From positions 1-45,892 of the forward strand of contig JAHFED010000051.1 of assembly GCA_023248635.1 (NCBI GenBank): 45,892 nt of DNA, read 5' to 3'. The notes beneath the pieces are model-generated. The model searched no databases. It saw only the letters and a program-made list of their open reading frames with translations, and was not told the DNA's origin. Made by a program: the position numbers and the translations under genes. This document shows positions 1-45,892 of this stretch, piece by piece. Source of the DNA: Myxococcales bacterium (GTDB taxonomy: Bacteria > Myxococcota > UBA727 > VGSZ01). Numbering within the stretch: position 1 is the first letter of the stretch; each line of letters starts with the position of its first letter.

Positions 1-96
1 TGACCCAGACCCTGCGCCGCCAAGGGGCTCGCCTGCTGGGCTTCCTCGTCGACAGCCTTCAAGCTTGCCTCGTGCCTTCAGCAGCGCCGCGACTTC

Positions 97-423
97 TTCC
101 AAGCCGCTGAACGGTTACAGGAGCGTTTCAAGAATCGCGTCCGTGATCTCACGGGTCGCAACTGCGGGCGCTCCATCAAAGAGGTGATCTCGGTCCTGCG
201 TCGGTACCTGCTGGGCTGGCACGGGTACTTCCAGATCACGTCGACACCATCGGTGCTGCTGGACTTCGACAGGTGGATTCGACATCGGCTGCGGTGCCTC
301 ATGGTCAAGCAGCGTCAGCCTGGCGGTCACCAGAAGTGGTGGGCGTTGGCCCTGGCAGCAAACACCGAAATTCCCAACCGCTACTTCGACCACGCAGGGC
401 TTCCCCGATTGGTCGAAGCGTGA
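97..423 (+). pseudogene. Group II intron maturase, C-terminal remnant
   Basis: The reading frame ending at 423 encodes the C-terminal maturase (domain X) part of a group II intron-encoded protein. It contains ERFKNRVRDLTGRN, a YLLGWHGYF core and DRWIRHRLRC, the usual order for this family. Known members have a reverse transcriptase domain of about 300 residues before this point, but none of the three forward frames upstream of about base 97 looks like one, and the frame has a stop at bases 1-3. I read it as a 5'-damaged or truncated copy, although the window edge hides the rest. The ribozyme 3' domains follow directly, which supports the identification. It is unlikely to encode an active protein. 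Confidence 0.75.
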
Positions 424-435
424 CCTCAACACATC

Positions 436-512
436 GAACCGCCGGATGCGGACCCGCACGTCCGGTGGTGTGGGAGGGGACCGGCGGCAGCACCGCCGGC
501 CTCTATCCCGAT
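436..512 (+). ncRNA. Group II intron domains V and VI (3' end)
   Basis: Thirteen bases after the maturase stop lies a hairpin of GAACCGCC...GGTGGTG type (about 436-470), the usual shape of domain V. It is followed by a second GC-rich stem (471-512, GGGAGGGG... to ...CCTCTATCCC) that fits domain VI with its branch-point A. The RNA would end near 512 in CCCGAT, matching the AY ending of group II introns. The 3' exon would begin at about 513. The intron class was not determined, and the exact last base is an estimate. Confidence 0.7.
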
Positions 513-549
513 CCACCAACTCCGCGTTCCGCGGGCGCGCTTCACGCGC

Positions 550-609
550 ATCATCCCGCGTCTTTCCCATCTCAGAACGTGGTCGAACATCAATCGGACG
601 CGGGATGAT
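550..609. repeat. 13-bp perfect inverted repeat, 34-base spacer
   Basis: ATCATCCCGCGTC at 550-562 is the exact reverse complement of 597-609. It lies between the intron 3' end and the two palindromes at 628 and 662, downstream of the minus-strand operon that ends at 744. It could be a terminator for that operon (no T-run follows) or the ends of a tiny element about 60 bases long. No coding potential was seen in the spacer. Confidence 0.7.
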
Positions 610-627
610 TGGTACTGCGACCCCTCA

Positions 628-651
628 TTTGAGCCGTGCCAACGGCTCAAA
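628..651. repeat. 24-base palindrome, copy 1
   Basis: Perfect 10-base arms TTTGAGCCGT and ACGGCTCAAA flank a GCCA loop. The same 24 bases recur at 9110-9133 inside hrpB, and a one-mismatch copy follows at 662. The bases CATCGGCAC follow both this copy and the hrpB copy, so the repeated unit may be about 33-34 bases long. Confidence 0.85.
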
Positions 652-661
652 CCATCGGCAC

Positions 662-685
662 TTTGAGCCGTGCCAACGGCGCAAA
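662..685. repeat. 24-base palindrome, copy 2 (one mismatch)
   Basis: This has the same structure as copy 1 with one base changed in the right arm (ACGGCGCAAA). It starts directly after the CATCGGCAC tail of copy 1, so the two form a short tandem. Both lie in the non-coding stretch 513-743, in which no gene was seen. Confidence 0.8.
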
Positions 686-743
686 GCAGGAAGCACTTCG
701 TTTCGTTCCTCGAGAAGGCAGCGGACGGGCCGACTCCTCCTGA

Positions 744-1646
744 TCAGGGGGCGTCGGTGTAGGGCAGGGGCAGGGGTCGCACCCCGCCGCGGGCGCGGTC
801 GGCTTCTTCGTCGTCGGCGGCGGCGGCGCTCTTGGGGTCTTTGGCCCGCGCGGCCCAGCGCACCTGCGGATGAGCGTCCATATATCTTTCAGCCACCGCA
901 ATTCCCGTCGCTTCGCTGTAGAAATTTTCGGCACCGATGTGCATCCGATAGCGTCGGGCTTCGACGTAGCCGGCGACCTCGGCTGAGCCGGTGGGCCAGG
1001 CTTCGATGACGGTGGTTCCCCGCCGGGCCGGGAACTCGATGGGGATCTTGGTGGCGTATTCGACGGCGTCGGCATTGTTGCGCTCGACGTTGCGCAGCTC
1101 GAGCCGCTGCCCGTCGGGCAGGATGACCCGAACGTTGTAGGTGTTGGTCAGGGCGAAGGCCCGCCGCCGCACGTCGTCGGCGGCCTGCTTGCCCTCGTCG
1201 GTGGCCCCGAAGGCGCTGACCTCCGCAGCCGTCACCCTCAGCTCGCCGGCGTCGAGCTTCCATCTCAGGTCGCCCGGCCCTGCCTCTCGCGCGGCCTTCA
1301 GGACGTCGAGAGAGGCGCGCGCCACGCTGTGGCTCTCCATCTTCGCCAGCACCAGCGCCGCCAGCTGCTCGGCCCGGCCGCTGCCCGCGTGGCCCGAGAT
1401 GTTGATGGCAATATGACCCGTAATCGTCGCACCCCCATTCACTCCTAAGACGTTCATCTCCTTACACAATCCAGTATAATAGGAGAACGACCAGGCTTCA
1501 TATTGAATCCTCGGCGAAGGCAGGAACATCGCGGCCGAGGCGCCGCCGGCGAGGGCCGCCTGTTGCAGTTTTTCGAGCACGGCCTGTAGCCCAGCGTGCT
1601 CCTCGATGGGGCCACTGGGCCACAGGCTCGTCGTTGCAAGAGCCAA
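744..1646 (-). CDS. Unknown protein, third gene of the PK-like/HIT operon
   Basis: A 300-residue protein that I do not recognise. A TTG start at 1646 is chosen because GGGAGAG stands seven bases before it; no ATG occurs until residue 40. There is no signal peptide or clear membrane segment. Residues 55-90 hold a Gly/Ile-rich stretch (GGATITGHIAINISGHAG), the middle is mixed alpha/beta, and the C-terminus is charged and probably disordered. It lies 98 bases downstream of the HIT-family gene on the same strand and is probably co-transcribed with it. Codons around 1440-1510 are unusually AT-rich and include a chance promoter-like TATTATACT on the coding strand. Function unknown; the reading frame itself is fairly secure from codon bias. 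Confidence 0.65.
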   Translation of the reverse strand: MALATTSLWPSGPIEEHAGLQAVLEKLQQAALAGGASAAMFLPSPRIQYEAWSFSYYTGLCKEMNVLGVNGGATITGHIAINISGHAGSGRAEQLAALVLAKMESHSVARASLDVLKAAREAGPGDLRWKLDAGELRVTAAEVSAFGATDEGKQAADDVRRRAFALTNTYNVRVILPDGQRLELRNVERNNADAVEYATKIPIEFPARRGTTVIEAWPTGSAEVAGYVEARRYRMHIGAENFYSEATGIAVAERYMDAHPQVRWAARAKDPKSAAAADDEEADRARGGVRPLPLPYTDAP

Positions 1647-1744
1647 TCGATCTCTCCCGGTGGTCGAAGGTTCGCGCGGGACTGCGGCTGCCGGCTGTGC
1701 GCGTCAGCGCGGAGCCACCCAAAGAGCCAACGAAAGCAGGCCCC

Positions 1745-2749
1745 TCAGGTCGCGACTGCGGCGGGCGGAGCGGGCGGGGTCGTCGTCGATGGGCCGAGCT
1801 TGTGCTGCAGCTGGCTCTTGATCTGGTCGAACCAGGCCTCGAGTTGCGGCCGCATCTGGGCGTCCTCGATGAAGGCCTTCGCGGGCGCGCCATCTTGGGT
1901 GTAGTTGCCGACGTCGGGGAGCACGTGCACGTGCAGCTGGGCCACGGTGAGGTTCTGGGGGGCGTTGATCCAGATGCTGGAGGCGTTGCACCCCGTGGCC
2001 CGCATGAAGGCATCGGAGACGTGAGCAGCCACGAAGGCGGCTTCGTCGAGCAAACCGGCAGGAGCGTCGACGGGCAGGTTGACGGGCACCTTGGGCACCA
2101 CGAGCGCCTTGGGGGCATCGGCCCAGGTATCGACGACGACGACGAAGTTCTTGCTTTCCCACAGCACGATCTCGTTGTCGCGGGCGTTGGGCAGGTTGTG
2201 GATCACGGGCGTGAAGGGATCCTTGAGCTGGGCCACCCGAGGGCGCTCCGCCAAGACGACGTCGCGCTCGGTCTGCGCCTTCGTCGACGGCGACTTCGTC
2301 ACGTCGTGGTGGTGGGCTTTGAAGGCCGACTTGTATTGGGTCTCGAGGTTGGCGCGCACCGTTTCTTCGATGCCGTTTCTCTCTCTGCGGGTCAGCTTGT
2401 CACCCTTGGCCTGCGCGGCCTGGGCGAGGGCCGACGTAAGCATGGGATCGATGATCTCGGCATCGGCGCGCTGCTCCGCCGCAGCCTCGTGCACTGCGAC
2501 CTTCCAGTCGGCCAGCAGCTGGGGCACCGCCGTCGTCGTCGGGCCGCCGCTGATGGCGTTGACCCCCGCGCGGTAGCGCATGTCGTGGGCCGCGTTGTGC
2601 GCACCCTTGTCGACCTGATCCGCCAGCGTCGACGCTGGGGCCGGGCTGGCCGCCGCGCTTGCCTTGGTGTCGACAGTGGCGACTTTGCCGGCGTCGGCAG
2701 GCTGGGTGGTCGCAACGGGCGGACGATTTCCAATGCTGTTGTTTCTCAT
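1745..2749 (-). CDS. HIT-family protein with disordered N-terminal half
   Basis: A 334-residue protein. Residues 1-60 are rich in Ala, Thr and Pro and probably disordered; about 60-180 look helical. About 185-300 resemble the histidine-triad (HIT) fold: a VVDTWADAPKALVVPKVPV strand-turn-strand, then INAPQNLTVAQLHVHVLPD. In the family the triad is H-x-H-x-H; here the first His is Gln and the last two, including the nucleophile position, are kept. HIT proteins hydrolyse or transfer nucleoside phosphates, so a nucleotide-phosphate substrate is plausible but unproven. Its ATG shares one base with the stop of the pyruvate-kinase-like gene (TGATG), so the two are translationally coupled. It is much longer than the usual 110-150 residue HIT protein. 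Confidence 0.75.
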   Translation of the reverse strand: MRNNSIGNRPPVATTQPADAGKVATVDTKASAAASPAPASTLADQVDKGAHNAAHDMRYRAGVNAISGGPTTTAVPQLLADWKVAVHEAAAEQRADAEIIDPMLTSALAQAAQAKGDKLTRRERNGIEETVRANLETQYKSAFKAHHHDVTKSPSTKAQTERDVVLAERPRVAQLKDPFTPVIHNLPNARDNEIVLWESKNFVVVVDTWADAPKALVVPKVPVNLPVDAPAGLLDEAAFVAAHVSDAFMRATGCNASSIWINAPQNLTVAQLHVHVLPDVGNYTQDGAPAKAFIEDAQMRPQLEAWFDQIKSQLQHKLGPSTTTPPAPPAAVAT

Positions 2750-5436
2750 CAGCCATCCCCTTTGAGCGCGTGCAGGTGTGGTGGAACCAGCGGAACCGGA
2801 CCGGGGCCGCTGCGGCTGACAAAGAGGGCCGCCGCCGTCGTCTTGCCGAGCGCGGGGGTCTCTTTCTTCTTCACCGGCAACGCGCGTTCGGCCTCGTTGA
2901 AGACCAGGTAACCCGAAGCCTCGCGCACGACGTCGCCCGGGTTTTTGTGGGCCGAGGTCTCTTTGCCGAGCATGACCGCTTCGAATTGGCGGTCGACGAC
3001 GGCACCGAAGAGGGCGTCGACGTCGCCCCGGCTGGCGCGGGACTCTTGCAAAACGCTCATCATCACTTCGGTGGCGAGCATGACGGGACGGCCGGTCTTG
3101 TCGCCGACCTCTTTGATTAGGCGCTCGGCCACGGGCAGACGAGCCTCACCGATCTCCGCGCCGAGGTCACCGCGGGCCACCATCAAGGCCTCGCTGGCGA
3201 GCGCTATCTCCACGAGGGCTGCCTCGTCGAGAGCAATGTTGCCCCTCTCGATCTTGGCGATGATCGGCACCACCTTGCCGAGGTCGCTCATCCGGGCCCG
3301 CAAGAACCCGATGTCGGTGGCGGACTGCACGAAGGATTGGGCGACGACGTCGACGTGGGGCAGCAGCGCGGTCAGGTTTTGCAGATCCTCTTCGGTCACG
3401 GTCTGACTCGAGAGCTGCGACTGCGGGAAGGCGACGCCCTTGTTGTCCCAAACCTTGCCCCCCTTGAGCACTTCGCACTCAATCTGGCCGGTCTTGTCGT
3501 CGACGGACAGGATCTTGAGTTGCACCGTGCCGTCGTTCATCGAGACAGGATCACCGATCTTGGCATCCTTAGTCATCGTTGGATAATCCACCGGGAAAAG
3601 ACGCGGATTTCCAACCACACCCTTCGACGTCAATGTGACCTTCTCGCCCGCCTTCAAGAAGATGTCGTTGCTGGCCAATTTCTGCGGATTTTCAAACGTC
3701 CCAAGGCGGATCTTTGGACCTTCGAGATCTACCTGAATCGAGATGTCTTTACCCATTTGAGCAGCGAATTTTCGCAGCTTCTGCATCAAGCCGATCTTGT
3801 CGTTGATCGAGCCATGGGCCGTGTTGAAGCGAGCGACGTCCATGCCCGCGACGATCATGTCCTTGAGCTGCTCGTCGGTGGCTCTGGGGTTGATGGTGGC
3901 GACGATGCGCGTGCTGCGATCGGCGATGGGCCGGGAGGAGAAGACCTGGCCGAGATCGACGCCGGTGGTGCCGGCGACGCCGTGGTTCCAGCGGGCGCTC
4001 AGGGCTTCGATCTGCTTCTTGGCGACGTCGTCGACCTTGCCGGCGGGCAGGGCTCCCACATAGGCGCTCAACGCCGCCAGGGTGCCGATGAGCTGATGGC
4101 CCACCAGCTCGCCGGCGTTTGAGGCGTCGACGACGACGCGTTTCATCAGGTCGTCGACACGGCCCAGCAGCTCGAGCACGTTTTTCGGAGCGCCAGGCGG
4201 AGCCTTGTTGCTCGGGGTCTTGCCGGCGAGGAAGAGGCCGTCTTTGATGGCGCCGACGACGATGTCCTTGAGGGCGTGGGCTTCGGCACCCAGGCCCACC
4301 GGCTTTCCCGCCTGGTCGACCTCGAGCTGCAGCGGAGCCCAACGCATGGCTTCGGCTTTGAGCTCGGTCTCGAGTCGCTGGGCCTCAGCCCCATCGATGC
4401 CGATGCCACGGGCAATGACCTCGATGGTGCGGGGGTTGGTGGCTTGGCCTTCGCGGCGCACCACCATGCTCATGAGCTCGGCTTGGGATTTGGTCGGGTA
4501 CAGCTGCGAGAGGCCAGCAACGATGTGCCGCACGAGGTGCAGCTGGGCATCGAGCCCGGTGCGGTAGTGCCCAGAGAAGGTGCCAATCAAGACCTGGGTG
4601 ATGGCGCCCTTTTTGTCCTTTTGCACCTCGAAGGTGCCAGCCGTGAAGGCATCGTTGCCCTTGGAGAGCACGGTGTGACCCGGCGAGGGCTTGCCGGGCT
4701 CGACGACGGAGGCGCGGGCGACGTCGTAGGCGTCGACGACGTACTCGCAGAGCTGGCCGCTTCTGAGCTCGCTCAAAAAGGCAGGGTTGACGTCGCGGAT
4801 CTGGGCCTCTTGGCCGCCCTTCAAATAGAACTCGACGGTCTTTTGGGCGACGTAGGCGAGGTGGTCTTCGGGGGTCCACTTCTTGGCTTTTTTGTGGGTG
4901 TCCTTGGCCACGAGCCAGGCGCCGACCGGCATGGGGTCGGCCTTGTCCTGCAGCTCGACGGCGCGCCGAAAGATGGTGGTCGAGACTTCGGCGAGGTCTT
5001 TGGCCAGCAACAGGCCCTTGGTCTTGGCCGCCGGGTTGTCGACGAGGGAGAGCTTGTTGACCGTGGCCTTGATGCGCTCTTCGAAGACATAGACCTGCGA
5101 GCAGAGGCCGATGAGCGCGTTGCCGTCGACGCCCTTGAAGCCCTCGTTGCGCGCGGCCTTGGTCAGCGGGGCGATCTCGTCGGCAATGGCGTCGATGACC
5201 TTGGCAAAGTCGCCGCGGGCCCAGAGCTCGTCGAGGTGGGTCGTGAGGCGCGTTTTGCCGATGCCGCCGCTGCTGTCTTTGGCTTGGCCCGTAGCCACAG
5301 CCGTCGCCGCCGTCGTCTTGGTCGGGCTGATGGGGATCGTGGTCTCAGCCGCCTTGGGCGCGGCGAAACTGGCTGGACGCTGGGCCCGGATGAGCTGCCG
5401 GGTGTGGGGCTTCGGTGACGGTGTCGGAAGCTTCAT
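2749..5436 (-). CDS. Pyruvate-kinase-like fusion protein
   Basis: An 895-residue protein starting at ATG 5436. Residues 1-55 are Thr/Ala/Pro-rich and probably disordered. About 60-480 are mainly helical and of unknown role, with an internal SGHYRT motif (about residue 280) like the SGHYRP motif of some plant and bacterial proteins. About 500-860 match the pyruvate kinase barrel and B domain: VARFNTAHG, DLEGPKIRLG, AKIERG, MVARGDLGAE and ATEVMMSV keep the substrate, metal and catalytic Lys positions. The usual C-terminal allosteric domain is absent, and the region normally reading VMLSGETA is VMLGKETS. A typical enzyme is about 470 residues. It may be a real but divergent kinase or a PK-fold protein with another role. 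First gene of a three-gene operon behind a structured promoter region. Confidence 0.75.
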   Translation of the reverse strand: MKLPTPSPKPHTRQLIRAQRPASFAAPKAAETTIPISPTKTTAATAVATGQAKDSSGGIGKTRLTTHLDELWARGDFAKVIDAIADEIAPLTKAARNEGFKGVDGNALIGLCSQVYVFEERIKATVNKLSLVDNPAAKTKGLLLAKDLAEVSTTIFRRAVELQDKADPMPVGAWLVAKDTHKKAKKWTPEDHLAYVAQKTVEFYLKGGQEAQIRDVNPAFLSELRSGQLCEYVVDAYDVARASVVEPGKPSPGHTVLSKGNDAFTAGTFEVQKDKKGAITQVLIGTFSGHYRTGLDAQLHLVRHIVAGLSQLYPTKSQAELMSMVVRREGQATNPRTIEVIARGIGIDGAEAQRLETELKAEAMRWAPLQLEVDQAGKPVGLGAEAHALKDIVVGAIKDGLFLAGKTPSNKAPPGAPKNVLELLGRVDDLMKRVVVDASNAGELVGHQLIGTLAALSAYVGALPAGKVDDVAKKQIEALSARWNHGVAGTTGVDLGQVFSSRPIADRSTRIVATINPRATDEQLKDMIVAGMDVARFNTAHGSINDKIGLMQKLRKFAAQMGKDISIQVDLEGPKIRLGTFENPQKLASNDIFLKAGEKVTLTSKGVVGNPRLFPVDYPTMTKDAKIGDPVSMNDGTVQLKILSVDDKTGQIECEVLKGGKVWDNKGVAFPQSQLSSQTVTEEDLQNLTALLPHVDVVAQSFVQSATDIGFLRARMSDLGKVVPIIAKIERGNIALDEAALVEIALASEALMVARGDLGAEIGEARLPVAERLIKEVGDKTGRPVMLATEVMMSVLQESRASRGDVDALFGAVVDRQFEAVMLGKETSAHKNPGDVVREASGYLVFNEAERALPVKKKETPALGKTTAAALFVSRSGPGPVPLVPPHLHALKGDG

Positions 5437-5598
5437 GGCCCACCAATGATGCGGATTGCCCGGCAGGCGGCGACGACGGTGCTGGGTGGTTCTAGCCCGC
5501 GGCAGGGCGCTTTGGCGCGTTTGAGCACCGTCTCAAAGATCTCTCTTTTCGGGGGCTTGCTGGCGTCCACGCTGCGCAGTCAAGTGGCGCCTGGGCAC

Positions 5599-5680
5599 GA
5601 TCCGCACCGGAGATCATTTCCGACCCGGAAATCATCTCTCCGCACCGAAAATCATCTCCCCGCAACAAAAATTATCTCGC
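5599..5680 (-). repeat. Iteron-like direct repeat, four copies
   Basis: The core ATCATCTC occurs at 613 (as ATCATTTC), 631, 651 and 671 (as ATTATCTC) past base 5000, spaced 18, 20 and 20 bases apart. Each core is flanked by CCGCACC- or GAAA-like bases. A spacing near two helical turns suggests a series of protein-binding sites on one DNA face. On the coding strand of the downstream operon the unit reads GAGATGAT. It lies about 165-240 bases upstream of the PK-like start. Confidence 0.7.
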
Positions 5681-5725
5681 AGTGCAACTATTCATTGACA
5701 CATTTTTAGAAGGGAGTTAGCAGGG

Positions 5726-5745
5726 CCCCTCCCTAAAGGGCGGGG
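5726..5745. terminator. GC-rich hairpin, possible terminator
   Basis: CCCCTCCC and GGGCGGGG pair with one mismatch around a TAAA loop. It is placed to end transcripts of the kinase gene (stop at 5829, minus strand), but no T-run follows on that strand, so it may be only a stabilising stem. Confidence 0.4.
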
Positions 5746-5767
5746 GGCGGGTGGTGGGCCCCATTTT

Positions 5768-5786
5768 GATAACGATTCTCATTATC
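5768..5786. promoter_or_regulatory. Fur box
   Basis: GATAACGATTCTCATTATC matches 16 of 19 bases of the classic Fur consensus and keeps both outer half-sites (GATAA, CATTATC). It is the only such site seen in the window. It lies about 330 bases upstream of the PK-like operon start and about 40 bases after the kinase stop. The operon is the only gene set positioned to use it unless a small RNA starts nearby. Confidence 0.65.
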
Positions 5787-5828
5787 GGCCGAGAATGAAT
5801 CAAGACGCTTGGAGCGCTTCGACCTCGG

Positions 5829-7529
5829 TCAGCCCGCACTGAACCAGATGGTGTTGCGGGTGTCGTCGATGGTGAAGGCTTTGTGCTCGAGCAAAATCAG
5901 CCGCAGCTCGTTCTCGGGCTTTTGAAATTGGTGCATTGCGGCCTGCAGCAGATGCGACCACTGCACTTCGCGACGTCCCGACGGCCCGGTGTGGCCGTAC
6001 AACACAAGGTATTGAAGGATCCAGTTCGTCACCTTCAAGTTGCCGTTTTCGACGTCGGATTTTGTGAAGCGTTCATTCATGGTGAAGAAGCGGTCTGCGA
6101 GCGCCTTCACCAGTGATCCAATCCAAGTGTTCAGGCCCAGCTCATGCTCGAGCTGCTTGCGGGTCACGATGACGGCCGTGACATCGTCGACGGCGACGAC
6201 GCTGGCGGAGCGGGTCGAGGAGCGAAACACACTGGCCTCGCCGACGACGGCGCCGTGGCCCAGGGTTGCCAGACCACGTCGACGGCCGGTGGACTTGTCG
6301 GTCTGGTAGACCTGCACCGTGCCCTTCTGGGTGATGTACACCTCTTCGCCCAGCTCGCCCTCGACCATCAAATGCTCGCCGCTCTTGAAGAGCTTGGTCG
6401 GCAAGCCAGCGCCGCCTTTCAAGAAATTCTCGATGTCTTTCTTGAGCTCGAGCACCGTTTGATAACGATGTTCTTGGTTCTTCTGCAGACACTTCATGCA
6501 AATGTCGGCGAGGTTCTTGGGAATCTGGGAGTCGGGCGCGATGAGCTCGGGGCGGATCACCTGGCAGGCCTGGGCCTGGCGGACGACGTCGACGACGGTG
6601 GCGCCCATGTAGGGCGGCTGCTTGGTCAGGATCTCGTAGAGCACGCCGCCCAGCAGGAAGATGTCGGTGCGCTCGTCGATGAGCTCGAGCTGGGCCAGGG
6701 CCTGCTCTGGCGACATGTAAAAGAAGGTGCCGATGATCTGCCCGCTCTCGTCCTGGGGCGGCGCCTCCCGGCGCACCCGCACCGGCATCATGTCTTCGAT
6801 GGACTTGCCGATGGCCGACATCGCGATGGTCTTCGTCGGCCCCTGGCCCTGCGCCGGCATGCCGCCGGTACGGTGCAACAAGCGCGCGATGCCCCAATCC
6901 ATCAGATAGGCTTCGCCGAAGTTTCCCACCATGATATTGTCAGGTTTTAGATCGCGGTGAATGACGCCGCGGCTGTGCGCGAAGGCCACCGCATCGAGGA
7001 TGCGCAGGAAGATGCTCAGAAACCGGAAGTATTCTTCGCGGGTGTCGACGGCGTCGTTTTCAGTCAACAGATCTGTGAGGGTCTTGCCCCGCACATAAAG
7101 CATCGTGAAAAACTTGGTGCCTTCGTCTTCGCCGAAGTCGTGCACCGGGACGATGTTGGGGTGCTCGAGCTGGCCCATGATCTGGGCCTCCTCGGCGAAG
7201 CGCTGCATGACCTTGGGATCGGCGCGGTGCTCGGGGAAGGCGACCTTCATGGCCACGGTGCGCTGGAGGTTGTCGTCGAAGACCTTGCGGATCGAGCCCA
7301 TGCCGCCGCGAGCGATTTCGCCTTTGTCGTTGTAGCGAACGGTGACGTCGCTGGTGAGCTTCTTGGCGGCGGCGTCCGACGAAGGAGCGATGGGCATCGC
7401 CGTCGACATCTCGCCGTTGGGCGGAATCTTCGCCGAGGGTATGCGGCCCGTCTCCTCGGCGCGCTTGTCACCGCGCAGCCAGCCCAGCAGTCCTCCTCCT
7501 CCGGTCTTGCCCTTTTTGTCCTCGGCCAT
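5829..7529 (-). CDS. Serine/threonine protein kinase with cNMP-binding domain
   Basis: A 566-residue protein. The start at ATG 7529 is chosen for the GAAGGG ribosome-binding site just upstream; an upstream GTG would add 18 residues. Residues 1-65 are a basic, probably disordered leader. The kinase domain (about 66-370) has a Gly-rich loop ARGGMGS, the catalytic Lys in VAMKVAF (K95), HRDLKPDN (191-198), DWG in place of DFG (211-213) and MSPEQA. About 380-480 form a cyclic-nucleotide-binding-like domain (GEEVYITQKGTVQVY, VVGEASVFRSSTRSASVVA), followed by a helical tail. No membrane segment is seen, so it is probably cytosolic, with kinase activity that may respond to a nucleotide ligand. The DWG variant keeps the metal-binding Asp. 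Targets unknown. Confidence 0.88.
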   Translation of the reverse strand: MAEDKKGKTGGGGLLGWLRGDKRAEETGRIPSAKIPPNGEMSTAMPIAPSSDAAAKKLTSDVTVRYNDKGEIARGGMGSIRKVFDDNLQRTVAMKVAFPEHRADPKVMQRFAEEAQIMGQLEHPNIVPVHDFGEDEGTKFFTMLYVRGKTLTDLLTENDAVDTREEYFRFLSIFLRILDAVAFAHSRGVIHRDLKPDNIMVGNFGEAYLMDWGIARLLHRTGGMPAQGQGPTKTIAMSAIGKSIEDMMPVRVRREAPPQDESGQIIGTFFYMSPEQALAQLELIDERTDIFLLGGVLYEILTKQPPYMGATVVDVVRQAQACQVIRPELIAPDSQIPKNLADICMKCLQKNQEHRYQTVLELKKDIENFLKGGAGLPTKLFKSGEHLMVEGELGEEVYITQKGTVQVYQTDKSTGRRRGLATLGHGAVVGEASVFRSSTRSASVVAVDDVTAVIVTRKQLEHELGLNTWIGSLVKALADRFFTMNERFTKSDVENGNLKVTNWILQYLVLYGHTGPSGRREVQWSHLLQAAMHQFQKPENELRLILLEHKAFTIDDTRNTIWFSAG

Positions 7530-7604
7530 GGTCCCTTCGATTAACACGAAACCCCAAGGCGCCGCGCGAGAGCGGACAGCCACGCGAGACGAGAGGCGCT
7601 CTGC

Positions 7605-10211
7605 ATGTCGGGACCAGGATCAAGCCCGCTCCCCATCGACGCCATCCTCGGCGACGTCCTTGCTGCCTTGAAGCGCGGACCCGCCGTCGTCGTGCAGGCT
7701 CCACCTGGGGCCGGCAAGACCACGCGCCTGCCCCCCTTCCTTCTGCAGGCCGGCGTCGTCGGCGCTGGCACCCTGCTGCTGCTCGAACCCCGCCGCATCG
7801 CCGCCCGCGCCGCCGCCCTCACCATGGCCCGCCAGCACGGCGAGGCAGTCGGTCGTACTTTTGGCTACCAGGTGCGCTTCGAGAGGAAAGAGTCAGCGGC
7901 CACCCGCATCCTCGTCGTCACCGAAGGCATTCTCACCCGCCGCTTCAGCGCTGACCCCTTTCTCGAGGGCGTCTCGGTGGTGGTGCTCGACGAATTTCAC
8001 GAGCGCTCGGTGCACACCGATCTCTGCCTGGCGTTGCTCAAAGAGCTCCTCGCCGTGCGGGACGACCTCAAGGTCGTCGTCATGTCGGCCACCCTCGACG
8101 CCGGCGCGGTCTCTGCCTTCTTGGGCGACTGCGCCGTCGTCACCTCCCAGGGCCGACCCTTCCCGGTCACCATCCACCACAGCGAGAAGAAGGCGCGCGA
8201 CCACGAGCGCTCCCTCGAAGACAAAGTGGTGGGCGCCCTCCGCAAGCTGCTGGTCGACGACGACGAGCGCTTCGCCAGCACCAGCTACGACGGCGGCGAT
8301 GTCTTGTGCTTCTTGCCGGGGGCTTCAGAGATTCGCCGGGTGCAAGAGCGCTTGCACAGAGATCGCCTACCCGATCCCCACGGCCGCGGCGTCGACGTCG
8401 TTCCCCTCTTTGGGGCTTTGTCGTCGGCGGAGCAGGACCGCGCGCTCTTTAGAGCCAGGGGTGCCACAGCGCGACGCATCGTGCTGGCCACCAATGTCGC
8501 TGAGACTTCGTTGACCATCGACGGCGTCAGCAGCGTCGTCGACACGGGCTTGATGAAGAGCGTGCGCTACGACCCGCGCGCCGATCGGGAAGAGCTCGAG
8601 CTGGTGAAGATCTCCCAGGCCTCCGCCGAGCAACGCGCTGGCCGCGCCGGACGCACGCGACCCGGACGCGCGCTGCGCTTGTGGTCGGTCGCCGAGCACC
8701 AACAGCTGCCGACCAGCCACGCGCCCGAGATTCACCGCACCGAGCTCTCGCGGGTGCTGCTCGACGTCGCGCTGTTCACCGGCCGTGATCCGCGGTCCTT
8801 TGCCTTCTTCGAGCCGCCCCCCAAGGCCCACGTCGAACAGGCGCTGGGCCTGCTCCGCTTGCTCGGCGCCCTCGACGTCGACGGCAAGCCCACCCCGCGC
8901 GCAGCTGAGCTCGCCCGTCTGCCCTTGTCGCCCCGCGCCGCGGCTGTGCTGCTCGCTGCAGCCCACGAAGACATCGTCGACGACGCCGCCCTGGCCATGG
9001 CCCTGCTCGAGGACGATCGCGCTCTTGTCCAGCTACAACCCCGCGGACAGGCCGTGCGCACCGACTCCGATCTGCAGGTGCTGCTCGAACGCGCCCACGA
9101 CGATCGTACTTTGAGCCGTGCCAACGGCTCAAACATCGGCACGTTGCGCGAGGTGCAGGCCAGCTCCCGCGAGCTGGTGCGCCTGGTGTCGTCGTCGTCG
9201 TCGTCAACCACGGGCGCACCGGCGTTGCGCTTGAAGAGGGCCTTGTTGGCGGGCTTTCCCGATCGCTTGTGTCGCCGTCGTCGACCTGGAGAGGCCGAGG
9301 CCCTCATGGTGGGCAAGCGTGGGGTGCGGCTGGCGGCAGAGTCCGGCGTCGTCGACGCTTCGTTGTTTTTGGCCCTCTCGCTACAGGGCCAAGGGGCGTC
9401 GTCGTTGGTGCGCGTCGCCGAAGCCATCGATGAGGCGCTGTTGGCCACGCTCAGACCGCCGGCCTTGAGCACCGTCGACGAAGCCATCCTCGACGAGGAA
9501 CGCGGGGCCTTCGCGGGGGTGCGTCGCACGCGCTTCGCGGATTTGATCATCGCCGAAAAAAGTGGCGTGCCCGTCGACGACGACGCGGTGGCCTTGGGCT
9601 TGGCTGCCGCTTTCGCCGATCGCTTCGAGCGCTTGTTTCGCCCCGCCCCCGACGCCGCTGCGTTGCGGGCCCGCTTGCGTTTTGCCCAGCGCCAGTTGCC
9701 CGAAGAAAGCTGGCCCGACGTCGACGACGACGCTCTCAAGGCCTTGTTGCCGGGCTTGTGTGCAGCGCTCGTGTCGCGCGGAAAACGCAAGCTCGACGAC
9801 GTCGCCGGCCTCGACTGGCACCGCGTGCTCGATGAGCTCTTGTCCTACGCGCAGCGACGGCTGCTCGACGACGAAGTGCCCGCCAAGATCGAAGTGCCCA
9901 CGGGCAACCGCATCGCCGTCGACTACACAGCGGCGCTGCAAGAAGGCACGGCTCCGGTGCTTGCGGTGCGTCTGCAGGAGCTCTTTGGCCTCGTCGACAC
10001 GCCGCGCATCGCTCGGGGGCGCGTGGGCGTGGTGCTCCATTTGCTGTCGCCAGGCTACAAGCCCGTGCAGGTCACGCGCGATCTGCAGAGCTTCTGGCGG
10101 GTGGGCTACGTCGACGTCAAGAAGGAGCTCAAGGCCCGCTATCCCAAGCACAGCTGGCCTGACGATCCCCTCGGTGCGTCGCCCGTGGCCAAAGGACGAC
10201 CGCAGCGTTGA
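7605..10211 (+). CDS. hrpB: ATP-dependent helicase HrpB
   Basis: An 868-residue DEAH-box helicase of the HrpB type, close to the usual 820-850 length. Walker A is APPGAGKTT (about residue 35), motif II is DEFHER, motif III MSATLD, and motifs V and VI are ATNVAETSLTIDG and QRAGRAGRTRPG. The C-terminal HrpB domain ends with VQVTRDLQSFW and a PKHSWPDDP motif. HrpB proteins are RNA-helicase-like, but their cellular role is poorly defined. It is divergent from the kinase gene with about 75 bases between the starts. An LSRANGSN insertion near residue 505 is encoded by a 24-base palindrome repeated elsewhere in the window, and a GTC triplet run near 9188 gives a poly-Ser stretch. The stop abuts the convergent methyltransferase stop. 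Confidence 0.93.
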   Translation: MSGPGSSPLPIDAILGDVLAALKRGPAVVVQAPPGAGKTTRLPPFLLQAGVVGAGTLLLLEPRRIAARAAALTMARQHGEAVGRTFGYQVRFERKESAATRILVVTEGILTRRFSADPFLEGVSVVVLDEFHERSVHTDLCLALLKELLAVRDDLKVVVMSATLDAGAVSAFLGDCAVVTSQGRPFPVTIHHSEKKARDHERSLEDKVVGALRKLLVDDDERFASTSYDGGDVLCFLPGASEIRRVQERLHRDRLPDPHGRGVDVVPLFGALSSAEQDRALFRARGATARRIVLATNVAETSLTIDGVSSVVDTGLMKSVRYDPRADREELELVKISQASAEQRAGRAGRTRPGRALRLWSVAEHQQLPTSHAPEIHRTELSRVLLDVALFTGRDPRSFAFFEPPPKAHVEQALGLLRLLGALDVDGKPTPRAAELARLPLSPRAAAVLLAAAHEDIVDDAALAMALLEDDRALVQLQPRGQAVRTDSDLQVLLERAHDDRTLSRANGSNIGTLREVQASSRELVRLVSSSSSSTTGAPALRLKRALLAGFPDRLCRRRRPGEAEALMVGKRGVRLAAESGVVDASLFLALSLQGQGASSLVRVAEAIDEALLATLRPPALSTVDEAILDEERGAFAGVRRTRFADLIIAEKSGVPVDDDAVALGLAAAFADRFERLFRPAPDAAALRARLRFAQRQLPEESWPDVDDDALKALLPGLCAALVSRGKRKLDDVAGLDWHRVLDELLSYAQRRLLDDEVPAKIEVPTGNRIAVDYTAALQEGTAPVLAVRLQELFGLVDTPRIARGRVGVVLHLLSPGYKPVQVTRDLQSFWRVGYVDVKKELKARYPKHSWPDDPLGASPVAKGRPQR
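9110..9133. repeat. 24-base palindrome, copy 3, inside hrpB
   Basis: Identical to the copy at 628-651 and lying in frame within hrpB. It encodes LSRANGS in a variable linker between the helicase core and the C-terminal domain. It is followed, like copy 1, by CATCGGCAC. The reading frame stays open through it. Confidence 0.85.
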
Positions 10212-11495
10212 TCAGCGGACCAACTCCAAGAGCGTGAGCATCTCGACCTCGCTGCTGCCGGCGAAGAGATCCACCGGCACCACGCGCACAATGGCGTAGC
10301 CGGCGTCGACGAAGACCTTGGCATCCCGTGCGCCCGCGTCGACGTCGCAAGAGACCAGGGCCACGCGGCGGCTCTGCAAGGCGGCGACGTCGATGGCTGC
10401 AGGTCCCAGGCCTTTCTTGGGTGGATCGACGACGACGCCGTCGACGGCCCCCTCGGCCCGCAGCTGCTCGATCACGTCTTCGACGCGGCCCTGGATGGCG
10501 GAGACGCCAGGGATGGTGCCCAGCGCCGCCACACTGGCATCGCTCACCTCGACGGCGACGACGCGTGCAGCACCTCGCGCCAAGAGCGCCCGCGCGAAGG
10601 CTCCGGTGCCGGCGTAGAGATCGAAGCAGAGGGCCTGGCCGTCGACGACGGCGAAATCCGCGGCCAGCTCCACCAAACGCGCAGCGCCTTGCACATCGGC
10701 CTGGCAAAAAGCATCGACCGCGCAGCGCGGGCCGCCATCGAGCGGAGTGCCCAAAGGGTCGCCGTCGACGTCGACGACGCTGCCGCCGACCAGGGAGTTC
10801 TTGCCTTCGTCATCGCGGCGCCAGGAGATCCCGCTGCAGCCCGGCACCCGCAACCGCCCCAATGGCGGGGCAGGACCTGTGCCGACGACGACGACGCCTG
10901 TGCCTTCGACGAACTCGCGAGCGATGAGGGCCTTGATGCGCTCGGGACCCAGGCCCTGCTCGTCGAGGCGTTGCTGCAGGGCCGCGACGACATCGACGAT
11001 GGCGTCTTGGCTGTGGGCACAGTGGATCGCGGGCGCCAGCTCGTGGGTGTGCGGCACGTAATGGCCCAAGCGCAGGGCTCCACGGCGACCGCCGCTGACC
11101 AGCTTTACTTTCTGGCGCAGCCCGGCACCGGCCTCGACGGGATCGACGACGGCGTCGATGCCGACGTCGTGCAGGGCCTGGCTCACGCGCTCCTGCTTGA
11201 GGGCGGCGGCGAAACCCTCGTCGACGCCGTGCAAGGGGCAGGCAGCGCAGGGTCCCTCGTGGCCACAGCTGCGTTCGATGTGCAGGGGACCGCGCGCGGG
11301 TCCGAGTCGCCGCGCCTGGGCCAGCTGCCGCTGGGCGAACACCACCTCGATCAAGGCCCGATCGACGAGGTCACCGGGAAAAGCGCCGCGCACCGCCACG
11401 TCCCACGAGCCGACGACGCCCCGGCCGCGGCCTTCGTCGTCGACGCCTTCGATGGCGATGCCGGTGACGATCTGCCCCTGCCTCATCCCGCTCAT
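10212..11495 (-). CDS. RNA 5-methyluridine methyltransferase (TrmA/RumA family)
   Basis: A 427-residue SAM-dependent methyltransferase that would methylate a uridine in rRNA or tRNA. An N-terminal TRAM-like beta domain is followed by Fe-S cysteines CGHEGPCAAC (C-x5-C-x2-C) and a fourth Cys in IHCAHSQ, as in RumA. Motif I is DLYAGTGAFA, motif IV is DPPKKGLG, and the nucleophilic Cys lies in VSCDVDAGARD where RumA has SCNP. The exact target (U747, U1939 or tRNA U54) cannot be told from sequence alone. The ATG overlaps the moaE stop by four bases (ATGA). The stop directly abuts that of hrpB, leaving no room for a terminator. Confidence 0.88.
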   Translation of the reverse strand: MSGMRQGQIVTGIAIEGVDDEGRGRGVVGSWDVAVRGAFPGDLVDRALIEVVFAQRQLAQARRLGPARGPLHIERSCGHEGPCAACPLHGVDEGFAAALKQERVSQALHDVGIDAVVDPVEAGAGLRQKVKLVSGGRRGALRLGHYVPHTHELAPAIHCAHSQDAIVDVVAALQQRLDEQGLGPERIKALIAREFVEGTGVVVVGTGPAPPLGRLRVPGCSGISWRRDDEGKNSLVGGSVVDVDGDPLGTPLDGGPRCAVDAFCQADVQGAARLVELAADFAVVDGQALCFDLYAGTGAFARALLARGAARVVAVEVSDASVAALGTIPGVSAIQGRVEDVIEQLRAEGAVDGVVVDPPKKGLGPAAIDVAALQSRRVALVSCDVDAGARDAKVFVDAGYAIVRVVPVDLFAGSSEVEMLTLLELVR

Positions 11496-11923
11496 GGCCC
11501 GAGGCCGACCCAGCTCACGCCGCCCGCGCCGTGCTCGCGCTTCCAGATGGGAGCGTCTTGCTTGAGCCGGTCGATGACCGCAGCGCAGGCCGTGAACGCC
11601 TCTTTGCGGTGGGGACTGGAGACGGCGACGACGACGGCCCACTCACCGACCTGCAAGGTGCCCGTGCGGTGTTGCACAAAGACCCGGGTGCCAGGACAGG
11701 CGCCTTCGACGTCGACGGCGATGGCATCGATCACCTGCTCGGCCATCTCGACGTAGGCCTCGTAGTCCAGCTGGGTCACGGCCACGACCTGCCCCTGCTG
11801 CTGCGTGTGATCGCGCACGCAGCCCAGCATGACGACGACGGCACCGGCACCCGTGTGCTTCACCCGCGCCACGCAGGCATCGAGAGAGAGGGGGAGAGCG
11901 ATGACTTCGCAGTGCACCTTCAA
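11492..11923 (-). CDS. moaE: Molybdopterin synthase large subunit MoaE
   Basis: A 143-residue protein, the usual length for MoaE. It carries family motifs VRDHTQ, LDYEAYVEMA, VQHRTGTLQVGE and IWKRE, the last including the catalytic Lys. MoaE transfers sulfur from the MoaD thiocarboxylate to precursor Z, making molybdopterin in the cytosol. The start is TTG at 11923, overlapping the moaD stop (TTGA); a GTG two codons later is an alternative. It is flanked by moaD upstream and the RNA methyltransferase downstream. The other Moa genes are not in the window. Confidence 0.93.
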   Translation of the reverse strand: MKVHCEVIALPLSLDACVARVKHTGAGAVVVMLGCVRDHTQQQGQVVAVTQLDYEAYVEMAEQVIDAIAVDVEGACPGTRVFVQHRTGTLQVGEWAVVVAVSSPHRKEAFTACAAVIDRLKQDAPIWKREHGAGGVSWVGLGP

Positions 11924-12162
11924 CCCCCCGCCACCGGAGGAACGACGGCGACCTCGCTGCCGTCGACGACGATCTCATCTTCGCTGGCGAAGCGCAGGTT
12001 CACCGCCAGGCGCGATTGCACGAGCACGGGCACCAAGGCCGGATGACGGGCACCCAAGAGCAGGCGCAGCTCACGCACAGAGACCGCGGCCCCCACGTCG
12101 ACGTCGTCGTCGGCGCAGCCGGTCTTGTCCGCGGCCGCCGCGAAGTAGCGAATTCTGATCAA
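11920..12162 (-). CDS. moaD: Molybdopterin synthase sulfur carrier MoaD
   Basis: An 80-residue ubiquitin-like sulfur carrier: IRIRYFAAAADKTG at the N-terminus, RELRLLL in the middle and a terminal Gly-Gly (PPVAGG) for thiocarboxylation. The TTG at 12162 gives the canonical family length, but its ribosome-binding site is weak. A GTG at 12273 would add 37 residues and overlap the CBS gene by 23 bases. The stop overlaps the moaE TTG, so the two synthase subunits are coupled. Confidence 0.85.
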   Translation of the reverse strand: MIRIRYFAAAADKTGCADDDVDVGAAVSVRELRLLLGARHPALVPVLVQSRLAVNLRFASEDEIVVDGSEVAVVPPVAGG

Positions 12163-12250
12163 GCTCGGCCCCGCATGGAGCCCGGGATCGCGGAATTCCT
12201 TCTCCTCTGCAACGTCGCCCACAGCCTTGAGGCCCAAGGCAGCACGCGCC

Positions 12251-12676
12251 TCAAGGTTGGGCCTCGCGTTCACTGACCTTGGCGAAGATCTCGCCGCTCT
12301 TGCGTGCGCTCTCGAAGTTCGGCAGGTCAGACAAGCTGATGACCCCGCACAGGCAGCCGTCGCCGTCGATGCACATGATGCGGGCCTTGCCGTGGTCCAT
12401 CATCATCTGCTCCGCGGCGCGCAGCTCAGCGTCTTCGTGCAGACACAGCACCTCGGCGCTCATCACCTCGGCGACGGGCGTCGAAGGCGGCTTGCCCCGG
12501 GCGACGGCGCGGATGGCGATGTCCCTGTCGGTGATGGCCCCGATGGGGCGGCTGTCGTCGCCACACACCGGCAAGAAGCCGACGTCGTGCTGCAGCATGC
12601 GCTCCGCGGCCCGCAAGATCGAGTCGTTGGGCGCCACCGAAATCACCCAGCGTTTCATCGCGTCTTTGCACTTCAC
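12251..12676 (-). CDS. CBS-domain protein
   Basis: A 141-residue protein made of two CBS domains: MKRWVISVAPNDSILRAAERM...GAITDRDIAIRAV and VMSAEVLCLHEDAELRAAEQMM...GVISLSDL. Such stand-alone pairs usually bind adenine nucleotides and act as small regulators, but the partner is unknown here. It starts at ATG 12676 and is the first gene of a minus-strand operon with moaD, moaE and the RNA methyltransferase, which suggests shared expression rather than a proven functional link. Confidence 0.88.
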   Translation of the reverse strand: MKCKDAMKRWVISVAPNDSILRAAERMLQHDVGFLPVCGDDSRPIGAITDRDIAIRAVARGKPPSTPVAEVMSAEVLCLHEDAELRAAEQMMMDHGKARIMCIDGDGCLCGVISLSDLPNFESARKSGEIFAKVSEREAQP

Positions 12677-12721
12677 GAGTCACCTCCGACGGAGCAGCTG
12701 CGCCCCAGTGCTGACCTAGGA

Positions 12722-13597
12722 TTGCCCGAGGTCCGGCGCTTCGCCCTGTGCGGAAGGGGATGCGATGATGGCCCCGGCCTGCTGGAGCTCACTCTGAAGA
12801 TCCTCTCTGATTTCAAGGACTACTACGACGGCGGTCGGGCCCTCGACACCGAGGACACCCCTGTCTACGCGCGCTTCTCAAGGGTGCACGACCTTCCCCC
12901 GCAGCAGCTCAGCGCCGCGCAGCGCGAGATGCTCGAAAACGCTGGGCGCGATCTGTGGCAGCCCACGATGATCCCGCCCTTTTCGCCGGTGGCGCAGATC
13001 GAAGTCATCGCCTTCTGCGGGCGCCTTTTTCCATACTACGTGTTGCGGTGGACCAACGATAAAAAGAAATGGACATGCCGATACTGCTATACCCTTGACC
13101 AATATTTTCGGGCGCTTGAAGAGTATGTGGCCCATGAAAAGACAATCGAAAACAGCGATGCCCTCAGCGCACTGCGTGATGCCCTGGCGGAGGCCCGAGG
13201 CAACGACAGGCAGCAGCGGCACCGCTGGGGTGGCGTTTCGCTCAACACAGCGACCTGGCCGGCGTTTCAATCCCGACTCGTCGTCGACGTCCCAGTGCGT
13301 TTCTTTGTCTACTTCAAAGCACCAGTCGTCTTGTTTCGACCAGGTACCATCCGCGGGACAGAACGCCGCATCATCATCAACCCTTGCCTCAAAGAGGCCA
13401 ACTTCGTCAGTCAGGTCTCGCCCCACCAAGCCTGGCAGGACCTGTCGATGTACCTGGGCAACACGTTGGTCGACATCGCGTCGAAGCCGCCGCAGCCGAT
13501 CAGCGATGAGCTGCGTGCCGAGACCCACGGCTTCGACCGCCAGAGCTTCCGCAGTGCCAAGGGCGGGCGCATCAAGTCCAACCGGGGCGATTGGTAG
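12722..13597 (+). CDS. Conserved-looking unknown protein with DFKDYYD motif
   Basis: About 290 residues; function not recognised. The frame contains ILSDFKDYYDGGRA, IEVIAFCGRLFPYYVL, KKWTCRYCYTLDQYF and a lysine/arginine-rich end. The DFKDYYD plus FCG(K/R)xYP pattern recalls a family of uncharacterised bacterial and phage proteins. No ATG or GTG precedes the conserved start; TTG 12722 is the best available start, with CTG codons near 12780 as alternatives. The 5' end may therefore be damaged or use a rare start. Codon use around 13025-13160 is more AT-rich than that of the neighbours. It is divergent from the CBS gene with about 45 bases between them. Confidence 0.6.
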   Translation: MPEVRRFALCGRGCDDGPGLLELTLKILSDFKDYYDGGRALDTEDTPVYARFSRVHDLPPQQLSAAQREMLENAGRDLWQPTMIPPFSPVAQIEVIAFCGRLFPYYVLRWTNDKKKWTCRYCYTLDQYFRALEEYVAHEKTIENSDALSALRDALAEARGNDRQQRHRWGGVSLNTATWPAFQSRLVVDVPVRFFVYFKAPVVLFRPGTIRGTERRIIINPCLKEANFVSQVSPHQAWQDLSMYLGNTLVDIASKPPQPISDELRAETHGFDRQSFRSAKGGRIKSNRGDW

Positions 13598-13636
13598 CGA
13601 TTTTCTCCGTCGCCGCGATGTGTGCAGGGTGACGGC

Positions 13637-15085
13637 ATGAACACCCTTGTGCGCCCCACCAGCCTGTTGTCCCTCCTCTGCGCCGCGGTTTTGGTCAGCG
13701 CCTGTCCGGATGCCCCGGCCGAGGGCGAAGGTGAAGGCGAAGGCGAAGGCGACGTCGGCGAAGGCGAGGGTGAAGCCGGCGAAGGCGAGGGCGAAGGCGA
13801 AGACCTCACCGCGCCGCCCCGGGTGGCGAGCACCGACCCCGCCGACGACGCCGTCAACGTCGACGTCAACGTCAACCCCAGCGCCACCTTCAACAAGATC
13901 ATGGATGGCGGCAGCCTCGTCGCTGAGACCACCTTCACCCTCACCAAGGGCGGCGTGCTCGTGCCCGGACGCGTCACCACCTTTGGCCGCACGGCCACCT
14001 TCCGACCCGACGACCTGCTCACGGTGGGCACCATCTACACCGGCACCATCACCACCGGGGCCCGCGACGAAGACGGCCACCCCGTCGAGACCGAGGTGAC
14101 CTGGGACTTCACCACCGCCGGCGACGACGCGCCGCCGCAGGTGGTCTCGGTCAGTCCCATCAACAACGAGATCGGCGTCTCGATTCACCGCCTCCTCAAG
14201 GTGCGCTTCACCAAGGCCATGAGCGCTGCCTCCATCAACGACGGCACTTTCCTCGTATTGCAGGGCGCCACACCCATCGCCGGCGACGTGGGCTACGACG
14301 TCGACACGAACACCGGCACCTTCCGCGCCGACGTCGCCTTCGACCCCTCGCTGCCCTACAGCGCCACCATCACCACGGGGGTCACCGACGACGACGCCGC
14401 TCCCCATGCTTTGGAGAGCGCGTTCAGTTGGAACTTCACCACCGGGGCCTGCACCCAAGAGCCCATCACGCTGGGAGCCGCCGGCGCCTTCGCTGTGCTC
14501 GCCGGCACCGCAGTGACCAACAGCGGCGTCAGCAACGTCACCGGCGACGTCGGCACCAGCCCCGGCGTCGACATCACGGGCTTTCCTGCTGGCGAGCTCG
14601 TGGGCACCCAACACGCCGCCGACGCCACCGCCATCGCTGGAGCAGCAGCTTTGAGCAGCGCCTTCGACGACGCCGCCGGCCGCACCCTCTGCCCCATCGC
14701 TGTCACCGCGCTGGCAGGCACGCCCAACCTCGGCGGTCGCACCCTCTCGCCCGGCCTGTACAAGTCCGAGAGCGGCATCGACATCGCCGCCTTCGACCTC
14801 ACCCTCGACGCTGGCGGCGACGACGACGCCATCTTCATTTTTCAGGTGGCCTCAGAGCTGAGCACCACCGCCAACCGCACCGTGCAGCTGACCAACGGCG
14901 CCCAGGCCCAGAATGTCTTCTGGCAGGTCGGCACGTCGGCGACCCTGGGCGCGGGCACCACCTTTCAGGGCACGATCATGGCCGACGAGAGCATCACCCT
15001 TGGCGCCGGCACCACCCTGAGCGGCCGCACGTTGGCCCGCGACGCCGCTGTCACCCTCGACACCAGCACCATCACCACGCCCTGA
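13637..15085 (+). CDS. Lipoprotein with Ig-like and DUF3494 (ice-binding-like) domains
   Basis: A 482-residue predicted lipoprotein. A signal peptide ends in the lipobox LVSAC, followed by an acidic Glu/Gly repeat linker (about 30-58). Two Big_5 (SbsA-type) Ig-like domains follow (PPRVASTDPADDAVNVDVN and PPQVVSVSPINNEIGVS). The C-terminal about 210 residues are a DUF3494 domain (LGAAGAFAVLAGTAVTNSG, TGDVGTSPG, SPGLYKSES, FQGTIMADESITLGAGT). DUF3494 is the fold of ice-binding proteins but is also common in bacteria that do not face ice, where adhesion is a possible role. The ATG at 13637 has an AGGGTGAC site upstream. Confidence 0.88.
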   Translation: MNTLVRPTSLLSLLCAAVLVSACPDAPAEGEGEGEGEGDVGEGEGEAGEGEGEGEDLTAPPRVASTDPADDAVNVDVNVNPSATFNKIMDGGSLVAETTFTLTKGGVLVPGRVTTFGRTATFRPDDLLTVGTIYTGTITTGARDEDGHPVETEVTWDFTTAGDDAPPQVVSVSPINNEIGVSIHRLLKVRFTKAMSAASINDGTFLVLQGATPIAGDVGYDVDTNTGTFRADVAFDPSLPYSATITTGVTDDDAAPHALESAFSWNFTTGACTQEPITLGAAGAFAVLAGTAVTNSGVSNVTGDVGTSPGVDITGFPAGELVGTQHAADATAIAGAAALSSAFDDAAGRTLCPIAVTALAGTPNLGGRTLSPGLYKSESGIDIAAFDLTLDAGGDDDAIFIFQVASELSTTANRTVQLTNGAQAQNVFWQVGTSATLGAGTTFQGTIMADESITLGAGTTLSGRTLARDAAVTLDTSTITTP

Positions 15086-15122
15086 GCGACGTCGGCGACT
15101 CGGCTGGGGCCCGGCGGTCGAT

Positions 15123-16763
15123 TCAACGATCCAAGCGGATGTCGCCGACCTTGCTCAGGAACTCGTCGTAGGGCGCCTGGAAGTCATCGATGCCGTGCTT
15201 CGACATGGCGAGAATGCGGGTGGCGGCGTCGGCGACGAGATCGCGATCGTGAGTCACGAAGATGACCGTGCCCTCGTACTTGCGCACGGCATCGCGCAGG
15301 GCCGAGATCGATTCCAGGTCGAGGTGGTTGGTCGGCTCGTCGAAGACCAAGACGTTGTGCTTGAGCAGCATGAGCTTCGCGAAGAGCATGCGCGCGGTCT
15401 CACCGCCGGAGAGCACGTGGGTGAGCTTTTCGCCTTCTTCACCAGAGAAGAGCATGCGGCCGAGCAAGCTGCGGATGCTCTCCTTGGTGGCGCGGTCCGC
15501 TGGCGTGGCGGGTTCGTCGAGCGAATAGAGCCACTGCCACAGCGGAATGTTCGGCGGGATGCCGTGGCTGTGGTCTTGGGCGAAGTAGCCCGTACGCACC
15601 TCGTGGCCCCAAACGACCTCGCCAGCGTCTTGGGCCAGCTCGCCCATGATCAGCCGCAGCAAGGTCGTCTTGCCGATGCCGGAGGGCCCGATGACGGCCA
15701 TCTTGTCGCCGCGCATCAGATTGAGGTCGAGACCCTTGACGATCTCGATGTCGGGCTTGCCCGCCTCTTTGAAGGTCTTCGAGAGTTTCTCCAGACGCAA
15801 GATGTGCTTGCCCGACGGACGTCCACCGATCTCGAACTTGATGAAAGGCCTGGCGATGTTGGATTTCTTCAGCTCGTTGCCCTGCAGCTTTTCGATCTCC
15901 TTCTTGCGTCCCTGCACCTGAGAAGCGCGGGTGCCGGCGCCGAAGCGGGCGATGAAGTCCTTGAGTTGGGCCACCTTCTTGGCCTTGTCGGAGTTGCTGC
16001 TTTCGATGCGCGAGCGCACTTCGGACTTCTGCAGCACCATGTCGTCGTAGTTGCCGGTGTAGACGATGATGGTCTCGTAGTCGATGTCGGCCACGTGGGT
16101 GGCCACCGAGTTCAAGAAGTGACGATCGTGGCTGATGACGACGAGGGTGCCCTCGTACTTCAGCAAGAACTGCTCGAGCCAATGGATGCTGTCGAGATCG
16201 AGATGGTTCGTCGGTTCGTCGAGCAGCAAGCAATCGGGACGACCAAAGAGGGCCTGGGCCAAGAGCACGCGCAGCTTCAAGCCACCGCTCATCTCCCGCA
16301 TCGAGCCCGTGTGCAGCTCCTGCGGGATGCCCAGACCATCGAGCAATTTTGAGGCTTCGCCGTCGGCGACGTAGCCGTCTTCTTCGCCGACAACGGTTTC
16401 CAGATCGCCCAAGCGCATGCCCATTTCGTCGCTGAGCTCGAGGCCTTCTTCGAGCTTCTGCAAGATGGTGTTTTTTTCGTGAATGGCCGCCCAGAGGCGC
16501 GCGTTGCCCATCATGACGACGTCGATGACGCGTTGGTCGTCGTAGGCGTGCTGGTCTTGGCGCAAGATCGACGTCTTGCGCGGACGCGACACGCTCCCTT
16601 TGGCGGGGTCGGCGTCGCCGGCGAGAAACTTCATGAAGGTCGACTTGCCGGCGCCGTTGGGTCCGGTGAGCGCAAAGCGACGCCCCGGTGGAAAGGTGAC
16701 CGAGACGTTTTCGAAGAGGGACTTTCCCCCAAAGGACTGGCTGACTTCGATGACGGACAACAT
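15123..16763 (-). CDS. ABC-F family ATPase (YbiT-like)
   Basis: A 546-residue protein with two ABC ATPase cassettes and no membrane segments, as in translation-associated ABC-F proteins. Walker A motifs are GPNGAGKST and GPSGIGKTT, signature motifs MSGGLKLR and LSGGETARM, and Walker B sequences LLLDEPTNHLDL and LVFDEPTNHLDL. A basic linker (DKAKKVAQLKDFIARF to GRKKEIEKLQ) sits between them. Family members act at the ribosomal E site. ATG 16763 is preferred over a GTG two codons upstream. It is divergent from the sigma factor across about 150 bases. Confidence 0.93.
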   Translation of the reverse strand: MLSVIEVSQSFGGKSLFENVSVTFPPGRRFALTGPNGAGKSTFMKFLAGDADPAKGSVSRPRKTSILRQDQHAYDDQRVIDVVMMGNARLWAAIHEKNTILQKLEEGLELSDEMGMRLGDLETVVGEEDGYVADGEASKLLDGLGIPQELHTGSMREMSGGLKLRVLLAQALFGRPDCLLLDEPTNHLDLDSIHWLEQFLLKYEGTLVVISHDRHFLNSVATHVADIDYETIIVYTGNYDDMVLQKSEVRSRIESSNSDKAKKVAQLKDFIARFGAGTRASQVQGRKKEIEKLQGNELKKSNIARPFIKFEIGGRPSGKHILRLEKLSKTFKEAGKPDIEIVKGLDLNLMRGDKMAVIGPSGIGKTTLLRLIMGELAQDAGEVVWGHEVRTGYFAQDHSHGIPPNIPLWQWLYSLDEPATPADRATKESIRSLLGRMLFSGEEGEKLTHVLSGGETARMLFAKLMLLKHNVLVFDEPTNHLDLESISALRDAVRKYEGTVIFVTHDRDLVADAATRILAMSKHGIDDFQAPYDEFLSKVGDIRLDR

Positions 16764-16764
16764 C

Positions 16765-16822
16765 GTCACTGCCTAGTGACACAGAGCATGAACTTCCAGG
16801 GAGTTCGGGCGGTGACACAGCA
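16765..16822. promoter_or_regulatory. Short repeats in the ABC-F/sigma divergent promoter region
   Basis: GTCACT and AGTGAC form an inverted repeat (16765-16780), and GTGACACAG occurs twice (16776 and 16814). They sit just upstream of the ABC-F start and could be operator sites. No clear -35/-10 pair was seen. Confidence 0.3.
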
Positions 16823-16920
16823 CCAGTCGTCGTCGTCTTACGGAGCGCAGCGGAGCTCCTTCATGCAGGTGACCGAGCGCCGTCTACAGTGACGACGTCG
16901 AAAAACTGCTACACGAAGGC

Positions 16921-18108
16921 GTGGCCCGCCGAATTTCCAAGAAGCCCATCGCCTCGATCAGCGCTGACGTCGTCGTCGAGGAGTCGCGCTCCCGCCCCGC
17001 CGTCGAACCCGTGCTCGATGACGAGGGCGACAGCGACGATGAGGGCCACGAAGGCAAGGAAGCCTCGACCCTCGACGTCGAAGGCCCCGACGAAGACGGC
17101 GACGTCGTCGACATCGGCGTGCCGGGGCTCGTCAAGGCGGGCAAGATTGCTCTGCCTGGGGATCCTGGTGGCGAGTGGGTCACGGAGATCACCGAGACCA
17201 CCGACGACGAGCTGCAGAAATCGGTCAAAGACGTCGGCGGCGGTCGCGACGCCATCTACACCTCCTTCGTGCGCCAGGCGACGCGGGTGCAGCGCCTCAC
17301 CGAAGGCGAAGAGCGGGCGCTCGGATTGCGGGTTCGCGATCATGGAGACAAAGAAGCGGCGAAGAAGCTGGTCGTTCACAATCTTCGTTTGGCCATCAAG
17401 ATGGCCCACCAATACCGTCGAAGTTGGACCCAGATCATGGACTTGGTGCAGGAGAGCTCCGCCGGCATGGCCATCGCATCCCAGCGTTGGGACCCGGACC
17501 AGGGCACGCGTTTTGGCACTTATGCCGTCTATTGGATTCGCGCCCAGCTGACCAAATTTTTGATGACCAATGGTCGGGCCATCCACACCGGCAACACCCG
17601 CGCCGGTCGCAAGCTCTACTTTCAGCTGCCGCGCATTCGCCGCAAGCTGCTGGCCGAGGGCAAAGACGCAACCATCGACGAGATCGCCAAAGAGGTGCAG
17701 GAGACCCCCCAAGAGGTGGCCCGCATCGTCGCCCGCCTCGATGGACGCGAGGCCTCCCTCGACGCCCAGATTGGCAACGACGACGATGGCAGCACCCTGG
17801 GCGAGATGATCGCTGGCGATGACCGTGGTCCCGAAGAAAACGCCGCCGAAAACGAAGTGGGCAAGGTGCTCTCCGATCTGATGAAGCGCTTCAAAGAGAC
17901 GCTCGACTCCGAGCGCGATCAGGCCATCTGGACCGAGCACCTCGTCGCCCACGAGCCCCGTTCCCTCGTCGAGCTCGGCGCCCGTTACGGCGTGTCCAAG
18001 CAGCGCATGGGACAGCTGGCGACCCGCATCAAGCGCAGCTTCCGGCGCCACATCATCGATGAGCTCGGCCCCGACACGCAGCTGCACTGGTTGTTCGGCA
18101 GTGATTAA
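16921..18108 (+). CDS. RpoH-like (group 3) sigma-70 factor
   Basis: A 395-residue sigma factor. Residues 1-105 are an acidic extension not found in canonical RpoH. Region 2 (about 145-215) has NLRLAIKMAHQYRR, IMDLVQESSAGMAIA and FGTYAVYWIRAQL. It is followed by an RpoH-type box TRAGRKLYFQLPRIRRKL, region 3 (IDEIAKEVQETPQEV) and region 4 (LGARYGVSKQRMGQLATRIKRSFRRHI). The QESSAG segment replaces the usual QEGNxG. RpoH-type sigma factors direct stress regulons, and myxobacterial relatives also serve development. GTG 16921 is the only reasonable start. A hairpin at 18195 probably ends the transcript. Confidence 0.88.
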   Translation: MARRISKKPIASISADVVVEESRSRPAVEPVLDDEGDSDDEGHEGKEASTLDVEGPDEDGDVVDIGVPGLVKAGKIALPGDPGGEWVTEITETTDDELQKSVKDVGGGRDAIYTSFVRQATRVQRLTEGEERALGLRVRDHGDKEAAKKLVVHNLRLAIKMAHQYRRSWTQIMDLVQESSAGMAIASQRWDPDQGTRFGTYAVYWIRAQLTKFLMTNGRAIHTGNTRAGRKLYFQLPRIRRKLLAEGKDATIDEIAKEVQETPQEVARIVARLDGREASLDAQIGNDDDGSTLGEMIAGDDRGPEENAAENEVGKVLSDLMKRFKETLDSERDQAIWTEHLVAHEPRSLVELGARYGVSKQRMGQLATRIKRSFRRHIIDELGPDTQLHWLFGSD

Positions 18109-18127
18109 TCCCAGAGATCAGTTGAAT
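18107..18127 (+). repeat. 21-base repeat, degenerate copy at the sigma stop
   Basis: AATCCC, five variable bases and TCAGTTGAAT match the left arm of the hairpin at 18220 in 17 of 21 positions with the same spacing. It begins within the stop codon of the sigma gene. It could pair with the right arm at 18245-18265 in place of the true left arm. Confidence 0.6.
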
Positions 18128-18194
18128 CTGCATCTTCGGGAGCGGAGCGACCACGGATGGGGAGGGCCCCGTCGGCGACTTGCTCGACGACGGG

Positions 18195-18213
18195 AGGGGG
18201 CGCAGCCCCCTTT
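18195..18213 (+). terminator. Probable intrinsic terminator of the sigma gene
   Basis: AGGGGGC and GCCCCCT pair around a GCA loop and are followed by a short T-run. It lies 87 bases after the sigma stop. Confidence 0.55.
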
Positions 18214-18219
18214 GAACAC

Positions 18220-18265
18220 AATCCCTGGGTTCAGTTGAGTGCAAACTCAACTGAATCCAGGGATT
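18220..18265. repeat. Long hairpin overlapping the lipoprotein start
   Basis: Two 21-base arms (18220-18240 and 18245-18265) pair with one mismatch around a GCAA loop. The likely GTG start of the next gene (18239) spans the arm-loop junction, so ribosome access would be blocked while the stem holds. There is no T-run on either side, so it is not a standard terminator. Confidence 0.85.
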
Positions 18266-18976
18266 AGGCGCGTCGTCGTCGTCGTCGCTGCCTTGCTGGG
18301 GTCTTGTGCCAGCGCTCCCCGCGGCGCCCCGGGGCCGGCCGCCGATGCCCTCGCCGCCCGCATCGAAAACGCCGTGAACCTCGACGCCTGGAACCAGCTC
18401 GCTGTCGTGTCCTGGGTCTTTGGCGGCAGCCACCAATGGCTGTGGGACCGCGCCCGTGGCTTCGTGCGCCTACAAGACGACCAGGGCACCGTGCTGCTCG
18501 ACGCTTGGGATCGAGGAGGCTTCGTCGTCGACAACGAGGGCGGGGATGTGCTCGGCGCGCGCGCGGGCGAGCGCTTGCAGAGCGCCTGGGCGGCCTTCAT
18601 CAACGACAGCTTCTGGCTCAATCCCTTCGCTACCTTGCGAAACCAAGGCGCCCGGCGCGAGCTCCTCGACATCGACGGCGTCAAGGCCTTGCTCATCCGC
18701 TACGAAGGCGGCGGCATCACCCCCGGCGACAGCTACGCCTTCTTCGTCGATGACACCGGCCTGCCCACCCGCTGGAAATTGTGGGTGCAGGTGGTGCCCT
18801 TCGGCTTTCAGACTAGCTTCGAAGAGTGGATCGACGTCGACGGCGCTCGCTTGGCGGCCAACCACAAGGCCGCTGGCATCGGGGTGAGCTCCAGCCCCAT
18901 CAAGGGCGGCAAAACGCTGAAGGATGCCGGCGCCGTCGACGATCCCTTTGCCCGCTTGCTCGCCCGTCGTCACTGA
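18239..18976 (+). CDS. Predicted lipoprotein of unknown function
   Basis: About 245 residues with a lipoprotein signal: a short basic n-region, VVVVVAALLGSC with the lipobox Cys near residue 23. The mature part contains VVSWVFGGSHQWLWD, a DGVKALLIRYEGGG strand and LPTRWKLWVQVVPFG, suggesting a beta-rich periplasmic or outer-membrane protein that I cannot name. The poly-Val run comes from a GTC triplet repeat at about 18271. GTG 18239 lies inside the hairpin; no other start before the signal peptide is convincing, so the true 5' end is uncertain. Confidence 0.75.
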   Translation: MQTQLNPGIRRVVVVVAALLGSCASAPRGAPGPAADALAARIENAVNLDAWNQLAVVSWVFGGSHQWLWDRARGFVRLQDDQGTVLLDAWDRGGFVVDNEGGDVLGARAGERLQSAWAAFINDSFWLNPFATLRNQGARRELLDIDGVKALLIRYEGGGITPGDSYAFFVDDTGLPTRWKLWVQVVPFGFQTSFEEWIDVDGARLAANHKAAGIGVSSSPIKGGKTLKDAGAVDDPFARLLARRH

Positions 18977-19045
18977 CCTGAACCGCGTGGTGGGCGACGG
19001 CGCCGCCCCCCTTGTCGACGTCTGGACCTCTTCGTAGCTGCGCCC

Positions 19046-20107
19046 ATGGCCAACAAGATCAAAGTCTCGATCATCGGTGGCGCCGGCTATGGGGCGTCTG
19101 AGCTGCTGCGGCACCTGGTGGTGCGCGACGACGTCGACATCCTTTGCGTGGCCTCGAAAGACCATGTGGGCAAGCCGCTGGGCGACGTGCACCGCACCCT
19201 CTCGGGCTACACCGATCTCAAGCTCGTCGACGTCCCTCCCGTGCAAGCCGCCAAAGGCGCCGACGTCGTCTTTTTGGGCATGCCCCACAAGACCACGGCC
19301 AAGGTGGCGATGGAGCTCTTCGCTTTGCCGGTGAAAATCATCGATCTGAGCGGTGACTTCCGCCTCAAGTCCCTCGCCGACTACGAACGCGACTATGCGC
19401 CCGGCCACCCCTGCCCCGAGCGCCTGGGCACCTTCGTTTACGGCCTGCCCGAGCTCTTCCGCGCCCAGATCAAGACGGCCCAACACGTGGCGTCGCCGGG
19501 CTGCTTTGCGACCTGCATCGCGACGGGTCTGCTGCCCCTGGCCCAGCGCGGGCTGTTGCAGAACGTCAGCGTGCGCACGGTGGCGATGACGGGGTCGTCG
19601 GGGTCGGGCCAGGCCCCGCAAGAGGGCACCCACCATCCTGTGCGCGCGGTGAACCTCAAGCCCTACAAGGTGCTCGCCCACCAACACCGCAGCGAGATCG
19701 TGCAGACCCTGAGCGATGCGGGTGCGACGTCGCTGACCCTCGACATGGTGCCGGTGTCTGCGCCGCTGTCGCGCGGCATCCTCGCCATCTCCCAGCTCGA
19801 TTTGCCCGAAGGCCAAACGCGCGAGGGCCTGCATGCTCTCTACCGCGAGGTCTACGCCGGCGAACGCTTGCTGCGGGTGATGCCCTTGGGCCAGGTCCCC
19901 GAGGTCGCCGCCGTCGCCGGTACCGCGCGCATCGAGATCGGCCTCGAAACGCGGCAAGACGCAGCCACCGGCAAGAAAACCCTCTGCGTCATCAGCGCCA
20001 TCGACAACCTGATCAAGGGCGGCGCGGGCCAAGCCATTCAATCCTTCAACCTCATGGTCGGCGTCGACGAAACCAAGGGCCTCGATCTGCCGGGCTTGTG
20101 GCCATGA
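19046..20107 (+). CDS. argC: N-acetyl-gamma-glutamyl-phosphate reductase
   Basis: A 353-residue NADPH-dependent reductase for the third step of arginine synthesis, in the cytosol. It shows the dinucleotide motif IIGGAGYGASELLR, the catalytic Cys in ASPGCFATC (about residue 153) and HHPVRAVNLKPYKVLAHQH. The SGSGQAP loop resembles the LysY/ArgC branch that can use carrier-linked substrates, but no LysW-like carrier is nearby, so argC is preferred. Its stop overlaps the argB start (ATGA). Confidence 0.9.
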   Translation: MANKIKVSIIGGAGYGASELLRHLVVRDDVDILCVASKDHVGKPLGDVHRTLSGYTDLKLVDVPPVQAAKGADVVFLGMPHKTTAKVAMELFALPVKIIDLSGDFRLKSLADYERDYAPGHPCPERLGTFVYGLPELFRAQIKTAQHVASPGCFATCIATGLLPLAQRGLLQNVSVRTVAMTGSSGSGQAPQEGTHHPVRAVNLKPYKVLAHQHRSEIVQTLSDAGATSLTLDMVPVSAPLSRGILAISQLDLPEGQTREGLHALYREVYAGERLLRVMPLGQVPEVAAVAGTARIEIGLETRQDAATGKKTLCVISAIDNLIKGGAGQAIQSFNLMVGVDETKGLDLPGLWP

Positions 20108-20916
20108 GCGCGTTGGTGGTGGTCAAGGTCGGCGGCGACGTGTTGCTCGACGAGCAGCAACGCCTGGGACTCGGCAGGAACATCAAGGACCTCGTCGACG
20201 ACGGCTGCCAGGTGGTCGTGCTGCACGGGGGTGGACCTCAGGTCACCGCGTTGCAGGAAAGGGTCGGCCTCAAGGCGCACAAGATCGCGGGGCGGCGGGT
20301 GACCACCAAAGAAGATCTCGTCGTCGTCGTCCAGGCCATTTGTGGCGAGGTGAACGTCGGTCTGGTCCAGGCCCTGATCGGCGCTGGCGTTAAGGCCTTT
20401 GGCTGCCACGGGGCCTCAGGCCAACTGGTGCGCGCGCGCAAGCGAGCTCCCGTGCAAGTGCAGGGACAAGAGGTGGACTACGGCGAAGTCGGCGACGTCG
20501 CCGCCGTCGACGCTGCCCTGCTGCGGGGCCTGCTGGGCCTGGGCGTGGTTCCGGTGATCGGCACCCTCGGCGTCGACGACGGCGGCCGCATCTTCAACAT
20601 CAACGCCGACACCACGGCGGTGCAGATCGCGCGGGCGCTGGGAGCCGACGTGCTGTTGATGGTCACTGCGGTTGGCGGAGTGTTTCGCCAGCTCGACGAT
20701 CCCTCGACCCGCATCGCCACGCTCACGCCCGCCCAGGGCAGGGCCCTCATCGACGACGGCACCATTGCTGGGGGCATGATCCCCAAGGTCGAAGAAGCCC
20801 TGTCGATCCTGAACGAAGGCGTCGGCGCGGTGGCCATCATGGGCGCCCAAGACGCCGGCTCCTTCCGATCGGCGCTGCGCGGCGACGGCGCCCGCGGCAC
20901 TCGCTTCTCGAGCTGA
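20104..20916 (+). CDS. argB: Acetylglutamate kinase
   Basis: A 270-residue amino acid kinase: VVVKVGGDVL (about residue 6), LHGGGPQVT for substrate binding, NINADTTAVQIARAL and GGMIPKVEEAL near the C-terminus. It phosphorylates N-acetylglutamate, giving the ArgC substrate, and is translationally coupled to argC. There is no N-terminal extension of the arginine-sensitive type. The rest of the arginine pathway is not adjacent. It converges on the exonuclease gene with 19 bases between the stops. Confidence 0.93.
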   Translation: MSALVVVKVGGDVLLDEQQRLGLGRNIKDLVDDGCQVVVLHGGGPQVTALQERVGLKAHKIAGRRVTTKEDLVVVVQAICGEVNVGLVQALIGAGVKAFGCHGASGQLVRARKRAPVQVQGQEVDYGEVGDVAAVDAALLRGLLGLGVVPVIGTLGVDDGGRIFNINADTTAVQIARALGADVLLMVTAVGGVFRQLDDPSTRIATLTPAQGRALIDDGTIAGGMIPKVEEALSILNEGVGAVAIMGAQDAGSFRSALRGDGARGTRFSS

Positions 20917-20935
20917 GGGTCCGCAGACAGGCGAA

Positions 20936-21841
20936 TCAACGGCGCCAGCGCGCCCCGGCCTCTTCTTCTTCTTCTTCTTCGTCTTCTGCTTGCTCTTCGT
21001 CTTCGACGACGTCGTCGGACCACGCGGTCGCGACCGCTTTGGTCTGCAGCTCGACGCCGACCGGGCAGTGGTCGGAGCCGAAGATCTGCGGGCTCGTCCA
21101 GGCGTCGAGCAGGAGCTCTTCGAGCTGGGGGCTGATGACGACGTAGTCGATGCGCCAACCGAGGTTCTCGCGGCGGGCGTCGACCCGGGTCTCCCAGTAG
21201 GTGAACTGCCGCGGCAGATCGCCCTTCTCGGCGCGGAAGGTGTCGATGAAGCCGGCGGCCAAGAGACGATCGAACCAGGCGCGCTCGTGCGGCAGTGCGC
21301 CGGATTGCTGGCCTGCCCAGCGCCCGGGCAAGGCGAGATCGAGATCCCGGTGGGCAATGTTGAAGTCGCCGACGACGACGACGGCGCGGGTCTGTTGCAG
21401 CACGAGCACGGCCTTCAGGAAGGCGTTGTGCCACGCGGCCTTGAAGCTCAGGCGCTCGTCCGACGAGCCTCCATTGGGAAAGTAGACACAGACGACGACG
21501 AGCTCTCCGAGATCGACGGCGCAGATGCGGCCTTCGTCGTCGTATTCGGGGTGATCCTGTCCGCCGATCAAGAAGGGGAAGGGCTCGGCGAACCATCCAT
21601 CGCGCACAAACACGGCCGTGCCCGAATAGCCCTTCTTGGTCTTGTGGTGCGCCCAGAACGAACGCTCGAAGCCCGGCGGACTGCGCACCTCGGCCTTGAT
21701 GTGCTCGGGCTGAATCTTGGTTTCCTGCAGGCAAACGACGTCGATGGCGCCCTCACTGCTCGCGGGTGCGAAAGCCCAGGCGAGCTCGTTGCGCCCGTGC
21801 ACCGCCTTCAACCCGTTCACGTTCCAGGACACGATCTTCAT
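20936..21841 (-). CDS. xthA: Exodeoxyribonuclease III
   Basis: A 301-residue AP endonuclease/3'-5' exonuclease for base excision repair. It has WNVNGLKAV at the N-terminus, LQETKI with the metal-binding Glu, VGDFNIAHRD, RIDYVVIS and SDHCPVGVEL with the catalytic His, all in the usual order. After about residue 270 comes an unusual acidic tail (DEEQAEDEEEEEEE), encoded by a run of GAA/GAG triplets, that the family normally lacks. The tail is probably disordered. Confidence 0.93.
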   Translation of the reverse strand: MKIVSWNVNGLKAVHGRNELAWAFAPASSEGAIDVVCLQETKIQPEHIKAEVRSPPGFERSFWAHHKTKKGYSGTAVFVRDGWFAEPFPFLIGGQDHPEYDDEGRICAVDLGELVVVCVYFPNGGSSDERLSFKAAWHNAFLKAVLVLQQTRAVVVVGDFNIAHRDLDLALPGRWAGQQSGALPHERAWFDRLLAAGFIDTFRAEKGDLPRQFTYWETRVDARRENLGWRIDYVVISPQLEELLLDAWTSPQIFGSDHCPVGVELQTKAVATAWSDDVVEDEEQAEDEEEEEEEAGARWRR

Positions 21842-21908
21842 CCGCTGTGGTTAGCGATGGGGCGCCCTGGGCGAAAGCAGGGACATCGGACGAGCGGGCG
21901 GCGTGTGA

Positions 21909-22748
21909 TCAGTAGTCGCGCGACTGCACGACGACGCAGGCGATGACGACGCCGAAGGCGGCGAAGGCGAGTGCGCCGCCGATCAGAGGTAAGGTCGCCG
22001 CAAAGGCGATGGGCTCGCCGGCAGCCACCGTGGCCCCCACATCAGCCAGGGCCCGGAAGTTGGGCACCGGCGTGGTGACGACGTCGAGGATGGTGCGCAC
22101 CAATTTGTTGCTGGTCCACATCAGCATCGTTTGCTTCTCGCTGATGGCGATGCCGAGAAAGTAGATGCCCATGCCCGATCCCGCCGACAGCGCCGCCGAG
22201 CGAAACACCGTGCCCACCGCCAACATCACTGCGTAGATGGCGCAGAACCCAACCATGGCCATGGCGGCTCCGGCGACGGGCGCCACCGTCACCATCTCGG
22301 CCTTGAAGAAGAGCACCAGCGCAACACCGCCCACCGCCACCGACGTGCCCAAGGCGCAAATGGCAGCGACGCCAAGGTAGATGCCCACCACCAGCTCCGC
22401 CCGCCGCACCGGCAAGGCCAGCAGCGCCTCGACCCGCCCGGGCTGCAGGAGGCGCGGAGCGATGTCGGCGGTGGCGACGATCCCAAAGAGCAAGCCACCG
22501 TAAAAAGTCACCCAGGCCAAGGCCTGAAAGGCCGGCCGGAGGACGGCTTCGACGGGCACCGCCGCCCCGTCACCGCGGGCGGACTTGCCAAACAAGCGGC
22601 CCCCCGCCAGCGCGCCGTCGACGACGTCCAGATCGAGGGAGAAAATCAGCCCCAATAAAAACAGGGCAATGATGACAAACAAACCGATGATGAACTTGCT
22701 GGAAAATGCCTCCTTCAAGACATCGCGGGCGACGTTGATGGCGTTCAT
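21909..22748 (-). CDS. ABC-2 type transporter permease
   Basis: A 279-residue integral membrane protein with about six hydrophobic segments. These include FIIGLFVIIALFLLGLIF near the N-terminus, a QPGRVEALLALPVRRAELVVG loop typical of ABC-2 permeases, and a final segment near the C-terminus. It overlaps the ATPase gene by four bases (ATGA) and together they form an exporter of unknown substrate. A periplasmic loop of about 50 residues follows the first helix. Confidence 0.88.
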   Translation of the reverse strand: MNAINVARDVLKEAFSSKFIIGLFVIIALFLLGLIFSLDLDVVDGALAGGRLFGKSARGDGAAVPVEAVLRPAFQALAWVTFYGGLLFGIVATADIAPRLLQPGRVEALLALPVRRAELVVGIYLGVAAICALGTSVAVGGVALVLFFKAEMVTVAPVAGAAMAMVGFCAIYAVMLAVGTVFRSAALSAGSGMGIYFLGIAISEKQTMLMWTSNKLVRTILDVVTTPVPNFRALADVGATVAAGEPIAFAATLPLIGGALAFAAFGVVIACVVVQSRDY

Positions 22749-23680
22749 GCCGCTTCCCGAATCGGAGCCTGCTTCGTCGACTGCTCGAGCACGGTCTCGA
22801 GCTCGACCAGGGCCGCCGTAACTTCGACGATGACCAAGCCATCGCCCAGAGCCAGGTGCAGCGCCCGCGACAGCACCGAGGCATCCGATCCCGTGAAAGA
22901 GCAAGAGACGACGTCGCCGCCTTCGCCTTCTTTGATTTGAAACCCGTGTTTTTTTGCCAGATCGACGGCATTTGCTGTCTTTTGGAATGACACGTGAAAG
23001 GCGTCTTTCTTCTGCAGCATCGATAGGGCGCCGGCGACGACGACCCGGCCGCGGTGCAGCACGGCCACGTGGTCACAGATACGCTCGGTCTCGGCGAGCA
23101 GGTGGGAGTTGAGGAACACGGTGGCCCCAGCTTTGGCAGCGTCGAGGATGACGTCGCGGATCTGCCGACGGCCCAAGGGATCGATGCCGTCGGTGGGCTC
23201 GTCGAGCACCAGCAGATCCGGCGTGCCCACCAGCGCGGCGGCGAGGCCGGTGCGTTGGCGCATCCCCTTGGAGTAGCCGCCCGTTGAGCGCTTCCAGGCC
23301 ACTTCCTCGAGCCCGACCCGCGCGAGCAGGTCGCGGGCCTCGCTGGTGGCCCGACCCGCGGCAATGCCCTTGAGGCGGGCGACACTCTCCAGAAAGGCCA
23401 GCGCCGAAAACGAGGGCGGAATGGTCAGGCGCTCGGGAAGGTAGCCGATGCGCTGGCGCACTTTGACATCGTCGGGGTCGCCGCCGAGCACGCTGACGTC
23501 GCCCGCGTCGCGCTTGCAGATGGCCAGCATCATCTTGATGAACGTGGTCTTGCCGGCGCCGTTTTGCCCGATGAGCCCAAAGCGCGCACCGCGCGGGACC
23601 AGCAGGTCGATGCCGTCGACGGCGACGACGCCGCCGAAGCGCTTTTTCAGACCCTTGGCGACCACAGCCTCTGCGCTCAT
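22745..23680 (-). CDS. ABC transporter ATP-binding protein
   Basis: A 311-residue ATPase of the CcmA/drug-exporter type. It has Walker A GQNGAGKTT, signature YSKGMRQR, Walker B LLVLDEPTDGIDP and the H-loop FLNSHLL. A C-terminal domain of about 90 residues resembles that of ABC-2 exporters. It pairs with the downstream permease. Its ATG (complement of 23678-23680) shares two bases with the ATG of the divergent membrane protein (CATG), so promoters of each must lie inside the other gene. Confidence 0.93.
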   Translation of the reverse strand: MSAEAVVAKGLKKRFGGVVAVDGIDLLVPRGARFGLIGQNGAGKTTFIKMMLAICKRDAGDVSVLGGDPDDVKVRQRIGYLPERLTIPPSFSALAFLESVARLKGIAAGRATSEARDLLARVGLEEVAWKRSTGGYSKGMRQRTGLAAALVGTPDLLVLDEPTDGIDPLGRRQIRDVILDAAKAGATVFLNSHLLAETERICDHVAVLHRGRVVVAGALSMLQKKDAFHVSFQKTANAVDLAKKHGFQIKEGEGGDVVSCSFTGSDASVLSRALHLALGDGLVIVEVTAALVELETVLEQSTKQAPIREAA

Positions 23681-25325
23681 GGCTTTAGACTCTATCCTCA
23701 ACCTTGTGGCGGATTCTCTCGACGACCAGCAACGCCAGCGCGTTCCTCCCCGCGACGAGGCAGCGCCGCCGGCCTCGTCGGCGTCGATTCCCCAAGAATC
23801 CCTCAACCTGGCCACCGTCGGCGCCCAGTGGTCGGCGGCGATGCCCTGGGTCGCATTGGCGACGGCGACGGCTTTGTTGGGGGGCACGGCCTGGTCGCTG
23901 GGAGCCCTGTGGTTGGCCCTGGTCTGCGTGGGCGTCGCTGGCGCCTCTTCGGCTGCCATCATGGTGACCCGACGTCGGCGGGTGCGGCTGCAGGGTGACC
24001 GGCTGGTGCAAGAGGGCTTGCTCGGCACCGTCGAGCTGCGCCTGCAAGACATCCGTACCATCAAGGCTGCCGGGGGGCGCTTGTCGGCGACGACGCCGCA
24101 TCCTCTCTCGGCCGATCGGCTGACCTTCAGCTCCGATGCCGCTTCGGTCTCTTTCGTCGATCTCGAGCTGCGCGGCGCCACCGCCGTGTCTCAGGTGGTG
24201 CTGCAGGCCGTGGTGCCCCGCCTCGTTGACGAATTTGCCCTGATGCTGGCCATCGGTCGCAGCGTTCCCTTCGGGCCTCACCTGCTGGCCACCCACGAAG
24301 GACTCATCGACGCCCGCGCAACCACCCCACGCACCCTGGGCTGGAATGAGATCGATCGCGTCGACACCACGCCCGCGGGTGTGCGCATCTTCGCCGTCGA
24401 CCGTCCCGATCGCACGCTCACGGTGCCGGTGTGGACCGACAACGCGGTGCTGCTCGATGCTCTGGTCCGACGCCAACAGAGCGAGGCACCACAGGCCCGT
24501 GGTGACGTCGACGTCCTCGGCTGGGAACAGCGGCACGAGGTCGGCGGCGCGCTGGTCTGCGGCGTCGAAAAATCCAGTTCCCTGCCCTGGGCCATGTTCG
24601 GCTTGGCTCTCTTTGTGGGCCTGGGCGCTGCGCTCTTGTTGCAAGCCGAGGCCGTCGCCGCCGTCGCTGCGGTGGTGACCTTCTTTGGCAGCATCACTGC
24701 CGGCACCACCGTCGTCATCCAACGGCGCCGGGCCTTCGCGGTCTACGAGCACGGCATCGCCGACAGCGGCGGCTTCGTGGCCTTCGACGACGTCGTCCAC
24801 CTCCGGCGCGCCATCGTCGACCAATACGCCAACGGGGGCTACATCGGCCGCTCGGTCACCCTGGTTCTGACCGACAACAAGGGCCGGCGCGTGCGCCTCA
24901 ACGGCAGCGGCGATCGCATCGAGGGCGTTGCCGCCGCGGCGCTGAGGCGCGCCCTGCCTCCCCTCGTCGACAAAGCGCGCAGCACTCTGGCCAGCGGGAG
25001 AGCCGTGAAGGCCGGCGCCTTCGTCGTCGACGCCGAGGGCGTGCGCAAGAAGAGGCAGCGCCTGCGCTGGGAAGACATCGACTGCGCCGTCGTCGAAGGC
25101 GGCTGCTTGCACCTGTGGCGCAAAGGCGGCGACCGCTCGGTCTTGGCCCTGCCTTTGGACCAGCCCGACGCGCTGATCGTGATGGAGCTCATCGGAGAGC
25201 GGCTCGATGGCCTCAGGGAGCGCGCGCAGATCGTGCAGCAGTTCGTCGCGTCGCGTCGCGCCACCAGCCTGCAGACCCCCACCGAGCGCGTCGACGTCGA
25301 CGTCGCGGCTATTCCTCGACGGTGA
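23679..25325 (+). CDS. Membrane protein with two PH-like regions
   Basis: A 548-residue protein of unknown role. Two hydrophobic pairs are visible (about 50-95 and 305-350). After each comes a beta-rich, PH-like segment: RRRRVRLQGDRLVQEGLLGTV, then RRRAFAVYEHGIADSGGFVAF followed by a YANGGYIGRSVTLVL strand, the latter recalling DUF6585. ATG 23679 overlaps the divergent ATPase start; a GTG at 23703 is an alternative. The last 17 bases overlap the convergent gene ending at 25309. A role linked to the ABC exporter is possible but unsupported. Confidence 0.75.
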   Translation: MALDSILNLVADSLDDQQRQRVPPRDEAAPPASSASIPQESLNLATVGAQWSAAMPWVALATATALLGGTAWSLGALWLALVCVGVAGASSAAIMVTRRRRVRLQGDRLVQEGLLGTVELRLQDIRTIKAAGGRLSATTPHPLSADRLTFSSDAASVSFVDLELRGATAVSQVVLQAVVPRLVDEFALMLAIGRSVPFGPHLLATHEGLIDARATTPRTLGWNEIDRVDTTPAGVRIFAVDRPDRTLTVPVWTDNAVLLDALVRRQQSEAPQARGDVDVLGWEQRHEVGGALVCGVEKSSSLPWAMFGLALFVGLGAALLLQAEAVAAVAAVVTFFGSITAGTTVVIQRRRAFAVYEHGIADSGGFVAFDDVVHLRRAIVDQYANGGYIGRSVTLVLTDNKGRRVRLNGSGDRIEGVAAAALRRALPPLVDKARSTLASGRAVKAGAFVVDAEGVRKKRQRLRWEDIDCAVVEGGCLHLWRKGGDRSVLALPLDQPDALIVMELIGERLDGLRERAQIVQQFVASRRATSLQTPTERVDVDVAAIPRR

Positions 25326-25761
25326 CCGGAATCTGCACGCGATCGCTCATGCGCTGGCACCAGGCCTCGGTGCAGAGGAAAAACGAGAGCGTGACCTCCA
25401 ACGTCGTCGCCCCGCCCTTCACGCCGCGCAACACCGTGACCACCTCTGGCTCTTTGGCCCCCTTCTCCTTGAGATCTGAGCGTCCGAGCTTCTGCTTGGC
25501 TGGCTTGAGACCGGGATTGTCGACGATGGTGACCTCGAGAGGCGCGTCGGGATGCACCTTCTTGCCGTTCTTCGGCGTGATCTTCAGGCTGAAAGCCCCC
25601 TCGCCTTTGACCTTCACCTTGGCCGCCGTCCCCGACGTGTCGAGGGTGTAGTCATCCTTGGTGGCCTTGTCGTCGGCGACGGGGGCTGCCGAGACGGGAG
25701 ATGCCGCCGCCGCAGTGAGCGGCAGGGCGACGAAAGCGACGACGAGCAGCGCGCGTTTCAT
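25309..25761 (-). CDS. Small secreted protein with a C-x4-C motif
   Basis: A 150-residue protein with a signal peptide (MKRALLVVAFVALPLTAAAA). The mature part is a beta-rich domain ending in LSFFLCTEAWCQRM. Two cysteines four residues apart at the end of such a domain recall the N-terminal domains of DsbD-like proteins, but the match is only suggestive. The ATG at 25761 is preferred; upstream codons add 11 residues without improving the signal. It overlaps the membrane protein gene tail to tail by 17 bases. Confidence 0.75.
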   Translation of the reverse strand: MKRALLVVAFVALPLTAAAASPVSAAPVADDKATKDDYTLDTSGTAAKVKVKGEGAFSLKITPKNGKKVHPDAPLEVTIVDNPGLKPAKQKLGRSDLKEKGAKEPEVVTVLRGVKGGATTLEVTLSFFLCTEAWCQRMSDRVQIPVTVEE

Positions 25762-25811
25762 GGGGGCCTCGGGGGTCAGACATCCTAGCAACACGATCCA
25801 TTCAGCATGCC

Positions 25812-25841
25812 CCTCCCCCTCTCCGCAGAGAGGGCGGGAGG
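25812..25841 (-). terminator. Strong hairpin between aconitase and the secreted protein gene
   Basis: A CCTCCCCCTCTC arm pairs with GAGAGGGCGGGAGG around a CGCA loop, with two single-base bulges. It lies 44 bases after the aconitase stop. The T-run is missing, so it may only partly terminate. Confidence 0.5.
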
Positions 25842-25884
25842 ACGCGCGCGCTGCCGAGGAACCTCCCCCCGGCGACCGGCCGAC

Positions 25885-28173
25885 CTACTTCTGCGCCGCA
25901 ACCATGTTCAGGGCGCTGCCTGCCTTGAACCACTCGATCTGCTCCGCCGACATGGAGTGGTTCACCGAGAACTCGTCTTTGGTGCCATCGTTGTGCTGCA
26001 AGCGGATCTTGAGCGGCTGGCCCGGGGCGAGCTGGGAGAGGCCGACGATGTCGACGACGTCGTCTTCGCGCACCTTGTCGTAGTCCGTGGGGTTGTTGAA
26101 CGTCAGCGGCAACATGCCCTGCTTCTTGAGGTTGCTCTCGTGGATGCGCGCAAAGGAGCGCACCAAGATGGCGCGACCCCCGAGGTGGCGGGGCTCCATC
26201 GCGGCGTGCTCCCGGGAGCTGCCTTCGCCGAAGTTCTCGTCGCCCACCACGATCCAGGGGATGCCCGCTGACTTGTAGGCCCGGGCAACGTCGGGGAAAG
26301 GCTGGCTGACCCGTGGCGCCCCCGCGCCCGCTGCGACCGCGAACGACAGGCCCTCGCCGATCTTGTCGTCGAAGGCGTTGGTGGCGCCGATGTAGAGATT
26401 GTTTGAAATATTATCCAAGTGACCTCGGTAGGTCAGCCACTTTCCCGCCGCCGAAATGTGATCGGTTGTGCATTTTCCCTTGGCTTTCAAAAGCACGCGC
26501 GCGCCGACGACGTCTTTGCCGTCCCAGGGCTTGAAGGGAGCGAGCAGGGCGAGTCGCTTGGACTGGGCATCGACCTTGATCTGCAGCGCGCTGCCGTCGG
26601 CGACGGGACGCACCAGGCCGTCTTTGTCGGTGAGGAAGCCGCTTTTCGGCAGCTCTTCGCCCTTGGGCTCGGGAAACTTGAAGTCCTTGCCGTCGGCGGT
26701 CTTGATCGTATCTGTGCGCGGATCGAAGTCCAGCCGCCCTGAGAAGGCCATGGCTGTGACTTGTTCCGGCGAACCGATGAAAGCGAGAGTATCATTGCTG
26801 CTGTCATTTCGACCGCGGAAATTGCGGTTGAACGACGTCACGATGGCGTTCTTCGTTCCCTTCTTCACATCCTGGCGATCCCACTGGCCGATGCACGGCC
26901 CGCAAGCGTTGGCCAAGACGGTGCCGCCGGCGTCGTCGAAGGTCTTCATCTGCCCATCGCGCTGAATGGTCAGGTGAATGGTCTCGGACCCGGGTGAGAT
27001 GAGGAAGGGCACCTTGGCCTTGAGCCCGGCCTTGAGGGCGGCGTCGGCGAGGCTGGCGGCGCGGGAGACGTCTTCGTAGGAGGAGTTCGTGCACGATCCG
27101 ATGAGCGCCGACGTGATGACCTCGGGGTAGCCCTCGGCTTTGACGGCGGCCTTCATGGCGCTGAGCGGACGCGCGAGGTCGGGCGTGTGCGGTCCGACCA
27201 GATGGGGCTCGAGTGCGTCGAGATCGATCTCGACGACCTGATCGTAGTATTTGGCGGGATCGCCATACACTTCGGCGTCGGCCTGCAGCTCGCTTTTATG
27301 TTGATCGGCGAGGTCGGCCCAGGAGCCGCGGCTGGTGGCCCGCAGGTAGCGCGCCATGGACTCGTCGTAAGGGAACACCGACGTCGTCGCCCCGTGCTCG
27401 GCGCCCATGTTGGCGATGGTGCCTTTGCCCGTCGCTGAGATGCTGGCAGCTCCCGGCCCAAAGAATTCAACAATATGATTTGTACCGCCTTTGACCGTGA
27501 GGATTCCCATGAGCTTGAGGATCACGTCCTTGGCCGCAGTGAAGCCCCTGAGCTTTCCCGTCAGCTTGACGCCGATGACGCCGGGCCAGCGCAGATTGAA
27601 GGGAAAGCCCGCCATGACGTCGACGGCGTCGGCGCCACCGATGCCGATGGCCACCATGCCCAGGCCGCCCGCGTTGGGGGTGTGCGAGTCCGTGCCGATC
27701 ATCATGCCGCCCGGAAAGGCGTAGTTCTCGAGAACGACCTGGTGAATGATGCCGGCGCCGGGCTTCCAAAATCCGAGGCCGTGCTTCTGGCTGACCTGCT
27801 GCAGGAACTCGAAGACCTCTTGGTTTTCGTCGATCGAGCGAAGCAGATCTTTCTTCGCCCCGACCTTGGCCTGAATCAAATGATCGCAGTGCACCGTCGA
27901 CGGCACCGCCACTTCTTTCTTTCCCGCTTGCATGAACTGCAGCAGCGCCATCTGCGCCGTCGCGTCTTGCAGCGCCACGCGATCGGGATGGAGGTTGGCG
28001 TAGCTCTTCTTGCGCACCAGCGGCTTGCCATCTTCGTCGACGGCTTTGTCCATGTGCGCGACCAGGATCTTCTCCGTGAGCGTCAAGGGCCGACCGAAGG
28101 CCTGGCGGGCTTCGGTGTGCCGCTGCTTCATCGTTGCGTAGGTTTTTTGGATGAGCTCGACGCCGTCGATCAT
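25885..28173 (-). CDS. acn: Aconitate hydratase (mitochondrial-type)
   Basis: A 762-residue aconitase, similar in length to the eukaryotic mitochondrial branch rather than the longer AcnA (about 890). It converts citrate to isocitrate in the TCA cycle. The [4Fe-4S] cysteines lie in [14 protein letters not shown] and [10 protein letters not shown]. Other landmarks are [33 protein letters not shown] and [15 protein letters not shown]. The start is ATG 28173, with an AGGGAGC site before it. It stands apart from the Fe-S assembly operon about 10 kb away. Codon choice is relaxed around 26400-26480 and 26745-26830. Confidence 0.95.
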
Positions 28174-28402
28174 GGGGGCTCCCTGGAGTTCTTTCTGAGG
28201 TTGGCGAGGCATAGCAAGAAAGTTTGGGCGTTGGAGGGCCGCTTCTCCTCGATTGCTCGGGCCTTTTTTCCGGCGCGGGCGCAGCGCTTCGTGCGGAGAA
28301 GGCCGCCGGCCGGGCCACGGGGGGAGATGGCTCGCCCCGCGCGGCGAGAGATCGCGCCGGCATCACGCGCAGCACCCGCGCCCAGCTCATCAAACGAAGC
28401 CC
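28174..28402. other. Intergenic region upstream of aconitase
   Basis: About 230 bases between the DUF475 stop and the aconitase start. It contains a six-base T-run on the plus strand (28263-28268) after a GGGCC, but no gene ends there. The aconitase promoter should lie here; no clear hexamers were recognised. Confidence 0.4.
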
Positions 28403-29485
28403 TTAGGTCGTCGCCGGAGGTTCGGCCTCTTCGTCTTCTTTTGGATCATCTTTGTGCGCTTTATTGTAGGAGAGAGAGCTCAGCAGAGCGATGCCGATGA
28501 AGCCGGCCCCCAAGAGGCCAGTCACCAGCTCGGGAATCTCCATGAAGGTCTTCAGGAACATGATCACGGCGAGAGAAAGGATTGCGTAGAAGGCGCCATG
28601 TTCGAGGTATCGATATTCTGTCAGAGTGCCTTTGTCGACGAGCATGATCGTTAGGCTGCGCACGAACATCGCGCCGACGCCGAGGCCGATGGCGATGACG
28701 AAGAGATTGTTCGAGAGGGCGAAGGCGCCGATGACCCCGTCGAAGCTGAAGCTGGCGTCGAGCACCTCGAGATAGAGGAAGGAGGCCAGGCCCGCCTTCG
28801 CCGTCGCCGCCCCCGCCACCGACTCGGGGTCCAGAAAGGCGCCGATGCCGTCGACGGCGATGTAGGTGAGCAGTCCGAAGATGCCGGCGACGATGAAGAC
28901 CATGCTCTCGTGCTCGGGCAGCTGCAGCGACACGCCGTAGATCACCAAGAGCACCACACCGAGCTGTACGGCGTCGACGCGACCAAGGGCCGCCAGCGGC
29001 TTCTCGACGATGGCGATCCAGTGCACGTCTTTTTCGGAGTCGAGAAAGTGCTTCAGGCCGACCATGGCCAAGAACGCGCCGCCGAAGGCCGAGAGGGAGA
29101 TGTGCGCGCTCTCGAGGACCCTTTGGTATTCCTCGGGTCGGTTGACAGCGAGGTCGACGGCGTCGATGGGGCCCAACTTGCCGATGATCGACACGATCAC
29201 CAGCGGGAACAAGATGCGCATGCCGAACACAGCGATGGCGATGCCCCAGGTGATGAAGCGCTGGCGCCAGACCGGTGGCATCCCCGCGAGCACCTTCGCG
29301 TTGACGACGGCGTTGTCGAAGGAGAGCGACACCTCGAGCACGCTCAACACGCCAATGATGAAGGCGTAGCGCAAGGCGCCCGTCATCGTGCCCGTGGCCG
29401 AGAAGCCCAGGCCGGCGCCGACGAGGAGGCCGACGACGGTCAACACCGCAGAGCCTTTGAAGTACCTGAAGTTCCCGCTCATCAT
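28403..29485 (-). CDS. DUF475/TerC-superfamily membrane protein
   Basis: A 360-residue protein with about nine membrane segments. The signature VLEVSLSFDNAVVNAKVL (about residues 48-65) and its mirror LEVLDASFSFDGVIGAFAL place acidic residues within helices, the hallmark of TerC/DUF475 proteins. They are thought to handle metal ions at the membrane, with Mn export proposed for relatives. The C-terminus is acidic and disordered. Two ATGs at 29485 and 29482 are equally possible. It is divergent from the receiver gene. Confidence 0.88.
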   Translation of the reverse strand: MMSGNFRYFKGSAVLTVVGLLVGAGLGFSATGTMTGALRYAFIIGVLSVLEVSLSFDNAVVNAKVLAGMPPVWRQRFITWGIAIAVFGMRILFPLVIVSIIGKLGPIDAVDLAVNRPEEYQRVLESAHISLSAFGGAFLAMVGLKHFLDSEKDVHWIAIVEKPLAALGRVDAVQLGVVLLVIYGVSLQLPEHESMVFIVAGIFGLLTYIAVDGIGAFLDPESVAGAATAKAGLASFLYLEVLDASFSFDGVIGAFALSNNLFVIAIGLGVGAMFVRSLTIMLVDKGTLTEYRYLEHGAFYAILSLAVIMFLKTFMEIPELVTGLLGAGFIGIALLSSLSYNKAHKDDPKEDEEAEPPATT

Positions 29486-29775
29486 CCATCCCGTGGTTGA
29501 GGCGGCTGAAGCCGCTGGCGGCGGATCCTACACGGCTTGGGACGAGCGCGGTCTGCGCAGCTGGGCAAAGCGCCCGCTTGCGCGCCCGAATGGCCGCCTG
29601 GGGTCACAGCCCAAACCAAGGGGTTCCACCGCCGTCGATGCTGAGGGTGTTTCGCCCGAATCCTCGTCGTCGAAAGGGCAAAGAGCCGTGGTCGAAGCAG
29701 CTCGCCTTTTGAGCGGAGCAACACTAGATCTCCCTTCCTTCGACGCACGGCGGCGCCTCCAGCTCGGGAACCGAA
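29486..29775. other. Divergent intergenic region, DUF475/receiver
   Basis: 290 bases with no supported gene. A small GCGGCT-GA-AGCCGC palindrome occurs near 29503. Promoters for both flanking units should lie here but no convincing hexamers were seen. Confidence 0.5.
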
Positions 29776-30225
29776 TTGACGCAGCTCCTTCTCGTGGAAG
29801 ATGACGAAGACATCCGCGAGACCTTCGCGGACGTGCTGCGCGACAACGCCTACGACGTCGTCGAAGCTCCCAATGGTCGGGTCGCTCTCAACCTTTTGCA
29901 GGCCGGCCTGCGTCCCCGCTTGATCCTCCTCGACTACGCGATGCCGGTGATGGACGGCGCCGAATTCCGCGCGCGCCAGCTCGCCGACCCCGCGCTCACC
30001 GAGGTCCCCGTCGTGCTGATGACGGCCGCCACCGGGGTGCAGGCCATCGCCGACGCCCTCCGTCCGGATTTCTTGCTGCGCAAGCCCTTCAGCCTGAAGG
30101 AGCTGTTTTCGACCCTGGCGGTGGCTCTCGCCAACAGCGCCGCAAATCGACGACCAGCCACCGTTGCTGCGCCACCCGGCTTCGTCGACGTCGTCGTCTC
30201 CGCCAAGAAGGGAATGCTAGAATGA
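29776..30225 (+). CDS. CheY-like response regulator receiver protein
   Basis: A 149-residue single receiver domain with acidic pocket LVEDDED, phospho-acceptor Asp in LILLDYAMPVMDG (about residue 55), a Thr in LMTAATG and Lys in LRKPF. A tail of about 30 residues has no known output domain. The start is TTG 29776, since no ATG fits. Its stop overlaps the ATG of the large kinase gene (ATGA), so the receiver is a likely partner of that kinase. Confidence 0.9.
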   Translation: MTQLLLVEDDEDIRETFADVLRDNAYDVVEAPNGRVALNLLQAGLRPRLILLDYAMPVMDGAEFRARQLADPALTEVPVVLMTAATGVQAIADALRPDFLLRKPFSLKELFSTLAVALANSAANRRPATVAAPPGFVDVVVSAKKGMLE

Positions 30226-33200
30226 CCATTGCCTCGTCTCGCTCGAGCTCGCGCAGCGACCTCTCCGCGCCGGTCCGCCCGACGCCGAAGGGCAAGAGTG
30301 AGAGCAGGGGCAAGGGCAAGAAAGGCAGCGCTCTCGCCAAGGCCAAGCGCCTGCCGAGAGGCGACGACGATCGCACCGCCAACCCCCAAGCCTCCAACGC
30401 CGCCCCCGACGACGGAGAATGGAGCAATCTGTCGAAGGCCGCGCAGATGGAGATCGAGGCGCTGGTCGAGGTGCTGAAGGCGGTCAAGGCCGGGGACTTC
30501 GAGGCGCGCCTCCCCTACAACCGCAATGGCATCTTGAGCCGCGCCGGCGAGCTTGTGAACGACATCGTCGGGCTCAACGAGCACCTCGCTGGCGAGCTGA
30601 CGCGCGTCGGCAGGATCGTCGGGCGGGAAGGTCGCATGGCCGAACGCGCCTCCATGGGGCCAGCCAAGGGCGCGTGGGCCAGCAGCGCAAACGCTGTCAA
30701 CCAACTCATAGGCGACCTCGTCGCGCCCACCAACGAAGTCGCCCGCGTCATCACAGCTGTCGCCAAGGGGGACCTGTCCGAAAAGATGGTGCTGGAGATC
30801 GATGGCCGACCGGTGCGAGGCGAGTTTCTGCGCATCGGCACCACCGTGAACAGCATGGTCGACCAACTGAATTCCTTCGCCGCCGAAGTCACGCGCGTCG
30901 CCAAAGAAGTCGGCAACGAAGGCAAGCTGGGCGGTCAAGCAGACGTCAAAGGCGTGTCGGGCACCTGGAAAGACCTCACGGAAAACGTCAACGGCCTGGC
31001 TGCCAATCTCACCGCCCAGGTGCGCAACATCGCCAAGGTCACCACCGCCGTCGCCAAAGGCGACCTCTCTCAATCCATCACCGTCGACGCACGGGGCGAA
31101 ATCCTCGAGCTCAAAAACACCATCAACGTGATGGTCGACCAGCTCTCGTCCTTCGCTGCCGAGGTCACCCGTGTGGCCAAGGAGGTTGGCACCGAGGGGA
31201 AGCTCGGCGGTCAGGCCGAGGTCAAGGGCGTCTCGGGCACCTGGAAAGATCTGACCGACAACGTCAACGGCCTGGCTGCCAACCTCACCGCCCAGGTGCG
31301 CAACATCGCCAAGGTCACCACTGCTGTGGCCAACGGCGACCTCTCGCAGAAGATCACGGTCGATGCCCGCGGCGAGGTCTATGAGCTCAAGAACACCATC
31401 AACACGATGGTCGACACGCTGCGTTGGTTCTCGCTCGAGGTCACGCGCGTTGCCAAGGAGGTGGGCTCCGAAGGCAAGCTTGGTGGACAAGCCGACGTCA
31501 GAGGCGTCGCCGGCACCTGGCGCGACCTCACCGACAACGTCAACGGGCTCGCGGGCAACCTCACCGCGCAGGTGCGCAACATCGCCAAGGTCACCACCGC
31601 CGTCGCCAACGGCGACCTCTCGCAAAAGATCACCGTCGACGCCAAGGGCGAGATCGACGAGTTGAAGAGCACCATCAACACCATGGTGGACACGCTGCGG
31701 TCCTTCGCCGCCGAGATCACGCGCGTCGCCAAAGAGGTCGGCTCCGAGGGCAGATTGGGGGGTCAGGCCAACGTCAAAGGCGTCGCCGGCAGCTGGAAGG
31801 ACCTCACCGACAACGTCAACTCCATGTCGAGCAACCTGAGCGTGCAGCTGCGGGATGTGTCCAAGGTCGCCGTCGCCGTGGCCAATGGCGATCTCTCCCA
31901 GAAGATCACCGTCGACGTCAGAGGCGAGGTCCTCGAGATCAAGAACGTCATGAACAAGATGGTGGAGCAGCTGAGCTCCCTCGCCGCCGAAGTCACCCGG
32001 GTGGCGCGCGAGGTCGGCTCCGAGGGCAAGCTCGGCGGGCAGGCCGACACCAAGGGCATGGCCGGCACCTGGAAAGATCTGACGAGCTCGGTGAACGGGC
32101 TCGCAGCCAACCTCACCCTGCAGCTGCGCGACGTCTCCAAGGTCGCCACGGCCCTGGCCAATGGCGATCTGACCCAAAAGGTCACCGTCAGCGTCAACGG
32201 CGAGCTGCTGCAGATCAAAGACGTCTTCAACGCCCTCGTCGACACGCTGCGCTCCTTCTCCGTTGAGGTCACGCGGGTGACCAAAGAGATTGGCACCGAG
32301 GGAAAGCTCGGCGGACACGCCGACGTCAAAGGCGCCGCCGGCACTTGGAGAGACCTCACCGACAACATCAACGGCCTGGCCACCACGCTCACGGTCCAGG
32401 TGCGCAACATCGCCCTGGTGACGACGGCTGTGGCCAACGGCGACCTGTCGCAAAAAACCACCGTCGACGCGCGCGGTGAAATATTTGAGCTGAAGAACAC
32501 CATCAACATCATGGTGGATCAGCTCCGGTCATTCGCCGCCGAGATGACCCGCGTGGCCAAGGAGGTCGGCACCGAGGGCAAGCTCGGCGGCCAGGCCGAC
32601 GTCAAAGGCGTTTCCGGCACCTGGCGAGATCTCACCGACAACGTCAACGTACTCGCGGCCAACGTGACGACCCAGGTGCGCAACATCGCCAAGGTCACCA
32701 CTGCCATCGCGCGTGGGGATCTCTCCCAGAAGATCACCGTCGAGGCGAGGGGCGAAATTTCGGAGCTGAAGCACACGATCAACTCGATGGTTGATCAGCT
32801 CAATTCGTTTACAGCCGAAGTGAGCCGCGTCGCCAAAGAGGTCGGCACCGAGGGCAAGCTCGGCGGGCAGGCCGACGTCAAAGGCGTCTCCGGCAGCTGG
32901 AAGGACCTGACCGACAACGTCAACACCATGGCGTCCAACCTCACCGTGCAGCTGCGCGACGTGTCGAGAGTCTCCACCGCCATCGCCAACGGCGACCTGG
33001 GACAGAAGGTCACCGTCGACGTCAAAGGCGAGATCCTTCAGATCAAAGACGTCATCAACAAGATGGTGGACCAGCTTTCGTCGTTCGCCTCGGAGGTCAC
33101 GCGCGTGGCCAAAGAGGTCGGCACCGAGGGCAAGCTCGGGGGCCAAGCCGACGTCAAAGGCGTCTCGGGTACTTGGAAGGATCTCACCGACAACGTGAAC

Positions 33201-35762
33201 GTCATGGCCACCAACCTGACCAAGCAAGTGCGCGGCATCGTCAAGGTCGTCACCGCCGTCGCCACCGGCGATCTCTCGCAGAAGTTCGTGCTCGAAGCCA
33301 AGGGCGAGGTCGCCGCCCTCGCCGAGACGATCAACAACATGACCGACACCCTGCGCATCCTGGCCGAGCAGGTGACGGGCGTGGCCCGCGAGGTGGGCAT
33401 CGAAGGCAAGCTCGGTGGCCAGGCCCATGTGCCGGGAGCGGCCGGCACATGGCGCGACCTCACCGACAACGTGAACTTCATGGCCAACAGCCTCACCGGC
33501 ATCGTGAAGGTCGTTACCGCCGTCGCCAACGGTGACCTGTCGCAGAAGTTCGCTCTCGAAGCCAAGGGCGAGGTGGCTGCTCTGGCGGTAACGATCAACA
33601 ACATGACCGACACGCTGCGCACCTTCGCCGATCAGGTGACGACGGTGGCCCGCGAAGTCGGCATCGAGGGCAAGCTCGGCGGGCAAGCCAAAGTCCCGGG
33701 CGCCGCCGGCACCTGGCGCGACCTCACCGACAACGTCAACCAGCTGGCCGGCAACTTGACCTCCCAGGTGCGCGCCATCGCCGAGGTGTCGACGGCGGTG
33801 ACCAAGGGCGACCTCACGCGATCGATCACCGTGCAGGCCCAGGGCGAGGTCGCGGCTCTCAAAGACAACGTCAACCAGATGATCTTGAACCTGCGTGGCA
33901 CCACCGAGAAAAACACCGGCCAAGACTGGCTGAAGACCAACCTCGCCAAGTTCTCGGTGATGATGCAGGGACAGCGCAACATCGTATCCGTGGCCCAGCT
34001 GATCATGTCGGAGCTGACGCCCGTCGTCGACGCCCAGCATGGCGGCTTCTACATGATGGAGACGAACGACAAGCTCGAGGCCGTGCTGAACCTCGTCGCC
34101 TCTTATGGTTTTACCGCGCGCAAGAGCTTGGCCCACACCTACAAGCTGAAGGAGAGCTTGGTCGGTCAATGCGCCTACGAGAAAAAACGCATCCTGCTCA
34201 GCGACGTCCCCGACGGCTTCATGGTCATCGCCACCGGTCTGGGGGAGGCCCCGCCCCGCAGCTGCGTCGTCTTGCCCGTGCTCTTTGAGGGCGAGGTGAA
34301 AGCCGTGATCGAGCTGGCCTCTTTCACCACCTTCTCGGTCAACCACCTGAGCTTCCTCGACCAGCTCATGGACAGCGTCGGCGTCATGCTGAACATGATT
34401 TCGTCGTCGATGCGAACCGAAGAGCTGCTGGCCGAGCTCAAGCGTTCAAATGGTGAGCTCGAGGCCCAAGCCAGCGAGCTGAACGAAAAGGCCCAGCTGC
34501 TCGAGGTGAAGAACAACGAAGTCGAGCTCGCGTCGCGCAGCCTCGAGGAAAAGGCGGAACAGCTCCAGCTCATCTCCAAATACAAGTCGGAGTTCCTGGC
34601 CAACATGTCGCACGAGCTTCGCACGCCGCTCAACAGCCTGCTCATCCTCTCTAGGATGTTGGCCGATAACAAAGACGGCAACCTGACGGCCGAACAAGTG
34701 AAATTCGCCAGCACCGTCTACAGCTCAGGCAACGATCTGCTCGGCCTGATCAATGAGATCCTCGATCTGTCGAAGGTCGAGGCCGGCAAGATGCCTATCT
34801 ACCCCCAAGAGACGCGCATAGAAGAGGTGAAGGATTATATCGAGTCCGCTTTCCGTCACGTTGCCGAGCAAAAAGGACTGTTGTTTGAGAGCACGCTCGA
34901 TCCCAATCTCCCTGTGCTGATTCATACCGACGCAAACCGCCTGCATCAAGTGCTCAAGAACCTGCTTTCTAATGCGTTCAAATTTACATCGGCAGGCAGC
35001 GTACGACTGCGCGTCGGCGCGGCCGTCGACGGCCTCGGCCAGGTCGTCGACGACATGGTCGCTTTCTCGGTGACAGACACCGGCATCGGCATTCCACCAG
35101 AAAAACAGAAGCTCATCTTCGAGGCGTTCCAGCAGGCCGACGGCACCACGAGCCGCAAATACGGCGGCACCGGGCTCGGGCTCACCATCAGCCGCGAGAT
35201 CGCGCGCTTGCTCGGCGGCTCGATCCAGGTTCGCAGTGAGCTCGGCATCGGCAGCACGTTCACCTTGCTGCTTCCGCGCAGTTACTCCGGTGAAGAGCCG
35301 CTGCTCGACGTCGACGAAAAACCCGTGCGCAGCGAAGGCGCGCCCTCTTTGCCCCTGCCGGCCGACGCGAGCTTCGCTGGGGTCAAGGTGCTGCTCATCG
35401 ACGACGATATCCGCAACATCTTTGCGCTGCACAGCTTGTTGAGCTCGCGCGGGGCCGTCGTGTTGCACGCCGAGAATGGGCGCCTGGGCATCGAGAAGCT
35501 GCGGCAGAACCCCGACATCGACGTCGTCTTGATGGACACCATGATGCCGGAGATGGATGGGCTGGCAGCGATTCAGAGCATTCGCCAAGAGCCCCGCTTC
35601 TGCGATCTCGTCATCATCTCCTTGACGGCGCAAGCGATGAAGGGCGACCGGGAGAAGGCGTTGGGTTCAGGAGCCAACGACTACGTGACCAAGCCCGTCG
35701 AAGGCGAGAGCCTGCTCAGCGTGCTGCACAGCTGGATCACCAAAGCGCGCAAGCTGTCCTGA
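30222..35762 (+). CDS. Poly-HAMP hybrid histidine kinase (about 25 HAMP units)
   Basis: An 1846-residue soluble hybrid kinase without membrane segments. Residues 1-75 are basic and disordered. About 80-1235 hold about 25 HAMP-type units, mostly alternating pairs ([10 protein letters not shown] type and [12 protein letters not shown] type) in 92-residue blocks. A GAF domain (about 1250-1395), a coiled coil, and HisKA with [12 protein letters not shown] (His1464) follow. The ATPase domain has [21 protein letters not shown] and GGTGLGL, and a C-terminal receiver has its Asp in [13 protein letters not shown] (Asp1772). Poly-HAMP kinases are known from bacteria and from fungal group III osmosensors; 25 units is at the long end. 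It is coupled to the receiver gene upstream. Confidence 0.95.
30636..33890 (+). repeat. Tandem 276-base repeats encoding paired HAMP units
   Basis: The GGCACCGAGGGCAAGCTCGG-like core recurs near 30911, 31187, 31463, 31739, 32015, 32291, 32567, 32843, 33119 and 33395, exactly 276 bases (92 codons) apart. It recurs again about 264 bases later, where four residues are missing. Copies differ by synonymous and conservative changes, so they are old duplications, but they are similar enough for recombination to change copy number in frame. Confidence 0.9.
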
Positions 35763-35815
35763 CTGCGGGAGCACGCGTCATCCGCAGCCGTCGGCGACGG
35801 TGCTACCCTGTTCCC

Positions 35816-36478
35816 GTGCTCGATCCGCCCCCGCGACGACGACGACGGCATCTGGTTGCGGCCTTCGCTCTCCTGCACGTGCTCTCTTGTTGCGCCGCGG
35901 CGCTGCCCAATCCCGCGGCCGGCCTGCGTCGGAGCGTGTGGCGCGATCCCCGCGTGCAGGATGAGATTTCGTCGTGGGCCCTCGCGCTCGGCACGGACCG
36001 TAACTCGCTGCAGCACTCGCTCTTCGACCTCGCCCACCATTGGCAAGAGGCCCGCACCGCGCTGCTCACCCCGCTGCGCCCCTACCTGAAGCTCAGCGGC
36101 CTCACCCAGGGCTGGGTCGTCTTCGTCGCCGGCACCCGACACGCCGATCGCTTCGAGGTCGTCGCCCGCGACGATGCCGGTCGCACGCGCCAGCTCTACC
36201 TGCGCGGTGACGACGAGCACCAATGGCAAGCCCGTCTGCTCGAGAGCCAAGCGTGGCGCAACGTCACGTTCACGGCGAGCTGGCCCGACGGACCCAGTCG
36301 ACGCTGGCGCCAGCGCATGTGCCGAGTGCTCGCGGCCCGCGCCTTCGCCGTCGACGCAACCCTCACCACCATCGAGTGCGCCCATTGGCGCCGAAGGAAC
36401 GCGAAACCCTCGAGCGGGGCTGTCGAGGCCGAAGAACGGGTCAACGTCGTCGTCGTCCCCCGCCCGGCGGCGTCATGA
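35816..36478 (+). CDS. Membrane-anchored unknown protein, partner of HTTM gene
   Basis: A 220-residue protein starting at GTG 35816. An Arg-rich n-region precedes a hydrophobic segment (HLVAAFALLHVLSCCAAAL), which fits a signal peptide or anchor. The rest includes GWVVFVAGTRHADRFEVVAR and a basic C-terminal half. No family was recognised. The stop overlaps the HTTM gene start (ATGA), and a small gene next to an HTTM gene is an arrangement seen in other bacteria, so a shared membrane role is inferred. Confidence 0.75.
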   Translation: MLDPPPRRRRRHLVAAFALLHVLSCCAAALPNPAAGLRRSVWRDPRVQDEISSWALALGTDRNSLQHSLFDLAHHWQEARTALLTPLRPYLKLSGLTQGWVVFVAGTRHADRFEVVARDDAGRTRQLYLRGDDEHQWQARLLESQAWRNVTFTASWPDGPSRRWRQRMCRVLAARAFAVDATLTTIECAHWRRRNAKPSSGAVEAEERVNVVVVPRPAAS

Positions 36479-37413
36479 GCGCCAGCTCGCGTTTCGCCCA
36501 GGGGTGGGAGCGCTTCGCCGCCTTCTGCGCCGTGAAAGAGGCAGCCACCGCCTTGGCGCTGTCGCGCATCCTCATCGGCACCACCGTGGTCGCGCACCTG
36601 CTGATGGCGCTGTGGAACGAAACGACGACGACGGTCTTCGTTCACGTCGCTCACGGCGGCCTCCACTCCGTCGACTGGGCCCGCGCCTTCACGACGCCGC
36701 TGGGTGCGGTGCTGCTGACCGGCGCCACGGCGGCCTGCGGGCTGGGCGTTGCCCTGGGCTGCTGTACCCGCGTCGCCTTGGTGGGCTCCTGGCTCGGCAT
36801 GCGCATGATCAGCGCCTTTTCCGACCACGCGCACGGCGGCAGCGACGCCTTGCTCATCGACGTGCTCTTCGTGCTGATGATCTCCGGCTGCGGCAACGCC
36901 CTCTCCGTCGACGCCTGGCGCAAAGGAACGACGACGGCACTGCGTCTTCCCCGCCTGCTGCTGGTGTTCCAACTGGGCCTGCTCTACTTCTTCGGCGGCC
37001 TGCAGAAGATCTCCTACGGCTGGGTCCCCGGCGGCGATGCCAGCGCTTTGTGGTTCGCTCTGCACCAACCCCAATGGACCCGCTTCGATGGCCTGCCGCC
37101 GGCCTGGCTCTACCCCTTCACCCAAGCAGCGACGACGTCGGCGTGGCTCTTTGAGATCTCGGCGCCGCTGCTCGTGTTGGCGGTGTTGCTCGACGAGGTG
37201 TCGTCCTCAGGTCGCGTCGCGCGTCTGCTGCGTCGCCTGCAGGTGCGCGCGCTCTTCCTCGTCTACGGCGCCTTGATGCACCTCGGCATCGAGGTCCTGA
37301 TGGAGGTCGGGCCCTATCTGCCCGTCACCCTCTCGATGTACCCAGCGGTCTTGGGGCCGGTGGTGTGTCAACGGCTGCTGCGACGACGTCATTCTCGGAA
37401 CGACTCGTTGTAA
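36475..37413 (+). CDS. HTTM-domain membrane protein
   Basis: A 312-residue protein with about seven hydrophobic segments. It matches the HTTM (horizontally transferred transmembrane) family related to vitamin-K-dependent gamma-carboxylase: ALSRILIGTTVVAHLL, SVDWARAF, WRKGTTTALRLPRLLLVFQLG, LLYFFGGLQKI and a late YGALMHLGIEVLM. The biochemical role in bacteria is mostly unknown. The last 25 bases overlap the convergent gene ending at 37389. Confidence 0.85.
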   Translation: MSASSRFAQGWERFAAFCAVKEAATALALSRILIGTTVVAHLLMALWNETTTTVFVHVAHGGLHSVDWARAFTTPLGAVLLTGATAACGLGVALGCCTRVALVGSWLGMRMISAFSDHAHGGSDALLIDVLFVLMISGCGNALSVDAWRKGTTTALRLPRLLLVFQLGLLYFFGGLQKISYGWVPGGDASALWFALHQPQWTRFDGLPPAWLYPFTQAATTSAWLFEISAPLLVLAVLLDEVSSSGRVARLLRRLQVRALFLVYGALMHLGIEVLMEVGPYLPVTLSMYPAVLGPVVCQRLLRRRHSRNDSL

Positions 37414-38123
37414 GAGACGGTGCGGAAATTGAGGCGCGTCTTGAGGTTCTGCTTCTCCGCGTCGGGCAGGTCGACTGGGTAGAAGGCCAGGTGAAACGCG
37501 CTCCAAGTCTTTGACGGGACGTCGTGGTTCACGATGCGATCGACCCACCGGTACTGCTCGCCACCGACGGCATCTCTGGCGTCGTTGAAGACCAGATCCA
37601 GCGCCTCGTCCTCGACGGCGCCGCTTGCCTGTCCATGGGCGATGCAGGGGAATTCGGCGCAGTCCACCGTCGTGACGTCCGCCGCCAGCCCTCGCGCAGC
37701 GAAGGATCTGCGGAGTGCGTTGCGCAGGGCCTGCTCATCGCTGCTGGCGCCACGGCCCAGAGGGAAGGCAGCTGCGACGCCTTCGGTTTCTGCCTCTGAT
37801 GCTTGCTTCGGGATGAGCGTGCGCAGGCGGCGCACCTCTGCTTCCAGCTTCTGCAGGTCTGCGGATGGACGCGTCAACGTTGGGTTCTGGACCGGCTGCG
37901 CCGAGCCATCGGGTTTTTCGACGACGTCATCTCGCTCTGCCCGCCCTGCCGCCGCCGACGGTGTGGCTGTGGCCTCCGGATGTGCGCTCACCTGGCCGAC
38001 GACGACGCCGATGCCAAAGGCCGAGCACAGAGCAAGAAGGAGGATCCCAAAACGCACGCGCTCGACCCCGGGAATCAGTGCAGCGACGACGTCAATCTCC
38101 GACCGTGGCGTCGACGTAGGCAT
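37389..38123 (-). CDS. Membrane-anchored protein, paralog B
   Basis: About 244 residues from ATG 38123, with a membrane anchor (FGILLLALCSAFGIGVVVGQV), a Pro/Ala linker, a short coiled coil (LQKLEAEVRRLRTLI) and a C-terminal domain. The core VDCAEFPCIAHG and the sequence FYPVDLPDAEKQNLKTRL are shared with the gene immediately upstream, so the two are tandem duplicates. The start overlaps the preceding gene by 32 bases; later GTG starts are possible. Function unknown; the conserved cysteine pair suggests a disulfide in the periplasm. Confidence 0.8.
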   Translation of the reverse strand: MPTSTPRSEIDVVAALIPGVERVRFGILLLALCSAFGIGVVVGQVSAHPEATATPSAAAGRAERDDVVEKPDGSAQPVQNPTLTRPSADLQKLEAEVRRLRTLIPKQASEAETEGVAAAFPLGRGASSDEQALRNALRRSFAARGLAADVTTVDCAEFPCIAHGQASGAVEDEALDLVFNDARDAVGGEQYRWVDRIVNHDVPSKTWSAFHLAFYPVDLPDAEKQNLKTRLNFRTVSYNESFRE

Positions 38124-38829
38124 TCTTGCGCGCGCGCAGCCTCTTGTTGAGGTTCTGCTGCTCGGCCTCGGGCAAGTCGCTCGGAAACAACGAGAGACTG
38201 AAGGAGCTGTAGGTCTTCGTCGGGTCCTTCTCGTCGCGGTAGCGAGAGAGGGACGCATAGGTTTCACCGCCAAGGGCACGCTTGGCGTCGTCGAACACCG
38301 GCTGCAGGGCCTCGTTGTCGATGTCGCCCTTCAGCCGACCGTGGGCGATGCAGGGAAACTCGCTGCAATCGAGAGCCGTGACGTCGCCGGCGAGGCCGTG
38401 GGCCGCCAGAGCTTTGTTCAAGGCCTCGTGCAGGGCTTGCTCGTCGCCCTTGGCGGTGCGCCCGTCGGGAAAGGGGACGACGACGCCATTGGCATCCGTC
38501 TCCACGGCCTTTTGCTCGTCGACCAGGGTGCGCAGGCGTCTCACTTCGCCTTCGAGCTCGACCACGCGCTCAGCACTGACCACGGGTGCGGCGCCGACGT
38601 CGGGGAGCTGGAGCGTCCCGCCAAAAACACGTGCCCCGGCCGCGGGTGCCGCAGATCCCGAGGGCGTGTCCTCGGCATCAGCGTCTCTCGAGATCGGTGC
38701 GGATGAAGACGCGGTCGACGACGACGACGACAGCGCGGCCCTCAGCTCGGAGGGTGCCGTGACCCGCCCGATCAGCACGCCGATCACAAAGACCGCGCAG
38801 AAGGCCAACACCTGGGTGCCACGGCGCAT
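38092..38829 (-). CDS. Membrane-anchored protein, paralog A
   Basis: A 245-residue protein: an N-terminal anchor (QVLAFCAVFVIGVLIG), a low-complexity linker, a coiled coil (RVVELEGEVRRLRTLVDEQ) and a C-terminal domain with LDCSEFPCIAHG and LFPSDLPEAEQQNLNKRL. It shares that layout with paralog B. It starts three bases after the iscA stop, so it may be part of the isc transcript. No known isc component matches it. Role unknown. Confidence 0.8.
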   Translation of the reverse strand: MRRGTQVLAFCAVFVIGVLIGRVTAPSELRAALSSSSSTASSSAPISRDADAEDTPSGSAAPAAGARVFGGTLQLPDVGAAPVVSAERVVELEGEVRRLRTLVDEQKAVETDANGVVVPFPDGRTAKGDEQALHEALNKALAAHGLAGDVTALDCSEFPCIAHGRLKGDIDNEALQPVFDDAKRALGGETYASLSRYRDEKDPTKTYSSFSLSLFPSDLPEAEQQNLNKRLRARKNAYVDATVGD

Positions 38830-38832
38830 GGC

Positions 38833-39237
38833 CTAGACCGAGAAGGACTCGCCGCAGGAGCAGCCCTTCACCTCATTCGGGTTTTTCAGCACGAAGCCCG
38901 ACTTCATCAAGCTCTCTTGCCACTCGAGCACGGAGCCGCCGAGATAGAGCAAGCTCTTGGGGTCGACGACGATCTTCTGGCCGTAGCCCTCAAAGACGCG
39001 GTCCCGCGTGTCCGCCGTCGTCGTGAAGCTGAAGGTGTAGCTCAGCCCCGAGCAGCCACCGCCCTGAATCGCGACCCGCAACATCTGCCCGCTCTTGCCT
39101 TCGCGCTCGGCCAGTACCTCGATCTTCTGCGCCGCCTTCTCGGTCAGCGCGAGGCGATCCTTGGGTACGACGACGGCCGGCTCCGTCGACGCCGCCTTCT
39201 TGTTGCCGATGTTGGTGAGTTGGGTTGCCATCTTCAT
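38833..39237 (-). CDS. iscA: A-type Fe-S carrier IscA/ErpA
   Basis: A 134-residue A-type carrier with the three cluster-binding cysteines in GGGCSGLSY and a C-terminal CSCGESF. About 25 residues precede the conserved TEKAAQKI start, making it longer than the usual 107. It passes clusters from IscU to client proteins. It is the last canonical isc gene here, 39 bases after iscU. ErpA and IscA are hard to tell apart by sequence; the context favours IscA. Confidence 0.92.
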   Translation of the reverse strand: MKMATQLTNIGNKKAASTEPAVVVPKDRLALTEKAAQKIEVLAEREGKSGQMLRVAIQGGGCSGLSYTFSFTTTADTRDRVFEGYGQKIVVDPKSLLYLGGSVLEWQESLMKSGFVLKNPNEVKGCSCGESFSV

Positions 39238-39276
39238 CGCTCCAGATCGTGTGCCTGAACATCAGCCCTGAAAACT

Positions 39277-39816
39277 TCAGGCGTTGGCGGTGACGTCGTT
39301 TTTCCCGCCGTGGCGCGCGGTGTAGCTGGCAACGGTGGCCTGCACGCGGGCGTCGACGTCGTCGTCGGACTCGCCCTCGGCCCGGTTGGCTCCGGCCATC
39401 TTGCGCTCGTGGGCCTGCACTTCGGCGGCGCTCAACAAGCCCTTCTTGAGCTTGTAGTCGTAGACGGCGGCCTTGACTGCTTCTTCGGCGAGCACCGAGC
39501 AGTGAATCTTCACCGGTGGAAGTGCCAATTCTTCGGCGATTTGCGCGTTCTTCAGCGCGTTGGCCTGATCGAGGGTCTTGCCTTTGACCCACTCGGTGAC
39601 CAAGGACGACGACGCGATGGCCGAGCCGCAGCCGAAGGTCTTGAATTTGGCGTCTTCGATGATGCCGTCGTCGTTGATCTTGAGCTGCAGCTTCATGACG
39701 TCGCCGCAAGCCGGAGCGCCGACCAGACCGGTGCCGACGTTGTCATCGCTCTTGTCCATCGAGCCCACGTTGCGCGGGTTTTCGTAGTGGTCGAGGAGCT
39801 TATCGCTGTATGCCAT
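39277..39816 (-). CDS. iscU: Fe-S cluster scaffold IscU with C-terminal extension
   Basis: A 179-residue scaffold. The three ligand cysteines are in GAPACGDVM, KTFGCGSAIA and KIHCSVLAEEA. LPPVKIHC is the site that normally binds the HscA chaperone. Typical IscU is about 128 residues; the extra 50 at the C-terminus are acidic and helical (EGESDDDVDARVQATVASYT). ATG 39816 matches the family start; the longer frame upstream is not needed. hscA, hscB and fdx are not nearby. Confidence 0.95.
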   Translation of the reverse strand: MAYSDKLLDHYENPRNVGSMDKSDDNVGTGLVGAPACGDVMKLQLKINDDGIIEDAKFKTFGCGSAIASSSLVTEWVKGKTLDQANALKNAQIAEELALPPVKIHCSVLAEEAVKAAVYDYKLKKGLLSAAEVQAHERKMAGANRAEGESDDDVDARVQATVASYTARHGGKNDVTANA

Positions 39817-39866
39817 GATGCGGTCCTTCTGCTGTTTCAGGGTCGAAAAATTGTCGCCAAGAGTGG

Positions 39867-41099
39867 TCAGTGCGGCGCCCACTGCACGGTCTTGAGGTCG
39901 ATGCCCTCCTGCACCATCTCCCACAGGGGCGAGAGCTCGCGCAGGCGGTTGGCGGACTTCACGACGAGGTCGGCGACGACGTCGACTTCGGCTTCGGTGT
40001 TGAAGCGCCCAAAGCCAAAGCGCAGGGAGCTGTGGGCCAGGTCGTCGCCCAGGCCCAAGGCGCGCAACACATAAGAGGGCTCCAACGACGCCGACGTACA
40101 CGCCGAACCCGACGACACCGCCACGGTCTTGTTCAGGGCCATCAGCAAGCTCTCGCCTTCGACGTAGGCGAAGGAGATGTTCAAATTGCCCGGCAGACGG
40201 TGTTCCAGGGATCCATTCACAAAGGTCTGTGGGACGCCGTCTTGAATCTTCTTCAACAGCCGGTTCCGCAGTCCCAACAAGCGCTTGGATTCCGCTGGAA
40301 GCTCGGCCTTCGCAATCTCCGCCGCCTTGCCGAAACCGACGATGCCAGGCACGTTCAGCGTGCCCGAGCGCAGCCCGCGCTCATGGCCGCCGCCGTCGAT
40401 CAAGGGGGCCAGCCGCACGCGGGGCTTGCGCCGCACATAGAGCGCGCCCACGCCCTTGGGCCCGTACATCTTGTGCGCGGTCAAGCTCAGCAGCGAGACA
40501 TGGGCAGCTTCGACGTCGACGTCGACCTTGCCTGCGGCCTGCACGGCATCGGTGTGCAGCAGCACGCCCTTTTCGCGGCAGAGCTGGCCGATCTCGGCGA
40601 TGGGGTTGACGGTGCCGATCTCGTTGTTCGCCCACATCAACGACACCAGCACGGTATCTTTACGCAAAGCGGCTTCGACGGCGGCGCGGGTGATGATGCC
40701 GTCTTTGCTCGGGTCGAGATAGGTGACGGTGAATCCCTCCATTTCGAGGGCACGACAGGAGTCGATGACGGCCTTATGCTCGATCTTCGACGTAATAATA
40801 TGTTTGCCCTTGTCCTGGTAGAAATGGGCAGCGCCCTTGATCGCCAGGTTGTTGGACTCCGTGGCCCCCGACGTGAACACGATCTCCTTCGACGACGCGC
40901 CGATCAGGGCTCCCACCTGCTCGCGGGCCTTCTCGACGGCGCTCTCGGCCTCCCAACCAAAGGAGTGGTTGCGGCTGGCGGCGTTGCCAAAGATCTTGGT
41001 GAAGTAGGGCAGCATGGCCTCGAGCACGCGCGGATCCATGGGCGTGGTCGCGTGGTTGTCGAGGTAGATGGGTCCGTCGTTGGTCGAGAGCTCGGTCAT
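39867..41099 (-). CDS. iscS: Cysteine desulfurase IscS
   Basis: A 410-residue PLP enzyme that supplies sulfur to IscU. It starts with [18 protein letters not shown], carries the PLP Lys in [11 protein letters not shown] and the mobile Cys loop in [14 protein letters not shown], as in IscS rather than SufS. ATG 41099 has GAAGGAAA upstream and lies 29 bases after the MerR gene stop, so the two are probably co-transcribed. It ends 50 bases before iscU. Confidence 0.95.
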
Positions 41100-41128
41100 G
41101 GCCGTTTCCTTCACGTCTGGAGCAAGAC

Positions 41129-41680
41129 TCAGGAATGGGTGGCGCTGCGCGTGGTCTCTTCGACCAACGCCGGCGCTTTGTCGTCGTGGGAGGTGCAGGT
41201 GCTGCACGAGGCCGCGCCAGGTTGGCCGGCGGTGGCATCGGTGGCGCAGCCGCCGCATTCCTCGAGGTAGCTCAACGAGCTCATCAGCTCGCGCTGCAGC
41301 TGGGAGAGGCGGGCGACCTGGGCCGCGACGTCGTCGAGCTTCTGCAGAAAGAGCGCGCGCACCTTGCCCATCGCCTCTTTGGGCACTGCTTCGTCGGCGA
41401 CGGCGGCGACCAGCCCCTGGATTTGCTGCAGCGTGAAGCCGAGCTCTTGCAGCTTGCCGATCCAATGCACCCGGGTGATGGCGTCGGGCCCGTAAAGACG
41501 AAAGCCGCCCACCGTGTGATCCCCGGGCGTCAGCAACCCCAGCTCTTCGTACAGCCGCAGCGCCCGCTGCGTCTTCTGTGTCACCCGAGCCAGATCGCCG
41601 ATGCGCAAATCACGCGCCGCGTCAGAGCTGGCCGTCGACGACGGCACCGGACGTTCTGGAACCAAGGAGAGACTGCGCAT
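41129..41680 (-). CDS. MerR-family regulator with C-terminal Cys cluster
   Basis: A 183-residue regulator at the head of the isc operon. The N-terminal helix-turn-helix [20 protein letters not shown] and wing [14 protein letters not shown] are typical of MerR; a coiled coil follows. The C-terminus holds ECGGCA and SCSTC (C-x2-C-x13-C-x2-C). Its position where other bacteria place IscR suggests it senses Fe-S status or metal, as SoxR uses four cysteines for a cluster, but the spacing differs. ATG 41680 is preferred; an ATG at 41731 with a better site would overlap the operator. Four C-terminal cysteines could equally bind Zn. Confidence 0.85.
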
Positions 41681-41742
41681 GAGGAGACCGCTGGGTGGAC
41701 GCCGAAAGGCCGGAACCGCCCATCGGCACATTTCGAACCTTT

Positions 41743-41776
41743 ACCTTTACGTAAGGGTCATGGTGCAGCCTGTCAA
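41743..41776 (-). promoter_or_regulatory. Probable MerR/isc promoter and operator
   Basis: On the minus strand TTGACA (41776-41771) is followed by the near-perfect palindrome ACCCTTAC/GTAAAGGT (41758-41743, one mismatch). This resembles MerR-type operators. The palindrome covers the expected -10 region, which favours repression, and no good -10 hexamer is seen. It lies about 65 bases upstream of the MerR start. Confidence 0.55.
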
Positions 41777-41807
41777 GCCAGCGTGAGCCCTGCTGCGCAT
41801 GGACGAC

Positions 41808-41833
41808 CAAGAGCGCTGGCCGCTCTTGTTTTT
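41808..41833 (+). terminator. Orphan intrinsic terminator, plus strand
   Basis: CAAGAGCG and CGCTCTTG pair over eight bases around a CTGGC loop, followed directly by TTTTT. It points along the plus strand, yet no plus-strand gene ends upstream: the MerR and isc genes run the other way. It could end a short RNA made divergently from the MerR promoter region, or block antisense transcripts from reaching the lipoprotein gene at 42063. Confidence 0.7.
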
Positions 41834-42062
41834 CCCCTCTTCCGCGTGGCTGAGCTCCGGCGGCGATCGAGCTGCTGAAGACGCACCAGCGTCTTGAACC
41901 AGCAGGTGAAGCGAGCGGCGCATGGAGCCGCCGGGCTCGTCGACGTCGTGGTCGTCGCTCGCTCGGACACCTGGCCGCTGAGGCCCCAGCAGGGTGTCTC
42001 ACGCGCCGATCGCCGAAGGCCGGCCCTACAGTTGGCGGCAGAGGCACTACCACGGAGGCCAC
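41834..42062. other. Leader region before the Pro/Asp-rich lipoprotein gene
   Basis: About 230 bases with no supported gene. A small AAGACGC/GCGTCTT stem occurs at 41878-41895. The ATG of the next gene has a GGAGG site. No promoter hexamers were recognised. Together with 41681-41833 this makes a 380-base non-coding stretch. Confidence 0.5.
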
Positions 42063-43517
42063 ATGGTTCGAGTCGGTGTCGTCGTCACCCTTGTCTTGGT
42101 TGCGGTCGGTTGTGGCTTGAACATCGAGGTGCCTCCGGACGATCGCGATGCGGGCGAGCCGCCCAGCGACGCGAGCGACGACGATCCCCTTGCTGACGAC
42201 GACGCTGCGCCCTTCGACGAAGAGCGTCCAGGTGCCGGCAGCGTGGCCGACCCCGACACCCCAGCGGAACCGCCGCCCGTCGACGACGGCGGCAACGGCT
42301 CCGTTCCGCCCAGCGACGACCCGCCGACAGAGCCTGCGCCCGACGATGGCGGCAGCGACGACCAGGGTGAGCCGGCCGGCGGCGACGAGCCCGACGACCC
42401 GCTGCCTGACGACGGTGGCAGCGACGCGCCCCCCGACGCGGCGGCAGAACCTGGGCCCGGTGACGACGACGTGCCGGCCGACGGCGAGGCAGCGCCGCCC
42501 CCTCCACCGCCTGTTCTGGGTGATCCGAGCGACGAGCTGCCGTCCGAACAGCCTTCTGGCGATGACCCACCGACCGACCCGCCGCCTGGCAACGACCCGC
42601 CTGCGCCCGCTGACGTCGACGACACACCGACAGACCCGCCCGTGTGCGTCGGCCAGCTCGTGTCCAGCGGCGAAGGCGCCTTTGACCTCGCCATCGCTGC
42701 TGATGATTGCTTCGCCGCCAGCGACCCGCTTCATCCCGTGTCGGTGGTGGCGCCGCAGCCCGCCCCTGGCGCCGACGAAGACGACGTCGTCGCTTTCGCC
42801 GCGCTGTGCGCCGCCGAGCAGGTTTGCGCACCGGGCGCCTACCACGAGACCTGCTCACTCTTCGTCTCCTTCACGAACATGCGCAGCAAGAACGACGACG
42901 CCTGCATCGCTGTCGCCGACGCCGAGGCCGCCCTCGCTGCCTGCCGTGCATCGACGTGCGCCTCGGCGCTGTCGCCCTTTTCTGGCCGCTGTGTCGAGGA
43001 GCAGGCCGCCGTTGATGGGCTCACCATCAACGCCGGCCGCTGCTTGAACGCCGCCAGCGGCTTCGGCGAGCTGCTCGCGCGCGGCGAGGCCTGCGTGGCC
43101 CACGATGAAGAGAGCGCCTGCGCCGGCTCACTGCGCTGCGAAGATGGCCGGTGCGTCGACGACGAACGGGATGTGCAGGCGCAGCTGCCGTTCTCCGCAG
43201 TCACCGACGTGAGCGAGGGCGACGTCGACTGCTTCGGGTTCGGCACCGGGGGCGGGCACCTGCGCGTCGAGACCGCGGGCGAACACCTCGACTGCGGCAC
43301 CGCCGACGTCGGCGCCTATCCCTTCGACTTCCCCTCCCTGCTGTTGCTGCGCGGCACTGAGTTTGTTGCGTCCGACAACCCGGCCTTCTTCAGCCCTTGT
43401 GCCCTGCTCGATCTCCAGGTCACCGAAGGCGCCTACACCGTCTGCGTCGGAACGACCCTCGGCAGCCGTGCCGACGACGTGGAGCTGTCGGTGAGCCTGG
43501 TCGAGTCGCTCCGCTGA
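42063..43517 (+). CDS. Lipoprotein with long Asp/Pro linker and Cys-rich domain
   Basis: A 484-residue predicted lipoprotein: signal peptide and lipobox LVAVGC, then about 170 residues rich in Pro, Asp, Gly and Ser with little fixed structure, followed by about 290 residues with over 20 cysteines in short motifs (CVGQLV, CAAEQVCAPGAYHETC, CRASTCASAL, CEDGRCVDD). Cys-rich surface proteins on disordered stalks are common in myxobacteria. The function is unknown; disulfide-bonded surface display is inferred. The ATG at 42063 has a GGAGG site. Confidence 0.8.
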   Translation: MVRVGVVVTLVLVAVGCGLNIEVPPDDRDAGEPPSDASDDDPLADDDAAPFDEERPGAGSVADPDTPAEPPPVDDGGNGSVPPSDDPPTEPAPDDGGSDDQGEPAGGDEPDDPLPDDGGSDAPPDAAAEPGPGDDDVPADGEAAPPPPPPVLGDPSDELPSEQPSGDDPPTDPPPGNDPPAPADVDDTPTDPPVCVGQLVSSGEGAFDLAIAADDCFAASDPLHPVSVVAPQPAPGADEDDVVAFAALCAAEQVCAPGAYHETCSLFVSFTNMRSKNDDACIAVADAEAALAACRASTCASALSPFSGRCVEEQAAVDGLTINAGRCLNAASGFGELLARGEACVAHDEESACAGSLRCEDGRCVDDERDVQAQLPFSAVTDVSEGDVDCFGFGTGGGHLRVETAGEHLDCGTADVGAYPFDFPSLLLLRGTEFVASDNPAFFSPCALLDLQVTEGAYTVCVGTTLGSRADDVELSVSLVESLR

Positions 43518-43616
43518 GAAAGTGCCGGTCTTTGGACCTTTGGCGCAACAGGGCTCAGGAACTGGGCGGAAAGAGCAAGGCAGCTGAGGATGGGCCTTCG
43601 TCGGCGAGGTCTTTGG

Positions 43617-44174
43617 ATGAAACGCTTGCTCTTTTGGGGTGCGCTCGGTGGGTTGGTGGCCCTGCCCCTCGACGCGCTCCACGTCGTCACCGGCGTCTTG
43701 ACCTATCGCAATCCAATGCTGGGGCTCCAGGATTGGTGGGCCGTACCCCTCTTCGTCGGCGCCGGCCTGGCCCTCGGCCTTGGCCACCGTCATGCGGCCC
43801 TTCCCTTGTCGAGACGCCAGACCCTGCCGGCGTCCAGCTTGGCCGCGGCAATGGCTGGCTTGTTGTCGTTGGTTTTTTGCTACGCCTCGTCAGGCTTCTT
43901 GCAAAGCTGGCCGCTGCTCGCTCTTTTCATCTATTGCGTCATCTTTACCGTCGCGGTGTTCTTGGTGGATCCGCGGGCTCGACCGACCCTGCTGGTGCAC
44001 GCCGTCGGCGCCGGACTGATCGGTCCTGCTGTTGAGATCTTCATCTCGTCAACCGGTGCGTTCACCTACGGCCACCCCGACGTCTTCGGCGTCGCCTACT
44101 GGCTCCCCGGCATCTACATCAACGCCGCGATGGGCGCCCATTTCATGGATCGTTGGTTGATCGGTCGATCCTGA
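43617..44174 (+). CDS. Multi-pass membrane protein of unknown function
   Basis: A 185-residue protein with five or six hydrophobic segments and a C-terminal YGHPDVFGVAYWLPGIYINAAMGAHFMDRWL motif split across loop and helix. The loop-helix composition recalls small INSIG-like bacterial membrane proteins, but that is only an impression. An ATG at 43590 would add nine residues; both starts have weak AGG-type sites. Confidence 0.65.
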   Translation: MKRLLFWGALGGLVALPLDALHVVTGVLTYRNPMLGLQDWWAVPLFVGAGLALGLGHRHAALPLSRRQTLPASSLAAAMAGLLSLVFCYASSGFLQSWPLLALFIYCVIFTVAVFLVDPRARPTLLVHAVGAGLIGPAVEIFISSTGAFTYGHPDVFGVAYWLPGIYINAAMGAHFMDRWLIGRS

Positions 44175-44290
44175 TTACACTGTAGATCTTTTTGCGTTCG
44201 ATCGGCGTGATCCGCCCTGCGCTGCTGGTCGAGCCGCCGGCTGTGGTGTTGACGTCGAGACAACCGAAGGTCGATGATTGCGCGGGTGGT

Positions 44291-44304
44291 GATCCTATAG
44301 GATC
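44291..44304. repeat. Palindrome GATCCTATAGGATC
   Basis: A perfect 14-base palindrome followed by GTTCGATC. A related site, GATCTTATAAGGTC followed by GCTCGTTC, occurs 180 bases downstream. Together they look like two binding sites for one dimeric protein upstream of the OmpA-like gene. Confidence 0.6.
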
Positions 44305-44470
44305 GTTCGATCCCTTGACGCCCAGCGGCGTCGCCAACCGGCACCATCCATCGGAGCAGTCATGATCATGCGTGGCGCCATCGACCCGGCGGCCGACTGA
44401 GTCCGGCCAGCGAGCTGCGGCGCACCCGTCGCGCGACAGACCGGGACACAACACGTCAGCCCAGCAGCAC

Positions 44471-44484
44471 GATCTTATAAGGTC
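44471..44484. repeat. Related palindrome GATCTTATAAGGTC
   Basis: A second, slightly imperfect copy of the 44291 palindrome. The shared pattern is GATCYTATARGRTC with GYTCG after it. Confidence 0.5.
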
Positions 44485-44706
44485 GCTCGTTCGCCGCATC
44501 CAGACCGGAGGCAAGTTGAATCGCTCGTTCGTTCTTGTGCCATGCCTCCTGAGCGACATTGTCGTCTGCGTTCGTCTCGAGGCATCCGACGATCGGGTCG
44601 GCGATGGACCATCGGTTCCGATGGGGCCCGTCCGCACGGACCAGCCGCCGCCGACGACACTCCACATCCGCCAAGGCCCCGGCTCTCCATTTGCGGGGCC
44701 AGAGCG

Positions 44707-45681
44707 ATGAACTGCCTGATCCGCCGCCCTGCCATCGCGTTATTGATGTTGCTTTCGACCGGCTGCGCAACACCCCAATTGACCTATATTGGTCCAACCT
44801 GCGTGGAGGCTGAGTCTGCTGGGTGGAATGCGCCGCACGCAGCGTCTCCCAACGTCATCGTGCTCAGACAATTGGGGAGCTGGGACTCGCTTCCGGGCTC
44901 GTCCACGAGGATCAATCTCAGGTACCCTGACGGCTCAGAAGAGCAACGCGTTTTTCAGAACAATCAGCTCGACCTGTCGAGGGCTGCGGGAGGGTATCTG
45001 TCGCTCCTCATCGGATTTAGTGGAGTGGCGGCCTTTGATCCAAACGCAACGGGGGACCGGGCTTTCGTCGCAAACTTTGGCCTTTTTGTCGTTGCGCCCC
45101 TCTTTTTCACCGGTGCGTTGTTCTCCTTCTTCACAGGATGGCAACCCGATGCGAGATACCTGATCGATCCCACGGGCGCGTGCACAGAGCACGGAGCGCA
45201 GGCCGCGGATTACCTGGCACTGCGCACGCGCTTCCAGCCGTTGATGGACGCAGGCAGGCTCAGACTCAAGCTGGCCGACGGGCGCGTCGTGATTGAACTG
45301 CCGAGTGACGTGCTGTTCGCGTCCGGGTTCGCAAACCTCTCGAGCGAGGGCCGCGCCCTGATTCGCGAGATCGCCAAGCCTTTGGCCGAAAATTACGGTC
45401 GCAGCTACCAGGTTGGTAGCCACACCGACAACGTGCCGAACGAGGTCACAACTGGAGCCACGACCTCAAATTGGGAACTGGCAAGCGAACGCGCAGTCAC
45501 CGTGGTGAAGTCGATGGTGGATGCCGGCGTACCACCAAACCGTCTGAGCGCCGCAGGTTTTGGGGATAGCAAACCAGCGGTCTCCAACGACACGGAGGAG
45601 GGCAGGAAGCAGAATCGGCGCATCGAGATTGTGGTGGTGCCGGATCCGTCATCGCTGCCCAACCCGGACGGGTCCTACTAA
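44707..45681 (+). CDS. OmpA/MotB-type peptidoglycan-binding lipoprotein
   Basis: A 324-residue lipoprotein with lipobox LLSTGC. After a beta-rich part and two hydrophobic stretches (YLSLLIGFSGVAAF; FGLFVVAPLFFTGALFSFF), the C-terminal about 120 residues are an OmpA-like domain: VLFASGFANLSSEG, VGSHTDNVPN, SNWELASERAVTVV and RKQNRRIEIVV, with the Asp and Arg that bind diaminopimelate. It would link the outer membrane to peptidoglycan. Codon choice is less GC-biased than that of its neighbours, hinting at transfer. The ATG at 44707 is preferred; the longer upstream frame lacks a signal peptide. Confidence 0.88.
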   Translation: MNCLIRRPAIALLMLLSTGCATPQLTYIGPTCVEAESAGWNAPHAASPNVIVLRQLGSWDSLPGSSTRINLRYPDGSEEQRVFQNNQLDLSRAAGGYLSLLIGFSGVAAFDPNATGDRAFVANFGLFVVAPLFFTGALFSFFTGWQPDARYLIDPTGACTEHGAQAADYLALRTRFQPLMDAGRLRLKLADGRVVIELPSDVLFASGFANLSSEGRALIREIAKPLAENYGRSYQVGSHTDNVPNEVTTGATTSNWELASERAVTVVKSMVDAGVPPNRLSAAGFGDSKPAVSNDTEEGRKQNRRIEIVVVPDPSSLPNPDGSY

Positions 45682-45772
45682 TCGACAGGACACGTCGACG
45701 GCCAAGTGTTGCGCAGACCGGGATCGCTGCGTGGACCGTTGCCCGGCTCGGTAGCTGCGGGTTGTTGGCGCT

Positions 45773-45892
45773 CTACAGATCGGGGCCGGCGACGACGCCG
45801 ATCCACTCGGCCACGGCCTTGATCTCGACGACGTCGTTGGGCTCGATGCTCGCGAAGGTGCGGTTGATCGAGTCGAGCACCAGCTGCCCCTG
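45773..45892 (-). CDS. C-terminal end of an unidentified protein
   Basis: The last 39 codons of a minus-strand gene that starts outside the window. It reads LVLDSINRTFASIEPNDVV... and ends GVVAGPDL, with the strong GTC/GAC codon bias of the host genome. Too short to name. Confidence 0.65.
   Translation of the reverse strand, partial: QGQLVLDSINRTFASIEPNDVVEIKAVAEWIGVVAGPDL

What the first reader, a model, noticed from the sequence alone, without database searches (positions are those of the whole stretch)
744..5436. Operon of a pyruvate-kinase-fold fusion, an atypical HIT protein and an unknown protein
A truncated pyruvate kinase barrel fused to about 480 N-terminal residues is coupled to a HIT protein whose triad reads Q-H-H, followed by an unrecognised third protein. 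The first two start with disordered Thr/Ala/Pro leaders. Nothing here is a usual glycolytic arrangement. The set may be a nucleotide- or phosphate-handling system, or enzyme-like effectors with shared leader types.
Basis: partly seen in the sequence, partly recalled or inferred. Interest (0 to 1): 0.75.

Follow-up and report, generated by a model that had tools for sequence, protein, structure and literature searches.

The report
Leader-tagged pyruvate-kinase/HIT operon in myxobacteria
A freshwater-type myxobacterium carries, besides two ordinary pyruvate kinases, a conserved operon of a cut-down pyruvate kinase fused to new domains, a HIT-type nucleotide hydrolase and a protein of unknown fold; these belong to a wider set of phosphate-handling proteins whose unrelated domains share the same kind of disordered front end, as if all were addressed to the same place.

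Summary
Three minus-strand genes sit in order: 2749-5436 (895 aa), 1745-2749 (334 aa) and 744-1646 (300 aa). The first is a pyruvate kinase (PK) with complete A and B domains and the main catalytic residues, but no C domain. It follows a ~60-residue disordered leader and ~440 residues without a Pfam match. The second is a HIT protein whose Q-x-H-x-H motif is conserved in nearly all of its family. The third is a confidently modelled beta-sandwich with no relative in Pfam, NCBIfam or PDB. The genome also has two canonical PKs, so this is not the glycolytic enzyme.

The order is fully conserved in one relative and partly in three others. Across 195 genomes of the phylum all 8 with the PK fusion also have the third family, and 8 of 9 with the HIT family do. 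Neighbours are phosphate enzymes too: CYTH, Ppx/GppA, a P-loop kinase, a HIT-CYTH fusion and 1,140-aa CYTH-like proteins. Many carry the same Thr/Pro/Ala leader with an I/V/L near residue 3-5.

Best reading: a co-inherited set of phosphoryl-transfer enzymes carrying a common targeting leader, most likely for export. A type III route is possible but unproven. Contractile injection is unlikely.

The parts
2749..5436 (-). PK fusion gene, 895 aa: disordered leader (1-61), helical domain (63-166), alpha/beta domain (189-365), helical domain (382-484), pyruvate kinase A+B domains (507-852), disordered tail (855-895)
   Evidence: PF00224 E=8e-64; AlphaFold2 model pLDDT 71; Foldseek to M. tuberculosis PK E=5e-29; 7 relatives aligned
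2932..3918 (-). pyruvate kinase A/B domain inside the fusion; main catalytic residues R536, N538, D570, K728, E730, R755, D757, T789 present; no C domain
   Evidence: own-genome profile hit C87:2932-3918, 219.6 bits; alignment with both canonical PKs of the same genome
1745..2749 (-). HIT-like gene, 334 aa: disordered leader, helical stretch, HIT domain (about 190-285) with Q271-x-H273-x-H275
   Evidence: PF01230 in 11 of 11 family members at E<=0.5; profile v PDB 2eo4 E=9e-6; alignment
744..1646 (-). third gene, 300 aa, TTG start: beta-sandwich protein of a new family, with a helical insertion
   Evidence: AlphaFold2 pLDDT 90.5; no PDB or BFVD match at E<1e-3; 12 homologs aligned
2747..2751 (-). 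TGATG stop-start overlap joining PK fusion and HIT gene (translational coupling), kept in two relatives

Best explanation
The operon encodes members of a lineage-restricted set of phosphoryl-transfer enzymes that carry a common, disordered Thr/Pro/Ala-rich N-terminal leader acting as a targeting signal. Member 1 is a pyruvate kinase catalytic module (A and B domains) without the C domain that carries allosteric control in ordinary PKs. It could interconvert PEP + NDP and pyruvate + NTP, with the ~440-residue region after its leader acting as a second or docking domain. Member 2 is a HIT hydrolase/transferase that would cleave a nucleoside phosphate bond through H273. Member 3 is a beta-sandwich that most likely binds or docks. 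Elsewhere the same leader type is on CYTH, Ppx/GppA and P-loop kinase proteins, so the set as a whole would reshape nucleotide, polyphosphate and PEP pools somewhere other than the general cytosol. The most likely destination is outside the cell or in a prey or partner cell; the dispersed type III apparatus of these genomes is the best candidate route. Shown: genes, domains, retained PK residues, conserved order, co-distribution, shared leaders. Inferred: activity, the targeting role of the leader, export, the route.
For: Two canonical PKs elsewhere in the genome make this copy non-housekeeping. PK residues that bind substrate, metal and phosphate are kept in 7 of 8 members, yet every member lacks the C domain. 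Gene order PK-HIT-third is kept in L059/L005, PK-HIT in L004, PK-third in L054 and L056. All 8 PK-fusion genomes also have the third family (hypergeometric p 1e-11 by genome, 7e-4 by family); 8 of 9 HIT genomes do (1e-10; 1e-4). Phosphate neighbours: CYTH and leader-Ppx/GppA after PK-third in L054; CYTH and leader-P-loop kinase after PK in L055; HIT-CYTH fusion beside the third family in L072; in G184 and G013 the only Pfam CYTH gene, apart from a 1,140-aa CYTH-like protein in G184, lies right behind the PK fusion and, in G184, the third gene; leader-Ppx/GppA again in G186 and leader-CYTH in G018. Shared leaders: start motif M-x(1-3)-[IVL]-[NKRQSTDGP] in 26/31 family proteins v 98/378 other proteins (p 2e-10), richer in T/S/P/A, poorer in hydrophobics; five leader proteins found later all match (p 0.001). 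SctV and/or SctU type III export genes occur in every genome with the third family. In G013 the PK fusion and a third-family protein lie near large leader proteins with a needle-like C-terminus, and at the PK locus near TPR chaperone-like genes.
Against: No direct evidence of secretion or activity. The start motif was chosen after seeing the first 31 leaders, and some start codons are uncertain. Type III genes are common in the whole phylum (SctV over cut-off in 113 of 195), so their presence hardly discriminates (10/12 v 103/183, p 0.08). G184 has no SctJ match, and the only one in G013 lies in a 527-aa frame that looks flagellar. In G018 two third-family proteins and one CYTH-like protein have a hydrophobic, Sec-like segment after the leader, which does not fit a type III substrate. 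The TPR genes match LcrH/SycD only below cut-off or not at all. The G193 PK copy has lost the B domain and D757.
Confidence: 0.45

Rival explanations
1. An intracellular accessory phosphate/nucleotide pathway. The leaders are assembly or condensate tags that gather PK, HIT, CYTH and Ppx/GppA activities on a cytosolic body such as a polyphosphate granule, where PEP, NTP and polyphosphate are exchanged.
For: No Sec-type signal in the window's proteins and most relatives. CYTH and Ppx/GppA are families that act on triphosphate and polyphosphate (established family knowledge); HIT-CYTH fusion. Disordered tags also suit condensates.
Against: No granule-associated partner such as PPK or a CHAD domain was recognised in the neighbourhoods read (only selected neighbours were scanned with Pfam). 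Sec-like segments in G018 point outward. The leader sits at the extreme N-terminus and its start is constrained, which is more typical of an export signal.
Confidence: 0.3
2. Ordinary divergent metabolic paralogs. High-GC genomes generate Thr/Ala/Pro-rich disordered N-termini, and the leaders have no function; the operon is a lineage-specific accessory to glycolysis.
For: PK catalytic residues intact. Thr/Ser/Pro/Ala codons are GC-rich, and 26% of other proteins also fit the start motif.
Against: Leader composition and start motif differ from 378 other proteins encoded in the same loci. No glycolytic neighbours. Low-GC relatives also keep a leader (L057 MPKIQGPRNPKSSGEIAAPK; L073 MTIRSMRASRPESRRR). 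Unrelated phosphate enzymes carry it in the same places.
Confidence: 0.17
3. Cargo of an extracellular contractile injection system, whose effectors also have disordered N-terminal leaders.
For: Leader resemblance, from general knowledge only.
Against: The sheath family PF04984 is absent from 11 of the 12 genomes with the third family, including this one, although 78 of 195 genomes in the phylum have it (p 0.03 for depletion).
Confidence: 0.03
4. Inactive, kinase-like and HIT-like scaffolds (pseudoenzymes) used for binding only.
For: G193 copy lacks the B domain and has D757 changed to E; Ser36 equivalent (E. coli PykF numbering) is Ala in the window; the first His of the HIT triad is Gln.
Against: K728, E730, D757, R536 and T789 are kept in seven members. 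H273 and H275 are invariant across 11 HIT members.
Confidence: 0.05

Closest known systems
Pyruvate kinase (PF00224; M. tuberculosis PYK 5ws9, E. coli PykF)
   Same: A barrel and B domain, main catalytic residues, Lys in the GPK motif as in M. tuberculosis PYK
   Different: No C domain in any member; fused behind ~500 extra residues; below the NCBIfam pyruvate kinase cut-offs (255 v 306 bits for TIGR01064); Ser36 equivalent (E. coli PykF numbering) is Ala in the window
HIT superfamily (PF01230; PDB 2eo4; weaker DcpS_C PF11969)
   Same: Fold-level profile match, nucleophile H273 and H275, upstream Asn (N262)
   Different: Gln in place of the first His in nearly all members; ~180 extra N-terminal residues with leader; fused to CYTH in one genome. 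From memory, CDP-diacylglycerol pyrophosphatase has a similar Q-x-H-x-H; not tested
CYTH triphosphate tunnel enzymes and Ppx/GppA phosphatases
   Same: Neighbours of this operon in relatives match these Pfam families
   Different: Several carry the shared leader; no report of a PK-HIT-CYTH-Ppx set was found in the paper library
Myxobacterial needleless T3SS* with Kil (Tad-like) apparatus, effectors unknown (PMC10433427, PMC12075869)
   Same: SctV, SctU and SctJ type genes in this genome, dispersed over several contigs
   Different: No physical linkage to this operon in the window genome; most genomes with T3SS genes lack these proteins

Membership tests
Pyruvate kinase | PK barrel (A) and B domains | tested here: met
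   PF00224 2-326/328, E=8e-64; Foldseek E=5e-29
Pyruvate kinase | Catalytic residues (R, N, D, K, E, R, D, T) | tested here: met
   Aligned to two canonical PKs of the same genome; degenerate only in G193
Pyruvate kinase | C-terminal domain (PF02887) for tetramer and allostery | tested here: not met
   No match in any of the 7 members scanned; sequences end about 40-60 residues after the barrel
Pyruvate kinase | Phosphoryl transfer from PEP to ADP | not testable with these tools
   needs enzyme assay
HIT superfamily | HIT domain profile | tested here: met
   11/11 members match; PDB profile E=9e-6; the window sequence alone is below the Pfam cut-off
HIT superfamily | H-x-H-x-H triad | tested here: not met
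   Q-x-H-x-H, Gln kept in 10 of 11 members; the catalytic second His is kept
Type III secreted effector | Unstructured N-terminal signal without Sec signal | tested here: inconclusive
   Disordered leader, no Sec-like segment in the window's proteins but present in G018
Type III secreted effector | Type III machinery in the genome | tested here: met
   SctV C49, SctU C122, SctJ-like C9 in G000; SctJ match is below the curated cut-off
Type III secreted effector | Machinery-dependent export | not testable with these tools
   needs experiment
Extracellular contractile injection cargo | Contractile sheath in the genome | tested here: not met
   PF04984 absent from G000 and all but one of the 12 genomes

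The most novel reading that the evidence does not exclude
The leader-tagged proteins (PK module, HIT, beta-sandwich, CYTH, Ppx/GppA, P-loop kinase) are substrates of the dispersed type III apparatus of Myxococcota, that is, an unrecognised set of exported phosphoryl-transfer enzymes that attack or feed on the PEP, nucleotide and polyphosphate pools of prey or partner cells.
Probability: 0.22. Interest if true: 0.85.

Novelty: new variant of a known kind. Interest (0 to 1): 0.58.

Why it matters
The substrates of the myxobacterial predation T3SS* are described as unknown (PMC10433427). This set gives concrete candidates with a testable N-terminal tag. Independently, a PK catalytic module stripped of its regulatory C domain and paired with nucleotide and polyphosphate enzymes would be a new use of a textbook glycolytic enzyme, and the third protein defines a new beta-sandwich family.

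Tried and rejected
Contractile injection: rejected on sheath absence. Canonical glycolysis: rejected because two full PKs exist. Loss of PK active site: rejected for 7 of 8 members. T3SS linkage: SctV, SctJ and SctU loci of G000, G184, G013 and G183 were read; no leader proteins of these families lie beside them, so the link stays weak. A resemblance of the alpha/beta domain (HTxLxxG...AGT...SGHY) to plant IQM proteins is a memory lead only; Pfam gave nothing and the paper search did not help. Profile search of the third family against PDB sequences gave only chance-level hits. A phylum-wide search for the 1,140-aa CYTH-like family failed three times with a tool error, so its full distribution is unknown. 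No RNA family in the window; promoter and terminator scans uninformative. Relatives outside Myxococcota could hardly be tested: the one genome-contig scan finds close relatives only (2 loci).

Full report
The window is the whole of contig C87 of the genome held as G000 (6.5 Mb, 97% complete). The finding describes three minus-strand genes, and all three are there. The stop of the first and the start of the second overlap as TGATG, and the same junction occurs in two relatives. Codon comparison with relatives shows fewer changes at second than at third positions in all three genes, as expected for genes under selection.

Gene 1 (2749-5436, 895 aa). Pfam finds only the pyruvate kinase barrel, residues 507-835, E = 8e-64. 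The AlphaFold2 model (pLDDT 71, seven sequences) gives a disordered leader (1-61), a helical domain (63-166), an alpha/beta domain (189-365), a helical domain (382-484), the kinase (507-852) and a disordered tail; the middle part is modelled with moderate confidence only. Foldseek matches the kinase part to M. tuberculosis PYK (E = 5e-29). Aligned to the two canonical pyruvate kinases of the same genome (C24 and C96), the fusion keeps R536, N538, D570, K728, E730, R755, D757 and T789, has Lys in the GPK motif, and lacks the C domain, as do all eight members. One relative (G193) has lost the B domain and changed D757, so it is probably inactive.

Gene 2 (1745-2749, 334 aa). The HIT score of this sequence alone is under the Pfam cut-off, but all 11 members match HIT, and the family profile finds solved HIT proteins (2eo4, E = 9e-6). 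Q271-x-H273-x-H275 is a family feature, not a local mutation: both His are invariant and the Gln is kept in 10 of 11.

Gene 3 (744-1646, 300 aa). No family in Pfam or NCBIfam. The model is confident (pLDDT 90.5), a beta-sandwich with a helical insertion, and nothing in PDB or BFVD matches at E < 1e-3. The family alignment of 13 sequences has invariant H86, N168, Y170, P177, G179, T199, G210, G226, Y227, E229 and R231.

Conservation. PK-HIT-third is in the same order in L005/L059; PK-HIT in L004; PK-third in L054 and L056. Over 195 genomes of the phylum the PK fusion is in 8, the HIT family in 9 and the third family in 12. All 8 PK genomes and 8 of the 9 HIT genomes have the third family (p 1e-11 and 1e-10 by genome; 7e-4 and 1e-4 when counted by taxonomic family). 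PK and HIT co-occur less tightly at family level (p 0.24). The set is therefore sporadic but co-inherited, often at separate loci.

The wider set. Neighbours in relatives are again phosphate enzymes: L054 has CYTH and Ppx/GppA after PK-third; L055 has CYTH and a P-loop kinase after PK; L072 has the third family, a HIT-CYTH fusion and three ~1,140-aa CYTH-like proteins. In G184 and G013 the only Pfam CYTH gene, apart from a 1,140-aa CYTH-like protein in G184, is the one behind the PK fusion. Leader-Ppx/GppA recurs in G186 and leader-CYTH in G018. These unrelated domains share a disordered leader rich in T/S/P/A and a start of the form M-x(1-3)-[IVL]-polar: 26 of 31 family proteins against 98 of 378 others from the same loci (p 2e-10). 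The motif was drawn up after seeing those 31, but five leader proteins found later all match (p 0.001).

Where does the leader send them? The contractile injection route is unlikely: the sheath gene is missing in 11 of 12 genomes. Type III export genes (SctV and/or SctU) are present in all 12, but dispersed and common in the phylum; SctJ is missing or only flagellar-like in two genomes. In G013 the PK fusion and a third-family gene lie near large leader proteins with a needle-like C-terminus, and at the PK locus near TPR chaperone-like genes, which is suggestive only. In G018 three members have a Sec-like hydrophobic segment after the leader, which points outward but not to type III. I therefore rate targeting as likely, export as the leading option, and type III as a minority reading. 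An intracellular phosphate body remains a serious rival.

Shown: genes, domains, kept residues, conserved order, co-distribution, shared leaders, presence of other PKs. Inferred: catalytic activity, the targeting role of the leader, destination, substrates.

Noticed in passing
window 184-423: Remnant of a group II intron maturase (GIIM, E=4e-9) at the contig's left end, about 320 bp from the third gene; the contig probably breaks in this repeat.
   Followed up: partly
L072:10447-11640 (minus): HIT domain fused to a CYTH domain in one protein, beside a third-family gene and an array of 1,140-aa CYTH-like leader proteins.
   Followed up: partly
L101:13136-16417, L055:1-2031, L063:11459-13999 and 14086-16509: Large leader proteins with a conserved needle-like C-terminal motif (LQMYxD...TLSNxxKKxSxTxxxIxxNxK); in G013 C44 (L101, L055) TPR chaperone-like genes lie beside them. 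Possible type III structural substrates of an undescribed kind.
   Followed up: partly
L056:4551-8141 (minus), L056:11713-12783, L064:9843-10901 (minus): In genome G018 the leader is followed by a hydrophobic, Sec-like or lipobox-like segment.
   Followed up: partly
G000:C120:41569-42278 (L092:9568-10278 minus): A second, divergent third-family protein in the same genome, with relatives in G186 and probably G185.
   Followed up: partly
window 30222-35762: 1,846-aa hybrid histidine kinase with about 12 tandem HAMP domains, GAF and receiver domains.
   Followed up: no
window 13637-15085: Ice-binding-like domain with bacterial Ig-like domains behind a lipoprotein-like start.
   Followed up: no
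window 5829-7583: Ser/Thr kinase fused to a cyclic-nucleotide-binding domain, on the same strand directly upstream of the operon.
   Followed up: no
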